Source: Ramlibacter sp. (lineage in GTDB: Bacteria > Pseudomonadota > Gammaproteobacteria > Burkholderiales > Burkholderiaceae_C). From it: a DNA stretch of 60,886 nt. The translations under genes and the position numbers were made by a program. The notes beneath the pieces are model-generated. The model did not search any database and was not told the origin of the DNA. It saw only the letters and a list, made by a program, of their open reading frames with translations. Positions 1 to 60,886 of the stretch are shown in pieces. Each line of letters starts with the position of its first letter. Positions within the stretch are counted from its first letter, which is position 1. The stretch lies in contig JAGRPN010000255.1 of NCBI GenBank assembly GCA_019449555.1, positions 1 through 60,886 on the forward strand, written 5' to 3'.

Positions 1-1308
1 AATGGCGGTTTCGGCCGCACCTTCATCGCGCAATGCCGGGTCGCCCCGCAGGTCGGTCTCGCCGTGCTGTGCGACCGCGACGTGCAAGGCCTACATTCGA
101 CGCTGCTGCAGCTGGACTTTGCGCCGGAGGCGCTGCAGGTCTGCGCCAGCGAAGCCGAGGTGCGCGCCGCCGGCGGCCGTATCGCGCTCGTCGCCGAAGC
201 CGGCTGGCTGGCCCAGGCCCCGCACGACATCGTCATCGAGGCGACCGGCGCGCCCGAGACCAGCGTGGTGATCGCCGAAGCCGCGCTGCGCCGCCGTGTG
301 CATGTCGGCATGGTGACCAAGGAGACCGATTCGGTGGCTGGGCCGTGGCTCAACCGGCTCGCCCTCGAGCACGGCGTGGTCTACACCACCGTTGACGGCG
401 ACCAGCCGGCGGCGCTGATCGGGCTTGTCACATGGGCACGGGTGCTCGGTTTCGAGGTCGTGTGCGCGGGCAAGGCCAGCGAGCATGACTTCATTCACGA
501 ACCCCGGCGCGGCATCGTCACGCATGCCGGCGTGTCGCGCATCGTTCCGGGGCTGGAGAACCTGTGGTCGCTCGGGACCGACGTGGCCTCCACGCTCGAA
601 GCCCGCCGCCGCGCGCTGCACGCGTTCCCGCAAAGCGCCACGCCCGACTACTGCGAAATGAACGTCGTGGCCAATTCGACCGGGCTGGCGCCGTCCTGCG
701 ACGCATTGAATTACCCGCTGTGCCGCACGTCGGAACTAGCCGACGTGTTCGTTCCGGTGGCGGATGGCGGCATCCTCGAGCGCACCGGCGTGGTCGACGT
801 GTTCAATCCGCTGCGCCGCAGCGACGAGGCGAGCTTCGGTGGCGGCGTGTTCGTGATCGTGCGCTGCACCGACCGCGCGGCGTGGCAGCTGCTGCAGGAG
901 AAGGGGCACGTGGTCGGCCGCAGCGGCCGGTACGCGTGCATCTACCGGCCCTTCCACCTGATGGGGCTCGAGAGCCTGACCTCGGTGTACTCCGCCGTGC
1001 TGCACGGCCGCGCGTCGGGCAGTCCGTCGCAGCGGCCGCATGCGCTGATGGTCGCCCGCGCCACCCGCGATCTGCGCGCCGGTGAAATCCTGACCATGGG
1101 CGGCCACATGCACGAGATGCAGGGCGTGGCGGCACGCCTCGTGGCCGCCCGCCAGGCGCGCGGCGCGGCACCGTATTACCTGGCAGCGAACAAGCGGCTG
1201 CTGCACGACGTGGGCTGCGGCAGCGACGTTCCGGCCGCAGCGCTGGCGCTCCAAGGCTCGGCGCTCGCACGCGCCTGGGCGCCCATGGAGTGCTTTGGGC
1301 CTGCCTGA
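1..1308 (+). CDS. Homoserine-dehydrogenase-like NAD(P) oxidoreductase with SAF domain, 5' partial
   Basis: The frame is open from base 1 (NGGFGRTFIAQ...), so the start codon lies upstream of the window; 435 residues are visible. The opening NGGFGRT resembles the end of a Rossmann dinucleotide-binding loop. A segment with DIVIEATGAPE followed by MVTKETDS is typical of the homoserine-dehydrogenase-like NAD-binding fold, and the C-terminal part (VARATRDLRAGEILTMGG) is a SAF domain. Members of this family sit next to acid-sugar kinases or PdxA2 and are thought to oxidise or rearrange phosphorylated acid sugars. Here it is the first visible gene of a run with a TTT transporter, PdxA2 and a sugar-acid dehydratase, which supports that role. 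The exact substrate cannot be read from the sequence. Confidence 0.8.
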   Translation, partial: NGGFGRTFIAQCRVAPQVGLAVLCDRDVQGLHSTLLQLDFAPEALQVCASEAEVRAAGGRIALVAEAGWLAQAPHDIVIEATGAPETSVVIAEAALRRRVHVGMVTKETDSVAGPWLNRLALEHGVVYTTVDGDQPAALIGLVTWARVLGFEVVCAGKASEHDFIHEPRRGIVTHAGVSRIVPGLENLWSLGTDVASTLEARRRALHAFPQSATPDYCEMNVVANSTGLAPSCDALNYPLCRTSELADVFVPVADGGILERTGVVDVFNPLRRSDEASFGGGVFVIVRCTDRAAWQLLQEKGHVVGRSGRYACIYRPFHLMGLESLTSVYSAVLHGRASGSPSQRPHALMVARATRDLRAGEILTMGGHMHEMQGVAARLVAARQARGAAPYYLAANKRLLHDVGCGSDVPAAALALQGSALARAWAPMECFGPA

Positions 1309-1367
1309 TCACGCCAACATCCCGCCACGCTTATCCCATACCCCACAACCACACTGAAGGAGCACAT

Positions 1368-2381
1368 ATGAATACGTACAAGACCCGCCGGATTCACCCA
1401 GTCGCAGCCGCCGTCGCGGCCGCCTTGCTGTTGCCGGCCGCAGCGGCGGCGGCGGACTGGAAACCGACGAAGCCGGTCGAGTTCGTCGTGCCGTCCGGCG
1501 CCGGCGGCGGCACCGACCAGTTCGCGCGTCTGGTGCAGTCGATCATCGTCAAGCACAAGCTGATGGACCAGTCGATCATCGTCACCAACAAGTCCGGCGG
1601 CGCCGGCGCCGAGGGCTTCCTGGACGTGGCCGCTGCGAACGGCGATCCGCACAAGGTCGCGTTCGGCACGAACAACGCGTACCTGCTGCCGCTGGTGCTG
1701 AAGGTGCCGTACCAGTACTCGCAGCTGAAGCCGGTGGCGATGATGGCGCTGGACGAATTCGTCATCTGGGTGCCGGCCGATTCGCCGTTCGATACCCCCA
1801 CGGCCTATCTCGACGCGGTCAAGGCCGACCCGAACAAGTACATCATGGGCGGCTCGCAGTCCAAGGACACCGACCAGACGCTCAACGAGTTGATCAACAA
1901 GACCTACGGCACCAAGCTCGCGTACGTTCCGTTCAAGAGCGGCGGTGAGGCGGCCACGCAGCTGGCGGGCAAGCACATCAGCTCCAACGTCAACAATCCG
2001 AACGAGAACATCTCGCAGTGGCGTGCCGGCCAGGTGAAGGCGCTGTGCGTGTTTGCGAAGGAGCGGATGAAGTACACGCAGAAGGTCACCACGACACAGG
2101 CCTGGGGCGACATCCCGACCTGCAAGGAAAAGGGCCTGCCGATCGACCAGTACCAGATGCCGCGCGTGATCTACATGTCCTCGGCGGTCAAGCCCGACCA
2201 GATGGCCTACTACACCGACGTGTTCAGGAAAGTCTCGCAAACGCCGGAATGGCAGGAGTTCCTGACGAAGAACGCCCTGAATGGCACGTTCGGCACCGGC
2301 GAGGCCGTGGCGAAGTACATCGCCGAGGACACCGAGCGCCAGAAGGCGATCTTCGCTTACGCCGGTTGGCTGCTCAAATGA
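1368..2381 (+). CDS. TctC/Bug-family periplasmic substrate-binding protein of a tripartite tricarboxylate transporter
   Basis: The protein has 337 residues. The ATG at 1368 follows GAAGGA with good spacing and gives a Sec signal peptide (MNTYKTRR, hydrophobic alanine-rich core, AAA-ADW cleavage region). The mature protein has the Bug signature: KPVEFVVPSGAGGGTDQFAR near the N terminus, then the two-lobed Venus-flytrap fold. It would capture a carboxylated substrate in the periplasm for the TctB/TctA pair encoded directly downstream (stop overlaps the next start in ATGA). Bug ligands vary widely, so the ligand (an acid sugar by context) is inference. Confidence 0.93.
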   Translation: MNTYKTRRIHPVAAAVAAALLLPAAAAAADWKPTKPVEFVVPSGAGGGTDQFARLVQSIIVKHKLMDQSIIVTNKSGGAGAEGFLDVAAANGDPHKVAFGTNNAYLLPLVLKVPYQYSQLKPVAMMALDEFVIWVPADSPFDTPTAYLDAVKADPNKYIMGGSQSKDTDQTLNELINKTYGTKLAYVPFKSGGEAATQLAGKHISSNVNNPNENISQWRAGQVKALCVFAKERMKYTQKVTTTQAWGDIPTCKEKGLPIDQYQMPRVIYMSSAVKPDQMAYYTDVFRKVSQTPEWQEFLTKNALNGTFGTGEAVAKYIAEDTERQKAIFAYAGWLLK

Positions 2382-2929
2382 CGGCGCAGCCGCCCGCGCG
2401 GACCGCCGCGCCACACCGCCCGGCGGGGTTCGCGCTGTGGACCGCCGAACTCGGCGTGGCGCTGGTGTTCATCGTCGCCGGCGCCCTGATCATCAACGGC
2501 AGCCTGGAACAGGGGGTCGGCTGGACGCCCACCGGTCCTGAATCGGGTTATTTCCCGCTGCGCATCGGCTGGCTGCTCGTGGCCGTCGGCGTGATCCAGT
2601 CGGGCGTGGCCGTTGCGATGGCGTATCGCGACCGCAGGCATCCAGCCAAGCGCGAGATCTACTTGCGGCGCGACCGCATCAAGCCGTTGCTGCAGGTCTT
2701 CCTGCCGATGGTGGCGTATGTCGTCGCGGTGCCGTGGCTGGGGCTCTACATCACGTCGGCGCTGTTCATCGCCGGCTTCATGTGGTGGCACGGTGCGTAC
2801 CGCTGGCGGGCGCTGCCGACCGGGATCGCGGTCTGCGCGGTGTTCTACCTGTTGCTCGAGGTCTGGTTCCAGGTGGACCTGTACAAGGGGCCCGTCCTCG
2901 CCTGGCTGATCGACATCCTGCGAAGCTGA
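2378..2929 (+). CDS. TctB-family small membrane subunit of tripartite tricarboxylate transporter
   Basis: The protein has 183 residues and starts at the ATG overlapping the TctC stop (ATGA), indicating translational coupling. It has four hydrophobic segments: about residues 20-42, 62-84, 100-130 and 140-165. The GWTPTGPESGYFPLRIG stretch after the first helix is characteristic of TctB proteins. It forms the small inner-membrane subunit that works with the large TctA permease encoded 9 bp downstream. The longer frame extending upstream inside tctC is not credible. Confidence 0.9.
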   Translation: MTAQPPARTAAPHRPAGFALWTAELGVALVFIVAGALIINGSLEQGVGWTPTGPESGYFPLRIGWLLVAVGVIQSGVAVAMAYRDRRHPAKREIYLRRDRIKPLLQVFLPMVAYVVAVPWLGLYITSALFIAGFMWWHGAYRWRALPTGIAVCAVFYLLLEVWFQVDLYKGPVLAWLIDILRS

Positions 2930-2938
2930 GCACCGACA

Positions 2939-4450
2939 GTGGAATCGTTTCAGGCTCTCATGCACGGCTTTGCCGTGGCTTTGACTCCATACCACTTGCT
3001 GCTGATGGTGGTGGGCGTGTTGCTGGGCATCCTGGTCGGGGTGCTGCCGGGCCTGGGCGCGCCCAACGGCGTAACGCTGCTGCTGCCACTGACTTTCACG
3101 ATGCCGCCGGTCTCCGCGATCATCCTGCTGTCGTGCATGTACTGGGGCGCGCTTTTCGGCGGCTCGACGACCTCGATCCTGTTCAACATTCCCGGCGAGC
3201 CTTCCTCGGTCGCGACCACTTTCGACGGCTACCCGATGGCGAAAAAGGGCCATGCCGGCGAGGCGCTGACGGCCGCGTTCACCTCCGCGTTTTTCGGCGC
3301 GCTGTCGGGCGTGCTGATCATCACCTTCCTGTCGGGCTGGGTCGCCGACTTCGCGATGCGTTTTTCGCCGCCGGAATTCTTCGGCGTGTACCTCCTGACC
3401 TTCAGCAGCTTCATCGGCATGGGGCGGCAGTCGCCGATCAAGTCGCTCGGTTCGCTGCTGCTCGGCCTGGGCTGCGCGGCGGTCGGCATGGACACGGTCT
3501 CGGGCAACCTGCGGCTGACATACGACGCGCCGCAGCTCCTGCGCGGCATCAGCTTCCTGGTGGCCGTGATCGGTCTGTTCGGGATCGGCGAGATCCTCGC
3601 CACGATGGAGGAAGACCTGGCGTTCAAGGGCCTGCCATCCAAGCTGAACCTGAAGGTCGTGTTCCAGACCTGGGTGACGCTGCCGCGCTACTGGGTGACG
3701 CTGCTGCGCAGCATGGTGATCGGCTGGTGGATGGGCGTGACGCCCGGCGGGCCGACCGCGGCATCGTTCATGAGCTACGGGATCGCCAAGAAGATGTCCC
3801 GCAACGGCGACAAGTTCGGCAGCGGCGTGATGGAAGGCGTGATCGCGCCCGAGACTGCCGACCACGCCGCCGGCACCAGCGCCCTCCTTCCGATGCTGGC
3901 GCTGGGTATCCCGGGCTCGGCGACGGCCGCGGTGATGCTCGGCGGCTTGATGATCTGGGGCTTGCGGCCCGGGCCCATGCTGTTCATCGAGCAGAAGGAC
4001 TTCGTCTGGGGACTGATCGCCAGCATGTACCTGGGCAACGTGGTCAGCCTGATCATCGTGCTGGCGACCGTGCCGCTGTTTGCGGCGATCCTGCGCATCC
4101 CGTTCTCGATCATCGCGCCGGTGATCATCGTCGTGTGCGTGATCGGCGCCTACACCGTGAACAACGCCGTCTCCGACGTCGCTCTGATGCTGGTCTTCGG
4201 CGTACTCGGCTACTTCTTCAAGAAGCTCGACTACCCCATCGCGCCGATGGTGCTGGCGATGGTGCTCGGCGACCGGTCGGAGGAGGCGTTTCGCCAGTCG
4301 CTGTTGCTGTCGCGCGGTGACCTGTCGATTTTCTGGAACTCGCCGATCTCCGCGACCCTGGTGGTCCTGTCGGCGTTGCTGATCGTGCTGCCGCTGCTTG
4401 CGCGGCTGCTCCGCCGCCTTCGCGGGCCGGCCGAACTGAGGTCCACATGA
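2939..4450 (+). CDS. TctA-family large permease subunit of tripartite tricarboxylate transporter
   Basis: The protein has 503 residues and uses a GTG start at 2939. It is a polytopic membrane protein with the TctA hallmarks: GVLPGLGAPNGVTLLLPLTF near residues 35-55, the GGSTTSILFNIPGEPSS block near 75-95, and a second repeated PG.P motif (ALGIPGSATAAVMLGGL) in the second half. It couples substrate uptake to the proton or sodium gradient using TctC as the soluble receptor. The stop overlaps the start of pdxA2 (ATGA at 4447), so transporter and enzyme are co-expressed. Confidence 0.94.
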   Translation: MESFQALMHGFAVALTPYHLLLMVVGVLLGILVGVLPGLGAPNGVTLLLPLTFTMPPVSAIILLSCMYWGALFGGSTTSILFNIPGEPSSVATTFDGYPMAKKGHAGEALTAAFTSAFFGALSGVLIITFLSGWVADFAMRFSPPEFFGVYLLTFSSFIGMGRQSPIKSLGSLLLGLGCAAVGMDTVSGNLRLTYDAPQLLRGISFLVAVIGLFGIGEILATMEEDLAFKGLPSKLNLKVVFQTWVTLPRYWVTLLRSMVIGWWMGVTPGGPTAASFMSYGIAKKMSRNGDKFGSGVMEGVIAPETADHAAGTSALLPMLALGIPGSATAAVMLGGLMIWGLRPGPMLFIEQKDFVWGLIASMYLGNVVSLIIVLATVPLFAAILRIPFSIIAPVIIVVCVIGAYTVNNAVSDVALMLVFGVLGYFFKKLDYPIAPMVLAMVLGDRSEEAFRQSLLLSRGDLSIFWNSPISATLVVLSALLIVLPLLARLLRRLRGPAELRST

Positions 4451-5487
4451 AAGAATCGAACGAAAAACCGGTTATCGCGCTGACCCTGGGCGACCCCGCC
4501 GGCATCGGCCCGGAACTGATCGCACGCCTGCTGGCGCGCCCCGAGACACTGGCCCAGGCCAACGTCGTGCTGGTCGGCGATGCATGGCTGTGGGAAGACG
4601 GCCAGCGCATCGCCGGCGTGCGCATCGGCTGCGATCCGGTTGCCGGCTTCGACGAGGTGCGCCAGAGGAGCGACACTTCGCACGCTGCGTTTCTCGCTGT
4701 CGATACCGTGCAGCCCGCACAGGTGCACCGCGCGCGGGCGGAAGCAGCCGGGGGCGCATCGGTCCTCGCCGTCCTGGATCGCTGTCTGGACGCCGCTGGC
4801 TGCGGCCACATCGATGCGATCTGCTTCGCGCCGCTGAACAAATACGCGATGAAGCTCGGCGGGTTGAAGTACGAAGACGAGCTGCACCATTTCGCCGCCT
4901 ATCTCGGGGTGACCAGCTACTTCTGCGAGTTCAACACGCTGGGTTCGCTGTGGACGGCCCGGGTGTCGTCCCATGTGCCGCTGAAGGACGCCGCGTCATA
5001 CCTGACGCGCGAGCGGATCGTCGCCGCCACGCGGCTGATCCACGACTCACTGCGGGCCAACGGCGTCGCGGCCCCGCGCGTGGCCGTGGCGGCGTTCAAC
5101 CCGCACGGCGGCGAGGGCGGCACCTGCGGGCGCGAGGAGATCGACATCATCGCGCCGGCGGTGCGCGACCTGAACGACGCCGGGATTCCCGCGCAGGGCC
5201 CGTTTCCGGCCGACACGCTGTTCATCAAGGCGCGCGACGGCGAATTCGATGCGGTCGTCACGATGTACCACGACCAGGGCCAGATCGCGCTCAAGCTGCT
5301 CGGCTTTTCAAAGGGCGTGACAGTGCAAGGCGGCCTGCCCGTCCCCATCACCACACCGGCGCACGGCACGGCGTACGACATCGCCGGCCAGGGCAAAGCA
5401 AGCGTCGACGCGACCGCTAACGCGTTCGCTATCGCTTGCAGGATGGGAAGCCGCCGCGCAGCGGCGGCTTCCCATCGGCCGAAATAG
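4447..5487 (+). CDS. pdxA2: PdxA2-type 4-phospho-acid-sugar dehydrogenase (4-hydroxythreonine-4-phosphate dehydrogenase family)
   Basis: The protein has 346 residues, starting with the ATG that overlaps the tctA stop. The family signature [17 protein letters not shown] opens the protein, and the metal-site region [14 protein letters not shown] plus [17 protein letters not shown] close it. True PdxA acts in pyridoxal phosphate synthesis. PdxA2 paralogues linked to TTT transporters and SAF oxidoreductases instead oxidise 4-phosphorylated C4 acid sugars such as threonate or erythronate; that assignment is by context. The last dozen or so residues ([13 protein letters not shown]) are encoded by a large palindrome, so the natural C terminus is probably shorter or was altered by palindrome insertion. 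No sugar-acid kinase (OtnK type) is visible; it may lie upstream of the window. Confidence 0.88.
5442..5476. repeat. Perfect 16-bp inverted repeat at the 3' end of pdxA2
   Basis: Arms GATGGGAAGCCGCCGC and GCGGCGGCTTCCCATC flank a 3-base loop (GCA). It lies inside the last codons of pdxA2 and would form a very stable mRNA hairpin before the dehydratase gene. There is no T tract, so it is either a REP-like palindrome or an mRNA-stabilising or processing element rather than a classical terminator. Confidence 0.85.
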
Positions 5488-5503
5488 GCTCCCCGCACCC
5501 CAA

Positions 5504-5523
5504 CCCTCCCCTCGAGGGGAGGG
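5504..5523. repeat. Perfect 20-bp palindrome (CCCTCCCCTC/GAGGGGAGGG)
   Basis: A self-complementary CCCTCCCCTCGAGGGGAGGG lies in the 61-bp gap between pdxA2 and the dehydratase gene, 27 bp after the previous hairpin. Similar C-rich palindromes with a TCGA centre are dispersed between genes in several betaproteobacterial genomes (general knowledge, not checked here). It is probably an interspersed repeat. Confidence 0.8.
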
Positions 5524-5548
5524 CCAGAAACCAACGACTGAGGTCAAT

Positions 5549-6721
5549 ATGAAGATCACATCCGTCCGCGCCAAAACCTACGAGTGGAAAGGCAAGACCG
5601 TCCCCCCGCAGGGTAACTTCTGCTCGAACGCGATGGACCTGCTGTATGCGAAGGAAGAGTCGATGCAGACGTTCCGCTTCCATGGCTGGACCGTCGTCGA
5701 GGTCGAGACCGACGACGGCCATGTCGGCTACGGCGAGGTGGCGCTCGCCCCGCGCGTGGCCAAGCAGATCATCGACCTGTATCTCAAGCCGCTGGTCCTG
5801 GGGCAGGACCCGTGGGATTACGAATACCTGAACCAGCGCATGTACCGCGCCACGCATGCATGGGGCCGCAAGGGGATCGGCATGGCGGCGATCTCGGGGG
5901 TAGACATCGCGATCTGGGACCTGCTCGGCAAGTCGGTCGGCAAGCCGGTGTTCAAGCTGCTGGGCGGCCGGACGAAGGAACGGATCCCCTGCTACTACAG
6001 CAAGCTGTACCGCACCGATCTGAAGGCGATGCAGGAGGAGGCGCAGAAATATCTCGACCTGGGCTTCAGCGCATTCAAGATGCGCTTCGGCTACGGGCCG
6101 GCCCACCTGCAGCACGGCGTCGTGGAGAACTTGAAATCAGTGGCTGCGGTGCGCGAGGTGATCGGCTACGAGACCGACTTGATGCTCGAGTGCTACATGG
6201 GCTGGAATCTCGAGTATGCGAAGCGGATGCTGCCGAAGCTGGCCAGGTACGAACCGCGCTGGCTCGAGGAGCCCGTGCTGGCCGACGACATCGACGGCTA
6301 CGCGGAACTGAACGCGATGAACATCGTCCCGATCTCGGGCGGCGAACACGAATTCACGCTGTACGGATTCAAGCTGTTGCTGGACCGCAAGGCGGTGTCG
6401 GTGGTGCAATACGACACGAACCGCGTGGGCGGCATCACCATGGCGCACAAGATCAACGCGCTTTGTGAGGCCTACAGCGTGCCGGTGATCCCGCACGCCG
6501 GGCAGATGCACAACTATCACCTGACGATGAGCACGCTCGCCTCGCCCATGAGCGAGTACTTTCCGATGTTCGATGTCGAGGTGGGCAATGAACTCTTCTA
6601 CTACATCTTCGACGGCGAGCCGGTAGCCGAGAACGGGTTCGTGCAACTCGACGACGACAAGCCGGGGCTGGGGCTGACGCTGAAGACCGAGTACCTGGAC
6701 CAGTTCGACATCATCGAGTGA
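5549..6721 (+). CDS. Enolase-superfamily acid-sugar dehydratase, L-rhamnonate-dehydratase-like
   Basis: The protein has 390 residues of the mandelate racemase/muconate lactonising enzyme family. The capping domain is N-terminal. The barrel carries the usual metal ligands Glu214 (LMLECYMGW), Glu240 (LEEPV) and Glu266 (SGGEHE), with His316 in VIPHAGQ as likely catalytic base. The spacing and the IPHAG and ISGGEH contexts match the rhamnonate dehydratase subgroup rather than muconate cycloisomerase. Such enzymes dehydrate an aldonate to a 2-keto-3-deoxy acid. It ends the TTT/PdxA2 operon, and GAGG before ATG 5549 provides a ribosome site. The substrate remains undetermined. Confidence 0.86.
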
Positions 6722-6778
6722 ATGCGGCGAGCGTGCGTACCGGCGGCGCTCAGCTGGTGCGTGGAACCGAGACGTTGT

Positions 6779-6792
6779 TTGACCCTGATCAA
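6779..6792. promoter_or_regulatory. Possible FNR/CRP-type site, TTGAC-CCTG-ATCAA
   Basis: This is a nine-of-ten match to TTGAT-N4-ATCAA, 98 bp upstream of the lipoprotein start at 6890. No convincing -10 element sits at class II spacing, so it may be chance. Confidence 0.25.
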
Positions 6793-6889
6793 GGCCGGCT
6801 TACGCCCCGGTCTCACCTCTTACACGGTGCATGGGGAAATAAACAAAGGCAAGGCTATTGCTTCAGGCATCCCTCGCCGGGGCAGCACA

Positions 6890-7381
6890 ATGAGCAGCAC
6901 CACAAATCGGACGCAAGTCCTCTCCGTCTCGATGGCGCTCGCACTCGGCTTGAGCGCTTGCGGGGGCGGCGGCGGCGGCGAAGGCCCGACCTACGCGTTG
7001 AGCATCAAGAGCGCTGAGGTGAGTAGCAGCTACCCGACCGAGGGCTCCGCCCTTCTCACAGGAGAGGGCTTTTTGCCGCCGGGTTCGCGGTGCAGTCCGG
7101 AGCCCTCGCCGTTCGAACAGCCAGGGGTTCCGCTATTCGATCAACTTGGCCCCTATACGCTGGCATGGACGAATACCTCGACGGGCAAGAGCGGCCTGAC
7201 GAGGCTTGGTTGGAATTGCGGGACGGCACCATCCTGGGCGACGTGGGTGCCGCTCGCGCCAGGGGAGAACCACATCGTCGTATCGATGAGCTCCGTGCCG
7301 CTCGCGCCGGAACTTGGATCGGGCGGGCCGACGAGCGGACCAATCGAACAGAACGCCGACGTCGTAGTGACGAAGCAGTGA
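6890..7381 (+). CDS. Putative lipoprotein with a glycine run after the lipobox
   Basis: The protein has 163 residues from ATG 6890, preferred over the long upstream extension because it places a lipoprotein signal peptide (hydrophobic SVSMALALGLSAC lipobox) at the N terminus. Cys is followed by six glycines, a linker style common in this group of bacteria. The mature part contains an EGFLPPGS turn and a WTNTSTGKSG segment suggestive of a beta-sandwich (IPT/TIG-like), with conserved Cys pairs. No function is recognised. It converges on the patatin gene and lies after the acid-sugar operon but has its own 168-bp upstream region. Confidence 0.7.
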   Translation: MSSTTNRTQVLSVSMALALGLSACGGGGGGEGPTYALSIKSAEVSSSYPTEGSALLTGEGFLPPGSRCSPEPSPFEQPGVPLFDQLGPYTLAWTNTSTGKSGLTRLGWNCGTAPSWATWVPLAPGENHIVVSMSSVPLAPELGSGGPTSGPIEQNADVVVTKQ

Positions 7382-7466
7382 GGACGCGAGCGGTCGTCTG
7401 CCTGGGCGTTCAGTGAATTCCGTTCGCCAGGTTGTACGAGGCGGTCGTGAGACCCGCGCAAGACTC

Positions 7467-9821
7467 CTAGCGGGAGGTCGATGCGATAGTGGCGGAAGCG
7501 GAACAAGCGGCTCTTCGGGCCTCGAAGGCCTTCGACGTTTCGCCGCCGGCCGCGCAGCCCACACGCGCGCAGATCCGATCGACCGCCTGCACGAGCGCGC
7601 AGTCCATGTCCTCGGCCGTCCGTTGGGTGATGAACCAGCCGAGCGGGGCCCGCCTGTTCTTCTCCCGGCCCACGTCATGCTTGCCGGCGCGGTCAGGCTC
7701 CCTGCGCAGTGGCGCGCATGCGTCCACCGTGGTGTCGGACCGCTCCAGCGCGACGCTCAGCGGACAGAATTTCGGGTTGTCGGCGATCACACGGTCGATC
7801 GCGTTGGTCGCTTGCGACGTGCGCACGGCCAGCAGGCCGCGCAGCGGCGAGAAGCCTTTATGCGCTTCCTTGCGTCCGACCTGGTTCGGCAGCGGCTCGA
7901 TGGGATTGCCGTCGATGTTGATCCAGAGACGATCCGCAGGCTGCGAGATTTGCTCGAACAAGGTGGATGCGCCGCTGTTGTCCGCATAACCGCCGTCCAC
8001 GAGCAACAGGGTCTGATCCTCATGGGGCGGAAAGAGGCCGGTGGGGCTGACGACGGGAAAGCGCGCGCCATGCAGCAGCGCCTCGCCCACCGTTAGCGGC
8101 AGCCGCCGGAAAACCGCTGTCGCCGCCAGTTCACGCTGCGTTCTCCACGAATCGTCGTTGGAGAACCAGACGCGGGCGCCGTCGAGCGCATTGGTGGAAT
8201 TGATGTAGACCTTCGGCGCCGGATCGAGGCCGCCCGTCAGTTCCCGCAGCGGCATTGCGAGACCGGCCGCTTCGGACTTGGCGCCGCGACAGGTCGAGGG
8301 TGTCGCATCCAGCACGCCCAGCTGCGACTTGAGCGCCTCGTTCCAGCTGTCCAGCAGCGCCTGCCCTCGCGCAGGCGAGCCAAACGGGAACAGGTCCCGG
8401 AACAGCATGCGGCCGATCACCGGCGACAGGTGATCGCGCACGAGCACCGCACGCACCATGCCGCCGAGGCCTTGCTTCGGCGCTGCCGGGCTGCATGCAC
8501 CCCAATAGCCCGCGGCGACCCAGCGCTCGCGCAGCACCAGGTAAATGCCCACGCCCACGCTTCCGCCCGAGACGCCGCTGATGCCTTCGATGCAGTTGCC
8601 GAAGCGCCCCTGCGTCAGGTCGTCCATGTCGGCGAGCAAAGCGGCCGTGAAGACCGCTGCGCGGATGCCGCCGCCATATGTATTGACGACCACTTTCTTG
8701 GCGGGCTTGCCAACCGGGTCCACGCAATTCGCGGCGGCCTTGAAAGCCGCGTGCTGGACGGGTGTCAGCTCCTCGCGTCCGAAGCTTTCCGTGATGGGCG
8801 ACAGCTGCCATGTTTCAAGTCCGATGCACAACAGCAGGAAGAGGATCGTCACCGCGCGGACGGCGCCGCGCGTGCCCTTGGTCCAATGCCTCAGTCCCAG
8901 GTAGATCGCGCTGAGCAGCCCCACGAGCGCAGTGAGGAACAGCAGCAGCACGGCCGCGGAGCCGACGGCGTGGATCCAGTCCGCCGGGAAGCTGCTGATG
9001 AACGCCAGCCAGAGCAAGCTGATCGCGGTGACCGTCACCAGGCCGAACAGCACGCTGTTGAAATCGACGGATGTGCCGGCGCGAGGGATTGCCGCCGCGG
9101 CCAGGCCGTGTCGCCGGCGCCGCAGCCGCATGAGCAATTCGCGGCGGCGGATCACGAACACCGTGAACAGCGCGGGGACGAACACCGAGACCGATGCGAC
9201 GATGGCGTCCCCCGGCCGCAGCGCGTAAAGCAGGACGAGGCCCACGGCACTCGCGGCGCCCCAGACGATCCACCTGGTCCTGGCGGTGGCGGCGACAAGC
9301 GACGCGACATATGCACCGACGGCCGGAGCCAGAGGTGCCGCGACCGCAAGCACGATCAGCAGCGGCCTGGACCAGGTGCTCGTGCTTGTCGCGAAAAGGA
9401 ACGCGCCGACCAGGAGCGCCGAACACAGCATTCCCAGCGCGCGCGGCACCAGCGTCGCGGCCGTCTCGAGGCGCGGGTCGCGGCCGTCGAGCACTCTCGG
9501 CAGGCATATCTCCGCGTCCACGGTGACCATCAGCCGCGCCGAATACCAGACCATGAATGCCAGGCCGAGCCCGGCGACGATCATCGAGAAGAAAGGCAGG
9601 AGAGTCAGCGTGAGCGACTGCCCAGGCGCAGTGCCGGACTGCAGCGCCGCCTTGGACACCGCGAACAGGACTTCCTCCGCCTGCGGCACCAGGAACAGCA
9701 GCAGGCCGCCGCTGACGACCACCAGCAGCTGGAAAGCGGATTGGCCCGCGATCACGTAAAGCCATGGCAGGAGCCGATCGCGCCATGATGCGCGCCCGGC
9801 GGGTTGTCTGAGTTCTGACAC
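7467..9821 (-). CDS. Polytopic membrane protein with C-terminal patatin-like phospholipase domain
   Basis: The protein has 784 residues. The first ~360 residues contain about nine or ten hydrophobic segments. The C-terminal domain has the patatin catalytic set: oxyanion glycines GGG at 383-385 (TYGGGIRAA), nucleophile Ser418 in GVSGGS, and Asp609 in VDGGYADNSG. This predicts a lipid acyl hydrolase anchored in the inner membrane. Most bacterial patatins are soluble, secreted or fused to a barrel, so the long polytopic N-terminal half is unusual. The ATG lies on the minus strand, divergent from the Rv2525c-like gene with a 215-bp gap that holds no other gene I can support. Confidence 0.85.
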   Translation of the reverse strand: MSELRQPAGRASWRDRLLPWLYVIAGQSAFQLLVVVSGGLLLFLVPQAEEVLFAVSKAALQSGTAPGQSLTLTLLPFFSMIVAGLGLAFMVWYSARLMVTVDAEICLPRVLDGRDPRLETAATLVPRALGMLCSALLVGAFLFATSTSTWSRPLLIVLAVAAPLAPAVGAYVASLVAATARTRWIVWGAASAVGLVLLYALRPGDAIVASVSVFVPALFTVFVIRRRELLMRLRRRRHGLAAAAIPRAGTSVDFNSVLFGLVTVTAISLLWLAFISSFPADWIHAVGSAAVLLLFLTALVGLLSAIYLGLRHWTKGTRGAVRAVTILFLLLCIGLETWQLSPITESFGREELTPVQHAAFKAAANCVDPVGKPAKKVVVNTYGGGIRAAVFTAALLADMDDLTQGRFGNCIEGISGVSGGSVGVGIYLVLRERWVAAGYWGACSPAAPKQGLGGMVRAVLVRDHLSPVIGRMLFRDLFPFGSPARGQALLDSWNEALKSQLGVLDATPSTCRGAKSEAAGLAMPLRELTGGLDPAPKVYINSTNALDGARVWFSNDDSWRTQRELAATAVFRRLPLTVGEALLHGARFPVVSPTGLFPPHEDQTLLLVDGGYADNSGASTLFEQISQPADRLWINIDGNPIEPLPNQVGRKEAHKGFSPLRGLLAVRTSQATNAIDRVIADNPKFCPLSVALERSDTTVDACAPLRREPDRAGKHDVGREKNRRAPLGWFITQRTAEDMDCALVQAVDRICARVGCAAGGETSKAFEARRAACSASATIASTSR

Positions 9822-10036
9822 GGTCGACCTCCCTCAAACCACGAATCGCCACGAGCAGCGACGCGCTCCGCGCCGCAGGATACGCGCCGGCGACATTCGC
9901 GCATCCTCAATTTGTAGGAGCTGCTTCGTTGCAATCCAGTCTCGCGGCACTTACGATCCGTCGGGACCGCAGCCGCGCCATCGGCACCCCGAACGGCGCA
10001 CCATACCGCGAAAAAAGAAACCACGGGGAGTCGCAT

Positions 10037-11611
10037 ATGCACGCAGGCATCTCCACCAACCGCCGCAGCGATGGATCGGCCGCTTGCCTTGCCGCCGAGG
10101 GAAGAACGTTCGTCTTTCGATATCACTCGCGAACGACCACCCAGCCGGAAAAGCGCCTGACTCCCGCGGAAGCCGCGGCACTGGCGCGCGGGGGCCTGTC
10201 CATCGCCTGCGTCTACCAGGACCGCGCGCGGGACCCATCGGATTTCGGCCAGGCGCGCGGTGAACAGGACGGGCTGTCCGCATTCACGTACGCGGGCCAG
10301 GTCGGGCAGCCCCCGGGAAGCGCCGTCTATTTCGCCGTCGATACGGATTTCAGCGAAGCGCAATTGCGCTCGCTGGTCATTCCTTACTTTCGGGGCGTCA
10401 AGGCGGCGTTCGACAGGTCGGGGTCCGGCGGCGGCGCTTCGTACCGGATCGGCGTTTACGGCTCCGGCCTGACCTGCCGAGTCCTCAAGTCGGAACTCGA
10501 CTTCATCGCTTTCACCTGGCTGGCGGAGTCCACCGGTTGGCGCGAGTCCGCTACATACCAGGATTGGGACGTCAAGCAGCACGTCAACCGGGATGCGACT
10601 TTGTGCGGCCTGGGCCAAGCCTGGGAACGCTGCGAGGCCAAGGACGACTTCGGGCAGTTCAAGCCGGTGGGCTTCGACCTGACGAAGGGCCAGGGTCCGC
10701 AGATGATGGTGACGGCGACTTCGCTGAACCTGCGAGTGGCCCCCACGACCCAGGGCAACACGCCGGTGGCCGCATTGCCGCAACACACGCTGGTCAATCT
10801 GCTCGGGCCCTCGGTCGATGGCTGGTCGCGTGTGCGGTGCCAATTGAATGGCGGCGACCTGATCGGGTACGTGAGCACCAGATATCTTTCCGTTCCAACG
10901 CCGGAGTCGCATGCCATTGCCGCCCTCGCCATGCCCGCGATTCCCCCGGTCCAGCTTGCGAGCGACAACGCGGACGCCACGCGCTCCGCGGTAGGCGGGC
11001 GGGCATTTCCCCTGGGCGAGCCCGACCGGCCCGGCTGCCGGCGGGAAGCGAATGCCGCGCAGAAATGCCACGACCTGAAGGGCATAGCCGATTGGCTGGC
11101 AGTGCAGACGAGCGCGCGCTATCGGCGCTCGGGCGTCACCTACTGCAACGTGTACGCCGCCGACTATTGCTATCTTGCGGGAGCCTACCTTCCGCGTGTC
11201 TGGTGGATGGACAGGGCGCTGGCATCGATCATCGGCGGCACGGTGCCCCCCGTCGCCTACGGGCAGACAGTGCGGGAAATGCGGGCGGACGATCTGCACC
11301 AGTGGCTGATCGAGTACGGGGAGCAATTCGGGTGGCGGCGAGTGTTCGACGCTACGGCCCTGCAATCGGCCGCCAATGCGGGTGGAGTGGGGGTGATCTG
11401 TGCGGACCGCGCGGCCGCGGGGCTGCCGGGGCACATCTCCATCGTCATCCCCGAAGACGCCGCGCATGAAGCCGTGCGCGACGCCGACGGCCACGTGACC
11501 CAGCCGCTGCAGACCCAGGCCGGCGGCAAGAACTTCAGGTACGGCAGCGCGGGGCCGCAATGGTGGCTCGGCAAGCAGTTCCAGTCGTTCGTCTTCTTCG
11601 TCCACGATTGA
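10037..11611 (+). CDS. Three-domain predicted peptidoglycan hydrolase: Rv2525c-like (DUF1906) glycosidase, SH3, C-terminal Cys/His domain
   Basis: The protein has 524 residues from ATG 10037 after CGGGGAG. Residues about 4-210 are a DUF1906/Rv2525c-like glycoside-hydrolase barrel (GISTNRR start, VYFAVDTDF strand). Residues about 220-290 form an SH3 domain (TSLNLRVAPTTQGNTPVAAL). The C-terminal ~180 residues contain Cys370 in TYCNVYAADYC and His466 in GHISIVIPE, an arrangement like NlpC/P60 or CHAP amidases; this last assignment is inference. No signal peptide is visible: the fold starts at residue 4. It would therefore need another export route or act after lysis. Next gene starts 20 bp downstream. 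Confidence 0.72.
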   Translation: MHAGISTNRRSDGSAACLAAEGRTFVFRYHSRTTTQPEKRLTPAEAAALARGGLSIACVYQDRARDPSDFGQARGEQDGLSAFTYAGQVGQPPGSAVYFAVDTDFSEAQLRSLVIPYFRGVKAAFDRSGSGGGASYRIGVYGSGLTCRVLKSELDFIAFTWLAESTGWRESATYQDWDVKQHVNRDATLCGLGQAWERCEAKDDFGQFKPVGFDLTKGQGPQMMVTATSLNLRVAPTTQGNTPVAALPQHTLVNLLGPSVDGWSRVRCQLNGGDLIGYVSTRYLSVPTPESHAIAALAMPAIPPVQLASDNADATRSAVGGRAFPLGEPDRPGCRREANAAQKCHDLKGIADWLAVQTSARYRRSGVTYCNVYAADYCYLAGAYLPRVWWMDRALASIIGGTVPPVAYGQTVREMRADDLHQWLIEYGEQFGWRRVFDATALQSAANAGGVGVICADRAAAGLPGHISIVIPEDAAHEAVRDADGHVTQPLQTQAGGKNFRYGSAGPQWWLGKQFQSFVFFVHD

Positions 11612-11631
11612 CCACAACCAGGAGGCCCGCC

Positions 11632-12045
11632 ATGCCAGATTCATCCATCAGTGTCGTTCCCATCGGGGACAAGACCTGCAAACCCTTCCTGCTGGAAGTC
11701 ATGGTTTTCAGCCCGGAGGCGGGCTACAAGTTCAAGGTGGTGGTCGAGCGCTCCTGCACCCCCGAAGCCGACGCGATCTGGAAGATCGTGTTCGACCTTT
11801 TCAAGGTCGCAGATGGCAAGGAGACGCAGCTGGTGCATGTGTCCTACAAGGCCGGCACGCCGGTCGAAAAGAAAGCTGTGCAGGCGATGGCGGTCAACGG
11901 CGTCACGCCGGGGCAGGCAAAGGTGCTGGTGGAAAAGGTTCACCCCGCCGTCAAGGCCGTGGCCGGCAAGCCCAAGCCCACCAAGGCCGAGAAGCAGAAG
12001 ATCAACAATGCGATGGCGGAAGTCCTCACCATCAGCAACGACTAG
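11632..12045 (+). CDS. Hypothetical small protein between hydrolase and barrel genes
   Basis: The protein has 137 residues with a strong AGGAGG site before ATG 11632. No signal peptide or membrane segment. The N-terminal two thirds look like a beta-rich domain (EVMVFSPEAGYKFKVVVE), and the C-terminal part is a lysine- and alanine-rich helix (KPKPTKAEKQKINNAM). I do not recognise the family. Its position 20 bp after a predicted wall hydrolase makes a partner, chaperone or immunity role conceivable, but nothing in the sequence proves this. Confidence 0.65.
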   Translation: MPDSSISVVPIGDKTCKPFLLEVMVFSPEAGYKFKVVVERSCTPEADAIWKIVFDLFKVADGKETQLVHVSYKAGTPVEKKAVQAMAVNGVTPGQAKVLVEKVHPAVKAVAGKPKPTKAEKQKINNAMAEVLTISND

Positions 12046-12050
12046 CCGGC

Positions 12051-13883
12051 ATGCACGCGCACCTGTGGCTATGTACCGTGTGCGCGCTTCCTGCCTGGGT
12101 GCTCGCGCAGCAGCCGCCGGTCACCAACCTCGAACTCGGCGCGGGCTCGCCCGGCGACAAGCAAGCGCATCACCGACACGCGCGGGCGCGGGCGGAACGC
12201 ATGGCGAGGGCGGGCCTGCGCGCCCGGTCGATCACCGTCGAAGGGCGCTGGGCACAAGGTGCCGACCTCGGCATGAAAGTGTGCGACCTCGTCACCACCG
12301 AGAGCATCTTCGCCGCCATGGAGGCGCTCGAAGCCGCGGTGACCCGAAGCCCCGCCGCCACTGCCGTCCTCGCATCGCAGGGCGAGGCGGAAGTCCTGCT
12401 GATCCAGGTCGACTACGACACGCGGCCCGGCGCGCAGGGCGAATGCGGAAACGGCGAAAGGACCGTCGGCATCACGCTGCGGCCGTATCACGTGCGCGTC
12501 GGTCTCGAGCGGCTGGGCGATAACGTGCTGCCGGTGCCGCGCTCGGCTCTGGCGAGCCTCTATCAAAACGTACCGGCGCCGCTTCGCGCGCTCGACCCTC
12601 AAGTGGGGCTCAGCCAGGACAAGGCCTTTGGCGCCGCCGTGTCGGTCGGGGCCGAAGCCAACCTGCTGGCCTTGCCGACCGCGGCCGCGGAGTCCCGCAG
12701 GATTTCGGGAGGCGATGCGCTCGATCTGCAGGCCCGGCGCGTGCACTCGACGACGGAGGCGTTCCATCGCAGCGAGGCCGATCTGGTCTACCGGGCCAGG
12801 GCCAGGGGCTCGCCAGTGGACGAATACCGGCTGAAATGGAGCGGTGTGCAGAACCTGGAACCGCTGGCGTCGAAGCGGCAATCACACGCCGCGACGACCC
12901 TGGGCGCCGGGTTCACCCTGAAGCCCAGGAGCGGGCTGCGGATGTTCGTCGACGCCGGCTGGCGCCGGGTCACCGACGAGGTGACAGCGGCGAGCCTGCC
13001 GTCCGAGCGCACCGAAAGCCGGCGGCTTGCAGGTCGCGCAATGATGGACATGCTCGATGCTTCCGGCGCCGGATTCCTGCGAACAGCGCTTTGGCACGAA
13101 AGCGCACGCGTCTCGGGATTCGGCCGCTTCTCGCGCACTGCGTTGCAGGCTGGGTATGCGCGTGAGATGGCCTTCGGCTCCGGACCGACCCTCGGCATCG
13201 AAATCGTGGCCGGTGCCGGCCGCGTGACCGGGACCGCGCCCGAAGCGGATCGGTTCTTCGGCGGCAACCCGGCCAGCCAGTTCCTCTACGACGCACCGAA
13301 CTCCCCGACTCTGCAGCAGTTGCCGCGCGGCCCGGCGATCCGCAGCTTCGGCAATGCCCAGGCGTCTGCCCCAGCGGGAAGAGGCGGCAATTCCTATTGG
13401 CACCTGAACACAAGCGTCGCGCTGCCGGTCGGGGCCTGGTCGCACCCCTTGATTCCCGATGAGAAAACGGACCTGGAGGACGAGGAGGGCAAGCCGGTTG
13501 GTGTCAAGAGGCTGTTGCGCACGCAAGTGGACAAGAGCGGCCCATCCATGCTTGCCGCGACGTTGGTGAGCCAGGGGATGAGCCTTGCGGATGCGGAGCG
13601 AGAGGCAGCCGCGGCCATGGCCGAAGTCAAGCCGGCGGTGCACTTTCTTGTCGACCGCGCGAGCCTCTATGCCGTGCGGCCTTTGCTCTTGCTGGACGCG
13701 GCCGAGCTGGCCGATGGCGCGGGGGCAGGGCGCTCCCGCTGGATCGCTGTCGGCGCCGGTGTGGGCCTGACGGTCGTCACGGCCACGGTGGAGGCCGGAT
13801 ACATGCGCACGATCTCCGGGCCTGTCGTGCAGGGCGGTCGAGGCGCCGCCTTCGCGCGGATCGTCTTCAAGAACCTCTTTTGA
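12051..13883 (+). CDS. Predicted outer-membrane beta-barrel protein, weakly Omp85/BamA-like
   Basis: The protein has 610 residues with an N-terminal signal peptide (MHAHLWLCTVCALPAWVLAQ). The second half alternates amphipathic strands and ends in Phe (RIVFKNLF), as outer-membrane barrels do. A block RFFGGNPASQF followed by GPAIRSFG recalls the RFFAGG...RGY motif of Omp85 proteins, which is the basis for the weak family suggestion. It starts 5 bp after the preceding small gene, so the three genes from 10037 are probably one transcript. Function unknown; a surface or secretion role is inferred. Confidence 0.6.
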   Translation: MHAHLWLCTVCALPAWVLAQQPPVTNLELGAGSPGDKQAHHRHARARAERMARAGLRARSITVEGRWAQGADLGMKVCDLVTTESIFAAMEALEAAVTRSPAATAVLASQGEAEVLLIQVDYDTRPGAQGECGNGERTVGITLRPYHVRVGLERLGDNVLPVPRSALASLYQNVPAPLRALDPQVGLSQDKAFGAAVSVGAEANLLALPTAAAESRRISGGDALDLQARRVHSTTEAFHRSEADLVYRARARGSPVDEYRLKWSGVQNLEPLASKRQSHAATTLGAGFTLKPRSGLRMFVDAGWRRVTDEVTAASLPSERTESRRLAGRAMMDMLDASGAGFLRTALWHESARVSGFGRFSRTALQAGYAREMAFGSGPTLGIEIVAGAGRVTGTAPEADRFFGGNPASQFLYDAPNSPTLQQLPRGPAIRSFGNAQASAPAGRGGNSYWHLNTSVALPVGAWSHPLIPDEKTDLEDEEGKPVGVKRLLRTQVDKSGPSMLAATLVSQGMSLADAEREAAAAMAEVKPAVHFLVDRASLYAVRPLLLLDAAELADGAGAGRSRWIAVGAGVGLTVVTATVEAGYMRTISGPVVQGGRGAAFARIVFKNLF

Positions 13884-13950
13884 GCGGCACGCGCGGCGCC
13901 TGGCGGCCGAGGCCACGCCGCCGACTCGGCGGCGGGCCTGGCAGCGCAAC

Positions 13951-14190
13951 TCAGTGGAAGCGCGCGTCGTACGGGTAGCGGTCCACGCCATTGGCGTAGC
14001 CGTCGCCATCGCTGTCGATGAGCGCCCAGCTGGTGGCGGGTGCGGCGCCCAGCACGACAGTGCTCGACGGAGCAACGTAGGTCGGCGTGGCATAGGCCAC
14101 CGGGGTCGGCGTGGCGGTGTACGTGGTTTCATACGCGCAGCCGACCAATGCGGCCACGCTCAACGGGGCAAGTAGGTAGAACGCTTTCAT
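13951..14190 (-). CDS. Small lipoprotein with Asp-rich calcium-binding-type motif
   Basis: The protein has 79 residues. The start at 14190 follows AAGGAGTTACTC, and gives a clear lipobox (LSVAALVGC). After a Pro/Thr/Ala/Tyr-rich spacer the C terminus carries DSDGDGYANGVDRYPYD, like a thrombospondin type 3 or EF-hand calcium loop. Such short proteins are common in Burkholderiales envelopes. The upstream extension to 14262 lacks a ribosome site and is not used. Confidence 0.72.
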   Translation of the reverse strand: MKAFYLLAPLSVAALVGCAYETTYTATPTPVAYATPTYVAPSSTVVLGAAPATSWALIDSDGDGYANGVDRYPYDARFH

Positions 14191-14350
14191 GAGTAACTCC
14201 TTACCCGCGCTGGAGTGCGCGGATGCATCTTTAGTGTGCTCTGGGTGGCATTTAAGGGGCATCGGCCATTGTCGGGACGTGGCGCAAGGCCTCGCCTACA
14301 GTCCGCATCGGCTGGGGCTCAGCTGCTCGGCCACGCTGTAAGCTCCAGGC

Positions 14351-15472
14351 GTGAGCCAGCTCGATCTCCTTCGCGAACGCCTGCGCGCGGCCGGCGCCAA
14401 GCCCAGCCACGAGCGGCGCGTGCTGCGCCTGTGGGCACAGGCGCTGCCGCAGGACAGCGGCAAGCGCGCCATCGATGACTTCCTGCCGCGGCAATTGCGC
14501 GACGCATTGCCCGCGATCGTGGCCGAGCTTGGCGGCCTGGCCCGCATCGCGTCCCGGCATCCCGCTCAGGATGGCTCAGTCCGCCTGTTGCTGGGGCTGG
14601 CCGACGGGCAGACCTGCGAATCCGTGCTGCTGCCGCGCGGCGGCCTGTGCGTGTCCACCCAGATCGGTTGTGCGGTCGGCTGCCGCTTCTGCATGACGGG
14701 GCGCGACGGCCTGCTGCGGCAGATCGGCAGCGCCGAGATCGTGGCGCAGGTGGCGCTGGCGCGCACGTTGCGGCCGGTGAAGAAAGTCGTGTTCATGGGC
14801 ATGGGCGAGCCGGCGCACAACCTCGCCAACGTGATGGAGGCGATCGAGTTCCTCGGCACGGCCGGCAACATCGGGCACAAGAACCTGGTGTTCTCCACCG
14901 TGGGCGACCAGCGCGTGTTCGAGCGGCTGCCGCTGGGGCCCGTGAAACCGGCGCTAGCGCTGTCGCTGCACAGCACGCGCAGCGACTTGCGCGCCGAGCT
15001 GCTGCCGCGCGCGCCGCGCATCGCGCCGGCCGACCTGGTCGAGGCAGGTCACCGGTACGCCCGTGCGACGGGCTATCCGATGCAGGTGCAGTGGACGCTG
15101 CTCGCCGGCGTGAACGACACGGCCGAAGAAGTCGAAGGCCTGGTGCGCCTGCTCAAGGGCAGGTACGCGGTGCTGAACATGATCCCGTACAACAGCGTGC
15201 CCGACCTGCCGTTTCGCCGGCCGGCCTGGGAGACAGCCGTTGCGTTGGCGCGCGAGCTGCACGCGAAAGGCGTCCTGACCAAATTGCGCAACTCGGCGGG
15301 CCAGGACGTCGATGCCGGCTGCGGGCAGTTGCGCGCGCGCGGCCTCGAGCGCGGTCAGGAGGCGCCGCTGTCACGACCACCCGACGCCGGGGGCGTGGGC
15401 AAGGTCTTCTCGATCACCTTCTCGTCCGGCACGTCGTGCGGACCGCCCTCATCGGGCGTGGGCGGCATCTGA
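14351..15472 (+). CDS. RlmN/Cfr-family radical SAM RNA methyltransferase paralogue
   Basis: The protein has 373 residues and starts at GTG 14351. The radical SAM cluster motif is Cys107-x3-Cys111-x2-Cys114 (CAVGCRFC), followed by the GMGEPAHNL SAM-binding block. The mechanistic C-terminal Cys324 lies in DVDAGCGQL, equivalent to the Cys that carries the methyl adduct in RlmN. RlmN methylates C2 of A2503 in 23S rRNA and A37 of some tRNAs. Without flanking ndk/ispG genes this is probably a second paralogue. The last ~44 residues go beyond the family core and overlap an antisense small gene by 118 bp. Confidence 0.85.
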   Translation: MSQLDLLRERLRAAGAKPSHERRVLRLWAQALPQDSGKRAIDDFLPRQLRDALPAIVAELGGLARIASRHPAQDGSVRLLLGLADGQTCESVLLPRGGLCVSTQIGCAVGCRFCMTGRDGLLRQIGSAEIVAQVALARTLRPVKKVVFMGMGEPAHNLANVMEAIEFLGTAGNIGHKNLVFSTVGDQRVFERLPLGPVKPALALSLHSTRSDLRAELLPRAPRIAPADLVEAGHRYARATGYPMQVQWTLLAGVNDTAEEVEGLVRLLKGRYAVLNMIPYNSVPDLPFRRPAWETAVALARELHAKGVLTKLRNSAGQDVDAGCGQLRARGLERGQEAPLSRPPDAGGVGKVFSITFSSGTSCGPPSSGVGGI

Positions 15473-15531
15473 CCTTCAGCGGTTCCCTCGCGTTCGTCTT
15501 CGCTTCCCGCCGGTTTCTGTGTCGAGCTCAT
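15355..15531 (-). CDS. Small acidic Pro/Glu-rich protein, antisense to the rlmN-like 3' end
   Basis: The protein has 58 residues. ATG at 15531 is preceded by CAGGAGACATGCC, an excellent ribosome site. The composition (VPDEKVIEKTLPTPP core, many Glu, Asp, Pro, Gly) is not what random antisense of a GC-rich gene normally gives and looks like short disordered proteins found in Burkholderiales. It overlaps the tail of the convergent radical SAM gene. Function unknown. Confidence 0.55.
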   Translation of the reverse strand: MSSTQKPAGSEDEREGTAEGQMPPTPDEGGPHDVPDEKVIEKTLPTPPASGGRDSGAS

Positions 15532-15703
15532 GGCATGTCTCCTGGATGACGTACATCCGCCCAGCATCCGCACCCTGGCGAACCCGGCCATGGCATATGT
15601 TCCACTGTCGACGTAGGACAGATGCCCGACCATGTCGTCGATTTCCTGCAGGCGCAACTCCGGTCCGGCGGCACATAATCGCCCCTTCGCGAAAGGACTT
15701 GCC

Positions 15704-16348
15704 GTGAAAGTTGCCGTCCTCAGCTTCGGTGTATCCCTGGACGGCTTCAGTGCCGGTCCCATGCAGGACCTGCAGAATCCGCTGGGTCGCGGCGGGCCCG
15801 AGCTGTTCGAATGGTTCTTCAACTCGCGGATGTGGCGCCGGATGCACGGCCTGGACGGCGGCGAAACCGGCATCGACAACCAGATGGCGGAACGAGGCTT
15901 CGTGGGCGTCGGCGCCTGGATTCTCGGGCGCAACATGTTCGGTCCGGTTCGCGGCCCCTGGCCGGACGAAAACTGGAAAGGTTGGTGGGGCGACGAGCCG
16001 CCGTACCACACGCCGGTGTTCGTCTTGACGCATCACCCGCGGCCACTGCTCACGATGAAGGGCGGCACCGAATTCCGGTTCGTCACCGAGGGAATCGAGG
16101 CAGCGCTGGAGCAGGCCAAGGCAGCGGCCGGCAGCGGCGATGTGCGGATCGGCGGCGGCGTCGCGACCATCCGGCAGTATCTGCAGGCCCGCCTGATCGA
16201 CGAGATGCACCTGGCGCTGCGCCCCGTCTTCATGAGCGCCGGGGAGAACCTGTGGCACGGCCTCGACATGCGCGGCCTGGGCTACGAATGCGCGGAGGTC
16301 ATTCCCGGCGAACGCGCGACCCACGTCATCGTGCGCAGGCGCGGCTAG
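15704..16348 (+). CDS. RibD C-terminal-domain (dihydrofolate-reductase-fold) family reductase
   Basis: The protein has 214 residues. GTG 15704 follows GAAAGGA and gives a protein starting directly with the first beta strand (VKVAVLSFGVSLDGF). Typical elements are WILGRNMFGP, then FVLTHHPRPLLTMKGGTEF, and the GDVRIGGGVATIRQYL nucleotide-binding turn near residues 145-160. These stand-alone RibD-C proteins are NADPH-dependent reductases of unknown substrate, often near antibiotic or stress genes. Tail-to-tail with the GST gene, 9 bp apart. Confidence 0.85.
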   Translation: MKVAVLSFGVSLDGFSAGPMQDLQNPLGRGGPELFEWFFNSRMWRRMHGLDGGETGIDNQMAERGFVGVGAWILGRNMFGPVRGPWPDENWKGWWGDEPPYHTPVFVLTHHPRPLLTMKGGTEFRFVTEGIEAALEQAKAAAGSGDVRIGGGVATIRQYLQARLIDEMHLALRPVFMSAGENLWHGLDMRGLGYECAEVIPGERATHVIVRRRG

Positions 16349-16357
16349 CCTTCCCGG

Positions 16358-16987
16358 TCAAGGCATGGGGATGTCGCCCACGTCCGCCGGCACCTTGTAG
16401 CCGGCCTGCACCGCCGGTCGCTGCGCAATCGACTTGTACCAGCGCAGCACGTTCGGGTACCGGTGCAGGTCGACCGTGTGCCACTCGAACCGCGAAACCC
16501 AGGGCCAGATCGCGATGTCCGCGATCGAGTACTCGTCCGCGACGAATTCGCGGTCGGCCAGGCGGCGGTCCAGCACCGAATACAGCCGGTGCGTCTCCTT
16601 CATGATCCGTTCCTCCGCAAATGGCGCCTTGCCTTTGTTGAACTTCACATAGACGTGGGCCTGGCCGAAGGTCGGCCCGGGGCCGCTCATCTGCCACATC
16701 AGCCATTCGATGGTTCGATAGCGCGGCAGGCCCGAGGCCGGGAGCAGTTGCCGCGTCTTGTCCGCGAGATAGAGCAGGATCGCACCCGACTCCATCAGCG
16801 TGACGCCGTTTTCGCGATCGACGATCGCCGGGATCTTGTTGTTCGGGCTGATCGCCAGGAACTCGGGCGCGAACTGCTGGTCCTTGCCGATGTCGACCGG
16901 ATGAACCGTGTACGGCAGCTGCAGTTCCTCCAGCGCAATCGAAATCTTGCGCCCGTTGGGGGTGGTCCACGTGTAGAGATCGATCAT
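16358..16987 (-). CDS. Glutathione S-transferase, YfcG/YghU-like (Ure2p-related)
   Basis: The protein has 209 residues from ATG 16987; the longer frame adds an unlikely leader. The thioredoxin-like N domain has WTTPNGRKISIALEE and the SPNNKIPAIVD cis-Pro loop, then ESGAILLYLADK for glutathione gamma-glutamyl binding. The C-terminal helical domain contains SIADIAIWPW (N-capping box). The TPNGRK start is the YfcG/YghU pattern, whose members act as glutathione-dependent disulfide reductases rather than classical transferases. Confidence 0.9.
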   Translation of the reverse strand: MIDLYTWTTPNGRKISIALEELQLPYTVHPVDIGKDQQFAPEFLAISPNNKIPAIVDRENGVTLMESGAILLYLADKTRQLLPASGLPRYRTIEWLMWQMSGPGPTFGQAHVYVKFNKGKAPFAEERIMKETHRLYSVLDRRLADREFVADEYSIADIAIWPWVSRFEWHTVDLHRYPNVLRWYKSIAQRPAVQAGYKVPADVGDIPMP

Positions 16988-17145
16988 CTGCTGCCTCGCG
17001 ATTGGGTACTGACCTGGCGGGTTGCCGGCAGCGAGCATATCGCGAAGCCGCACCGGCGGCCCAAGCGCGAGACCTGCGCGTCGTTCAGCTTGCGTTCATA
17101 CAAGGGCGTGCAGGATGTGCTCCATACCAAACCGAATGAGCCGCC

Positions 17146-17655
17146 ATGAAACGTTTTACCCTGGTCTGCCTGCTTGCCACCGGCGTCGCCGGAGCGCACG
17201 CCGAGACTTTCATCGACAACGCCCGCGTGCGCGCCGTCGATCCGCAGTACGAGAGCGTCAGCGTCCCGCGCCAGGAGTGCAACAGCCAATGGGTCAACGA
17301 AGTTCGCCGCAGCGGCGGCGGGCAGGACTACGGCGGCGCCGTGGTCGGGGGCGTGGCCGGCGCCTTGCTGGGCAACCAGGTCGGCAAGGGCCATGGCCGG
17401 GAAGCCGCCACGGCCGTCGGTGCGGTCGTGGGCGCCTTCACCGGCGACCGGGTTGCCAACGGCCAGCGGCAGGAATCGTACGAGGAAGTTCCGCGCCAGG
17501 TGACCAGCTGCCGGACCGTGAGCGACGTGCAGACGCGGCTCGCGGGCTACCGCGTCGACTACGAATACCGCGGCCAGCACTACAGCACCATGATGCATGA
17601 GAACCCCGGCCCGAACCTGCAGGTGCGGGTGTCGGTCGAGCCGGTGGCGCGGTAG
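17146..17655 (+). CDS. Secreted glycine-zipper 2TM-domain protein (17 kDa surface antigen-like)
   Basis: The protein has 169 residues with a signal peptide ending AGAHA. A glycine zipper occupies residues about 65-105: GGAVVGGVAGALLGNQVGKG then AVGAVVGAFTGDRV. This matches the Rickettsia 17 kDa antigen/SlyB-type envelope family. Two Cys (in RQECNSQW and VTSCRTV) flank the zipper and could form a disulfide. Likely associated with the outer membrane; precise role unknown. Separate from the downstream PepSY gene by 39 bp. Confidence 0.85.
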   Translation: MKRFTLVCLLATGVAGAHAETFIDNARVRAVDPQYESVSVPRQECNSQWVNEVRRSGGGQDYGGAVVGGVAGALLGNQVGKGHGREAATAVGAVVGAFTGDRVANGQRQESYEEVPRQVTSCRTVSDVQTRLAGYRVDYEYRGQHYSTMMHENPGPNLQVRVSVEPVAR

Positions 17656-17694
17656 TACCATGCCCGAATGGAACGTGCCCGTCCTGGTCGCAGC

Positions 17695-17931
17695 ATGAAG
17701 CTACTTGTCAGATCGCTGTGCGCCGCCCTCGTCGTGCTGGCGAGCCCGGCCTGGGCCGACCTCAGCCAGGACGATGCCGCCGCCGCCGCGCAGCGAATGA
17801 GCGGCGGGCGCGTGCTGTCGGTCGAAAAAGCCGATTCCGCGGGTCGCGCGGTGTGGCGCGTCAAGGTGCTCACCGCGAAGGGCGAGGTCCGGGTGATCCT
17901 GATCGACGCCGCCAGCGGCAGGCCGCTCTAG
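17695..17931 (+). CDS. PepSY-domain periplasmic protein
   Basis: The protein has 78 residues, signal peptide to PAWA, then a single PepSY repeat: a helix with AAAAAQRMSGGRVLSVEK, then WRVKVLTAKGEVRVILIDAASG as the sheet. PepSY proteins inhibit proteases or sense the periplasm, and frequently precede two-component systems in betaproteobacteria. Here it is 23 bp ahead of the response regulator, so it probably belongs to the same operon as its accessory factor. ATG 17695 chosen because it gives a normal signal peptide. Confidence 0.85.
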   Translation: MKLLVRSLCAALVVLASPAWADLSQDDAAAAAQRMSGGRVLSVEKADSAGRAVWRVKVLTAKGEVRVILIDAASGRPL

Positions 17932-17954
17932 GGCCAGGCGCGGGGGCGATCGGC

Positions 17955-18626
17955 ATGCGCTTGTTGTTGATCGAGGATGATGCCGCACTGCGACTGGGCC
18001 TGGCGCGCCAGCTCGAGGCGGACGGTTACCGTGTCGACCAGGCCGCGGACGGCGCGGACGGCTTGTTCCAGGCCAGCGAGTATCCGGTGGACCTCGCCAT
18101 CGTGGACCTCGGGCTGCCCAAGATGAGCGGCCTCACGGTGATCCAGCGTTTGCGCGCCGAGGGCCGGACGCTGCCGATCCTGGTGCTCACCGCGCGCGGC
18201 AGCTGGCAGGACAAGGTGGTGGGCCTGGAGGCGGGCGCGGACGACTATCTGGTCAAGCCGTTCGAATACCCCGAACTCGCCGCGCGCGTGAAGGCCTTGC
18301 TGCGGCGGTCGCTCAAAGCCGCGACGGATGTCCTCACGCTCGGGCCGCTGGGTATCGATTTTTCCGGGCAGGTGGTCCGGCTCAATGGCGCCGTGGTCGA
18401 CCTGACGGCCTTCGAGTACCGCGTGCTCGAATACCTGGTGCGCGAACGCGCCCGGGTCGTGACCAAACAGGAGTTGTCCGACTACCTGTACCCGCACGAC
18501 GAAGACCGGGACAGCAATGTGCTGGAAGTGCTGCTGGGACGCCTGCGCCGCAAGCTCGACCCCGATGGAACGCTGGGGCCGATCGAGACGCTGCGCGGGC
18601 GGGGCTACCGGTTCACCCTCGGATGA
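17955..18626 (+). CDS. OmpR/PhoP-family response regulator
   Basis: The protein has 223 residues. The receiver domain has the acidic pocket LIEDD, phospho-acceptor Asp51 (LAIVDLGLPKMSG), Thr in VLTARG and Lys in VKPFEYPE. The C-terminal winged helix ends RLRRKLDPDG...LRGRGYRF, the classic OmpR-type signature. Start at 17955 is the first Met before MRLLLIEDD. The stop overlaps the kinase start (ATGA), giving a coupled pair. Confidence 0.93.
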   Translation: MRLLLIEDDAALRLGLARQLEADGYRVDQAADGADGLFQASEYPVDLAIVDLGLPKMSGLTVIQRLRAEGRTLPILVLTARGSWQDKVVGLEAGADDYLVKPFEYPELAARVKALLRRSLKAATDVLTLGPLGIDFSGQVVRLNGAVVDLTAFEYRVLEYLVRERARVVTKQELSDYLYPHDEDRDSNVLEVLLGRLRRKLDPDGTLGPIETLRGRGYRFTLG

Positions 18627-19957
18627 GGTTTGAACCGTCCATCCGCGCCCGCCTGCTGCTTGGCGCGGCGCTGATGCTGGTGGCCTTTGTGGCCGGGGCC
18701 GGGCTGGCGGTGCAGCGCGCCCATTCGGACAGCGTGCGTGCGGCGCATTTCTCCCGCCTGCAAAGCACGGTCTACCTGCTCCTGGCAGGGGCGGAACTCG
18801 ATGCGGCCGGCGCCCTGGTCATGCCGCCCTCTTTCCCCGAGCCGCGCCTGTCGTTGCCCGGGTCCGGCTTGTACGCACAGATCGTCAACATCAACCGGCG
18901 TGAACTCTGGCAATCGGCTTCCACGGTGGGCCTGAGCCCGCGGTTCCAGCGCGGGCTGGCCGTCGGCCAATGGCGCTACGACGTCGTGCAGGGGACCGGT
19001 GGCGAGTTCCTCGCGGCCACCTATGGCGTCAACTGGGCGGGACGCGCCGTCGAAGCGCCGCTGGTGCTTTCGGTGCTGGAGGACAAAGCGGAGTTCGATC
19101 GCGAGATCGCCATCTTCGCGCGCACCTTGTGGACGTGGCTCGGCGGGGCGGCGGTGTTGCTGCTGCTGTCCCAAACGCTGTTGCTGGAATGGGGCCTGGC
19201 GCCGCTGGGGCGCGTCGCGCGCGAGATCGGCCGGATCGAGCACGGCGAGCAGACGGAAGTGAAGGGACGCTACCCCGCCGAAGTCGCGGCCCTGACCGAC
19301 AACCTCAATACCCTGATCAAGCAGGAGCGCGTCCGCCAGACGCGATACAAGGAGGCACTGAGCTTCCTGGCACACAGCCTGAAGACTCCTTTGGCCGTAT
19401 TGCGTACCGCGCTGAACGACCCGGCCCGGTTGCCCGACGCGGTGGCCCAGCAGGTGACGCGCATGGACGACATCGTTCGCCACCAGCTCAGTCGCGCGGC
19501 AGCCAGCGGCTCCGCGCGCTTCGCGCCGTACCTGCCGCTCGCGCCGGTGCTCAACCGCATCCGCGATTCGCTGGAGAAGGTCTATGCCGACAAGCACCTG
19601 GCCTTCACCGTCGATTGCCCGCCGGACTTGAGCTGGCGCATCGACGAGGGCGATGCCTTCGAGATACTCGGCAACGTGCTGGACAACGCCGCCAAGTGGG
19701 CCGGCCGTCGCGTGGCCACGAGGGTCTGGCGCGAAGCCGACCGCCTGAAGATCCGCGTCGAGGACGACGGCCCGGGGTTCAGCGATACCAAATCCGTCCT
19801 GCAGCTTCATGTGCGCATGGACGAGAAGGTGCCCGGCCACGGCGTCGGGCTGGCGGTGGTCAACGAGCTGGTGGCCAGCCACGACGGCGAGCTGACCCTC
19901 TCACGTTCCGACCACCTCGGCGGTGCGCGAGTCGACATCGTCCTGCGCGTCATTTGA
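18623..19957 (+). CDS. PhoQ-like sensor histidine kinase
   Basis: The protein has 444 residues. TM1 about 10-30, a periplasmic sensor of ~135 residues, TM2 about 166-190, HAMP-like linker, DHp helix with His251 in SFLAHSLKTPLAVLR, N box NVLDNAAKWAG, G1 box VEDDGPGF, and G2 GHGVGLAVVNEL. The SLKTPLA variant (instead of ELRTPLT) is typical of PhoQ relatives. The ligand cannot be inferred; the periplasmic PepSY protein encoded upstream may modulate it. Confidence 0.92.
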   Translation: MRFEPSIRARLLLGAALMLVAFVAGAGLAVQRAHSDSVRAAHFSRLQSTVYLLLAGAELDAAGALVMPPSFPEPRLSLPGSGLYAQIVNINRRELWQSASTVGLSPRFQRGLAVGQWRYDVVQGTGGEFLAATYGVNWAGRAVEAPLVLSVLEDKAEFDREIAIFARTLWTWLGGAAVLLLLSQTLLLEWGLAPLGRVAREIGRIEHGEQTEVKGRYPAEVAALTDNLNTLIKQERVRQTRYKEALSFLAHSLKTPLAVLRTALNDPARLPDAVAQQVTRMDDIVRHQLSRAAASGSARFAPYLPLAPVLNRIRDSLEKVYADKHLAFTVDCPPDLSWRIDEGDAFEILGNVLDNAAKWAGRRVATRVWREADRLKIRVEDDGPGFSDTKSVLQLHVRMDEKVPGHGVGLAVVNELVASHDGELTLSRSDHLGGARVDIVLRVI

Positions 19958-20025
19958 CGGCCGGCCCGCCTGGATCGAATTCGTTCGGGTTGCGCTCACC
20001 CAGGCGGGCTTCAAGGGACGCGGCG

Positions 20026-20379
20026 CTATGAAAGCACCCAGTGCACCGCGTCGTCGTAGGTGGAAAACAGCCGCAGGTCCAGGCCGTTTCGCTGCGCCTG
20101 CGTTTCCACCGCGCCGGTGATCTTCTCCGGCTGGATGAAAAGGGCGACCTTTTTCATCCGGGCGAAACGCTTTGCCATCAGCCCGCCCACCGCCGTGCGT
20201 TCGGGCACGCCCAGCCAGCCCACCAGACCTGTCAGGTCCAGGACCAGCCGATCGCTCGCCGCGCCGCTGCTGGCGTGCTCCAGGTCTTTCAGCACCTGGT
20301 CCCAGGCGTCCATCGACACCAGCCCATGCAGGTGCGCGAAAAAGAAGTCGTCGTGCGGTTGAACGCGAAACTGCAGCAT
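20026..20379 (-). CDS. SpoIIAA/STAS-like small protein
   Basis: The protein has 117 residues from the Met that begins MLQFRVQPHDDF; an alternative start at 20409 adds ten residues. Alternating strands and helices with HLHGLVSMDAWDQVL, LVLDLTGLVG and VALFIQP match the STAS-like SpoIIAA fold (lipid- or partner-binding, no catalysis). Convergent with the histidine kinase gene. Specific role unknown. Confidence 0.6.
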   Translation of the reverse strand: MLQFRVQPHDDFFFAHLHGLVSMDAWDQVLKDLEHASSGAASDRLVLDLTGLVGWLGVPERTAVGGLMAKRFARMKKVALFIQPEKITGAVETQAQRNGLDLRLFSTYDDAVHWVLS

Positions 20380-20501
20380 GACCCGATTAGAGCTCCGGAA
20401 AGGCTCCATTCTCGCGGCTTTACACGGTGGCCGGCGAACAGCGAACCCGCTCCGATCGAGCCTGTGAAAGCCGCACGGACGATCGTATAGTCAAGGCTGA
20501 A

Positions 20502-21350
20502 ATGCCAGCCAGCGGCGAACATATCGAGGTGCTGTTTCCGCCGGCGCACCTGGATGCGCTGGTGGTCTGCGCGATCGTTCGGCGCGTCGACCACATTCCC
20601 CTCGCGAGCGCATTGCGCTCCGACGTGCAGGCCAATCCTTATGGCTGCCTCAACCTGATCTGTGAAGGGTCGGTGTGGATCCCCGGCCAGGGTGCGCTTC
20701 CGTGGCTCTTTCTGACCGGCCCTTTTTCCGCGCCGCTGCAAACGGAAGTGGCCGGCGCGCTGCGCTCCGTCAGCATCGTGCTCCAGCCCTGGGCGCTGCC
20801 GCATCTGACCGGCGCGCCGGCCGCCGACCTCGTGGACCAGTTCCTCGCCTTGAAGCCGGGCGAACGCGAAGGCCTCGAAGACGTCGTGGCTGCCGCGCGT
20901 CGGCTCGGTGACGACCCGGCGGCCACGGCTGCGCTCTGGAAGGGTCTCGGCACGTTCCTCTCGTCGAGCGGGCGCATCGCGGAGCCGTTGCTTGCGCTCG
21001 AAGTGTTGCGCTCGGACGGGGTGCGGGCCGCCGCCGCCGCGTGCTCGCTTGGCGAGCGGCAGTACCGCCGCCGCTTCGTGCAGGAGATGGGTCTGAGGCC
21101 GAGCGCCTGGGTGCGCCTCTCCAGGATCGAGAGCGTGATGGAAGGCATGAGCGCCCACGCGCCCGCGAGCTTGAGCGCACTAGCGGCCGATGCCGGCTAT
21201 GCGGACCAGGCGCACCTGACCCGCGAAGCGCGCGCCCTGCTGCGCCAATCGCCCAAGGCGCTGCGGCGCACGTTGCAAGGCGAGAGCGAACCGGCGTGGT
21301 CGCTCCAGCCCGCGCGTCCGATTTTTTCAAGACGCAAGCGCCGGCCCTGA
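20502..21350 (+). CDS. AraC-family transcriptional regulator with DUF6597-like N-terminal domain
   Basis: The protein has 282 residues starting at ATG 20502. The N-terminal ~110 residues ([32 protein letters not shown]) resemble the cupin-like sensor seen in many AraC members. The C-terminal ~100 residues contain the two helix-turn-helix units: [20 protein letters not shown] then [20 protein letters not shown]. It lies 13 bp upstream of the orphan nuoB-like gene in the same direction, so it may be co-transcribed with it or regulate a distant target. Confidence 0.8.
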
Positions 21351-21363
21351 ATACGCTCGGCGG

Positions 21364-21927
21364 ATGACTTCAGATCCATCCGCCGCGCCGACTGCCGAGC
21401 ACGGATATCTCCTCACCACGGTCCAGGAGGCGGTGCGCGCCGCGCATGCCGCAAGCCTCTGGTATCTCACATTCGGCCTTGCCTGCTGCGCCGTGGAGAT
21501 GATGCACACGGCGGCGGCGCGGTACGACTTCGACCGGTTCGGCATGATCCCGCGCCCCAGTCCGCGGCAAGCCGACCTCATCATCATTTCGGGGACGCTG
21601 ACCAACAAGATGGCTCCCGCGCTGCGACGCATCTATGACCAGATGGCGGAGCCGCGCTACGTCATCGCCATGGGCTCGTGTGCCGGCGGAGGCGGCTACT
21701 ACCACGATTCGTACTCGGTGGTCCGGGGCTGCGACCGCATCATCCCGGTGGACGTGTATGTGCCGGGTTGCCCGCCCACACCGGAAGCGCTCCTGTATGG
21801 CGTCCTGCAATTGCAGTCGAAGATCCGGCGCGGCCGCACCATCCACCGCGAAGCCGAGCGCCCAGCCGCGGGCGGCGCCTGGCTGCGCCGCCTTGCATTG
21901 CGCGCCCGTGCAGTCGCCGGGCGCTGA
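21364..21927 (+). CDS. Orphan NuoB-like [4Fe-4S] subunit (complex I 20 kDa subunit family)
   Basis: The protein has 187 residues. All four N2-cluster ligands are present: Cys41-Cys42 (LACCAVEMM), Cys106 ([15 protein letters not shown]) and Cys136 ([14 protein letters not shown]). In complex I NuoB carries cluster N2, but it is normally encoded between nuoA and nuoC. Here neighbours are an AraC regulator and a kelch protein and no other nuo gene is seen. It is therefore a paralogue, perhaps able to replace NuoB or to serve another hydrogenase-like complex. The Arg-rich C-terminal tail differs from typical NuoB. Confidence 0.88.
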
Positions 21928-21945
21928 TCTCCCTCGTTGCCGTCC

Positions 21946-23103
21946 ATGAAAGATTCTCTCGTTTCGCCTTCTGTCTCCCGGTCACGCCGCGAGTTCATGA
22001 TCGGCTGCGCGTCAGCCGCGCTGCTCACTGGTTGCGGTGGCGGCTCGTCTTCCTGGTCGCGCGATCGGTACGCGCTGGCCCCGGCTGCATTCACGGCATC
22101 GCAGCATACGGCGACTTTGGTCCAGGACGGCACGGTGATCCTCGCCGGCGGCTCTCGTGGCCTGAGCACGTTGTCGGATGCGATCGACCGGTTCGACCCG
22201 CAGACGGCAACGGTCTTGCGCGTGGGCTCGCTGGCTGCCGGCCGCAGCTCGCACTTGGCGACGCGCCTTGCAACCGGCGGCATCCTGATCACGGGCGGCC
22301 TGCTGAGTCTGGGCGATTCGCGGGCGGTCGAGATCATCGACGAGAGGACGGGCGCGTCCGGCAACAGCGGCAGCATGAGCGTCCCGCGGATCGCTCACGC
22401 GGCCGCGACACTGCCGGGAGGCCGTGTGTTGGTCACCGGCGGCTATACGAGCGGCGAGCGCTCGCCGCTCGGGATCAGCGACTCCGCCGAGATCTGGGAG
22501 CCGGCGACCCGGCGTTTCCGGCGCTTGTCGACCCGCATGCGCATGGGGCGGGCAGCGCACACGGCAACGCAGCTCGCCGACGGACGCGTGCTGGTCGCGG
22601 GCGGCTACACCGCCGGGCCGGCCTACCAGTTCGCCGAGATCTTCGATCCGGCCGACGAAAGCTTCACGGCCGTCGCGCAGGACCTGCCGCTGCGGGCGAA
22701 CCACACGGCCCATGCGCAATCGGGCGGTGCCATTCTGATCCTGGGCGGGGAGACCGCGGCGGTCGGCAGCGGCGCCATCGTGCCATTGGCAAGCGTGTTG
22801 CGGTTCGATGCCGGCATCGGCAGATTCAGCGAGCGCGCGCCACTCGCGTCGCCACGCACGATGTCCGCATCGGTCATGCTGCCGGAAGGCGACGTGCTGC
22901 TCTTTGGCGGCCAGCTTGCCGTGCCCCGGTACACCGACACGGCGGAGAACTATGACCCGGGCTCGGGCGGGAAAGCGTTGACGAGCCTGCCTACTTCGCG
23001 GGCGCTGCACACGGTGACTCGCCTGAACAGCGGCCGGATCCTGATCGCCGGCGGCGAAATGACCGGCGGCGCATACGCCACATCCCTGTTGCTGTACGAG
23101 TAG
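21946..23103 (+). CDS. Kelch-repeat lipoprotein with twin-arginine-like signal
   Basis: The protein has 385 residues from ATG 21946. The N terminus has SRSRREFMIGCASAALLTGC, i.e. a twin-arginine-like segment leading into a lipobox, followed by a GGGSSS linker. The rest is six or so kelch-type blades, each with a VLxxGGx turn (VILAGGS, ILITGGL, VLVTGGY, VLVAGGY, ILILGGE, VLLFGGQ, ILIAGGE). Such beta-propellers bind ligands or partners; no catalytic centre is evident. 18 bp after the nuoB-like gene, so possibly in one operon. Confidence 0.8.
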   Translation: MKDSLVSPSVSRSRREFMIGCASAALLTGCGGGSSSWSRDRYALAPAAFTASQHTATLVQDGTVILAGGSRGLSTLSDAIDRFDPQTATVLRVGSLAAGRSSHLATRLATGGILITGGLLSLGDSRAVEIIDERTGASGNSGSMSVPRIAHAAATLPGGRVLVTGGYTSGERSPLGISDSAEIWEPATRRFRRLSTRMRMGRAAHTATQLADGRVLVAGGYTAGPAYQFAEIFDPADESFTAVAQDLPLRANHTAHAQSGGAILILGGETAAVGSGAIVPLASVLRFDAGIGRFSERAPLASPRTMSASVMLPEGDVLLFGGQLAVPRYTDTAENYDPGSGGKALTSLPTSRALHTVTRLNSGRILIAGGEMTGGAYATSLLLYE

Positions 23104-23160
23104 CCGTTCTCGCGTTCGGCGGGCAATCGCAACAGTCGATGTCCGCCCCATTGATACAAA

Positions 23161-23200
23161 GCTAAGGGAATTTCCCTAGCCAGTCGTTGAATAATCAACG
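23161..23200. repeat. Two short inverted repeats upstream of the lone Bug gene
   Basis: GGGAA-T-TTCCC lies inside a near-palindrome at 23161-23180, and CGTTGA-ATAA-TCAACG is perfect at 23185-23200. The first may terminate the kelch transcript; the second is a plausible operator for the gene starting at 23259. No regulator is identified. The rest of the 155-bp gap shows nothing else. Confidence 0.45.
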
Positions 23201-23258
23201 AACAATCCGCATTGATCCATGGTTTGTCCGAGCCTGGGATGTCACTCGAGAACCTTAT

Positions 23259-24239
23259 ATGCAAAGACGAACCTTCACTGGCGCAGCTTGCGCTGTGTGC
23301 GCTGCGAGCGTGCTGCCCGACCTGGTCTACGCCCAGGCGGGTTACCCGACAAAGCCCGTCAAATTCATCGTCCCGTACGCGCCCGGGGGGTTGCCCGATA
23401 CCGTCGCTCGCGTGGTCGCCGTGCGACTGGGTGAGCGCCTCGGACAAGGGGTGTTCATCGACAACAGATCGGGTGGCAATGGGATGGTCGCCTATCAGGC
23501 ACTGCTTCAGAGCAACCCTGGTGATGGGCACACATTCATCGTTTCGGACGGATCGATGCTGTCGATCACCCCGCTGATCAACAAGGCAGCGAATTACCGG
23601 TTAGGCAAAGAGATTCTTCCCGTCTCGCTGATTGCGCGTTCCCCGCTGTTTTTGGTTGCGCACCCCAAGACGGGGGTCGGCAACCTGCAGGAATTCATCG
23701 CGCTCGTACGAAGCAAGCCCGGCCAGTTCACGTACGGTTCCTCTGGAATTGGAAGCAGCCACCATTTGACGATGGAGGCACTGAAGGCAGCTCTCAATCT
23801 GGACATCCGCCATGTGCCTTACCGTGGCTCGGGCCAGTCGACGCCGGCGCTCATATCCGGACAGGTTGATTTCTCGATAGCAGCACTACCGTCCATCGCC
23901 GGCTTCGTCCAGAGTGGCCAGGCGAAGGTGCTGGCCAGTAATGCGGGCTCCCGGTCCGCTCAGGCGCCGGACATTCCGACCATCGCCGAAATACTGCCCG
24001 GTTTCGACTTTTCGGTAGTCGTGGGCGTGATGGCGGCTTCCACCACGCCGCAAGCGGCGATTGACCGCATCGGCAAGGAGATTGCCGAGGTCGTGAAAAT
24101 GCCCGATGTGATAAAGACCTTCGATGCTTCCGTCATCAACCCGATCGGCGCGGGCCCCCTCGAGTATGCAAAGGTGATAGAGCATGAAAACGAGGTGATG
24201 GGCAAAGCGGGCAAATCCGCGAACCTCAAGCCAGAGTAG
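23259..24239 (+). CDS. Stand-alone Bug (TctC-family) periplasmic binding protein
   Basis: The protein has 326 residues. ATG 23259 (MQRRTFTGAACAVCAAS) yields a proper signal peptide; the longer TTG frame does not. Signature KPVKFIVPYAPGGLPDTVAR, IDNRSGGNGMVAYQALLQS, and VPYRGSGQSTPALISGQVD. There is no tctA or tctB nearby, as is usual for the large expanded Bug sets of Burkholderiales, so it would share a membrane permease encoded elsewhere or act as a sensor. Base composition drops slightly from here. Its 3' end overlaps the convergent gene by 14 bp. Confidence 0.9.
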   Translation: MQRRTFTGAACAVCAASVLPDLVYAQAGYPTKPVKFIVPYAPGGLPDTVARVVAVRLGERLGQGVFIDNRSGGNGMVAYQALLQSNPGDGHTFIVSDGSMLSITPLINKAANYRLGKEILPVSLIARSPLFLVAHPKTGVGNLQEFIALVRSKPGQFTYGSSGIGSSHHLTMEALKAALNLDIRHVPYRGSGQSTPALISGQVDFSIAALPSIAGFVQSGQAKVLASNAGSRSAQAPDIPTIAEILPGFDFSVVVGVMAASTTPQAAIDRIGKEIAEVVKMPDVIKTFDASVINPIGAGPLEYAKVIEHENEVMGKAGKSANLKPE

Positions 24240-24693
24240 TCTGGCACGACCGCTCGTGAAGGTGAAGCGGATACGGCGCGGCCTTCTTCAGGAACATGTT
24301 CTCGTCGGTTTCGATCCACAACTTCTGCGCGAGCATCACGTCGTAAACCGGAACGTGGCCGCGTGGGTGGGCGCAGAATCGGCTGATCACGCGCTCGCTG
24401 GAGTCAAGCGCGTCCACGTTGCCGGAGTGCCCCTCGCGGATGCGATAGGTGAACCTCTCGCCCTTCACGTAGAAGTAGCCCCTGGCGAACAGGTCACGGC
24501 GCTGCTCTGACGAGAGGGCTCTCTCCAGCAACGCCCTGGCCTTGGCTACTGCGGCCGGATCGGGCGGTTGGTAGTCGTTGAGCGAGGGCCGCACGAATTC
24601 CTCCGCTGCCGCGAGCAAAGTCACTTCCACTGACACGCGCGCGGCCTCGGCCTGCGCACCGCGGCGAAAGAGTCGGGTCCACCACAGCGGCAT
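24226..24693 (-). CDS. Conserved hypothetical protein, second of a small-gene pair
   Basis: The protein has 155 residues. No signal peptide. A helical N-terminal half (FVRPSLNDYQPPDPAAVAKARALLERALS) leads to a beta-rich part with RGYFYVKGERFTYRIREGHSG, VDALDSSERVISRFCAHP, and DVMLAQKLWIETDE. I recall this general pattern in uncharacterised proteins of proteobacteria but know no function. It starts 3 bp after the stop of the companion gene, so the two are translated together. Confidence 0.6.
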   Translation of the reverse strand: MPLWWTRLFRRGAQAEAARVSVEVTLLAAAEEFVRPSLNDYQPPDPAAVAKARALLERALSSEQRRDLFARGYFYVKGERFTYRIREGHSGNVDALDSSERVISRFCAHPRGHVPVYDVMLAQKLWIETDENMFLKKAAPYPLHLHERSCQTTLA

Positions 24694-24696
24694 GGC

Positions 24697-24924
24697 TCAC
24701 CCCGCGACGATGGGCGGGACTGCGATCATGGTTTCGACCTTGGCGTCGAACTGGCCCAAGGCAGCGCCGCTTTCCCCGGCCGGTTGCGAATAAACCAGAT
24801 AGCCGCGCTTCCTGACCGCATCGAAGATCGCCTTGGCCGCTGCAACGTCGCCAGGACTATCCGGGTCCCACGTTACTTCCTTGTCGCCACTCGAGTCCAT
24901 GATTGACAGCTTGCACTTCATCAT
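24697..24924 (-). CDS. Conserved hypothetical small protein (ubiquitin-sized, ends VPPIVAG)
   Basis: The protein has 75 residues. ATG 24924 is preceded by TTGGAGCGCGAG. The pattern is MMKCKLSIMDSSGDKEVTWD, a helix (AAAKAIFDAVRKRGYLVYS) and FDAKVETMIAVPPIVAG. Size and beta-strand/helix/strand order suggest a beta-grasp-like fold and the C terminus ends near Gly, but no processing evidence exists. Unknown function; partner of the 155-residue gene downstream. Confidence 0.6.
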   Translation of the reverse strand: MMKCKLSIMDSSGDKEVTWDPDSPGDVAAAKAIFDAVRKRGYLVYSQPAGESGAALGQFDAKVETMIAVPPIVAG

Positions 24925-24936
24925 CTCGCGCTCCAA

Positions 24937-25157
24937 CTACACGGCCATGAACGTCATGGTCACCGCCAGGACATTCTGGGCGCCGATGAACGCAGGCGTG
25001 GTAACTCCGAGCAACCGTGGTGCCGGGTAGCTTCAGCGATCAACAAGAAAGTGCCTTGGCCAGCCAGGTCGCGCGCGCGTTGCGAGTACGGAAAGGACGG
25101 GAAGCCAGTGTGTCGAGCAAGTGGCAACTCCTTGGGCAATATCAGCATGTCCGACAT
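24937..25157 (-). pseudogene. Frameshifted small gene preceding the conserved pair
   Basis: The minus strand from ATG 25157 reads MSDMLILPKELPLARHTG ... GTFLLIAEA near 25030. One frame over, YPAPRLLGVTTPAFIGAQ continues to MTFMAV and a TAG at 24937-24939, immediately before the ribosome site of the next gene. Joining them with one base change near 25025-25030 gives a ~74-residue protein. The tight spacing of this stop to the next start argues that the second frame was the genuine 3' end. Either a real frameshift mutation or a sequencing error. Confidence 0.4.
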
Positions 25158-25170
25158 GGTTAATCACAAT

Positions 25171-25186
25171 ACGTACGATCGTGCGT
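25171..25186. promoter_or_regulatory. Imperfect palindrome ACGTACGATCGTGCGT, candidate TetR-family operator
   Basis: A 16-bp palindrome centred on CGATCG with one mismatched pair sits 28 bp before the GST gene that heads a cluster including a TetR-type regulator. Position fits repression of the cluster by that regulator; this is inference. Confidence 0.4.
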
Positions 25187-25214
25187 TATTCCACCCAGCC
25201 GACGAGACATCCAA

Positions 25215-25859
25215 ATGCACACGCTTTACTGGTCGCCCGGAGCTTGCTCGATTGCGCCGCACATCGTGCTCGAGGAGATTGGCGAGCCTTATGCCGCCAG
25301 TAGGATTGCCATAGACGCCGTAGGTACGGCCGAAACCTTGGTTGAGCCCGGGTACCTCAAGATCAACCCGAAAGGTCGGGTTCCAGCGATGACCCTGGAA
25401 GGCGGCGGCCTACTGACCGAAGCCCCTGCAATCATGGTCTACCTGGCTCGGGCCCACCCGGAGTGCTGCCTGTTGCCGCCAGATCCCGTGGGTGAGGCCC
25501 GGGTCTACGAATGGATGAACTGGCTTGCAACAGCGGTTCATGCCGTTGCTTTTGCCCAGGTCGTTCGCCCGCAGCGGTTCGTACACGAGCCCAAGGACTT
25601 TCCCCAGGTAAAGGCCAAGGGCCGGCACAACGTGGCGGCGGCGTTTGCGTTCATCGAACAGCAGCTGAGAGGCAACGAGTGGGCCACTGCCGGGCAATAC
25701 ACGCTCGCTGACATCTACCTCCTGTTTTTCTATCTCGGCGCCAAGAGCGCTGGAAACCCCATGGCAATGGCATTTCCCGCCTGGACGGCAGTGGCTGAGC
25801 GCACCTTGCGGCGTTCTTCGGTCCAGCGCGTCATTGAGTACGAGTGCGCAGCCGCGTAG
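25215..25859 (+). CDS. Glutathione S-transferase, bacterial beta-class-like
   Basis: The protein has 214 residues. N-terminal YWSPGACSIAPHIVLEE has the SPGACS motif of beta-class GSTs (Cys11 in the active-site loop). NPKGRVPAMTLEGG provides the cis-Pro turn, and LTEAPAIMVYLARAHPE the glutathione-binding helix. C-terminal YTLADIYLLFF is the helix-capping box. Head gene of the TetR/old-yellow-enzyme cluster, hence probably in detoxification of electrophiles. Confidence 0.88.
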   Translation: MHTLYWSPGACSIAPHIVLEEIGEPYAASRIAIDAVGTAETLVEPGYLKINPKGRVPAMTLEGGGLLTEAPAIMVYLARAHPECCLLPPDPVGEARVYEWMNWLATAVHAVAFAQVVRPQRFVHEPKDFPQVKAKGRHNVAAAFAFIEQQLRGNEWATAGQYTLADIYLLFFYLGAKSAGNPMAMAFPAWTAVAERTLRRSSVQRVIEYECAAA

Positions 25860-25874
25860 CCAGGAGCCAACACC

Positions 25875-26591
25875 ATGCGGCAACAAGGGAAAAGCATCCT
25901 GAAAACGCAACCGAAGGGCGGTGATCGCAACGAATTGCACGGGAGCGAACCGCCGGACGGCGCGGAAATCGACGGCCGGCACAGGCGAGGCGCCAAGGCG
26001 CGAACGACGCTGTTGAGACACGCGATGGACGTGGCTTCGGTCAAAGGGCTCGAGGGCGTGACCATCGGCGGGCTCGCCGACGACCTCGGCATCAGCAAGG
26101 GCAATATCACCACTCTCTTTGGCGGCAAGGAGGAATTGCAGCTGAAGACGCTGGACGGGGCCGTAGAGATCTTCATCGAGCAGGTGGTCAGGCCCGGCTC
26201 GGCGGCTGCCTCACCGCTGCAGCGTCTAAGCCGTTTTTGCGAGAGTTGGTTCGACTATGTCGATCGGCGCGTCTTTCCAGGAGGATGCATGCTCTATGCC
26301 ACGACCAATGAATATCGCGCTCGCCCCGGCCCGATACAGGACCGCGTCAATCATCACCGGCAGGCCTGGATCCAACTACTGACCAGCACCGCGCAGCGCG
26401 CGCTCGATGCGAAGGAGTTGAAGGCCGGAACCGACGTCGATCAGCTGGTATTCGAGCTCACGTCTTACCAGTCTCTGGCGAACACGGCAGCCCTGCTCGG
26501 CGATCAAGCGCTGTTTGCGCGCGCGCGCCAGACGAGCCGCAAGCGTATCGCCGCCGTGGCGCACGCGCCCGCCAGGACGGCTCGCGGATGA
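25875..26591 (+). CDS. TetR/AcrR-family transcriptional regulator
   Basis: The protein has 238 residues with a ~40-residue charged N-terminal extension before the HTH. HTH: TTLLRHAMDVASVKGLEGVT then IGGLADDLGISKGNITTLFG. The C-terminal domain, FCESWFDYVDRRVFPGGCML, matches the TetR_C_6-type effector domain. Located 15 bp after the GST gene and ahead of the flavoenzymes, it is likely the local repressor, with the palindrome at 25171 as candidate operator. The extension may be an over-long start; an internal Met (MDVASVKG) is too far in to be used. Confidence 0.88.
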   Translation: MRQQGKSILKTQPKGGDRNELHGSEPPDGAEIDGRHRRGAKARTTLLRHAMDVASVKGLEGVTIGGLADDLGISKGNITTLFGGKEELQLKTLDGAVEIFIEQVVRPGSAAASPLQRLSRFCESWFDYVDRRVFPGGCMLYATTNEYRARPGPIQDRVNHHRQAWIQLLTSTAQRALDAKELKAGTDVDQLVFELTSYQSLANTAALLGDQALFARARQTSRKRIAAVAHAPARTARG

Positions 26592-26628
26592 GCAGGCAAT
26601 GCCAACGTCAAGTCAGCAAGGTGAAGGC

Positions 26629-27624
26629 ATGAGCAAGAATCAGGGCGACGATTCGTTTCGCCGCGACGACATCGATTCGCCGTTCCATTCCGGCGAACGC
26701 GCGGTTCAGGAACGCGTTGGAGTTCGCGAAAAGGTCGAACCGTACGGGCGCAAGGGAATCCGCGATCACATGCCGGAGCAACATCGCGAGTTCTTCGGGA
26801 AGCTGCCGTTTCTCGTTGTTGGGGCGGCTGACATCGAGCACCGGCTGTGGGCCGGCATCCTGGCAGGCGACCCTGGATTCATGCAATCGCCCCGCCCAGC
26901 GGAACTGAGGGTGCTCGCAGCACCCGGCTGGGGTGACCCGCTGAACAACACATGGCATGACGGTTCACCCATCGGATGCCTCGGTATCGAGCTGCACACG
27001 CGCCGCCGAAACCGCTTGAACGGGGTGATGGCACTCGATGACGATGGCAGCGCGTTCACGCTTGTGGTCGATCAAAGCTTTGGCAACTGCCCGCAATACA
27101 TCCAGGCGCGCGAACCCCGTATCCTGCGATCGCTTTCAGCGCAGGAGCAGCCGCGCAAGGTGCGTCATTTCGCCGCGTGGGACGATCAAGTGGCGCAGAT
27201 CCTGGGGCGCGCCGATACGTTCTTCATTGCAAGCCAGTATGGCGGGGGCACCGATGACCGTCGACAGGGAGTGGATGTTTCACACCGCGGAGGTCGCCCG
27301 GGCTTTGTCGCGCTTGCCGACGCGAAGACCCTCGCTTGGCCTGACTACCGCGGCAATTTCTTCTTCAACACGCTCGGAAATCTTGCGCTCAATCCTCGCT
27401 GCGGACTGCTGGTGATCGACTTCGAGACCAGCGACACGCTGCAACTGACCGGAGCCGCGCATGTCGTTTGGGATTGGGATCGAGACGATCCCCTGCCTGC
27501 GGGCGCCCAGCGCATGGTGCAGTTCGAGCTCGAAGCAGGCGTTCATATCGAGCGCGGCGCTCCCTTCACCTGGGATTTTCAGGGCATGGCGCCGCAGTTC
27601 GCATCGGCAGAACGCGCGACCTAA
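26629..27624 (+). CDS. Pyridoxamine-5'-phosphate-oxidase-like FMN-binding split-barrel protein
   Basis: The protein has 331 residues from ATG 26629 (AAGGTGAAGGC upstream); starts at 26599 or 26515 are also open. N-terminal third unusual (FHSGERAVQERVGVRE). Conserved barrel features: DHMPEQHREFFGKLPFLVVG, FGNCPQYIQAREP, ADTFFIASQY, and FNTLGNLALNPRCGLLVIDF. Proteins of this kind (MSMEG-type or ferredoxin-reductase-linked PNPOx-like) bind flavin and reduce small molecules. Substrate unknown; cluster context suggests xenobiotic or stress chemistry. Confidence 0.8.
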   Translation: MSKNQGDDSFRRDDIDSPFHSGERAVQERVGVREKVEPYGRKGIRDHMPEQHREFFGKLPFLVVGAADIEHRLWAGILAGDPGFMQSPRPAELRVLAAPGWGDPLNNTWHDGSPIGCLGIELHTRRRNRLNGVMALDDDGSAFTLVVDQSFGNCPQYIQAREPRILRSLSAQEQPRKVRHFAAWDDQVAQILGRADTFFIASQYGGGTDDRRQGVDVSHRGGRPGFVALADAKTLAWPDYRGNFFFNTLGNLALNPRCGLLVIDFETSDTLQLTGAAHVVWDWDRDDPLPAGAQRMVQFELEAGVHIERGAPFTWDFQGMAPQFASAERAT

Positions 27625-27652
27625 CTTGGTACAACGGAGCTAACCATATTTC

Positions 27653-27961
27653 GTGAACGACATGAAAACCTTCTTCTGCAAAATCACACCACCCCGATCC
27701 ACGTTCGCCGCCGACATGAGCGAAGCTGAGCGCAAAGTGATGCAAGAACATGCGGCCTACTGGAAATCGTCGATGGACGAAGGTCGAGTCGTCGTGTTCG
27801 GCCCGGTTGACGCCCCGAACGGAACGTACGGGATCGGGATCATCGAAGTCGGGGACACGGCCGATGCCATCCGCTTCATGTCCAACGATCCTGCCCTCAA
27901 GGCAAATCTCGGATTCACGTACGACGTGTATGCCATGCCGCGCGCCGTGTCACGTCCTTGA
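27653..27961 (+). CDS. YCII-related domain protein
   Basis: The protein has 102 residues with GTG 27653 (GGAG 13 bp upstream); ATG 27662 is an alternative. YCII-type dimeric alpha+beta barrel: TFFCKITPPRSTF, MSEAERKVMQEHAAYWKSSM, GRVVVFGPV, then YGIGIIEVGDTADAIRFM. His33-Asp42 region equivalent to the putative active site of YciI. Function of family members is largely undefined, some act in dehalogenation or ring cleavage. Lies between two flavoenzymes. Confidence 0.8.
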   Translation: MNDMKTFFCKITPPRSTFAADMSEAERKVMQEHAAYWKSSMDEGRVVVFGPVDAPNGTYGIGIIEVGDTADAIRFMSNDPALKANLGFTYDVYAMPRAVSRP

Positions 27962-27977
27962 CGGGAAGCGGTGCTCG

Positions 27978-29117
27978 ATGAAAGCGACCAACGAGATGAA
28001 GAACAACACCACCGCCTCCTTACTCTCCATCGGTCAGCTGGGCCGATATGAATTGCCGACGCGAATGATCATGGCCCCCATGACACGAATGCGTGCCCAC
28101 GGCGATGGAGTGCCTTCCGACATGATGGTGACGTACTACTCGCAGCGGGCATGTGCGGCGCTGATCATCTCGGAGGCGACAGCCGTGTCTGCCCAAGGCG
28201 TCGGATACATGAATGCGCCCCGCCTGTACACGGAGGAACATGTCAGAGGATGGGCGAGGGTCACCTCGGCCGTGCACGCAAGGGGAGGCCGAATCTTTGT
28301 GCAGCTGTTCCACGCGGGCCGCATCTCGCATCCGTCGCTATTGCCCGGCACGGGTCTGCCCGTCGCACCTTCGGCAATCCGCCCAAAGGGCCGCGTTCAC
28401 ACCCCCGAGGGACGGGTACCCTACGTCACGCCGCGCTGCGTAACGGACGAAGAGATCCCGAGGCTGGTCGATGAATTCAAAGTTGCCGCACAGTTGGCAG
28501 CCGCGGCGGGTTTCGACGGCGCGGAAATTCACGCGGCCAACGGATACCTTCTGGATCAATTTCTCCGGAATGGGGCCAATCACCGGCAGGCCCCATATGG
28601 CGGTTCGCCGAAGAACCGGGCGCGATTCCTGACCGAAGTCGCTGATGCCGTTGCTTCCGTCCTGGGGGCCGGTTCTACGGGAGTGCGACTTTCTCCCCTG
28701 CATCGGTTCAACGACATGTCGGACTCAGAGCCTCGGGAGACCTTCACCACCGCGGTGAAGGCCCTGGACAAACTGGGACTTGCTTATCTGCATCTTGTCG
28801 AGAAAGACGACGCCCCGCTGGTGGGGCCTCGCTTCGAGCTCAGCCGACTCAGGGCCCTGTGGTCGTCAGCTCTCGTCGTCAACGAAGACTACGATCGTGT
28901 TCGCGCGGCAGCCGCGCTGGCCAGGGGTGCGGATTTCATCTCGTTCGGCAAGCTGTTCATTGCAAACCCCGATCTGCCACGGCGATTTCTGGCCGACGCT
29001 CGGCTCAATTCTCCACGCTCGGACAGTTTCTATGGCGGTGACTCGCAAGGATATATCGACTATCCATTCCTGAGCGCGGATGACGGCGCTTCCTCGTGCG
29101 AGGCGCAGAGTGCCTGA
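27978..29117 (+). CDS. Old-yellow-enzyme-family NADH:flavin oxidoreductase (NemA-like)
   Basis: The protein has 379 residues from ATG 27978. TIM barrel with IMAPMTRMRAHGDGVPSDMM at the N terminus, HAGRISHPSLLPG, then the active site GAEIHAANGYLLDQFL with the His and Asn that bind the activated-alkene carbonyl. FISFGKLFIANPDLPRR carries the FMN phosphate loop. These enzymes reduce alpha,beta-unsaturated carbonyls or nitro compounds, and nemA-type genes are commonly TetR-controlled, matching the upstream regulator. Confidence 0.9.
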   Translation: MKATNEMKNNTTASLLSIGQLGRYELPTRMIMAPMTRMRAHGDGVPSDMMVTYYSQRACAALIISEATAVSAQGVGYMNAPRLYTEEHVRGWARVTSAVHARGGRIFVQLFHAGRISHPSLLPGTGLPVAPSAIRPKGRVHTPEGRVPYVTPRCVTDEEIPRLVDEFKVAAQLAAAAGFDGAEIHAANGYLLDQFLRNGANHRQAPYGGSPKNRARFLTEVADAVASVLGAGSTGVRLSPLHRFNDMSDSEPRETFTTAVKALDKLGLAYLHLVEKDDAPLVGPRFELSRLRALWSSALVVNEDYDRVRAAAALARGADFISFGKLFIANPDLPRRFLADARLNSPRSDSFYGGDSQGYIDYPFLSADDGASSCEAQSA

Positions 29118-29133
29118 AACGAGGAATGGCCCG

Positions 29134-30966
29134 ATGGAACTCGATGCTCAAGAGCGAAGACGTCTCTTGAAGATCGGTGCGGCGATTCCGCTGTTGCCTG
29201 GTGTCTGGAATCCCTTGGCGGCCGTGGCGCAGGTTTCGCGCAGGATGCCGATGTCGCGGGTGCGTCTCGCCGATCCGGGCTGGCCGGCTGAAGAGCTCTG
29301 GCAGCGGTTAGGTCAAGACGTGCGCGGCGCGTTGATCAAGGTGCGTTCGCCGCTCACCACCTGCACTGCCGGCGCATCCGCGCACGAGTGTGAGCAATTC
29401 TTCCGGGCCGCCAAGAACCCCTACTATCTCGGCGAAGAAGTGGGATTGACGCAAACATTGGGCTGGGTCGATGCCTGGACATCGCGACCGAGTGTCTATG
29501 CGGTGGCTGCGCGCAGCGCGGGGGACGTGGTAGCCGCGGTGAATTTTGCGCGGCAACACAACCTCCGCCTTGTGGTCAAGGGTGGAGGCCACAGTTATCA
29601 AGGCACTTCCAGCGCGCCCGATTCGCTGTTGATCTGGACGAGGAGGATGGACGAAACAACCCTTCATGATTCCTTCACGGCCCAGGGCTGTACCGGACGG
29701 GCAGCTCCCGTTCGCGCCGTCAGCGTGGGAGCCGGGGCAGTGTGGGCGCAGGTGTATGACGCAGTAACCACGCGCGGCGGAGGTTATGTGCAGGGCGGCG
29801 GCTGCATGACCGTCGGTGTCGCCGGCCTGGTGCAAAGCGGCGGCTTCGGCAGCTTCTCGAAGGCATTCGGACTGGCAGCGAGTGGCCTGCTCGAAGCCGA
29901 GGTCGTCACTGCCGACGGCGCTGTCCGTGTCGCCAACGCCTGCGTGAACCCGGACCTGTTCTGGGCTCTGAAGGGCGGCGGCGGTGGCAGCCTCGGCGTC
30001 GTGACCCGTCTCACGTTGAAGGTGCATGAGCTGCCGGACTCGTTCGGCGCCGTGAACATGACTATCAAGGCGACTTCCGCTCCAGCGTTCAGGCGCTTGA
30101 TCGGGATGGTCGTCGACTTCTATGCTCGCAGTCTGATGAACCCGCATTGGGGCGAGCAGATCCGTTTTCGCAGCGACGACAGTGTGAACATTTCAATGGT
30201 GTTCCAGGGTCTGGATCGCGGCGAGGCTCAGGCGATCTGGCAACCGTTCATGGATGCAGTGGACGCGTCACCGGAGTTGAAGGTCGAATTTTCGCCGCTC
30301 AAGATCGTATCGACTTCGGCCCGAAGCTTCTGGTCTCCAACGTTGTTCAAGCGACTGTTTGGATTCATCAGCACGGACGATCGGCCCGGGGCGTCGCCCC
30401 AGAATGTCTTCTGGCCAGGGGACCAGAGGCAAGCGGGTCAAGTGCTGTACGCCTATCAGTCGGCCTGGCTTCCGGCAGCGCTTCTGCAAGCGCCCCAAAG
30501 GCAACTCTTGTGCGACTCGTTGTTTGCCGCCACCCGGCATTGGGGGATGTCGTTGCACGTCAACAAGGGGCTCGCAGGCGCCCCGCCGGATGTGTTGCGC
30601 GCAGCGCAAGATACCGCGATGAACCCGGCAGTGCTGGGAGCATTTGCGCTGGCGGTCTGCGGCGCGGAAGGTCCGCCCGCCTATCCCGGCATACCGGGTC
30701 ATGAACAGGATCTCATGCTGGCCCGTCGCCGCGCTCAATTGGTCGCACGAGCCATGGGCGAGATCCGAAAACTGGTCCCCGACGCGGGTTCGTACGTCTC
30801 GGAGAGTGACTTCTTCCAGCCGAACTGGCAGTGGTCATTCTGGGGCTCGAACTATTCGCGATTGCTCGGCGTCAAACGGCTGTATGACCCGCAAGGGCTC
30901 TTTTTCGTGCGCCACGGAGTCGGCAGCGAGGAATGGAGTGCAGACGGCTTCACCTGGACTGGGTGA
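29134..30966 (+). CDS. FAD-dependent oxidase with BBE domain (berberine-bridge-enzyme-like), exported
   Basis: The protein has 610 residues. Start ATG 29134 after GAGGAAT. N terminus RRRLLKIGAAIPLLPGVWN is a twin-arginine-like signal. PCMH FAD domain: LRLVVKGGGHSYQGTSSAP, whose His is a possible covalent flavin site, and GYVQGGGCMTVGVAGLVQSG. Substrate domain C-terminal, ending with LLGVKRLYDPQGLFFVRHG, the BBE box. Likely oxidises an alcohol or sugar-like or phenolic compound in the periplasm. The last gene of the TetR cluster. Confidence 0.86.
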   Translation: MELDAQERRRLLKIGAAIPLLPGVWNPLAAVAQVSRRMPMSRVRLADPGWPAEELWQRLGQDVRGALIKVRSPLTTCTAGASAHECEQFFRAAKNPYYLGEEVGLTQTLGWVDAWTSRPSVYAVAARSAGDVVAAVNFARQHNLRLVVKGGGHSYQGTSSAPDSLLIWTRRMDETTLHDSFTAQGCTGRAAPVRAVSVGAGAVWAQVYDAVTTRGGGYVQGGGCMTVGVAGLVQSGGFGSFSKAFGLAASGLLEAEVVTADGAVRVANACVNPDLFWALKGGGGGSLGVVTRLTLKVHELPDSFGAVNMTIKATSAPAFRRLIGMVVDFYARSLMNPHWGEQIRFRSDDSVNISMVFQGLDRGEAQAIWQPFMDAVDASPELKVEFSPLKIVSTSARSFWSPTLFKRLFGFISTDDRPGASPQNVFWPGDQRQAGQVLYAYQSAWLPAALLQAPQRQLLCDSLFAATRHWGMSLHVNKGLAGAPPDVLRAAQDTAMNPAVLGAFALAVCGAEGPPAYPGIPGHEQDLMLARRRAQLVARAMGEIRKLVPDAGSYVSESDFFQPNWQWSFWGSNYSRLLGVKRLYDPQGLFFVRHGVGSEEWSADGFTWTG

Positions 30967-31018
30967 ACGGTCCGGATACAGCCGGCGGCGCTGGACGCCT
31001 CTCTTGCCAGCGGCCCGA

Positions 31019-31738
31019 TCATTGCCGTGGCTGAAGCGTGCGGCCCTCGCCCGCCTCTTCGTACGTGCGGCCGTCCCGGATGTGATAAATGCGTTTGAAG
31101 GTCGGGATGATCTTCTCGTCGTGCGTCACGACGATGATGGCGGTGTGATGCTGCGCGGCCATCTGATGGAGGATGCGCACGACCGCCAGCGCGCGCTCGC
31201 TGTCCAGCGGCGCCGTCGGTTCGTCCGCGAGGATCACTGGCGGTCGGTTCGCCAGCGCCCGCGCAATGGAGACCCGTTGCTGTTCCCCGCCGGAGAGCTC
31301 GGACGGCTGCGCCTTGGCGCGGTGGCCGACGTCCAGCGCCTGCAGCAGCTGCAGCGCGCTGGCGCGCGCCTCGGCGTTCGGCCGGCCAGCCAGCATCGGC
31401 AGCAGTGCGACGTTATCGGTGACGTCGAGGAACGGGATGAGAAGGGGAGCCTGGAACACGAAGCCGATGCGGTCGCGCCGCAGCGCGCGCAGGTCCGACA
31501 GCTTCCATCCGTCCTCATAGATCGCCTCGCCGCCGAGGACCATGCGCCCGCCGCTGGGCTCCGTCACGGCGCCCAGGCACTTGAGCAACGTGCTCTTGCC
31601 GGATCCTGAAGGTCCGATCAGGCCGACGACCTCCCCCGGGGCGACCTCCATGTTGACTTCCTTGAGCGCGTCCACGGCCGTATCGCCTTGCCCATAGCGC
31701 TTGCGCAATCCCTCGATCACGATTCCGCCGGGTCGCAT
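31019..31738 (-). CDS. ABC transporter ATP-binding protein (DevA/LolD-like)
   Basis: The protein has 239 residues starting at 31738. Walker A GPSGSGKSTLL, Q-loop FVFQAPLLIPFL, signature LSGGEQQRVSIARAL, Walker B PVILADEPTAPLDSE, H-loop VVTHDEK. The Walker B neighbour reads ADEPTAPLD where LolD/MacB usually have ADEPTGALD/NLD. It starts 1 bp beyond the permease stop, last gene of the efflux operon with permease and adaptor upstream. Substrate not inferable. Confidence 0.93.
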   Translation of the reverse strand: MRPGGIVIEGLRKRYGQGDTAVDALKEVNMEVAPGEVVGLIGPSGSGKSTLLKCLGAVTEPSGGRMVLGGEAIYEDGWKLSDLRALRRDRIGFVFQAPLLIPFLDVTDNVALLPMLAGRPNAEARASALQLLQALDVGHRAKAQPSELSGGEQQRVSIARALANRPPVILADEPTAPLDSERALAVVRILHQMAAQHHTAIIVVTHDEKIIPTFKRIYHIRDGRTYEEAGEGRTLQPRQ

Positions 31739-31739
31739 G

Positions 31740-32933
31740 TCAGCCTCCGATCGCCTCTGCGGGATCGACCCGCAGTGCCGCCCGAATGGCGAGCGTGCTC
31801 GCGATGGCGCAGATCGCCATGACTGCCGCGAAGCCGCGCATCGCATCGCCCGGCTCCAGCAATACGTACTTCGGAAAGAGGGGAGCCCACGCCGTGGCCG
31901 AGATCTTCCCGACGACGAAGCCGATCAGGCCCAGGCCGAGCGCCTGCTGCAGGATCATTCCGGCGATCGTCCTGTTACGCGTTCCGATCAGTTTCAACAC
32001 GGCGATTTCGCGGATCTTGCCCAGCGTCATCGTGTAGATGATGAAGGCCACGATCGCGGCACTGACGATCGCCAGGATCACCAGGAACATGCCGATCTGC
32101 TTGGCCGACGTGGCAATCAGTTTGGCGACCAGGATCTGTTCCATCTGCGCGCGCGTGAACGCCTGCAGGTGCTTCCAGCGGCGGATCGGTTCGGCCGCGC
32201 GCTCCGGGTCCCAGCCGGGTTTCAGCTGCACGAGCACCGCGTTGACATTGTGGTTGCTGCTTTGCGCCGTCTGCACCGCCTCCAGCAGCCCGGGCACGCC
32301 GGGGCGGTCGAAGGCCGGGTTCGCGGCCGTGCGCGCCCGTTCGTTGAGGATGGCATCGTTGTCCTTGAGGAACTGCGCTTCCTGCGCGTCCTTCAGCGGG
32401 ATGAACACCATCGGATCGCCGCCGGACGAAACGGCGCGCCGGGTGAGCCCGACCACCGTGTAGTCATGACGCCGGATGCGGATCCGGTCGCCGACGACGA
32501 AGCCGGCCTTGACGTCGGCAACCGCCTCGTAGTGGCTGCGCGTGACCTGCCGTCCGGCGACGAGCGAGCCCGGGCTGCCCGGCTGGCCGGGTTCGAAACC
32601 GACGACCGTCGCGCGCACGTCGCTCGACCCGCGTCGCACCTGCATGTTGAAATAGGTGACGTTGGCTGCGCGGGCGACGCCCGGCAGGCCGCGAATCGCA
32701 CGCACCGCGTCGTCGCGCAGGCTGGACGACTCGGCATACGGGCCCTGCGTGTCCTGCTGCACCACCCACAGGTCCGCGCCACTGTTGTCCAGCAGCACGC
32801 GCGCATCGTCCACCATGCCACGGTACAGCCCGGCCATCGTGAGCGTGACACCGATCAACAGGCCCAGGCCCATCCCCGTGAGCACGAACTTGCCCGCGGA
32901 GTGCAGGATGTCGCGGCCGGCGAGGCTGATCAT
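31740..32933 (-). CDS. FtsX-like (DevC-type) ABC permease
   Basis: The protein has 397 residues, ATG at 32933 overlapping the adaptor stop. One N-terminal TM (KFVLTGMGLGLLIGVTLTMAGLY), large periplasmic domain of ~220 residues, then three TMs at the C terminus (IGMFLVILAIVSAAIVAFIIY; AGMILQQALGLGLIGFVVG; AAVMAICAIASTLAI) as in MacB/DevC. Periplasmic part contains GADLWVVQQDTQGP, typical of DevC-like proteins. Works with ATPase and HlyD adaptor in efflux. Confidence 0.9.
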   Translation of the reverse strand: MISLAGRDILHSAGKFVLTGMGLGLLIGVTLTMAGLYRGMVDDARVLLDNSGADLWVVQQDTQGPYAESSSLRDDAVRAIRGLPGVARAANVTYFNMQVRRGSSDVRATVVGFEPGQPGSPGSLVAGRQVTRSHYEAVADVKAGFVVGDRIRIRRHDYTVVGLTRRAVSSGGDPMVFIPLKDAQEAQFLKDNDAILNERARTAANPAFDRPGVPGLLEAVQTAQSSNHNVNAVLVQLKPGWDPERAAEPIRRWKHLQAFTRAQMEQILVAKLIATSAKQIGMFLVILAIVSAAIVAFIIYTMTLGKIREIAVLKLIGTRNRTIAGMILQQALGLGLIGFVVGKISATAWAPLFPKYVLLEPGDAMRGFAAVMAICAIASTLAIRAALRVDPAEAIGG

Positions 32934-34126
32934 GGCCGCCGCGGGACGAGTGCGTCTGCGTCCACGACCTTGATGCGGCTGCCGGCCCGCAGTTCCCGCT
33001 CGCTGTGAACGACGACCGGCTCGCCCGCTTCCACGCCGGCCACCACCGCCACCCGCCCATCGAGTCCGCTCGGACCGAGACGCACCGGGGCGAAGCGCAG
33101 CCCGTCGTCCGCGGCGATCCATACGCCGGCGCGGTCGGCCTGCTGGCGGATGCTCGCGTTTGGCACGACGACGGGGGCCTGGGCGGATGGCAGCTCCACT
33201 GTCACCTCGGCGAGGTCTCCGATCGCGACGCCCGGCGGGATGCTGCTGAACGTCACTTGCGCAAGGCGCTCCTCGGTGACGCTGTCGCTGACGGCCTCGA
33301 GGCGGGCGATCTGTCCCGCGAGCGGCAGTGCCGGCCTGGAACGCAACGCGATGGACGCCGGCAATCCGGTCGCGAGGCCGCCCGCATGACCTTGGTCAAA
33401 CCGCACCTTGACCCACAACGACTTCGGATCGACCAGCTTGAGCACGGCCTGGCCCGCGACCACCGTGGAGCCCGGCTCGGCGTCGCGGCTCGTGACGAGC
33501 GCGTCGACCGGTGCGACCAGGCGTACGTTCTGCCGCTGCTGCAACACGCCGGCGCGCTCGGCCACCAGCCGCTTGCGGTCCTGCAGCGCGGCAGCGAGGT
33601 TCGCGTCCGCGGCAGCGAGGGCGGCGTCGGCGGAAGCGTGCTCCTGCAATTTGGCCTCGACGGCACTCGTGCTGATGAAGTTCTGCCGACCGAGCTCCTG
33701 GAACCGGCGCGCGTTCACCGCCGCCAGCTCGCGTTTGGCGACCGCGTCCTGGCGCTGCGCTTCGGCGCCGGCCGCCGCACTGGCGGCCCGGGCCATGGAG
33801 GCGTCCAGGGCGGCGATGCGCTCGTCGAGGTCGACCGGGTCGATCTCGGCGAGCAGCTGCCCCGCCCGCACCGGCTCGCCCACGTCGACCAGCACGCGCA
33901 AGACCCGGCCGGCGGCGGTCGGGCCGACCAGGTACGTGCGGCGCGCTTCCACCGTGCCGATGCCGAACATGGCAGGCGCGACGGTGCCCGCACGAGCTTG
34001 CTGCACCGTCACCCGCGTTGGCGCCAGCGGCCCGGTGCGCATCATCACGAAACCGAGCGCAGCGACGAGCGCGACGGCCGTCGCGGCGAGCGCAACGCGG
34101 CGCGAGAACATGCGATTGAGCTTCAT
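32930..34126 (-). CDS. HlyD/DevB-type periplasmic adaptor (membrane fusion protein)
   Basis: The protein has 398 residues with a CAGGAGGCGCC ribosome site before ATG 34126. N-terminal anchor ALAATAVALVAALGFVMM, lipoyl half-motif GRVLRVLVDVGEPVRAGQLL, long alpha-hairpin with about 100 Ala/Glu/Arg-rich residues (AAALQDRKRLVAERAGVLQQ), second lipoyl half VRLVAPVDALVTSR and a beta-barrel domain. Forms the periplasmic link of the ABC efflux pump, reaching a TolC-type channel encoded elsewhere. Confidence 0.9.
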   Translation of the reverse strand: MKLNRMFSRRVALAATAVALVAALGFVMMRTGPLAPTRVTVQQARAGTVAPAMFGIGTVEARRTYLVGPTAAGRVLRVLVDVGEPVRAGQLLAEIDPVDLDERIAALDASMARAASAAAGAEAQRQDAVAKRELAAVNARRFQELGRQNFISTSAVEAKLQEHASADAALAAADANLAAALQDRKRLVAERAGVLQQRQNVRLVAPVDALVTSRDAEPGSTVVAGQAVLKLVDPKSLWVKVRFDQGHAGGLATGLPASIALRSRPALPLAGQIARLEAVSDSVTEERLAQVTFSSIPPGVAIGDLAEVTVELPSAQAPVVVPNASIRQQADRAGVWIAADDGLRFAPVRLGPSGLDGRVAVVAGVEAGEPVVVHSERELRAGSRIKVVDADALVPRRP

Positions 34127-34731
34127 GGCGCCTCCTGAATCCCCCTGCGATAGATCGCGAAGACCGCGTCGGCCTGGCTCTTGATCGCACCCGGACTGCC
34201 GCTGAGCATGGATTGCATGACCAACCCCTGCACGACGCCGACGAACAGGGTGGCCGCAGCTTCGAGGTCGAGCCGCGGCGACACCTGTCCGTTGGCGACA
34301 GCGGCGTCGAGCTGCTTGCGCAGCAGCTTCCGGTATCCCTGCAGGATCTTGCGCACCTCCTGCTTGATCGGCGAGTCGTCCGGCCGCTGCAGTTCGTGGA
34401 AGATGAAGCGGGGCACGCCCGGGTGGCTGGCGACAAATCCGACGTGAGCCTTGAACATCCCCGCGAGTGCCTCGAGCGGCGAGGGGGCTTTTGCCGCGGC
34501 GCGCTCGAGCGCCGTCAGCAGCTGGCTGCGCACCCAACCCATGGCGGCCAGCCAGATCGCATCTTTTGTCGGGAAGTGCTTGAACAGGGCCCCCTGCGTG
34601 ACACCGACGCCCGCGGCGATATCCGAGGTCGTGATCAATGCGGGGCTGGTTTGCTGCGCGAGAGACAGTGCGACGGTGACGATTTCCGCCTGGCGCGCCT
34701 CGCTGGGCAGTCGGGAAGGGGTCGTGCTCAT
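34123..34731 (-). CDS. TetR-family repressor heading the efflux operon
   Basis: The protein has 202 residues from ATG 34731. HTH ITTSDIAAGVGVTQGALFKHF, then C-terminal ligand domain (PGVPRFIFHELQRPDDSP) typical of efflux-pump TetR proteins. The stop overlaps the adaptor start, so it is co-transcribed with the pump. A perfect inverted repeat 5 bp upstream of its start indicates autoregulation. The ORF could run to 34914 but those residues would cover its own promoter. Confidence 0.92.
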   Translation of the reverse strand: MSTTPSRLPSEARQAEIVTVALSLAQQTSPALITTSDIAAGVGVTQGALFKHFPTKDAIWLAAMGWVRSQLLTALERAAAKAPSPLEALAGMFKAHVGFVASHPGVPRFIFHELQRPDDSPIKQEVRKILQGYRKLLRKQLDAAVANGQVSPRLDLEAAATLFVGVVQGLVMQSMLSGSPGAIKSQADAVFAIYRRGIQEAP

Positions 34732-34735
34732 GGTG

Positions 34736-34759
34736 TGGTAAGTAATTGAATACTTACCA
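34736..34759. promoter_or_regulatory. Perfect 9-bp inverted-repeat operator TGGTAAGTA-N6-TACTTACCA
   Basis: The 24-bp site lies between the predicted -10 element and the TetR start codon, in an otherwise palindrome-poor region. Length and position fit a TetR dimer blocking its own promoter. Confidence 0.8.
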
Positions 34760-34788
34760 GTATAGCGCGTTCCTGGTCGACCTGCCAA
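34759..34788 (-). promoter_or_regulatory. Promoter of the TetR-efflux operon, TTGGCA-18-TATACT
   Basis: On the minus strand, -35 TTGGCA (34788-34783) and -10 TATACT (34764-34759) are separated by 18 bp. The palindromic operator abuts the -10 box and covers the start point. Confidence 0.65.
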
Positions 34789-35005
34789 CACGAGCCGGGT
34801 GGAGGATGCCCGGTGTCCTGTCTCTTCGTGAACCCCTTCGGTACGCATGTGCCTCTCCATCCTCCCGATGTGGCGGGGCGCACGGGCCGTATGCTCGCGA
34901 TGGAGATACCCCAATGGCGGTTGATTGCTCGAATTTCCGATTCAAGAGTTGGGCTCGCCTTAGGGCCGACATCGACGTGCCGCGCACCTGCAAAGGAAAA
35001 TACCA

Positions 35006-35881
35006 ATGAAGAACACCCCACCTTCGAACGATCGCTGCGGCGCGAATCCGCGCATCGCCGTGCAACGAGTCCAGCCGGCCCGGCATCTGCGAAGTGTGGT
35101 GAGCGCTGCAGTGATGCTGGGCGTGACCGGGTGTGCGTCCATCTTGCACTCCGTTACCGCCGATACCGCGGCGCCGGGCACCTCGAAGAACGCAGGTCCT
35201 GTCCCGGCCCACGCGCAGAATTCCGTACGCGAGGAATGCCATCCGGAGCCTGCCTCCGCTGCGCCCCAGTACATCATCGGCTACGGCAGCTTGATGCAGG
35301 ATGAATCACGACAGCGGACTTCGCCGAATGCCGGCCCTGCTCAACCTGTCGACGTGTCTGGATTCCGGCGGGGCTGGTTTGCCAAGGGCAGTGCGGTCGG
35401 ATTCAGCACAACGTTCTTGGGTGTAGTTCCCGATGCCGGTAGTCACCTGAACGCGGTCGCCTATCGCATTGACCTGACCGAATTGAAGGCAACGGATCGT
35501 CGCGAAACCTCCTACTGCCGAACAAAGGTGCCTTCCGACGACGTGATGGCGAAGGTTCCGGCCCCCATGCAGATGCGTGACGGCGAGGCATGGATCTACG
35601 TCAATACGCCCGGCGCGGCTGCAACGCCCACCGCGCAACATCCAATCGTGCAATCGTATGTGGACATCTTCTTGTCCGGCTGTTTCGAACAGGAGGAGCG
35701 TTTCAAACTGCAAGGCTTTGCCCGGGAGTGTTTGGCGACAACAGCGAACTGGTCGGCTAATTGGGTAAACGACCGCGTCTACCCGCGCCGGCCGTTCATC
35801 TATCAGCCGCGGGCAGGACAGATTGACCTCCTGCTATCGCGGGAACTGCCGGACCTCTTTTCGCGTATCCGGATCGAATGA
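35006..35881 (+). CDS. Gamma-glutamylcyclotransferase-fold lipoprotein
   Basis: The protein has 291 residues after AAAGGAAAA. A lipoprotein-type signal (SAAVMLGVTGC) follows a long 30-residue n-region. The GGCT fold begins at about residue 88 with YIIGYGSLMQDESR, the substrate-binding loop of the family. FRRGWFAKGS and FLGVVPDAGSHLNAVAYRID match the core strands. GGCT-like enzymes act on gamma-glutamyl peptides, but most are cytoplasmic; an exported, lipidated form is unusual. Divergent from the TetR operon (274-bp gap with no other gene beyond promoter elements). Confidence 0.72.
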   Translation: MKNTPPSNDRCGANPRIAVQRVQPARHLRSVVSAAVMLGVTGCASILHSVTADTAAPGTSKNAGPVPAHAQNSVREECHPEPASAAPQYIIGYGSLMQDESRQRTSPNAGPAQPVDVSGFRRGWFAKGSAVGFSTTFLGVVPDAGSHLNAVAYRIDLTELKATDRRETSYCRTKVPSDDVMAKVPAPMQMRDGEAWIYVNTPGAAATPTAQHPIVQSYVDIFLSGCFEQEERFKLQGFARECLATTANWSANWVNDRVYPRRPFIYQPRAGQIDLLLSRELPDLFSRIRIE

Positions 35882-36200
35882 GGCTTGGGCAGTCGCATAG
35901 GTGTCAACGCGCCACGAGCGCATCGCCGAGATCGACCAAGAACTCACACCTTGCGGGCACAGCGCGCGGAGGTGATGGACCACGTCCGCTGGTTTACGCA
36001 GCTCGAACCCGGCCGCCAGCGCGCCGCGCCGAAACCGTCGCCGACGCCACGATCAAGCTGCTAGCGCCCGCGACCGGACGCGTGCTGCGCGCGCGTGGCC
36101 GCATTGGGGAGGAATGCGCCAATAGAACCGGGCGGCGCAGCTTGTTGCCGCCGCATCCAGAAACATCGAAGGGTTCACAAGTGCATCTGATTTGTCACAG
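35882..36200. other. 319-bp gap with decayed coding remnants
   Basis: No intact gene. From GTG 35901 the plus strand reads VSTRHERIAEIDQEL then needs a frameshift to give TLRAQRAEVMDHVRWFTQLE, and another frame gives RRAETVADATIKLLAPA. This looks like a helical protein broken by indels. Nothing else recognisable. Confidence 0.3.
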
Positions 36201-36647
36201 CTACTCGCCCACTGCAGCTTCGACCAGCTTGGAAAGCAGCGTGAGCGATTCCTGCCACCCGAGATGGCAGGCCTCCAGAGGGATGACGTCTGGAATTCCT
36301 TCCTGCGAAACGGTCAGCTCGGTTCCACAAGACACTTCCCGCAGCGAGACCGTGGTCTGCATCACTCCGGGCAAGTTCGGATCATCGAATTTGCCCGTGT
36401 AGCGAATGCGTTCGTATGGAACCAGGTCCAGGTACTCACCGCCAAACGAGTGGCTGTGGCCCGTGGTGAAATTCGTGAACGACATCTTGTAGGTGCCACC
36501 TACTTTGGCATCCAGGTGGTGCACCTTGCCGGTGAAGCCGTTCGGCGGAAGCCATTTCGCCATTGCATCGGCATCGAGGAACGCTCGATAGACCTTTTCA
36601 GGTGCCGAACGCAGCACACGGTGAAGCTGGACGGTGTTCGTGGTCAT
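36201..36647 (-). CDS. SRPBCC/AHSA1-family protein
   Basis: The protein has 148 residues from ATG 36647. Classic AHSA1 pattern: LHRVLRSAPEKVYRAFLDADAMAKWLPPNGF, GGTYKMSFTNFTTGHSHSFG, VPYERIRYTGKFDD, then LEACHLGWQESLTLLSKLVE. A hydrophobic helix-grip pocket protein, often in stress or resistance settings; ligand unknown. The ribosome site is weak (AGGGCAGCTGATC). Upstream extensions in the frame lack signals and are rejected. Confidence 0.88.
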   Translation of the reverse strand: MTTNTVQLHRVLRSAPEKVYRAFLDADAMAKWLPPNGFTGKVHHLDAKVGGTYKMSFTNFTTGHSHSFGGEYLDLVPYERIRYTGKFDDPNLPGVMQTTVSLREVSCGTELTVSQEGIPDVIPLEACHLGWQESLTLLSKLVEAAVGE

Positions 36648-36729
36648 GATCAGCTGCCCTTCCGATCCGTAGCGCTTGGTCGCGTTGAGACTGGAACCAT
36701 GATCCATGTTATCCGTTATGCGGGCGCGA

Positions 36730-36879
36730 TCACTCCGCATTGACGTTCTGATAACGCTCGACCTGGCATGCGTACGATGCCTCGTCCGCAGCACAGGGCG
36801 ATACGGTGTGCTGGAACTGTGGAATGCCTGAGCAGCCCGCCAGCGCGACCAGCAAGAGGACGCCCAATGCCTTGATCAT
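36730..36879 (-). CDS. Very small lipoprotein
   Basis: The protein has 49 residues: ATG 36879 with GTGGAGCGAAC upstream, signal ALGVLLLVALAGC, then a short mature part with two more Cys (SPCAADEASYACQVERY). The intact lipobox, start and ribosome site support expression. It follows the GST gene on the same strand by 47 bp. Function unknown. Confidence 0.6.
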   Translation of the reverse strand: MIKALGVLLLVALAGCSGIPQFQHTVSPCAADEASYACQVERYQNVNAE

Positions 36880-36926
36880 GTTCGCTCCACCTCCCCGATG
36901 TCGAAAACCGGCTGCCGTGCTCGGGG

Positions 36927-37598
36927 CTAGCCCACGATGCCGAACTCTCCGCCCCGCTCGAGCGCGCGCGCGTACGCCGGCCGCTCGTGGATGCGGGACA
37001 GGAAATCGATGAGCCGAGGCCGTGCACCATCCAGGCCGCCGCGCGCCCTGGCCGCTTCGAGCGGGAAACTCAGCTGGATATCCGCTGTCGTGAATTGCGC
37101 TCCCGCGAACCACGGCGATGTGCCCAGCTCCGCCTCCATGAAGTCGAGGTGGCTGTTGATCTGAGGCATCACGAAACCCTCGAGGGCTTTGCGCGCGATC
37201 GCTCTCGCGATGGGTTTGGCGAAGAAAGGCATCCTGGCTTTCGGGACCTGGTCGAACACGAGTTTCATCAGCAGCGGGGGCATCAGCGATCCCTCCGCAT
37301 AGTGCATCCAGTACAGGTACCGGATGGCCTCCGGCGTACCGGGCATCGGCTTGAGGCGCCCGTCGCCGTAGCGCTGGACCAGGTATTCGAGGATCGCGCC
37401 GGATTCGGCCAGCGTCACCTCTGCGTCGGTGATCACGGGGGACTTGCCCAACCGGTGCACATTGCGCAACTCCGGCGGCGCCAGCATGGTCTTGGCGTTG
37501 CGCTTGTAGAAGCGGATGTCGTAGGGCAGGCCCAGTTCCTCCAGCAGCCACAGCACGCGCTGCGAGCGGGAATAGTTCAAGTGGTGCACGACGATCAC
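36927..37598 (-). CDS. Glutathione S-transferase
   Basis: The protein has 223 residues, GTG start at 37598 after AAGGGG. N-terminal HHLNYSRSQRVLWLLEELGL with the catalytic-type Ser/Tyr region, LGKSPVITD cis-Pro turn, LAESGAILEYLVQRYGD, and C-terminal FTTADIQLSFPLEAA helix cap. The NYSRSQRVLWLLEE pattern is that of the bacterial GSTs close to YliJ/GstB-type. Function probably conjugation or peroxide/haloacid detoxification. Confidence 0.9.
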   Translation of the reverse strand: MIVVHHLNYSRSQRVLWLLEELGLPYDIRFYKRNAKTMLAPPELRNVHRLGKSPVITDAEVTLAESGAILEYLVQRYGDGRLKPMPGTPEAIRYLYWMHYAEGSLMPPLLMKLVFDQVPKARMPFFAKPIARAIARKALEGFVMPQINSHLDFMEAELGTSPWFAGAQFTTADIQLSFPLEAARARGGLDGARPRLIDFLSRIHERPAYARALERGGEFGIVG

Positions 37599-37660
37599 GG
37601 GCTGCCCCTTCAGTGGTTGCGGTCGCCTGCGTCAAGGCGCCACCGGTCCTGCCACACCAT

Positions 37661-37933
37661 TCATTCGCCGTCGCCAAACAGGTCACCGAGCTTCCTGGCG
37701 CCGTCCGGAGCGGCATTGGACGTCATCGGTGTGCCCTTCGGATATTCCTCCGCGATCCGGTCCTCCCAGTAAGTCGCCGGGTTCGGTGCGCTGCAGAGCC
37801 GCCGATACACCTCTTCCGGAACATGCTTGTAGGCCAGGATCGACTTGTTTTCAAAGTGCAGATCAAGCTGGCGCGAAGCGGGGTTGTAATCCGCCTTCCT
37901 GATGCGGCCGCCGGAGAAGGTTTTCGTGGGCAT
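37661..37933 (-). CDS. KTSC-domain protein
   Basis: The protein has 90 residues. The KTSC fold is seen as SGGRIRKADYNPASRQLDLHF, ILAYKHVPEEVYRRLCSA and YWEDRIAEEYP. KTSC domains are small units found in phage and bacterial proteins with a suspected RNA- or ATP-related role; function not established. Start at 37933 (MPTKTFSG), 62 bp upstream of the GST gene in the same direction. Confidence 0.8.
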   Translation of the reverse strand: MPTKTFSGGRIRKADYNPASRQLDLHFENKSILAYKHVPEEVYRRLCSAPNPATYWEDRIAEEYPKGTPMTSNAAPDGARKLGDLFGDGE

Positions 37934-38028
37934 GTGCAAGTCTCTCTGGAAGCATTGACACGAAGCGATGCGCAAGTCTACCCACCTGGGAGTTCCCCGG
38001 GTAGGTGCGCGCAGCACGGGCCGGCGTG

Positions 38029-41000
38029 TCAGGGCGCCCGTGAACCTTGGCTGGCCAGCATGAGGCAGCGGGCCTCGTCCAGCGCGTGTCCGCAGCCGTG
38101 GAAGCCTTGCGCCGCGGCGGCGAACCCCTCGCGGGCGGCGGCGCGCCGGTCCGACGCCAGCGCGACATGCGCCCGCGCCTCGTGCAGCGCGGCATACCAC
38201 GCGGGCAGCTTCATCACGACGTTGGCCAGGTAGTCGGAGGCCCGCTCGTGGTTGCTGGCCAGGTCCATCTCGTGCGCCCGCGCGGCCGCGATGGTGGCCG
38301 GAATGGCGAAGGTGATGCGGCAGCCGGGGCAGGTTTCCAGCGGGCCGCGCACGGCGGCTTCGGCCTCCTCCAGCACGCCCAGCGCGGCGTCCGGATCGGA
38401 AGCGATGGCGATGCGGGTGCCGTAGATGCGGTCGAGCAGGTGAAAGCCCACCTCGGACTGGCGCGCGACATCCAGCGCTTCGTCCAGGAGGCCGCGCGCC
38501 TGGTCCAGCCGGCCGCGGTACATCGCGAGTTCGGAGCGGCGCTGCAGCGACAGGGCTTCACCGGTCGCGCCGCCGATGGCGCGGTGCAGTCGCCCGCCGG
38601 CAACGAGGTCTTGCTCGGCCGCGTCGAGCTGGCCGCTGAGCAGCCTGGCCTCGCCACGCAGCGTCACCGCGAACGCATGCCCGCGCGCCGCGCCCAGCCG
38701 CTGCGCTTCGGCCGCCAGCGAATCGGCGAAAGCGATCACGTCGGCGTACGGCCGCGAGCCATAAAGGAAGCGCTGCGTGATGCACAGATGGCCGTCGAAT
38801 ACCCGCACCGCCAGCTGCGGCAGGTGACTGGTTTCCTTCAGGTCGGCCCACACACTGCCGTGCAGGTCGCCGCGCGCGTGCGCGGCGGCCGCCTGGGCCC
38901 AGGAGGCGATCACCAGCGTGCCCTCGTCGCCGGTCTCCAGCGCCAGCCGCCGCACCTCGGCGGCACGGCGGGTGCCTTCAGCCGGGTCGCCGAAGCCCAG
39001 CGCCGCGGCGCCACTGTAGGCCAGCGCTTCGGCCAGCCGGCCCGCGACCGTGGTCGGATGCACGTTGCGCAGGTACTTCAGCGCGCCCGGCGGGTCGCTC
39101 ATCTTCACCTGCGCGAGCGCGCGCTTGGCGCGCAACTCGTGCGCCTGGACCTCCGGTGCGACGTCGGCGGCGGCGTCATAGGCGCAGAGCGTGCCCGGGC
39201 GGCCCAGGGCGTCCATTGCCTCGGCGCGCAGCGCCAGCGCTTCCGGCTGCGCCGGACGATGCACGAGCAGCGGCTCGACGTGTCGCAGCACGTCCTGGAA
39301 CGCGCCCAGACGGAACGCCTCGCGCGCCGCGGCCAGCGAGCATGGCGAGGCCTTGTCGGGATCGCCCGCGGCCAGCCAGTGCTGGCCCACCAGTCCCGGC
39401 GCCGCGCCCGCCTGCTCAAGTCGCATGGCCACATCGCGATGCAGGGCCAGCCGCCGGTGAGGCGGAATGCCATCGACCAGCGCCTGCCGCACCAGCGCAT
39501 GGCGGAACCGATAACGCCCGTCCGCCACCACCAGCACGCCGGCGGCCAGTGCCCGGTCCAGCAGCGCAAGCGGGTCCTGTCCTGCTTCAAGCGCAAGCGC
39601 GACGGCGGTGGCGACATCGAATTCCTCGGCCGAGAGGGCCAGTCGGCGCAGCGCCTCCATCGCGCCCGGATCCACGTCGCACAGGCGTTCGGCCAGCACC
39701 GACGACACGCTGCGGGGCAGGCTCGCGCTGCCGGCATCGACCGCAGTGGCTGGCACCTGCGCGAGTTCGACCACGGCAAACGGAACGCCTTCGGACAGCC
39801 GCGCGATACGGGCGGCCGCATCGCTCGCCAACGGCGTCGCAGCCGCTCGCATTGCCAGCAGCGCCGCTTCGTCTTCGCTCAGCGGTCCCAGCTCGATCGC
39901 CTCCAGCTGGCCCGCGCGCAGCATGCGCGCGACGTGGCCATCCAGGAGCGGGGGCAGCGTGGGCCGGGTGGCGAGCAGCACGAACACAGGCGGGCCGCTG
40001 GCCGCCAGCTGCATCAGCGCCTCGACGCTGGCGTCGTCGGCCGAATGCGCATCGTCGACGATCAACAGCACCGGCTTGTCGGCCGCGGTGGCGAGCAGCA
40101 GGCGGCGCACGGCGCCCACCACCTGGTGCCGCCCGAGCGGCAGCGCCAACGGCTGCGCTGCTCCGGCGGCGGGGCTCATCGCGGCCAGCACCGCCTGGGC
40201 ATGCGCACCGATGGCGTGCAGCACGTCGGCGCGCTCCCGTAACAGGGGCTCCACCAGGTCGGCCGTGATGCCATAAGGCCGGGTCCAGTCGCTGGCCAGC
40301 AGCGAGCGCACCTGCCAGCCCAGGCCCCGCGCCTCTGCGGCCACGCGGCGGCAGAAGGAGGTCTTGCCCATGCCGGCCGGCGCGCGTACCACTGCACCAC
40401 CGGGGCGGCCCGCCAGGCTCGCGCGCAGCAGCGCCAGCACCCGCACCAGTTCCAGCGCGCGACCGACGAAGCGAGGCGAAGCGCCCTCCATGCCCGCGAC
40501 ACATTCGCGGTACAGTGTCTCCACTTGCGGGCCGGGCCGCACGCCCATGGAATGCTGCAAGTGGTCGCGCAGGTGGCCATACCAGCGCAGCGCCGAAGAC
40601 CGGCGCCCCGCCGCAAGCTCCTCACGCATCAGCTGCAGGTGGGCAGCCTCGTCGGTGGGGTCTTCGCGCACGAGACGCTCCAGCTCGCCGGCTTGCCGCA
40701 GCAAGCGGAGGTACTTCTCGCGCAGCCGCCGGCGCGGCGCCTCGGTCCAGGGCTCGTAGCGGGCCTCTGGCAATAGGTCGCCGCCATAGAGCTCGGCAGC
40801 GGCCTTGCACGACGGCGCATCGCCGCTGGCCAGCGCCTCGTCGGCCGCGCGCTCGAAGCGCACTGCATCGCAATCGACGCTGCGATCGGGCAGCAGGAAG
40901 ACGCGTCCGCCGCGCAGCACCAGCGCATCGCGTTCACCGACGAATTGCCGTGCATGATGCGCCGCCTTGCGCAGGTTCGCGCTGCCGGCTTCCGGGTCCA

Positions 41001-41196
41001 GGTGCGGCCAGAGCGCTTCCACCACCTGCTCGTGCATCAGGCTGCGCTGGGGTTGCAGGCTGAGCAGTTGCAGCAGTTCGGCGGCGCGCCGGCTGAGCTG
41101 CGGCGCTGGAACGCCCGGCTCGTCGTCGCGCACTGATGGCCCGGCGGCGAGCCGGAATTGCCCGAGCAGCCGGATCGAAACGGGTTGCAACGACAT
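38029..41196 (-). CDS. Large SARP-like regulator: winged HTH, BTAD, AAA/STAND ATPase and TPR
   Basis: The protein has 1055 residues. Residues about 8-105 are an OmpR-type winged HTH (LLGQFRLAAG, RRAAELLQLLSLQPQRSLMH). About 110-235 are the bacterial transcriptional activator domain (YGGDLLPEARYEPWTEAPR). The ATPase has Walker A around Lys278 (APAGMGKTS) and Walker B Asp381-Asp382 (VLLIVDDAHS). From ~600 to the end are TPR-like helices. There is no C-terminal LuxR HTH, so DNA binding must be by the N-terminal domain. Divergent from the truncated haemoglobin gene, its possible target. Homologues of AfsR/DnrI type sense signals through the TPR part. Confidence 0.85.
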   Translation of the reverse strand: MSLQPVSIRLLGQFRLAAGPSVRDDEPGVPAPQLSRRAAELLQLLSLQPQRSLMHEQVVEALWPHLDPEAGSANLRKAAHHARQFVGERDALVLRGGRVFLLPDRSVDCDAVRFERAADEALASGDAPSCKAAAELYGGDLLPEARYEPWTEAPRRRLREKYLRLLRQAGELERLVREDPTDEAAHLQLMREELAAGRRSSALRWYGHLRDHLQHSMGVRPGPQVETLYRECVAGMEGASPRFVGRALELVRVLALLRASLAGRPGGAVVRAPAGMGKTSFCRRVAAEARGLGWQVRSLLASDWTRPYGITADLVEPLLRERADVLHAIGAHAQAVLAAMSPAAGAAQPLALPLGRHQVVGAVRRLLLATAADKPVLLIVDDAHSADDASVEALMQLAASGPPVFVLLATRPTLPPLLDGHVARMLRAGQLEAIELGPLSEDEAALLAMRAAATPLASDAAARIARLSEGVPFAVVELAQVPATAVDAGSASLPRSVSSVLAERLCDVDPGAMEALRRLALSAEEFDVATAVALALEAGQDPLALLDRALAAGVLVVADGRYRFRHALVRQALVDGIPPHRRLALHRDVAMRLEQAGAAPGLVGQHWLAAGDPDKASPCSLAAAREAFRLGAFQDVLRHVEPLLVHRPAQPEALALRAEAMDALGRPGTLCAYDAAADVAPEVQAHELRAKRALAQVKMSDPPGALKYLRNVHPTTVAGRLAEALAYSGAAALGFGDPAEGTRRAAEVRRLALETGDEGTLVIASWAQAAAAHARGDLHGSVWADLKETSHLPQLAVRVFDGHLCITQRFLYGSRPYADVIAFADSLAAEAQRLGAARGHAFAVTLRGEARLLSGQLDAAEQDLVAGGRLHRAIGGATGEALSLQRRSELAMYRGRLDQARGLLDEALDVARQSEVGFHLLDRIYGTRIAIASDPDAALGVLEEAEAAVRGPLETCPGCRITFAIPATIAAARAHEMDLASNHERASDYLANVVMKLPAWYAALHEARAHVALASDRRAAAREGFAAAAQGFHGCGHALDEARCLMLASQGSRAP

Positions 41197-41312
41197 CGCG
41201 ATTCCCTCCCTGCCGGCGCGCGCCGGGAACGTTTCAGGAACACCCGCTGTGGAACATGGGCATCACAGGCGCCGACGGTGCCTGCTTCCACCCTTGCACA
41301 GGAGTATGCCCA

Positions 41313-41687
41313 ATGAACCGCACCGAAACCGTATCCCTTTATGAACGCCTTGGCCGCTTCGACGGCATCACGCGCATCGTGAACGACCTGATGGAAGCCC
41401 ACCTGGCGAACCCGGCGGTCCGCCCCCGCTTCGAGGCCGTCAAGGACATGGACCACGCCAAGAAGATGGCCGTGGAGTTCTTCTGCGCGGGCTGCGGCGG
41501 CCCTCAGAGCTACACCGGCCGGGACCTGCTGGCCGCCCACAAGGGCATGAATATCAGTGAGCAGGAATTCGTGGCCGTGACAGACGATGTCCTGGCCGTA
41601 TTGGAGAAGAACGACATCGACCCGGCCACGCGCGGCGAAGTGACAGCCATCCTGTACTCGCTGAAGGGGCAGGTCATCCGCGTGTGA
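41313..41687 (+). CDS. Truncated haemoglobin, group I-like
   Basis: The protein has 124 residues from ATG 41313 (CAGGAG upstream). Fold signature: SLYERLGRFDGITRIV, GGPQSYTGRDLLAAHKGMNI with proximal His76, and the C-terminal helix. Where group I proteins usually have Tyr at B10, this one appears to have Met (DLMEAH), judged by unaligned comparison only, which would alter ligand chemistry. Likely role is NO or O2 binding. The next gene starts 56 bp downstream. Confidence 0.9.
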   Translation: MNRTETVSLYERLGRFDGITRIVNDLMEAHLANPAVRPRFEAVKDMDHAKKMAVEFFCAGCGGPQSYTGRDLLAAHKGMNISEQEFVAVTDDVLAVLEKNDIDPATRGEVTAILYSLKGQVIRV

Positions 41688-41743
41688 TGCCGCAAACCTT
41701 CCCACTCACCCATCCCTCACTGCACGACAAGGAGCAACTCACC

Positions 41744-42562
41744 ATGAACCCCAACAAGGCCCTCTGGGAAAAAGGCGATTTCACCCGCATCGCCGACACC
41801 ATGCGCGAAAGCGGCGAAGACGTTGTCCGGCTAGCCGGCATCACCCCCGACATGAAGGTCCTGGACCTCGGCTGCGGCGATGGCACCACGGCGATTCCCG
41901 CGGCAAAGCTGGGCGCGCAGGTGCTGGGCGTGGACATCGCGAGCCATCTGGTCGCCGCGGGCAACCGGCGCGCGGCGCAAGCCGGGTTGGCGGCGACCTG
42001 CCGCATCCAGGAAGGAGATGCCTGCGACCTGGGCGGCCTCGAGAACAAGACCTTCGACCGTGTCATCAGCATCTTCGGCGCCATGTTCGCGCCCAAACCC
42101 TTCGACGTGGCCAGGGAGATGGTGCGCGTGACGCGGCCCGGCGGGCGCATCGTCATGGGCAACTGGATCCCCAATGACCCGACGCTGGTCGCGCAGCTGC
42201 TGAAGATCAGCACGAGCTACTCGCCGCCTCCGCCCGAGGGCTTCGTCAGCCCGATGACCTGGGGCGTGGCGAGCAACGTGATCGAACGCTTCGGCGCGGC
42301 GGGCATTGCGTCCGAGGCGATCACGTGCGAAAGGGAAACGTATGTGTTCGACTTCAAGGGATCGCCCGCGGAGTTCGTGGACACGTTCCGGCAGTATTAC
42401 GGGCCCACGATGAACGCCTTCGATGCGGCCGCCAAGGATGGGCGCGCCCAGGCGCTGCGCAACGAGCTGGTCAAGCTGTTCGAAAGCGAGAACCAGAGCC
42501 AGTACCCGAACACGACGCTGATCCCCGCGACGTACCTGCGGGTCACGGTGGCGGTCGGTTGA
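41744..42562 (+). CDS. Class I SAM-dependent methyltransferase
   Basis: The protein has 272 residues, AAGGAG upstream of ATG 41744. Motif I VLDLGCGDGTTAIPAA, motif post-I VLGVDIASHLVAAG, acidic DA in IQEGDACDL, motif IV FDRVISIFGAMFAPKPF, and PGGRIVMGNWIP motif. Resembles UbiE/CoqB-type small-molecule methylases (arsenite or quinone-like), with no Cys triplet of ArsM, so not an arsenite methylase. Same strand and probably same operon as the haemoglobin. Confidence 0.87.
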   Translation: MNPNKALWEKGDFTRIADTMRESGEDVVRLAGITPDMKVLDLGCGDGTTAIPAAKLGAQVLGVDIASHLVAAGNRRAAQAGLAATCRIQEGDACDLGGLENKTFDRVISIFGAMFAPKPFDVAREMVRVTRPGGRIVMGNWIPNDPTLVAQLLKISTSYSPPPPEGFVSPMTWGVASNVIERFGAAGIASEAITCERETYVFDFKGSPAEFVDTFRQYYGPTMNAFDAAAKDGRAQALRNELVKLFESENQSQYPNTTLIPATYLRVTVAVG

Positions 42563-42571
42563 CGGGCGAAT

Positions 42572-42591
42572 GCGGGGCTTCGCAGCCCCGC
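42572..42591. terminator. Stem-loop GCGGGGC-TTCGCA-GCCCCGC
   Basis: A 7-bp GC stem with 6-base loop 9 bp after the methyltransferase stop. There is no T run, so termination efficiency is uncertain. Confidence 0.45.
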
Positions 42592-42654
42592 GGCCGTTCA
42601 GGTCCCGTTCAGTGGCGGTTGCGCAAACTGCTGCCATCCAGGAAGGACCTTCTC

Positions 42655-43038
42655 ATGAACCGCTCAATCGTTTCCAGGACAGTGATGGCCGTGGTGGTGA
42701 TCGGCACGCTCGGTGCCGCTGCCAGCGCGAACGCGCACAGCAGCGTGCACCTCTCAGTGAACACGCCGGTGGTCGCCGCCGCCCCGGTGTATGTTGCGCC
42801 GCCGGTATATGCCACGCCGCCCGCGTACGCGCACGAGTGGCGCCACGGGCAGGAGCGCGGCTGGCGCTCCGCCTGCAGAGCGCCTGGCTGGGACCCGTAC
42901 TTCCGCTACATGCCGGGCCAGACGGTGTGGCGGAGCGGTACGCTGTACATGGCGACGCCGCTGTCCGCTTCGGTGTGGAACGTGAACAGCCCGCCGGAAT
43001 GGACGCCGAATTACTGGGTGCCGGCGCGCTGCGCCTGA
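42655..43038 (+). CDS. Secreted hypothetical protein with Pro/Ala/Tyr-rich spacer
   Basis: The protein has 127 residues. Start ATG 42655 after CCAGGAAGGAC. Signal peptide to ASANA. Then a VAAAPVYVAPPVYATPPAYA low-complexity segment and a Trp/Tyr-rich C-terminal part (WRSACRAPGWDPYFRY, WTPNYWVPARC) with two Cys. A common type of small envelope protein in betaproteobacteria without known function. The 3' end overlaps the convergent gene by 28 bp. Confidence 0.7.
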   Translation: MNRSIVSRTVMAVVVIGTLGAAASANAHSSVHLSVNTPVVAAAPVYVAPPVYATPPAYAHEWRHGQERGWRSACRAPGWDPYFRYMPGQTVWRSGTLYMATPLSASVWNVNSPPEWTPNYWVPARCA

Positions 43039-43586
43039 AGCCAGCGGGCGCCGGCATCCAAGGCGCGGCTGGCCCCGGCGGCCATCACGCCGGTGGCGGC
43101 GAGCATCGCCGCGGTGTGAACCCCCACGGCCGCGAGCGCGAGCGCCAGTGAGCCCGGTCCGCCGATCGCCCTGGCCGATGCATCTCCGAGGCAAAGCGGG
43201 ATCAGCGCCGGCACCAGCATCAATCCGGCCCCGTGCGCGGTCGACATCATGAAGGACCAGAGCGCCAGTCCGGCGTGCCCGGCCGGCGCGCGCGCCGCGT
43301 TGGGTGTCCGGCCCGACAGGTGAACGATCGCGAAGACGACAAACAGCCCGGCCGCCACGGCTTGCAGCACAACGGGATCGAACGACAGGCCGAATGCCAC
43401 CGCGGCGCCCACCAGCGCAACGGATGCGGCGTGCCCGAACGCGATCGGCAGCAAGGCTCGCAGCGGCCGCGCCCGATCGCGCGAACGCATGCCCCAGGCA
43501 GCGGCGAACATCCAGCCGGTGGCAGGGTTCAGCCCGTGCAGCGCGCCGAGCCCTGCAACCGCCAGCCATGGCCAAAGGCTTGCCAT
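43011..43586 (-). CDS. Six-TM integral membrane protein, metal-exporter-like
   Basis: The protein has 191 residues with about six hydrophobic segments and the N-terminal GLGALHGLNPATGWMFAAAWG motif, reminiscent of nickel/cobalt exporter or UreH-like proteins that start with a HGxxPA helix. A second His is in FGHAASVALVGAAV and another in STAHGAGLMLVP. Metal transport is plausible from these helix His residues but not proven. 28 bp upstream of the DUF899 gene on the same strand. Confidence 0.65.
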   Translation of the reverse strand: MASLWPWLAVAGLGALHGLNPATGWMFAAAWGMRSRDRARPLRALLPIAFGHAASVALVGAAVAFGLSFDPVVLQAVAAGLFVVFAIVHLSGRTPNAARAPAGHAGLALWSFMMSTAHGAGLMLVPALIPLCLGDASARAIGGPGSLALALAAVGVHTAAMLAATGVMAAGASRALDAGARWLQAQRAGTQ

Positions 43587-43614
43587 GACGCGTGCGCCTC
43601 AGGTCCGCTCGCCT

Positions 43615-44400
43615 TCAGGCGTGCTCATGGCAGCAACCGGCCGCAGCGGCCTGCTTCGCGAGCGGTGCCGGCTCGTAGCGATCATGGTGGCGCACCCACT
43701 CCATCTTGTTGGGCACGTCCCGCTCGTCACGGCCTTTGGGCGTGAGATCGAGCATGTTGTAGGTGCCCATCATCACTTCCACGCCACGCCCGTAGGTCGA
43801 GTAGGTGTGGAAGATCTCGCCCGCATCGTCCTTGTAGAAAACGCTGATGCCGGGCGCTTCCTCGCTGGGAAAGGCCACCATGTGGTAGTTGTAGTAGACC
43901 TCGCCCTTGGCCCGCTCTTCCGGTGTGAACGAGACGTGGAAGTCGTCATTGAAGTCGGTGCCATGCGAGGACACCCACTTGAATTGCCAGCCCATGCGCC
44001 GGCGAAAGCGCTCGATCTCGGCCAACGGCGCGCGCGAGACCGCCACCAGCGTGACGTCGCGGTGCGCCAGGTGCACGTTCATGCCGTCGCTGTGGTCGGC
44101 CATGAAGGAGCAGCTCGGGCAACCTTGCTCCCACCCCGGGCCGAACATGAAGTGCTGCACCAGCAATTGGCGGCGGCCCTCGAACAGATCGGCGAGCGTG
44201 CGCTGTCCCTCGGGACTGTCGAAGACATAGTTCTTGTCGATGCGAACCCACGGCAGCGCGCGCCGCTCGCGGGCGATCTGGTCGCGCAGGTGTGTCAGCT
44301 CCTTTTCGTGCGCCAGCAGCGCCCGGCGTTCGGCAAGCCATCGGTCGCTGGACACGACGGGGTGGTTTGCGGTGCTCACTTCAGCAGTGCGGGTGTTCAT
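43615..44400 (-). CDS. DUF899 thioredoxin-like family protein
   Basis: The protein has 261 residues, GCCAAAGGAGTAAACC before ATG 44400. DUF899 features: ERRALLAHEKELTHLRDQIA, LLVQHFMFGPGWEQGCPSCS with a CxxC redox-like pair, DVTLVAVSRAPLAEIERFR, and the GTDFNDDFHVSFT motif. Thioredoxin-like fold of unknown substrate. C-terminal CCHEHA could bind a metal. Same strand as the propeller and regulator genes, with a 119-bp gap. Confidence 0.85.
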   Translation of the reverse strand: MNTRTAEVSTANHPVVSSDRWLAERRALLAHEKELTHLRDQIARERRALPWVRIDKNYVFDSPEGQRTLADLFEGRRQLLVQHFMFGPGWEQGCPSCSFMADHSDGMNVHLAHRDVTLVAVSRAPLAEIERFRRRMGWQFKWVSSHGTDFNDDFHVSFTPEERAKGEVYYNYHMVAFPSEEAPGISVFYKDDAGEIFHTYSTYGRGVEVMMGTYNMLDLTPKGRDERDVPNKMEWVRHHDRYEPAPLAKQAAAAGCCHEHA

Positions 44401-44519
44401 GGTTTACTCCTTTGGCTCGAAGAGCCGGTCGGTTTTGGCAATGCGCCGCCCAGCCGGCCTCGTGGCGGGCGCGCTCGTCTTCGGCCGCGGGGCCGAATGG
44501 GGTGTCAGCAGGAAGGCGT

Positions 44520-45221
44520 CTACGCCTTGCGCGCTGGGTTCGATGCGCCTTTCGGACGCCGTACGGCGCGGACCTTTCCGCTGGCTCCGCCGCCGCAATA
44601 GAACAGGTCCGCGCGATCGGACTCGAGTCCGCTGATGCCGGTGCCGCGCGGCATCTCCAGCCGCTCGAGCACGGCGCCGCTCTCGGGGTCGATGCGGCGG
44701 ATATCGCTCTCGTCGCCTTCCCAGGTCGCGTGCCAGAGTTCGCCGTCCACCCACGTGACCCCGGTGACGAAGCGGTTGGACTCGATGGTGCGCCGGATGG
44801 CGCCGGTCGCCGGATCGATCTGGTGGATCTTGCGATCGCGGTACTGGCCCACCCACAGGCTGCCTTCGGCCCAGGTCAGGCCGGAGTCGCTGCCGCTGCC
44901 GGGCGCCGGGATCGACGCCACCACGTCGCCGGTGACCGGATCGATCTTGTCGATGCGCGCCTCGGCGATCTGGTAGAGGTGCTTGCCGTCGAAGGCAGTG
45001 CCGGCGTCGCAGGCGCGCTCCAGCGTGCGTGTGGGCTCGCCGCTCGCGGGATCGAACGCGACCAGCGTGGCGCCGGTGGCGGCCCAGACACGCTGGCCGT
45101 CGTAGGTGACGCCGTTGACGCGGTCGGCTCCGGGGAAGGGGCCGTATTCGCGCGCGATCTCGGCTGCGCTCGCCTTTGCCTGGGGTCTGTCCTTGCTGAT
45201 CCTGGTCGTCCTGGTGGTCAT
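44520..45221 (-). CDS. Cytosolic beta-propeller (Vgb/glutaminyl-cyclase-like) protein
   Basis: The protein has 233 residues. No signal peptide (MTTRTTRISKDRP). Repeated propeller turns: RVWAATGATLVAFDPASGE, LYQIAEARIDKIDPVTGDV, SLWVGQYRDRKIHQIDPATGA, GELWHATWEGDESDIRRIDP. The blades resemble Vgb streptogramin lyase and glutaminyl cyclotransferase propellers, but clear catalytic residues of either are not identified. C terminus SGKVRAVRRPKGASNPARKA is basic. Ribosome site CCAAAGGAGCCAGCG. The 45-bp gap to the HTH regulator upstream suggests one operon. Confidence 0.72.
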   Translation of the reverse strand: MTTRTTRISKDRPQAKASAAEIAREYGPFPGADRVNGVTYDGQRVWAATGATLVAFDPASGEPTRTLERACDAGTAFDGKHLYQIAEARIDKIDPVTGDVVASIPAPGSGSDSGLTWAEGSLWVGQYRDRKIHQIDPATGAIRRTIESNRFVTGVTWVDGELWHATWEGDESDIRRIDPESGAVLERLEMPRGTGISGLESDRADLFYCGGGASGKVRAVRRPKGASNPARKA

Positions 45222-45266
45222 CGCTGGCTCCTTTGGGTGCGCCTTCGATCGGCGCGCAAGACAACT

Positions 45267-46487
45267 CTAGTCAATCGGGAGCGCAGTGGGGAGTAACAAG
45301 ATCGTCGTGAATCCCGCCAGCGGCGGCGCCAGCCAGCGACGCGAGCGCGCCTGTCCGATCGAGCGCACCCGCCCGCCGCCCTCGAGCTCGGCGAGCGCGC
45401 GCTGGACCGTCCGCTGACTCGCCCCCAGGGCCAGCGCCAAGGCGGAGGTCGACCAGGCCGCGCCGTCGGAGAGCAGCGCCACCAGCGATGCCTGATCGCC
45501 GTCGATCGGCGGCGCCAGCACGACGACGGCGCGCTTTTCGAGCGGCCTGAGGACGAAGCCGCGCGCAGTCGCCTCGATGTGCGCAAGCGTCTTGACGAGC
45601 GCGCGCAGACGGCCGATCTCGACCCTCAGGCGGGCTCGATGCGTCTCGTTGGGGCGCCGGGTTCGGAACGCGTATGCGATCAAGGCTTCCCGGTCGGCAT
45701 CGCCGGGCCACGCCTGCGCGAGCGCGCGCGCCAACGCGAACAGCACCGGCCGGCGCGCCAGCGGCCGCCACACGGCGCCGACGCCCAGGCCGCGGCGGCA
45801 GGCGTCGACCACCAATGCGTCCGAGGCCAGGAGCGCCGAGACTTCATCGAGGCGCAGCGGCTGCTCGCCGCGGGCATCGAGGCGTCGGGCGGCGGGGCGA
45901 TCGAGCGCGGCTCGAGCCTCCGCCACCTCGGCCAGGAGCGCCGGCACGCGTGCGCGACCGGCTGCCTCGAGCGCACGTGCGAGCGCCGCCCGAGCCGCGG
46001 CGATGCGCAGCGAGCGCAGCGCCAGCTCCGCCGCGGTCAGCTCGGCCACCGCAGCGACCGAAGGCGGCAGGCCACCCGGATCGAGCCGTGCCAGCGCGGC
46101 TGCGGCCTCGTCGAGGCGGCCGAGCAGCAACAGCCTGCGCGCCGCGATGAGCCGCGCCTGCAGCGCATTGGCACGATCGGCGTGCGCCTCGAGCGTTGCC
46201 GAGGCCGCCGCCAGCGAGCGCGGCGAACCGCCGAAGTCGCGCATGGCCAGCGCCACCTCGGCCTCGGCGACGACGCAACGCGCGCGCGCCAGCTCTTCGC
46301 GGGCGCCGAAGCCACGGGCAGCGCGCCGCAGCAGTTCGCGGGCGCGCGGGTGCTCGCCGAGCTGGGCCATGGCGATGCCACGCAGGGCCAGCGCCGGCGG
46401 GTCGTCCCGCAGGGCAACCCGCTTGAGGGCGCCGAGCGCGTCGCCGGCCGCAAGCGCGCGCGCGGAGGCGGCAATCAGGGAGTCCAT
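45267..46487 (-). CDS. Transcriptional regulator with TPR-like N domain and C-terminal HTH pair
   Basis: The protein has 406 residues. The first ~200 residues are Ala/Leu-rich helical repeats. Two DNA-binding segments follow: an OmpR-like winged helix (FRTRRPNETHRARLRVEIGRLRALVKT) and a winged HTH near the end (TSALALALGASQRTVQRALAELEGGGRVRS). It heads the operon with the propeller gene downstream. The ligand is unknown. Confidence 0.72.
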   Translation of the reverse strand: MDSLIAASARALAAGDALGALKRVALRDDPPALALRGIAMAQLGEHPRARELLRRAARGFGAREELARARCVVAEAEVALAMRDFGGSPRSLAAASATLEAHADRANALQARLIAARRLLLLGRLDEAAAALARLDPGGLPPSVAAVAELTAAELALRSLRIAAARAALARALEAAGRARVPALLAEVAEARAALDRPAARRLDARGEQPLRLDEVSALLASDALVVDACRRGLGVGAVWRPLARRPVLFALARALAQAWPGDADREALIAYAFRTRRPNETHRARLRVEIGRLRALVKTLAHIEATARGFVLRPLEKRAVVVLAPPIDGDQASLVALLSDGAAWSTSALALALGASQRTVQRALAELEGGGRVRSIGQARSRRWLAPPLAGFTTILLLPTALPID

Positions 46488-46536
46488 GACGACAGGCTAC
46501 ACCGCCGCGTCCATGCAGCGCCGTGCTTCGTCGCCG

Positions 46537-47484
46537 TCAATGTTCAAGCACGAAGCGCGGCACCTGCTGGCCGTCCATGTAAGCGATCAGCACATCGGCA
46601 GCGGCTTGCGCGAATTGCTCGTACTTCTGGTCGGTCGGCCATCCCAGATGGGGTGTCAAGACCACGTTACGCAGCGCAGTGAACGGGTGTTTGGCCGGGA
46701 GCGGCTCCTGCCCGAAGACGTCGAGGCCCGCGCCTGCAATCCATCCATTCGAAAGCGCCGCGAGCAGTGCCGCCTCGTCCACGATCGCGCCCCGCGCGGT
46801 GTTGATGAGATACGCCGTCGGCTTCATGAGACGCAGTCGGCGGGCATCGATCAGCCCGCGCGTTTCCGGCGCAAGGGTCGCATGCACCGAAACAACGTCC
46901 GAAGCCCTCAGGAGATCGTCGAGCTCCACCGGCTGTACGCCCAATGCAGTGGCCGTGCCCGGGTCGGGGCGCCGGCTCCAGGAGAGAACCGTCATCTCGA
47001 AAGCCTTGGCGATCTTCGCGACATGTCGGCCGACATGCCCGAGACCGACGATGCCCATCGTCTTTCCGTGCAGCTCGCGGCCCAGCGGCGTCGGCCACTG
47101 GCCCGCCCTGACCGCGGCATCCGTACCTGGAATGTGCCGCATGACTGCGATCGCCAGCCCGATCGCCAACTCCGCAGCTCCGGTCGAAAAGCCACCGCTC
47201 GCCTTCGCCACCACGACGCCGCGCTCCTGCGCCGCAGCAAGGTCGATGTGATACGCATGGTTTCCCGTCTGCGCAATGATCCGCAGGTCCGGCAGCTGCT
47301 CCAGCAGCTCACGCGAAAACCGGGTGCGCTCCCGATTGGGTACGAGCGCATCGAAACCTCGCAACGCAGCGGGGTCCCCAAACGACGCGGTGAAGATCTT
47401 TACCTCGGCACGCTGCCGAAGACGACCGATGGCTGCAGTGCCTTCATAGGCTTCGTGTATGTCGTCCAAGACAGCAACGCGCAT
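46537..47484 (-). CDS. D-2-hydroxyacid dehydrogenase
   Basis: The protein has 315 residues. Rossmann GxGxxG as GIVGLGHVGRHVAKIAKAF, catalytic Arg in LINTARGAIVDE, Glu in LDVFGQEPLP and His in LTPHLGWPTDQ. No ACT or regulatory domain, so not long SerA. Substrate could be glyoxylate, hydroxypyruvate or another 2-keto acid. Stands alone, divergent from the EamA gene (107-bp gap). Confidence 0.9.
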   Translation of the reverse strand: MRVAVLDDIHEAYEGTAAIGRLRQRAEVKIFTASFGDPAALRGFDALVPNRERTRFSRELLEQLPDLRIIAQTGNHAYHIDLAAAQERGVVVAKASGGFSTGAAELAIGLAIAVMRHIPGTDAAVRAGQWPTPLGRELHGKTMGIVGLGHVGRHVAKIAKAFEMTVLSWSRRPDPGTATALGVQPVELDDLLRASDVVSVHATLAPETRGLIDARRLRLMKPTAYLINTARGAIVDEAALLAALSNGWIAGAGLDVFGQEPLPAKHPFTALRNVVLTPHLGWPTDQKYEQFAQAAADVLIAYMDGQQVPRFVLEH

Positions 47485-47591
47485 GGCTGGTCATCCTGTG
47501 TGGGTTGGGTGCGGCCATAGGACTGTAACGTTGCACATAGCGGCGGGCAACAACCATCGGGCGGTCGGCTGCGCTTAAGATCGCAGCTCGC

Positions 47592-48473
47592 ATGACCCAA
47601 GATGCTGCCAAGGCGCTGCACGCCGCCAACCGACGCGGCGTGCTGGCGATCTCCGCGGGAATGGCCAGCTTCGTTGCCAACGACACGCTCGTCAAGTACG
47701 TGAGCGAAAGCCTGCCGGCGTCGCAGTTGATCCTGCTGCGCGGCATCATGGCTTCGGCGCTCCTGCTCGCAATCGCCCATGCCACGGGCGCGACGCGCCG
47801 CCTGACGGACCTGTTCGACGGGCGCGTCATGGCGCGCGCCGGCCTCGACGCGCTGGGTACGGTCGCTTATCTGGTCTCCTTGTTCCATATCCCGCTGGCG
47901 ACCGCGACAGCCATCAATATGGCGACGCCGCTCGTGGTCACCGTGCTCGCGGTGGTGGCGTTTCGCGAACAGGTGAACGCGGCCCGTTGGCTGGCGATCG
48001 CGGTCGGCTGCACGGGCGTGCTGCTGGTCGTGCAGCCGCGCGGCGCACAGTTCAATGCCTATGCGCTCCTGTGCCTGGCGGGCACAGTGTTCCAGGCGAG
48101 CCGCGATGTCGCCACGCGCCTGATCGACCGAACCATCCCCTCGGTGCTCATCACGCTCAGCACGGCGATTGCCGTCACGCTCCTGGCCGGCGTCTGGAGC
48201 CTCTTCCAGGGATGGGAGCGGGTGCAGCCGGTGCAACTGGGGCTGCTCGCGGCTGCGAGTGTGTTCCTCAGTGCCGCCTATTTCCTGGTCACTGTCGCCA
48301 TGCGCGCCGGCGAGATGAGCCTGATCGCGCCGTTCCGGTACAGCGGACTGGTATTCGCGCTGCTGCTCGGCTATGCGGTATGGGGACATGTCCCCGGCGC
48401 ATGGGCCTGGGCCGGCATTGCGCTGCTGCTGGGCGCGGGCCTGTGGCTGGTGCGCACGCCGCGGGCCCGGTAA
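47592..48473 (+). CDS. EamA-family drug/metabolite transporter
   Basis: The protein has 293 residues with ten hydrophobic segments in two EamA repeats: LILLRGIMASALLLAIA and YRTA-type FRYSGLVFALLLGYAVWGH near the end of the second. Conserved GW-type and NxxxPL positions (ATAINMATPLVVTVLAVV). Inner-membrane exporter or exchanger of small metabolites. Start ATG 47592; no clear Shine-Dalgarno but no better start. A hairpin follows directly. Confidence 0.9.
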   Translation: MTQDAAKALHAANRRGVLAISAGMASFVANDTLVKYVSESLPASQLILLRGIMASALLLAIAHATGATRRLTDLFDGRVMARAGLDALGTVAYLVSLFHIPLATATAINMATPLVVTVLAVVAFREQVNAARWLAIAVGCTGVLLVVQPRGAQFNAYALLCLAGTVFQASRDVATRLIDRTIPSVLITLSTAIAVTLLAGVWSLFQGWERVQPVQLGLLAAASVFLSAAYFLVTVAMRAGEMSLIAPFRYSGLVFALLLGYAVWGHVPGAWAWAGIALLLGAGLWLVRTPRAR

Positions 48474-48476
48474 TCG

Positions 48477-48499
48477 CCGTGCGGAGCACGGGTTTCGTT
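48477..48499 (+). terminator. Candidate terminator CCGTGC-GGA-GCACGG-GTTTCGTT
   Basis: A 6-bp stem with 3-base loop, 4 bp after the EamA stop, followed by a T-rich tail. Confidence 0.5.
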
Positions 48500-48908
48500 A
48501 CACCAGGGTCGGTCCGACCAGTAACGGGTGGCACGAGCGACCGGCGAGGAAGACCTTCAAACGCTTTCACTGACCCAGATCAAAAAGAGGATTTGCTTCG
48601 GACCAAGGGATTAAAACGCGCGGCTTCGTTGAACAGGTTATGCACTATTGGTCGCAATCGGCCGCGCGCCGTTAGGTACTAGGTCGTACCAGGCTAACCG
48701 CACCTGTTCGCGCCTCGCCAATTGCCGGGTTGTTACCAGGGGTATTCGAATCGACAATGCCCACCGTGCGTTTGTCAATACCTGTAAACCATAAGGTTTC
48801 TCGCCTTACACAGGCAGAGCCAAGAAAGCAGGAATTGGCCCCGCCAGGAGGGCGTCAACGCCGGTCCGGCGCCCATTTTGAAATCTTTTCTTCATATTGG
48901 GGGCCTCA
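48500..48908 (+). other. 409-bp gene-free leader of the cytochrome gene with short hairpins
   Basis: Lower GC than surroundings and no gene-like ORF. Hairpins GGTAC-TAGGTC-GTACC (48675-48690) and AAACC-ATAA-GGTTT (48786-48799), the latter flanked by CCTGT and ACAGG (48781-48814). They suggest a structured 5' UTR. I could not match a known riboswitch, including GEMM, which lacks its conserved elements here. Confidence 0.4.
48570..48583. promoter_or_regulatory. Degenerate FNR/Anr-type site CTGAC-CCAG-ATCAA
   Basis: A full right half (ATCAA) with a weak left half, sharing CCAGATCAAA with the site before bzdN. About 325 bp ahead of the cytochrome start, so a long leader would be required. Confidence 0.35.
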
Positions 48909-51365
48909 GTGGCGCTATTTGACTTGTTGAAAAAGAACCGTTGGATCAGCCTCGGGGCGGCGGGCGTGCTCGCCGCCGCGCTGGGCGGATGCGGCGGCGG
49001 AGGATCCGACACAACGACGCCGAGCGGCACGGATCCCGCGGCAACCGCGCTGAAAGTAACTCTCGCCGCCGACGCCGATGAAATAGGCTATGGCAACACG
49101 GTGGCCGTGCACGCCACGGCCACCTCCCCCACCGGGGCGCCGATCACCTACAAGTGGACCGGTATCGCGGCGCCATCGACGAGCAAGGACGCAACGGTCA
49201 AGACGCCTGAGTTGGCAACGGTCCTGGCCGGCACGGCCGCGCCGGCCAACGATCCGGGCGGGTACTACGGCAGCTTGAAGCAGGAAGACCGCTTCGGGAT
49301 CCTGCCGATCAACCCCGACAACAAGGCCGCCGTGAACGCCACCGTCACCGTCGATGATGGCAGCAAGACCGCTACCGCATCGATCACGGTCAACGCCGCC
49401 GGCATCTCGACCGGTTTGACGAATGTCCCGATCGGCGTGCCGGTCTATCTGAACAGCGGCCATGCCGATCCCAGTGCGTGGACGCTGGCTGCGGTTCCCT
49501 CGGGTTCCAATGCGGCGCTCAGCAAGGCGGCCACACGGAATGCCTTTTTTACCCCGGACGTTGTTGGCAAGTACACGGTGAAAGAAGGCAGCAAGAGCAT
49601 GGACGTCTATGCCGGTACATGGGTAGGCGCCATCTCGGGCGGCACTGAAGATGCAAAGGGACTTCCGTCCGTCAAACCCGATGACAACTGCGTTCTTTGC
49701 CATTCAATCCCCGCCATCGCGCCAGACATGTTTACTCCCTGGGCGAAGACGCCGCACGCCACGTTCTTCGCCACCGGCCTGAACGGGCAGACCTCCAATG
49801 GCGCCACTTGCGTCGCCTGCCACACCGTTGGCGCCGACACCGCGCCGCGCGCCAAGAACAGCGGATTCGACGATGCGGCCACGGCCAATAGCTGGGTTTA
49901 TCCGCTGGTCAAGAAGGTCGGCAACTGGCTCGGCATGTGGTCCGACCCGAAATCCGCCCAGGTTGCGCGCATGTCCAATATCCAGTGCGAAAACTGCCAC
50001 GGCCCGAATGCCGGCTTATCCCATGGGACGACCAAGACGGTCGGCCTGACCGGCCTCAGAACCTCTCTGGACGCATCGGTCTGCGCCAGTTGCCATGCTT
50101 CGGGCACCGGCCACCACAACTACTCCGAGTGGCAACAGCTTGACCCCGATACCGGCTACGGCCATTCCCACTCTGCGTCGGGCAATGCGTCCTTCACCAC
50201 GAGTGCCAGTTGCGCGCGTTGCCATACGGCCGAGGGTTTCCTGATCTACCTTGACCAGCTCACTGCCGGCAACATCGGGTCGCTGCCCGCAACTGCGATG
50301 ACCACCAAGGTGACTGCCGACACCGCGCATGCGGTGACCTGCGCCGCCTGCCACGATCCGCACGACGCTTCTGTGAGCGGAATCAAGTTCGACAATCCGG
50401 CCAAGCCCGGCGTGCCGTCCTCGAGCCAGCTGCGCGTGTTTGGCGACACCAAGGTGCTGCCGTCCGGCTTCGCGGTTTCCGGCTTTGGTGCCGGCGCGCT
50501 CTGCGTCGTTTGCCACAACAGCCGCAACGGCGCCCAGACCGGCTCCACCACGGCGACCTACTTGCACGAAGACGGTGAAACCTATAACGGTGGCAACCCT
50601 ACCGGCTATTCGGCGCCGCACCAGGCTGCACAGGGCGACGTGTTCGCGGGCCGCAATGCCTACTTCCTTGGCGCGGGCGCGCTGCCGCAGCTATCCAAGC
50701 ACGCCAATGTGGCGGAATCGTGCGTCGGTTGCCACATGACGCTGAACCCGCAGACGCACCTGTCCCACGGCGCCGCTGCCACCAGCAAGCACGTGTTCTA
50801 CATCCGCGACCAGGACAAGGGCAAGGTCTGCGCCAACTGCCACGGCGCAACCGACGGCGAGGCGCTGGTGAAGTCCACCGAGGACGGACTGGCCGCACTC
50901 GGCGCGAAGATGGCGAACTCCGTCAAGGCCAAGCTGGATGCGGCTTCGACGGCTGCGCCTGTCTACTTCAAGAACGTCTACCTCGTAGACGACAAGGGAG
51001 CCATCGTTCAGAACAGCGCCAAGGCAGAAGTGACAGCCAATTTCGTCTACGACGGCAGCAACAAGTACGCCAGCGTGGCGAACACCGAGGTGCACGGCCA
51101 GATCGGGCACACCTACACCTTGACCGCTCCGATCACGGTGACCGTGGGTGGCGTCAACTACACCGTGAAGTCGTTTGAAGTCGGCATCGGCTCGATCTTC
51201 TCGGACTCTGCCATGACGACCAACGTGTATGCCCTGTCAGGCAACATGGTGCGCGCCGGCTGGAACTACTATCTGATCGAAGGCGATCAAAGCAAGGGCA
51301 TCCATAACCCGAGCTTTGCGACCAACGTGATCAAGGCCAGTCTGGCGAAAGATCTCTCCAACTGA
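48909..51365 (+). CDS. Nine-haem c-type cytochrome lipoprotein
   Basis: The protein has 818 residues from GTG 48909 (GGGG six bases upstream); TTG 48897 is an alternative. Lipoprotein signal SLGAAGVLAAALGGC then GGGG. Residues ~30-255 look Ig-like (YKWTGIAAPSTSKDATVKTP). Nine CxxCH motifs lie between residues 261 and 645: CVLCH, CVACH, CENCH, CASCH, CARCH, CAACH, CVVCH, CVGCH, CANCH. The last ~170 residues have no haem motif. Such outer-surface multihaem lipoproteins move electrons to external acceptors. No MtrA- or MtrB-type partner genes are seen here. Strong candidate for anaerobic induction via the FNR-like site. Confidence 0.88.
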   Translation: MALFDLLKKNRWISLGAAGVLAAALGGCGGGGSDTTTPSGTDPAATALKVTLAADADEIGYGNTVAVHATATSPTGAPITYKWTGIAAPSTSKDATVKTPELATVLAGTAAPANDPGGYYGSLKQEDRFGILPINPDNKAAVNATVTVDDGSKTATASITVNAAGISTGLTNVPIGVPVYLNSGHADPSAWTLAAVPSGSNAALSKAATRNAFFTPDVVGKYTVKEGSKSMDVYAGTWVGAISGGTEDAKGLPSVKPDDNCVLCHSIPAIAPDMFTPWAKTPHATFFATGLNGQTSNGATCVACHTVGADTAPRAKNSGFDDAATANSWVYPLVKKVGNWLGMWSDPKSAQVARMSNIQCENCHGPNAGLSHGTTKTVGLTGLRTSLDASVCASCHASGTGHHNYSEWQQLDPDTGYGHSHSASGNASFTTSASCARCHTAEGFLIYLDQLTAGNIGSLPATAMTTKVTADTAHAVTCAACHDPHDASVSGIKFDNPAKPGVPSSSQLRVFGDTKVLPSGFAVSGFGAGALCVVCHNSRNGAQTGSTTATYLHEDGETYNGGNPTGYSAPHQAAQGDVFAGRNAYFLGAGALPQLSKHANVAESCVGCHMTLNPQTHLSHGAAATSKHVFYIRDQDKGKVCANCHGATDGEALVKSTEDGLAALGAKMANSVKAKLDAASTAAPVYFKNVYLVDDKGAIVQNSAKAEVTANFVYDGSNKYASVANTEVHGQIGHTYTLTAPITVTVGGVNYTVKSFEVGIGSIFSDSAMTTNVYALSGNMVRAGWNYYLIEGDQSKGIHNPSFATNVIKASLAKDLSN

Positions 51366-51385
51366 TCTGGAGAATGCCGACATCA

Positions 51386-51412
51386 GGACATGCCCCACGA
51401 GGGGTATGTTCC
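51386..51412. terminator. Bidirectional hairpin between cytochrome and methyltransferase
   Basis: GGACATGCCCC-ACGA-GGGGTATGTTCC pairs with one bulged base and one G-T pair. It lies 21 bp after the cytochrome stop, between two convergent genes. Confidence 0.5.
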
Positions 51413-51482
51413 TGGTGAGGCGCACTCAACACAGCCAGGTGTCTTTGCGCGATTCCGCGAGGCGATGAATCGCACCGCTCGT

Positions 51483-53231
51483 CTACGCGCCGGGTGGGCG
51501 CCAGCCAGGCGCCAGTTCGAACCAGGGCCGTGACCGATCGTGCATCGCAGTGATCGAAACGACCGAGCCTTGCTCCAGGCGAATGGGCTCGTCGAAGCCA
51601 TAAATCGTGTGTTGCCAGTTCGAAACGGGGCGGGGTCGCGAAGGGTGATTCTCGAACCGGGCATCGTTGCCCAATTCGACGCGGATCCACTGGATGACCC
51701 CATAGCAAAGTCCCCCCTTGCTCGTGGTGATCTCGAGCACCTTTCGTTCGGCGGGAAACGTGGACTCACGGGAAAAATCGAACCGGAAAGCTTCGATGTC
51801 GTCACTCATCAGAACGGGCGCCAGATCCTCCCGATAGAGCGGCCGCTTCTTCGGATGAATGGCATTGAAGTCGCGAAGGTCGAATCCGAAAGCCTCGTCG
51901 ACGTAAAGGTTCCTTCCCAAGTCATCGCCACTCACGAGCGCGACCATGATGCTTGCGGAAGATGGCAAGACCTTGCCATCCGGTTCAAGCAGGCGCGCTT
52001 TGGCGTCCTCGATCGCGGGAAGGACATGTTCCCCCAGCAATTCGCTGGAAAAAATCTCGTGCACAAGGATGTCCGCCCTGACGGGCAGGTCCTGTCCGAG
52101 CTGGACCGCCTGCGACGGTTTGGCCAGGACCGTGATCTGGTCCTGGTAGTTATTGCGCTTGATGATCTTGCCTGCCGTGTCGGCGACCAGGCCGACGGCC
52201 TCGCATGTAAACACCTTCTTCGCGCCCAGCTTGGCGGCCATCATCGCCACCAGGCCCGAGCCGGTCCCGATTTCGAAAACGATCTTCTCCGGCGTGACAA
52301 CCGATGCAAGCCCATCGTAATAGGCTTTGTTGCGCTCGGGTTCGTTCATCATCGGGACATGCCAGATCGGAACGAGCTGGCTCAATATCCATTCGGCGCC
52401 CAGTTTGGCGGTGAGGTTGTCCGGATGCACTTTCAGGATGTCGCGACACAGCTCGATCGCCTGGCTGCCCTGGCCCGATTCCAGCAGGCAGAGCGTCGCC
52501 TTTTTCAATGTTTCAGCGTCGGTGGGCGCCAGTGCAAGCGCTGCCTTGTAGTCGGCAACGGCTTCCTGGATCTTCCCCAGGCCGTGGAAGCTGTCCCCTC
52601 GATTCACTTTCAAGCTGGCGAGGTCCGGGGCCAGCTCGATGGCCTGGGTGAAGCTGTCTATCGCTTGCGACGGCTTGTTGATCTCGACGAGTATCAGGCC
52701 CGCGTTGAAGTGGGATTCGACGGTCGGCTGGATCTGGTTGGCCCTTTGATAGCTCGCCAGGGCGTCTTCGAATTGCGCCAGGGATTTCTGGCAGTTCCCG
52801 CGGACCGTCCAGGCCGCGAGTGAAGAAGAGTCGAGCTTGATTGCATGGTCCGCGAGCGCGATGCCTTCATCGAACTCGCCCAGTTGAAACTTGCATTCGG
52901 CCAGGCTTGCCCAGCCATCGGGGTGACCCGGAAACTTCCCGGTGTAGATCCTGAAATACTGCTGCGCGCCCTGGAAGTTTTTCAACTCCCTTTCACACAG
53001 GCCGATATTGAACAGAACGTCGGCATTCTCTTGGTGCGGGTCCCGAACCTGATGCAGTAGTTCGAGGGCTCGGCCGTAGTTCCCCACCAGGGCGTGCATC
53101 ATCGCGCACAGTCTCTTCGTCTCGGGATGGGCCGGGTCTTGCCGGCACAGGGCTTCGCACTCCGCGATGGCTTCCGCGTGGTGGCCTTCCCTGAATTTCT
53201 GCTTCAACGCATCGATGTTTCGCCTGGTCAT
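51483..53231 (-). CDS. TPR-fused protein arginine methyltransferase-like enzyme (PRMT7/9-like)
   Basis: The protein has 582 residues from ATG 53231. Residues ~1-290 are tandem TPRs (e.g. AIDSFTQAIELAPD, AVADYKAALALAPTDAE). Residues ~300-582 are a class I methyltransferase with motif I VFEIGTGSGLVAMMA (Glu320). The PRMT double-E hairpin is present: Glu392 in DILVHEIF and Glu401 in SSELLGEHVLP, spaced nine residues as in eukaryotic PRMTs. The order TPR then PRMT mirrors human PRMT9. Bacterial enzymes of this kind are rare and their targets unknown. No clear C-terminal THW loop is identified. Divergent from bzdN. Confidence 0.75.
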   Translation of the reverse strand: MTRRNIDALKQKFREGHHAEAIAECEALCRQDPAHPETKRLCAMMHALVGNYGRALELLHQVRDPHQENADVLFNIGLCERELKNFQGAQQYFRIYTGKFPGHPDGWASLAECKFQLGEFDEGIALADHAIKLDSSSLAAWTVRGNCQKSLAQFEDALASYQRANQIQPTVESHFNAGLILVEINKPSQAIDSFTQAIELAPDLASLKVNRGDSFHGLGKIQEAVADYKAALALAPTDAETLKKATLCLLESGQGSQAIELCRDILKVHPDNLTAKLGAEWILSQLVPIWHVPMMNEPERNKAYYDGLASVVTPEKIVFEIGTGSGLVAMMAAKLGAKKVFTCEAVGLVADTAGKIIKRNNYQDQITVLAKPSQAVQLGQDLPVRADILVHEIFSSELLGEHVLPAIEDAKARLLEPDGKVLPSSASIMVALVSGDDLGRNLYVDEAFGFDLRDFNAIHPKKRPLYREDLAPVLMSDDIEAFRFDFSRESTFPAERKVLEITTSKGGLCYGVIQWIRVELGNDARFENHPSRPRPVSNWQHTIYGFDEPIRLEQGSVVSITAMHDRSRPWFELAPGWRPPGA

Positions 53232-53320
53232 GCTGGGAATTATTGCCCTGTTCGGCGAATCCGCCGCTCCATGGCCGGCCACGGCGAACTCCGTGCTAAA
53301 GGTGCATAGCGCATGAATGT

Positions 53321-53366
53321 TTGATCCAGATCAAAGAAATGGGCGCCGCCCCGGGCGCAATATACG
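53321..53366 (+). promoter_or_regulatory. FNR/Anr/AcpR-type site TTGAT-CCAG-ATCAA with -10 region before bzdN
   Basis: A perfect FNR consensus at 53321-53334, centred at 53327.5. A class II start (centre -41.5) would fall at ~53369, where CAATAT (53358-53363) or TATACG (53361-53366) provides a -10. The bzdN start is at 53413, giving a ~44-base leader. In Azoarcus the FNR-type protein AcpR activates the homologous bzd promoter. Confidence 0.8.
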
Positions 53367-53412
53367 CATTCCGGTACCGGAATACCCCTATCGGACCCAA
53401 CAGGAGACAGAT

Positions 53413-54588
53413 ATGGACGCTGAAGGACCCGGCCGCGAGGCCGAACTGGACGAGATCCTCGAGTATTGCAACACGCTCAGGCAGTCACCCATACCCGCAG
53501 ACGATGCGCTGCCCAGCGGATTCACGGGCACGCTCGGGCACTTCCCCGTCTACTTTCCCGAGGAGATCGCGCACGCGGCGGGCCTGCTGCCGGTCAACAT
53601 CGTGGGCGGCGGCAACAAGCTCGAGCTCAAGCACGCGGACGCGCACATGGGATCGTTCATCTGCTCGATCTGCCGCTCGACATCGGAGATGGGGCTGAAC
53701 GGCTCGCTGCAGGGGCTCAAGGGCTTCATCACCCACCCGATCTGCGACGCCGCCAAACATCTGGCCGGCATCTGGTCGCGCAACTTCCCGGACCAACTCG
53801 CGCAGATCCTGTACCTGCCGCAGAACCCCAACACCCCCGGCGCGGTGCGCTACGTGGCCGCCGAGTACCAGCGGCTGCGCGGCGAACTGGAGCGCAAGTC
53901 GCACCGGCAAGCCACCGACGAGAACCTGCGCGCCAGCATCCGGGCCTACAACCGCAACCGTTCACTGCTGCGCGAGCTGTACGCCATCCGGCGCGAGGAG
54001 CCGTGGAAGGTGAGCTGCACCGAGTCGTACCTGCTGCTGCGCGCCCGCACCCGCATCCCCTGCGAGGCGCACAACGACCTGCTCGAGAGCGCTCTGCGGG
54101 GCATCCGGGCGCGCAATCGGGCGGCGCAGGACAAGCCGCGCGTCGTCTTCGTCGGCGGTTTTTGCGAGCAGCCGCCGCTGGAGATGCTGGAGGCGATCGA
54201 TGACAACTGCTACGTGGTCGATGACGACCTGCTGATCGGCCTGCGCTGGATCACGGCCGACGTGCCCGGCAACGGCGACCCGATCTGGGCGCTGGCCGAA
54301 AGCTTCATCGAGCGCTCCGCGGCCAGCCCCGTGCAGCATGACGAGCGCAAGACCAAGGAAGGCTACCTGATGGACATGATCGCCGGCAGCAAGGCCGAGG
54401 CGGCGATCGTGACGGCAGCCAAGTTCTGTGAGCCGGGGCTCGACGAGCAGGTGGCCTGGTCCAAGCACCTCGACCAGGTCGGCGTGCCGTACCTCATCCT
54501 CGAGTTCGAGGAAAAGATGACTTCGTTCGAGCAGATGGCGATGCAGCTCGAAACCTTCGCCGAATCGCTGCTTTTCGCAACCGCCTGA
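53413..54588 (+). CDS. bzdN: Benzoyl-CoA reductase subunit BzdN (2-hydroxyacyl-CoA dehydratase family)
   Basis: The protein has 391 residues; AGGAGA precedes ATG 53413. HgdB/FldC-like fold; conserved cysteines occur in [15 protein letters not shown] and [11 protein letters not shown] near residues 92-120, and [15 protein letters not shown] later. Cys ligands of the [4Fe-4S] site are in the N half. BzdN and BzdO form the ring-reduction module that takes electrons from the BzdPQ ATPases. Gene order N-O-P-Q-M is the same as in Azoarcus. The aerobic box pathway is not required for this enzyme; benzoyl-CoA is reduced to a cyclic diene with ATP hydrolysis. Confidence 0.85.
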
Positions 54589-54602
54589 CCGGAGCCCATG
54601 CC

Positions 54603-55949
54603 ATGACCACCGAAACACTCGAGCGGCCCGCTGCCGACAGCGCGGCCGAATTCAACCCGATCGCCGAGGGGCAGCGCCTGATGAAGGCCTGGTATGCCAA
54701 CCTGGAGCAGGCCAAGGAGCGCGGCCAGAAGGTCGCCAATGTCTTCGTGATGGGCAATGCCATCGAAATCCTGCGCACGTTCGACTTCCAGCTCGTCTTT
54801 CCGGAGATCAATTCACTGCAGACCGGTGTGAAGAAGGTCTCCGAGGAGTACCTGCGCGAATCGGAGGACTACGGCTACTCGCCCGACGTGTGCTCGTACG
54901 TGAAGGCCGATGTGGGCCTGATCCTGCGCAAGCAGAAGCACCCGGCGGGCACGATTCCCCACGCCGACATCGCCATCACATCGAACATGTGCAGCACGTT
55001 CATCAAGTGGGGCGAGATCTGGGAGCGCATGCTCAAGACGCCCACCTTCACGCTCGACCTGCCCGGCCAGCGCGGCGCCGGCTGGCAGGTGCGCCGCGGC
55101 GACGCCCAGCACATGGCCGACTCCCAGTGGGTAGAGGCGCAGTTCCGGCACCTCATCACGCGTTGCGAGGACATCACGGGCAAGCGCTTCAGCTTCGATC
55201 GCCTCGCCGAGGTCCAGGACCGCGTCAACCGCATGGTCTACCACTGGAACAACGTGATGGCGCTCAACCGCGCCTGCCCCGCACCGTACAACGCGATGCT
55301 CGATGGCCTCACCTACATCGGCATCATGAACGTCTACCGCGGCACCGAGGAAGGCGTCGAGTACATGCGGCAGCTCGAGGAGCAGCTGCGCGCCAAGGTG
55401 GCGCGCGGCGAGGGGCGTGTGCCCGAGGAGCGCTTCCGGCTGCTGTTCTCCGGCACGCCCTGCTACGTGTCCATGCGCCGGCTGGTCGAGCTGTTCGAGA
55501 GCTGGGGCGGCGTGTTCGCCTATTCCGACTACCTCACGTTCGCGGCGGGCGGCATGGACGCGGGCGAAATGGTCTACGACACCTCGCGCCCGCTGGAGAG
55601 CCTGGCCGAGATCACGGCCCTGGCGGCGCAACGCGGCCTGTCGAACCAGTTCTTCGCCCACGAGCGGCTGGCCCAGCAGATCAAGGAATACGACGTCGAC
55701 GGCGTGGTGTTCCACGGCATCAAGAGCTGCCGCTTCGTCTCTTCCGGCATGGCGGATACGCGCAACTACCTGAACCAGCGCATGAACATCCCGAGCCTGT
55801 ACGTCGAGTCGGACCTGATCGACCCGCGCTACTGGTCCGACGCGCAGATCAAGAACCGCGTCGACGCCTTTTTCGAGTCGCTGCACCAGCGCGGCGGCCC
55901 GCCGCCCACGGAACGGGTGCAGGCCGCAACGAAGGGAGGTGTGAAATGA
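54603..55949 (+). CDS. bzdO: Benzoyl-CoA reductase subunit BzdO
   Basis: The protein has 448 residues, 14 bp after bzdN. HgdB-like domain with an N-terminal extension relative to BzdN. Conserved segments: [58 protein letters not shown] and [16 protein letters not shown]. The Cys in DVCSYVK, SNMCST and KSCRF are the expected Fe-S or substrate-site positions. Its stop overlaps bzdP (ATGA). Length matches the ~50 kDa subunit of Azoarcus- or Thauera-type reductases. Confidence 0.85.
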
Positions 55950-56770
55950 GGTACGTCGGCGGCGTCGACGTCGGATCCACCCAGACCAAGGCTGTGATCC
56001 TGGACGAGGACGGCAAGGTGGTCGGGCGGGCGCTGCTCGACATGGAAACCAGCATGATGACCATCGCGCAGGACGCCTTCCGGGCGGCCCTGGCCGACGC
56101 GGGCCTGAACGAGGACCAGGTGGCGCGCGTCGCCAGCACCGGCTACGGCCGCTACAACGTGTCGTTCGGCGACGAGCAGGTGACCGAAATCACCTGCCAC
56201 GCGCGCGGCGCGGTGGCCCTTTTTCCCGGCACCCGCACCGTCATCGACATCGGCGGCCAGGACACCAAGGCGATCTCGGTGAAGCCCGACGGGCAGGTGG
56301 CCGACTTCACCATGAACGACAAGTGCGCCGCCGGCACCGGACGCTTCCTGGGCGCGGCGTCGTACGCACTCGAGATGTCTCTCGGTGAACTCGGGCCGCT
56401 GGCCCTGAAGTCGCAAAACCCGGTGCGCATCACGACCACCTGCACGGTGTTCGCCGAGTCCGAGATCATCAGCCACCTCTCGAAAGGCATCCTGCCCGAG
56501 GACGTGCTGATGGGCGTGCACCAGGCCATCACCAGCCGCTGCGTGTCGCTCGCGCGCCGGGTCGGCGTGCACTCCGAAGTGACCTTCACTGGCGGCGTCA
56601 GCCGCAACGTCGCGATCGTCAAGCTGCTGGAGGAGTCGGTGGGCATGAAGATCAACGTCAGCCCCGATGCCCATTTCTGCGGCGCCCTCGGCGCCGCCCT
56701 GTTCGCCCGCGAACACGCGTTCGCCACGCCGGCCCAGCCGGCCGAATCCCTCGCCCAGGAGGCAGCATGA
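55946..56770 (+). CDS. bzdP: Benzoyl-CoA reductase ATPase subunit BzdP
   Basis: The protein has 274 residues; GGGAGGT ahead of ATG 55946. ASKHA/BcrAD ATPase: [19 protein letters not shown] phosphate loop, [16 protein letters not shown] second loop. The bridging [4Fe-4S] Cys are 127 (NDKCAAGTG) and 166 ([10 protein letters not shown]). Two such subunits share the cluster and drive electrons to the ring with ATP. The short length (274) fits the Azoarcus BzdP rather than the longer BcrA of Thauera. Coupled to bzdO and bzdQ by ATGA overlaps. Confidence 0.87.
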
Positions 56771-57759
56771 TCTACGTTGTTGGACTCGACATCGGATCGA
56801 CCTACACCAAGGCGATCGCGCTCGACGCGGACCGCAAGGTCGTGGGCACGGCCGTGCGTCGCACGGGCTTCAAGCTGGCGCAGGCCGCCGAAGCCGTCTT
56901 CGAGGACCTGCTTGCGAACTGCGGGCTGCAGCGTTCGGACGTGACCTACGTGGGCGCCACCGGCTACGGGCGCTACACGGTGCCGTATCGGCATGCGCAG
57001 ATCACCGAGCTCACGGCGCACGCGCAAGCGGCGGTGCACCTGTTCCCGGACACACGCACCATCCTGGACATCGGCGGCCAGGACATCAAGGCGATCAAGG
57101 TCGACGGCGACGGGCGCGTGAAGGCCTTCCGCCTGAACGACAAGTGCGCCGCCGGCACCGGTGCCTTCCTGGAGAAGACGGCGCGCTATCTCGGCCTGAC
57201 CACGGAAGACATCGGCCCTTACGCGCTGCGCGCGACTTCACCGAAGACCATTAGCAGCGTGTGCGCGGTGTTCGCCGAGTCGGAGGTGATCAACCACCTG
57301 TCCAACGGCGTGCCGGCCGAAGACATCATGATGGGCGCGATGATCTCGCTCGGCGGGCGGGCGATCCAGCTGATGCGGCGCGTCGGCCTGGAGCCCGGCT
57401 ACATGCTCACCGGCGGCATGACGCGCAACGAGGCGATGGTGACGGCGCTTGAGCAGGCGCTGGGCGCCCCGTTCCACGTCGCCCCGAACGGGCTGGGTCA
57501 ATTGAACGGCGCTTATGGCGCAGCCTTCCTCGGGCTGCGGCGCGTGGAGAAGCTGCTGGCGCAGGGCCAGCCAATCCCGCCCACCGCCGCGCAGCAGGGG
57601 CAGGCCGATAACAGGCAGACGGTGCGCCGCTGGTCGGCGATGGCCGCCACGCGCCGGCGTTTCGAGCCGTGCGGTACCGGCGAGTGCCCGGTCGTCCCGG
57701 CCGTCCTCACGAAGTTGAAATCCGCGCCCGCCGCAAACCCTGAGCAGGCCGCCGCCTGA
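56767..57759 (+). CDS. bzdQ: Benzoyl-CoA reductase ATPase subunit BzdQ
   Basis: The protein has 330 residues with the same ASKHA organisation: [32 protein letters not shown], Cys127 in NDKCAAGTG and Cys166 in [10 protein letters not shown], at exactly the same residue numbers as in the partner subunit. A ~50-residue Ala/Pro/Arg-rich tail follows [13 protein letters not shown] and includes a CGTGECP pair, a possible extra contact or Fe-S site. Together BzdP and BzdQ make the ATP-dependent activase heterodimer. Confidence 0.87.
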
Positions 57760-57798
57760 CGGCGGCCACCGATCCCCGCCTGAACCCTGGAGGCAAGC

Positions 57799-58125
57799 AT
57801 GACCCATGTTGTGACCGAAGCGTGCATCAAGTGCAAGCACACCGACTGCGTCGAAGTGTGTCCCGTCGACGCGTTCCACGAGGGGCCGAATTTCCTGGTC
57901 ATCGACCCCGACGGCTGCATCGACTGCATGGCCTGCGTGGCCGAGTGCCCCGTCGCCGCAATCTATGTCGACAGCGACGTGCCCGCGAACCAGCGCAAGT
58001 TCCTGGCCTTGAACGCGGAGCTGGCGCGTGACTGGCCCGTCATCGTGAAGAAGCGCGAGCCTTTGCCCGATGCTGAGCAATGGGCCGGCGTCGCGGACAA
58101 ATTCGAGCACCTGCAGCACTCCTGA
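57799..58125 (+). CDS. bzdM: Ferredoxin BzdM-like (7Fe FdxA-type), electron donor to benzoyl-CoA reductase
   Basis: The protein has 108 residues. First motif CIKCKHTDCVEVCP, second CIDCMACVAECP. Ligand layout is that of 7Fe (3Fe-4S/4Fe-4S) ferredoxins; the free Cys of the CPVDC loop in Azotobacter FdI is Ala here (CPVDAF). Position directly after bzdQ (39 bp) is as in Azoarcus, where ferredoxin passes electrons to the reductase. Confidence 0.88.
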   Translation: MTHVVTEACIKCKHTDCVEVCPVDAFHEGPNFLVIDPDGCIDCMACVAECPVAAIYVDSDVPANQRKFLALNAELARDWPVIVKKREPLPDAEQWAGVADKFEHLQHS

Positions 58126-58157
58126 CGGGGTGACGCCCAGCATACAAGGAGAACACC

Positions 58158-58601
58158 ATGGAATCGATCAGCAGCTACATGCAGCAGGACCACGTCGTCA
58201 TCGACGGCATTGCCGAGCGGGCCCTGGCCGCCGCCGAGGCGCGCGACTGGGCCGCCCTGGCGCGCGACGCGGCCGAGTTCCTGCGCCGCCTGCGGCAGCA
58301 CATCGAGGTAGAGGAGAAAGTGCTGTTCCCCGCCTTCGAGCAGCGCACCGGGATGTCGGCGGCGGGCCCGAGCGTGCAGATGCGCGAGGAGCACCAGCAG
58401 ATGCAGCCGATCCTGGCCCAGATGCAGGCAGCTGCGGCGGCCCAGGACGGCGCCGGCTACCAGCGCGCGACGAAGGCGCTGCTCGACATCCTCATGCCGC
58501 ACAACCAGAAGGAGGAGCAGATGATGTACCCCATGCTGGACGAAGCCCTGGGTGAGGATGCACAGGCGCTGCTGGCCGACGCCAAGAAGGTGCTGGTCTG
58601 A
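58158..58601 (+). CDS. Haemerythrin-domain protein at the end of the bzd operon
   Basis: The protein has 147 residues after AAGGAG. Four-helix haemerythrin fold with ligand pattern: QQDHVVIDGI, LRQHIEVEEKVLFP, EEHQQMQPIL, and PHNQKEEQMMYPML. Bound di-iron would hold O2. It is 32 bp after bzdM on the same strand, so it may scavenge or sense O2 to protect the oxygen-labile reductase. Alternatively it is a separate stress gene. Confidence 0.88.
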   Translation: MESISSYMQQDHVVIDGIAERALAAAEARDWAALARDAAEFLRRLRQHIEVEEKVLFPAFEQRTGMSAAGPSVQMREEHQQMQPILAQMQAAAAAQDGAGYQRATKALLDILMPHNQKEEQMMYPMLDEALGEDAQALLADAKKVLV

Positions 58602-58671
58602 GGCCTGGTCCCCGGTATGTGCTCGAAGCGACGGGCGACCGGTACCAGCCTCACCGTCTTTTCCATCCCAT

Positions 58672-58887
58672 TCAGACGGACTGGCCGTAGACGTGGATAA
58701 GCTCAGCACCTTGCAGCAAGGTGAACTGCTCTCTCGGAACCAGAGCTTGGGTGCATACGGCGGTGCCGGAATGCTTGCGACAACGCGAGCAGTGACAGTG
58801 ATTGGCGCGCACGAAGGGCGGCGTCACTTCAAAGCGGACGCCTCCGCACAGGCAGCTTCCCGTGATGGTGGACACCGGTTCAGCCAT
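58672..58887 (-). pseudogene. Truncated GFA-family (glutathione-dependent formaldehyde-activating-like) gene
   Basis: The protein has 71 residues. N-terminal GSCLCGGVRFEV and NHCHCSRCRKHSG zinc motifs are intact, as is AVCTQALVPREQFTLLQG. It stops after HVYGQSV, about half the family length, so the C-terminal CxxC zinc ligands are missing. In the next frame GMEKTV continues for about 25 codons, resembling the expected GMEKxFC sequence, which suggests a frameshift. Probably non-functional. Confidence 0.6.
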
Positions 58888-59027
58888 GACATCTCCCGAG
58901 GTGGCATCCAGCAGCGATGCAATGCCCTGGATTCAATCAGTTCCGGATCCAGCGCGTCAAGCAGCCTTGACCCTCTTCACAGCCGTTACTAACATCGGTC
59001 GTCGCCACAACCAGGCAGCGAACGATC

Positions 59028-59810
59028 ATGAGCCAAGGGACATCTCTCGACGGGAAGGTAGCGTGGATCACCGGGGGCGGAAGCGGCATCGGATTGGCCG
59101 GCGCGACGGAGCTTGCACGCGCGGGCTGCCGAGTCGTCATCTCTGGACGCGACCAATCCAAACTGGACCTGGCGGTCGCATCCGCTGTCGCGCAAGGTGT
59201 GCCGCAGGGCAGGATCAGCGCCGCATCGCTGGATGTCTCGGACAAGGAGGCGGTCGCAGCCACCGCCAGGGCGATCGCTGCGGAACTCGGCGGCATCGAC
59301 ATTCTCGTGAACAGCGCCGGCGTCAATTTCCCCACGCGCTATTGGAAGGAAACCGACGCCTCGACTTTCGAGCGGGTGGTCGCTACCAACCTCAACGGGG
59401 CGGCCTATTGCACGCTCGCTGTCGCGAGCGGTATGCGAGCGCGCCGGCAAGGGACCATCATCAACGTCGCTTCGTTTGCCGGCTGGCACTTGAGCTATCT
59501 GACGGGACCCGCGTATACCGCAAGCAAAGCCGGCATGATCGCCCTGACTCATTCGTTCAACATCGAGGAAGGGGTCAACGGATTGAGGGCCACCGCGCTT
59601 TGCCCCGGCGAGGCCGCAACGCCGATCCTGAAGCTTCGTCCGATCGAACCGAGCGAGGCGGACAAGGCCCGCATGTTGCAGGAGATCGACCTGGGCCGGA
59701 CGATTCGTTTCATCGCGGAAATGCCGCCCCACGTGTGCATCAACGAACTGGTCATTACTCCGGTGTTCAATCGCATCTACCTCGGCGGCGATGAATTCCG
59801 CGGACGCTGA
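59028..59810 (+). CDS. Short-chain dehydrogenase/reductase
   Basis: The protein has 260 residues. Cofactor motif TGGGSGIGLAGATELA, NSAG at DILVNSAGVNF, catalytic Ser in NVASFAG and YxxxK as YTASKAGMIALTH. Classical SDR of NAD(P)-dependent oxidoreductase type; the Rossmann acidic or basic cofactor residue after strand 2 (ISGRDQSK) favours NADP. Unknown substrate. Divergent from the GFA remnant; stop overlaps the chrA start by 20 bp. Confidence 0.88.
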   Translation: MSQGTSLDGKVAWITGGGSGIGLAGATELARAGCRVVISGRDQSKLDLAVASAVAQGVPQGRISAASLDVSDKEAVAATARAIAAELGGIDILVNSAGVNFPTRYWKETDASTFERVVATNLNGAAYCTLAVASGMRARRQGTIINVASFAGWHLSYLTGPAYTASKAGMIALTHSFNIEEGVNGLRATALCPGEAATPILKLRPIEPSEADKARMLQEIDLGRTIRFIAEMPPHVCINELVITPVFNRIYLGGDEFRGR

Positions 59811-60886
59811 TCGGGCGGTCAAGCCACAGGCCGGCTCGATCGCGGAGGTGTTTCTCGCGTTCCTCAAGCTCGGACTCAGTTCGTTCGGCGGCCCGGTGGC
59901 GCACCTCGGCTACTTTCGCGCAGAGTTTGTCGAACGTCGAAAGTGGCTGGACGACAAGAGCTACTCCGACCTGGTCGCGTTGTGCCAGTTCCTTCCGGGC
60001 CCGGCCAGCAGCCAGGTGGGCATTGCGCTCGGGCTGGGCCGGGCGGGATGGCCGGGAGCCTTGGCAGCCTGGGCAGGATTCACGCTTCCCTCCGCCGTCG
60101 CCCTCATCCTGTTCGCGTTCGGCATCACGCGATGGGCCGCGCTTGCACAATCCGGAGTGGTTCACGGGCTCAAAGTCATCGCGGTCGCGGTTGTCGCGCA
60201 GGCGGTATGGGGCATGGCGAAGTCGCTGTGTCCGGACCGCCTGAGAGCGGGCGTTGCGGTTGTCGCCGCGCTGCTGGTCACCGCCGCTCCGTCAGCCGTG
60301 GGCCAGATCACCGCGATCGTCGTGGGCGCCATCGTCGGCCGATGGGCGGTGCAGCTGGGGCATTTGCCCCCTGCGCAGCACCGCGAGTACGGCGTCAGCA
60401 AGCGCATGGGGGCAACCTTGTTGCTGCTGTTTGCGCTCCTGCTCGTGCTGCTGCCGTTGCTGGCCAGCGTCGTTCAGTCGCCCGCACTTTCCGCCATCAC
60501 TGTTTTTTACCAGGCGGGCGCGTTGGTGTTTGGCGGCGGGCATGTCGTGCTGCCTCTGTTGCAGGCCGGGGTCGTGCCCAACGGGTGGGTCACGAACGAT
60601 GCGTTCCTGGCCGGCTACGGCGCGGCCCAGGCCGTTCCAGGGCCGCTGTTCACGTTCGCGGCCTACCTGGGCGCGGTGATGGCAAGTCCGATGGGAGGAT
60701 GGCTGGGCGGCTTGACGCTGCTCGTGGCCATCTTCGTTCCGGCCTTCCTGCTGGTCATTGGCGCGCTGGCGTTCTGGGAGCCGCTGCGCCAACGCGACGG
60801 CGTGCAGCGAGCAATGGCCGGGGTGAACGCTGCGGTGGTCGGCGTGCTGGCGGCCGCCTTGTACGACCCGGTCTGGACGAGCGCCA
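59791..60886 (+). CDS. chrA: Chromate transporter ChrA, 3' partial
   Basis: The frame opens at ATG 59791 inside the SDR gene and stays open to the last base; 365 residues visible. CHR-domain features: FLKLGLSSFGGPVAHLGYF, LCQFLPGPASSQVGIALGLG, and in the second half VFGGGHVVLPLLQ and FLAGYGAAQAVPGPLFT, then AALYDPVWTSA at the window edge, which is near the normal C terminus. Bidomain (long-chain) ChrA of inner membrane, exporting chromate or taking up sulfate-like anions. Confidence 0.9.
   Translation, partial: MNSADADRAVKPQAGSIAEVFLAFLKLGLSSFGGPVAHLGYFRAEFVERRKWLDDKSYSDLVALCQFLPGPASSQVGIALGLGRAGWPGALAAWAGFTLPSAVALILFAFGITRWAALAQSGVVHGLKVIAVAVVAQAVWGMAKSLCPDRLRAGVAVVAALLVTAAPSAVGQITAIVVGAIVGRWAVQLGHLPPAQHREYGVSKRMGATLLLLFALLLVLLPLLASVVQSPALSAITVFYQAGALVFGGGHVVLPLLQAGVVPNGWVTNDAFLAGYGAAQAVPGPLFTFAAYLGAVMASPMGGWLGGLTLLVAIFVPAFLLVIGALAFWEPLRQRDGVQRAMAGVNAAVVGVLAAALYDPVWTSA

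Follow-up and report, generated by a model that had tools for sequence, protein, structure and literature searches.

Class I benzoyl-CoA reductases occupy a key position in the anaerobic degradation of aromatic compounds and serve as a model of enzymatic Birch chemistry (PMC11971306). The described enzymes include the BCR type (BcrCBAD, Thauera type), the BZD type (BzdNOPQM, Aromatoleum) and the MBR type (3-methylbenzoyl-CoA reductase, MbdONQP), which is known from Thauera chlorobenzoica (PDB 9g87/9gai) and from the mbd cluster of Azoarcus sp. CIB. MBR also uses 3-halobenzoyl-CoA as a substrate. The 2-hydroxyacyl-CoA dehydratases (HAD) possess one homodimeric activator and are not known to have a second ATPase. 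In the literature on aryl-CoA reductases, covered mostly outside the subscription journals, no paper behind the two structures was found and, among the matches listed, no description of the clade presented here.

The window, i.e. the whole stretch of 60,886 nucleotides that was analysed, contains six genes on the + strand between 53413 and 58601. N (53413-54588, 391 aa) encodes a gamma-type catalytic subunit with HGD-D fold, which is MbdN/BcrC-like, and O (54603-55949, 448 aa) the beta-type, MbdO/BcrB-like active-site subunit. The two ATPase subunits P (55946-56770, 274 aa, MbdQ/alpha-like) and Q (56767-57759, 330 aa, MbdP/delta-like) both carry Cys127 and Cys166, which we take to hold the bridging cluster; in Q a C-terminal tail with an RRWSA motif follows residues 1-267, to which the match with MbdP is confined. 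A 7Fe ferredoxin of the FdxA type, the probable electron donor (57799-58125, 108 aa), and a single-domain hemerythrin-like (HHE) protein (58158-58601, 147 aa) follow. The Pfam scores for HGD-D, BcrAD_BadFG and Hemerythrin are far above the respective cut-offs, so that these domain matches are not due to chance. The ferredoxin scores 158.7 bits against the FdxA cut-off of 135 (NF045490), the hemerythrin 72.8 bits against a gathering score of 25.3 (PF01814), and His12, His48, Glu52, His79, His115 and Glu119 of the latter, presumably the di-iron ligand set, are invariant in all 26 aligned sequences including that of the window.

The preliminary description had named these genes bzdN-O-P-Q-M with a hemerythrin tail. 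Its gene set with the order N-O-P-Q, the ATGA overlaps at the O/P and P/Q junctions, the cysteine pairs of P and Q, the 7Fe-type ferredoxin and the hemerythrin gene 32 bp behind it are all found in the sequence. The start at 53321 has to be corrected, as an FNR-type box begins there; N begins at 53413, where AGGAGA stands just ahead of the ATG and where the aligned relatives begin as well. The proposed Burkholderiales host also agrees with our data, the nearest O protein (95% identity) being that of Ramlibacter lithotrophicus, with the genome listed as the same genus. The GC content of the operon (0.67) resembles that of the window (0.66) and gives no sign of recent transfer.

The name bzd is a different matter. 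Gene order, subunit types, overlaps, paired cysteines and downstream ferredoxin would all fit a true bzdNOPQM benzoyl-CoA reductase operon, but the order gamma-beta-alpha-delta-ferredoxin is also that of the bcrCBAD-fdx genes of the same genome and is thus not diagnostic of bzd. The Bzd cut-offs (NCBIfam TIGR03190/TIGR03191/TIGR03192) are missed by about 350 bits by N (103.4 vs 453.8) and O (99.1 vs 448.6), and P (171.3) and Q (166.9) stay below 380.2 bits, with no BzdP model among the family matches. While N and O reach 372-376 bits to MbdO/MbdN, they reach only 90-107 bits to BzdO/BzdN. Both the O and the N tree place the Bzd rows in a separate clade outside window-type, MBR and Bcr proteins. 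Moreover, no TGCA(N6)TGCA site is present in the window, and a Rhodocyclaceae MAG (G150) has two genes that exceed the BzdO cut-off in addition to the clade of the window.

The cysteines point in the same direction. In BzdN the [8Fe-9S] cluster is ligated by Cys 36, 73, 100, 263, 293 and 327 (PMC11971306). The equivalents of 73, 100 and 327 are kept in N as Cys84, Cys111 and Cys339, whereas 36, 263 and 293 are replaced by Pro45, Leu274 and Ser305, the last within a gapped stretch of the alignment. Trees, cut-offs, bit scores and the missing cysteines together rule out membership in the Bzd group, and we regard a bzd-type enzyme as extremely improbable.

The closest solved relatives of O, N, P and Q are MbdO, MbdN, MbdQ and MbdP. 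P scores 355 bits with MbdQ vs 179 with MbdP, Q 249 bits with MbdP vs 221 with MbdQ. Window-type and MBR proteins form one clade with support values of 100/97 in the O tree and 99/97 in the N tree, with Bcr next to it. The window clade is the sister of MBR in the O tree; in the N tree the relation of the two is not resolved (48% of bootstrap trees). The locus L060 in this comparison is the published mbd locus, since three primers of PMC4424350 match it with zero mismatches. The fold predicted for O comes closest to T. chlorobenzoica MbdO (TM 0.83-0.85), followed by HadB (0.79) and BzdO (0.74-0.75). All Bcr cut-offs (TIGR02259/02260/02261/02263) are missed as well (N 294.9 vs 421.15, O 228.1 vs 486.55, P 223.9 vs 578, Q 163.5 vs 312.85 bits), while the bcr genes of the same genome on contig C185 pass all four. 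By closest relatives and joint clade the operon groups with MBR, by gene order (MBR has O-N-Q-P) and the lack of an MbdR operator (ATACN10GTAT) in the window it does not. With two HGD-D subunits and two different BcrAD ATPases, each with the cysteine pair, it has the make-up of class I aryl-CoA reductases in the broad sense.

An atypical 2-hydroxyacyl-CoA dehydratase was also considered. HadB is the second nearest fold to O, and PF06050 and PF01869 are common to both kinds of enzymes, as are several active-site residues. O retains the [4Fe-4S] ligands and the acid/base glutamate of BzdO (Cys97, Cys130, Cys376, Glu68), as expected of a class I enzyme, together with the equivalents of BzdO Glu65, Tyr97 and Tyr298, but most of these residues are kept in HAD-like rows too and alone are no proof of reductase chemistry. 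Against a reductase also count the BzdO residues Gln274, Leu302 and His131, which touch the thioester, the ring or the water ligand and are changed to Thr, Ala and Phe in O; the last, Phe133, is also Phe in the MBR and BCR rows. N has Cys 19, 84, 111, 251, 266 and 339 in common with MBR and BCR, and this in all of the 46 rows. Cys251 and Cys266 are absent from HadC, although Cys251 is found in both HAD-like rows (L078 and L089). The two different ATPase subunits P and Q also speak against a dehydratase, as does the co-occurrence of the clade with the ring-cleavage gene oah. Grouping with dehydratases would have refuted the preliminary description in its own terms; instead, the subunits group with MBR and BCR. 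On the trees and the cysteines of N the dehydratase was rejected as best reading and is to our estimate quite improbable. We consider it likely that 53413-58601 encodes a dearomatising, ATP-dependent aryl-CoA reductase of class I that shares ancestry with MBR, irrespective of the substrate it uses.

Two readings that differ in the substrate alone fall within this assignment. The operon may encode a reductase with the substrate range of MBR, i.e. for 3-methylbenzoyl-CoA (or 3-halobenzoyl-CoA). MBR is indeed the nearest type that has been characterised and forms the sister clade, but the identity of O is only 42-44%, and besides the deviating gene order and the missing operator the scanned part of the window ORFs contains neither an ABC transporter nor a CoA ligase or ring-cleavage family. 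Residue 46 of O in the ring pocket, at the position of BzdO Trp46, is Asn in all 30 readable rows, as opposed to Tyr in the two MBR rows, Ala in BCR and Trp in BZD. In addition, the genome of L051 (G171) carries this clade together with an MbdO-like reductase that adjoins homologues of oah, had and dch, an argument that the two reductases differ in role. An MBR-like substrate range is judged possible, though less likely than not. Somewhat less doubtful, yet still tentative, is a benzoyl-CoA reductase isoenzyme with the substrate of Bcr, which would be tuned to other redox or oxygen conditions as suggested by hemerythrin and FdxA. Such an isoenzyme is consistent with the 24 of 30 clade genomes that also carry BcrB over the cut-off and with the promoter elements common to the had operon. 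The reductase genes of L042 follow had, oah and a dch-like gene in a genome with no other BcrB match, so that the enzyme seems to replace Bcr there. The ring pocket is at variance with it: Asn46 is found instead of Ala, and Ala315 instead of Val of BCR, and these conserved differences may mean another substrate.

Upstream of L042 had-oah-dch, crcB (fluoride exporter) and an acyl-CoA dehydrogenase gene are located. A fluorobenzoate substrate deduced from crcB was dropped, as this is a single locus and too little. The pathway was also sought in the flanks of the 30 loci, of which L042 alone offered a hint from its context.

A single scan of genomes detected the clade in 30 others, mostly of Burkholderiales and including three Ramlibacter isolates. 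The O proteins of L034 and L035 are identical and come from two MAGs with different labels, one of which may be a binning error. In the 27 loci that could be read downstream (L043, L048 and L035 end before these genes) FdxA is present in 14 and lacking in 13, whereas a homologous hemerythrin follows in 25 and is absent from L050 and L058. Hemerythrin is thus more constant in the operon than FdxA, which makes the protection of an oxygen-labile enzyme in facultative bacteria a directly testable question. When the genes of the 30 loci were clustered, based on rough gene calls in which many P and ferredoxin genes were missed, flanking genes proved common only within a few sets of loci, and none was common widely enough for a linked regulator. 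A TetR gene is located between dch and N in L042.

The perfect FNR-type box TTGATCCAGATCAA (53321-53334, + strand) is located 78 bp upstream of N and is a predicted site of anaerobic activation. It is the sole perfect TTGAT-N4-ATCAA in the window, where 0.03 would be expected. Among 29 upstream sequences (28 loci and the window; L035 has no upstream DNA, L057 no N) the box is perfect in 13, has up to one mismatch in 17 and up to two in 23. A candidate -10 hexamer, CAATAT (53358-53363, + strand), was read from the sequence and is possibly placed about 1 bp off the class II FNR promoter expectation, for which a geometry of -41.5 is given (PMC6678401). A 20-bp palindromic operator-like element, with the consensus GYATT-NN-GGTACC-NN-AATRC, overlaps the predicted transcription start (53366-53385, + strand). 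It occurs upstream of N with up to two mismatches in 27 of the 29 sequences, L042 and L050 being the exceptions, though the consensus was derived from the very sites that were then counted. In the window it is present in a single copy, and elsewhere in the 534,545 bases of window and loci L029-L058 no other site with up to three mismatches was found.

A related copy of the palindrome and an FNR box also precede had. In genomes with the clade, the had copy deviates by at least four mismatches in 8 of 24 readable loci, and in relatives with bcr only it does so in 5 of 14; as background, 78 of 4000 random segments lie within three mismatches, a number that includes the palindrome itself because the segments were drawn from the same loci. 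The had genes of L115, L116 and L119, which lack the element, are only 46-48% identical to the query. The had promoters of L104, L105, L109, L110 and L118 were unreadable, L102 and L119 as well as L118 and L120 are from one genome each, and three clade genomes were reached twice at the same contig positions (L099/L130, L101/L150, L114/L131). All counts are given without P-values, since loci and genomes are related and the compared genome sets are unmatched. The row BZD_L080 was disregarded because its reading frame was wrong.

That the ring-cleavage genes and benzoate-CoA ligase lie outside the window was rightly stated before: oah, had and the ligase have no match on its contig, C89. The suggested search of the genome yielded benzoate-CoA ligase, dch-bcrCBAD-fdx (C185), the start of had and KorAB-like genes on other contigs, but oah was not found in this assembly, a result that the preliminary description would have counted against itself. 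Because of the gene order in relatives, we assume an assembly gap between contigs C377 and C185. KorAB-like genes, and no regulator, diverge from had in this genome. Among the 30 other clade genomes oah was found in 27 and not in three, compared with 18 of 147 genomes around that of the window, three of which 18 are clade carriers themselves. The module is hence separated from the rest of the pathway in position, as had been claimed, but seemingly not in regulation, given the FNR box and palindrome shared with the had promoter.

What the DNA itself shows is the gene set, its phylogeny, the conserved motifs, the co-occurrence and the promoter elements in common; the chemistry, the regulators and the role of the hemerythrin outlined next are inferred. 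FdxA, or a ferredoxin pool fed by a KorAB-like enzyme, would reduce the [4Fe-4S] cluster that Cys127/Cys166 bind between P and Q. Lifted by ATP hydrolysis, the electrons would reach N and from there the aqua-[4Fe-4S] cluster of O (Cys97/130/376). This cluster would reduce a CoA ester of the benzoyl type, for which Glu68 would serve as acid/base. The product, a cyclic dienoyl-CoA, would be passed to Dch-Had-Oah, the genes of which lie on other contigs. A regulator of the FNR type would, as activator, couple the operon to the unlinked had-oah-dch-bcrCBAD-fdx operon, and a second regulator, probably a repressor, would bind GTATT-NN-GGTACC-NN-AATAC and couple both as well. The hemerythrin is most likely a binder of O2 (or NO) that would shield the oxygen-labile clusters at oxic-anoxic transitions; the O2 guard proposed earlier is plausible. 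The best reading is an anaerobically expressed operon for an additional reductase within the benzoyl-CoA regulon. The enzyme probably dearomatises benzoate-like compounds in an oxygen-independent manner, and its genes appear to be induced along with the unlinked benzoate-degradation genes.

It is a tentative suggestion that the clade represents a further class I type beside BCR, MBR and BZD, with an Asn46 pocket for substituted or polar aryl-CoA esters, a hemerythrin partner that allows ATP-driven dearomatisation to proceed or persist in facultative bacteria during oxic-anoxic transitions, and a shared regulator that ties it into the benzoyl-CoA regulon. Its presence in 30 other genomes would broaden the known types of class I reductases, and annotation of these genes as bzd or bcr would mislead substrate predictions. 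The shared FNR-plus-palindrome promoter offers a handle on the regulator and a prediction of further pathway genes.

In comparison with the known systems, the operon shares with MBR the two distinct ATPases, the six cysteines of the gamma subunit and the cluster ligands of O. It differs from MBR in identity (O 42-44%, N 47-48%), in the order N-O-P-Q instead of O-N-Q-P, in the added hemerythrin, in the FdxA that roughly half of the loci have in addition, in the tail on Q, in Asn46 for Tyr46, and in lacking the MbdR operator and, among the scanned neighbours in the window, mbd-type pathway genes. With BCR it has in common the order gamma-beta-alpha-delta-ferredoxin, the six gamma cysteines and promoter elements related to those of had; however, the identity of O is about 30%, P (274 aa) is about 170 residues shorter than BcrA (448 aa), the ferredoxin is FdxA and not of the YfhL type, and every Bcr cut-off is missed. 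The likeness to BZD is confined to the gene order and presumably the general chemistry, whereas the sequences are remote, three of the six double-cubane cysteines of BzdN are in place, and Phe133 and Asn46 stand for His131 and Trp46. HadBC with the activator HadI belongs to the same fold superfamily and likewise depends on an ATP-driven activator, but here two ATPase genes are encoded, and HadC is devoid of the Cys251 and Cys266 that N retains.

The six genes of the operon lie on the forward strand. N (53413-54588) and O (54603-55949) match HGD-D in Pfam, P (55946-56770) and Q (56767-57759) match BcrAD_BadFG, and they are followed by genes for a protein with ferredoxin domains (57799-58125) and a Hemerythrin match (58158-58601). 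Several features of the preliminary description stand: Cys127 and Cys166, the paired ATPase cysteines, occur in both P and Q, the ATGA couplings are present at the O/P and P/Q overlaps, and the hemerythrin gene begins 32 bp past the ferredoxin gene. The operon start given there, 53321, marks where an FNR-type box begins, and N itself begins at 53413. The Burkholderiales host can be narrowed to Ramlibacter or near, because the genome is listed in the same genus as G044, a genome whose O match shares its position with that of Ramlibacter lithotrophicus (L029). Past its MbdP-matching part Q carries a C-terminal tail with a conserved RRWSA motif; of 28 aligned sequences 27 have it, and locus L039 has KRWSA instead. 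A gene near the operon (48897-51365) codes for a multiheme cytochrome, possibly an outer-membrane protein, that has nine CXXCH motifs and an MtrC/MtrF-like domain match.

The genes were initially named bzdN-O-P-Q-M. Against the NCBIfam Bzd models, with cut-offs near 450 bits, N and O score 103 and 99 bits; against the Bcr models they reach 295 (cut-off 421) and 228 bits (cut-off 487). Among solved structures O is most similar to MbdO (372 bits; HadB 104, BzdO 90) and N to MbdN (376 bits; HadC 145, BzdN 107), while P is closest to MbdQ (355 bits) and Q to MbdP (249 bits). The fold predicted for O by AlphaFold (pLDDT 78.5, pTM 0.82) is nearest to that of T. chlorobenzoica MbdO (TM 0.83-0.85), followed by HadB (0.79) and BzdO (0.74-0.75). 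Maximum-likelihood trees of 58 O and 53 N rows group the window clade with the 3-methylbenzoyl-CoA reductases (MBR) at 100/97 and 99/97, respectively, with the BcrCBAD type (BCR) further out and Bzd outside. For O, all bootstrap trees (100%) set the window clade apart from the other rows by a single branch; for N it is not separable from MBR (48%). A bzd-type operon is ruled out by the cut-offs, the structure scores and both trees, and judged by sequence the window reductase is not bzd. It is quite probably a class I aryl-CoA reductase of MBR ancestry, whatever its substrate. Two Aromatoleum loci with 43-44% identity show the gene order O-N-Q-P (Q and P named by likeness). Locus L060 was identified as the published mbd locus since three of the primers in PMC4424350 match it without mismatch.

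PMC11971306 names Cys95/128/380, Glu65, His131, Trp46, Tyr97, Tyr298 and Gln274 in BzdO. In the alignment O retains from this set Cys97, Cys130, Cys376, Glu68, Tyr99 and Tyr310. His131 is replaced by Phe133, with Phe also in MBR and BCR, and Gln274 by Thr285, with Thr in MBR and Pro in BCR. The Trp46 position is Asn46 in all 30 readable clade rows (one more is cut). At this position both MBR rows have Tyr, the BCR rows that can be read have Ala, and Trp is seen in the three rows resembling 2-hydroxyacyl-CoA dehydratases (HAD) and in those BZD rows that are readable. N has Cys at just three of the six double-cubane positions named for BzdN in the same source. Cys19, 84, 111, 251, 266 and 339 of N are common to the window clade, MBR and BCR (46/46 rows); HadC is without equivalents of Cys251 and Cys266, position 19 being outside the HadC fragment used, and two HAD-like rows keep Cys251 and lack 266. 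As a prediction, these six shared cysteines may hold a double-cubane cluster in another arrangement.

One scan of the genome collection revealed 30 more loci whose O is 80-95% identical; most carry a Burkholderiales label. They include isolates of Ramlibacter lithotrophicus, alkalitolerans and monticola, and one MAG each bears the label Myxococcota, Lysobacter or Rhodocyclaceae. Flanking genes are common to some sets of loci only. A homologous hemerythrin (51-74% identity to that of the window) is encoded at most 436 bp past Q in 25 of 27 loci with readable downstream DNA. FdxA between Q and hemerythrin is variable in these loci (L029 to L058), being present in 14 and absent in 13. Of the 147 genomes surrounding that of the window, only the four reductase carriers have matches of at least 65% to the window hemerythrin, each on the contig of O and within about 4 kb of it; in 20 others the matches are weaker, not exceeding 48%. 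A protective role of the hemerythrin is likely. HHE genes are already described in PMC6449761 from further clusters for benzoate; there their role is called unclear, with storage or scavenging of oxygen as a possibility. Hemerythrin genes beside benzoate genes in general, like the guard idea, are therefore not new.

Elsewhere in the window's genome, contig C185 carries dch-bcrCBAD and a YfhL-type ferredoxin gene, each above its own cut-off. The start of had lies at the end of C377, where KorAB-like genes for a 2-oxoacid:ferredoxin oxidoreductase run divergently from it, and C284 encodes a benzoate-CoA ligase that is truncated at the contig end and scores 700 bits against a cut-off of 375. No match to oah was found in this assembly; three relatives show the order had-oah-dch-bcrC-B-A-D-fdx, from which we infer that oah falls between C377 and C185, in an assembly gap. 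The module is separate from these pathway genes by contig, as first proposed, and shares promoter elements with had. Across the clade, oah is found in 27 of 30 genomes (26 above cut-off) and BcrB above cut-off in 24 of 30. Of the 147 genomes 18 have oah, three of them clade carriers, and all four clade-bearing ones have a second BcrB-like gene (33-36%). In the window's genome narG is present, split over two contig ends (C301 and C183), which is consistent with nitrate respiration. On its contig C297, positions 4777-6989 (L022) encode an activase together with an HGD-D protein whose nearest NCBIfam model is HadB, at a score far below the cut-off; by these matches the pair is a third BCR/HAD-family system of this genome. 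The open frame that follows resembles, by eye, an acyl-CoA synthetase.

The best evidence that the window clade may work as the dearomatising reductase comes from locus L042, with its gene order crcB, acyl-CoA dehydrogenase, had (399 bits), oah (516 bits), dch-like, tetR, N, O, P, Q and hemerythrin, and from its genome, a MAG, which has no BcrB match besides the clade reductase. Its had and oah are above cut-off, the dch-like gene (218 bits) below (292.5). The crcB fluoride exporter gene of this one locus (1028-1432, above cut-off) might hint at fluorinated aromatics. The Burkholderiales genome G171 encodes at C48 (L134, 4100-8127) a class I reductase-like set with N-like (51%), O-like (38%), P-like and Q-like proteins, and also BcrB above cut-off, an MbdO-like set (L132) and the window clade, by sequence four aryl-CoA reductase-like systems in one genome.

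A perfect FNR-type box, TTGATCCAGATCAA, lies 78 bp before N and is the sole perfect one in the window (expected 0.03). Of the 29 sequences with DNA upstream of N (28 loci and the window), 13 have a perfect box; the count rises to 17 when one mismatch is allowed and to 23 with two, and the other six show at least three mismatches. The palindrome GCATTCCGGTACCGGAATAC follows at 53366-53385, 31 bp past the box. Its consensus GTATT-NN-GGTACC-NN-AATAC, derived from the same sites on which it is scored, occurs with at most two mismatches upstream of N in 27/29 and has no other copy at up to three mismatches in the window and clade loci (534,545 bases together). In the window's genome the had promoter has a related element with two mismatches beside a perfect FNR box. 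The 24 readable had promoters of clade-bearing genomes (29 loci) show the element with at most three mismatches in 16 cases, with four in five and not in three; for 14 relatives without the clade it is found within three mismatches in nine and not in five. Spacing between box and element is mostly 38-44 bp before had; before N both are within two mismatches in 22 sequences, and 19 of these have a spacing of 28-32 bp. Because box and element precede N as well as had, we read the two operons as one predicted regulon, the benzoyl-CoA regulon. Neither an MbdR operator nor the BzdR repeat TGCA(N6)TGCA is found in the window. The FNR-like AcpR is described in PMC6678401 as activating the bzd promoter from -41.5, a geometry which the spacing of the window's FNR box resembles.
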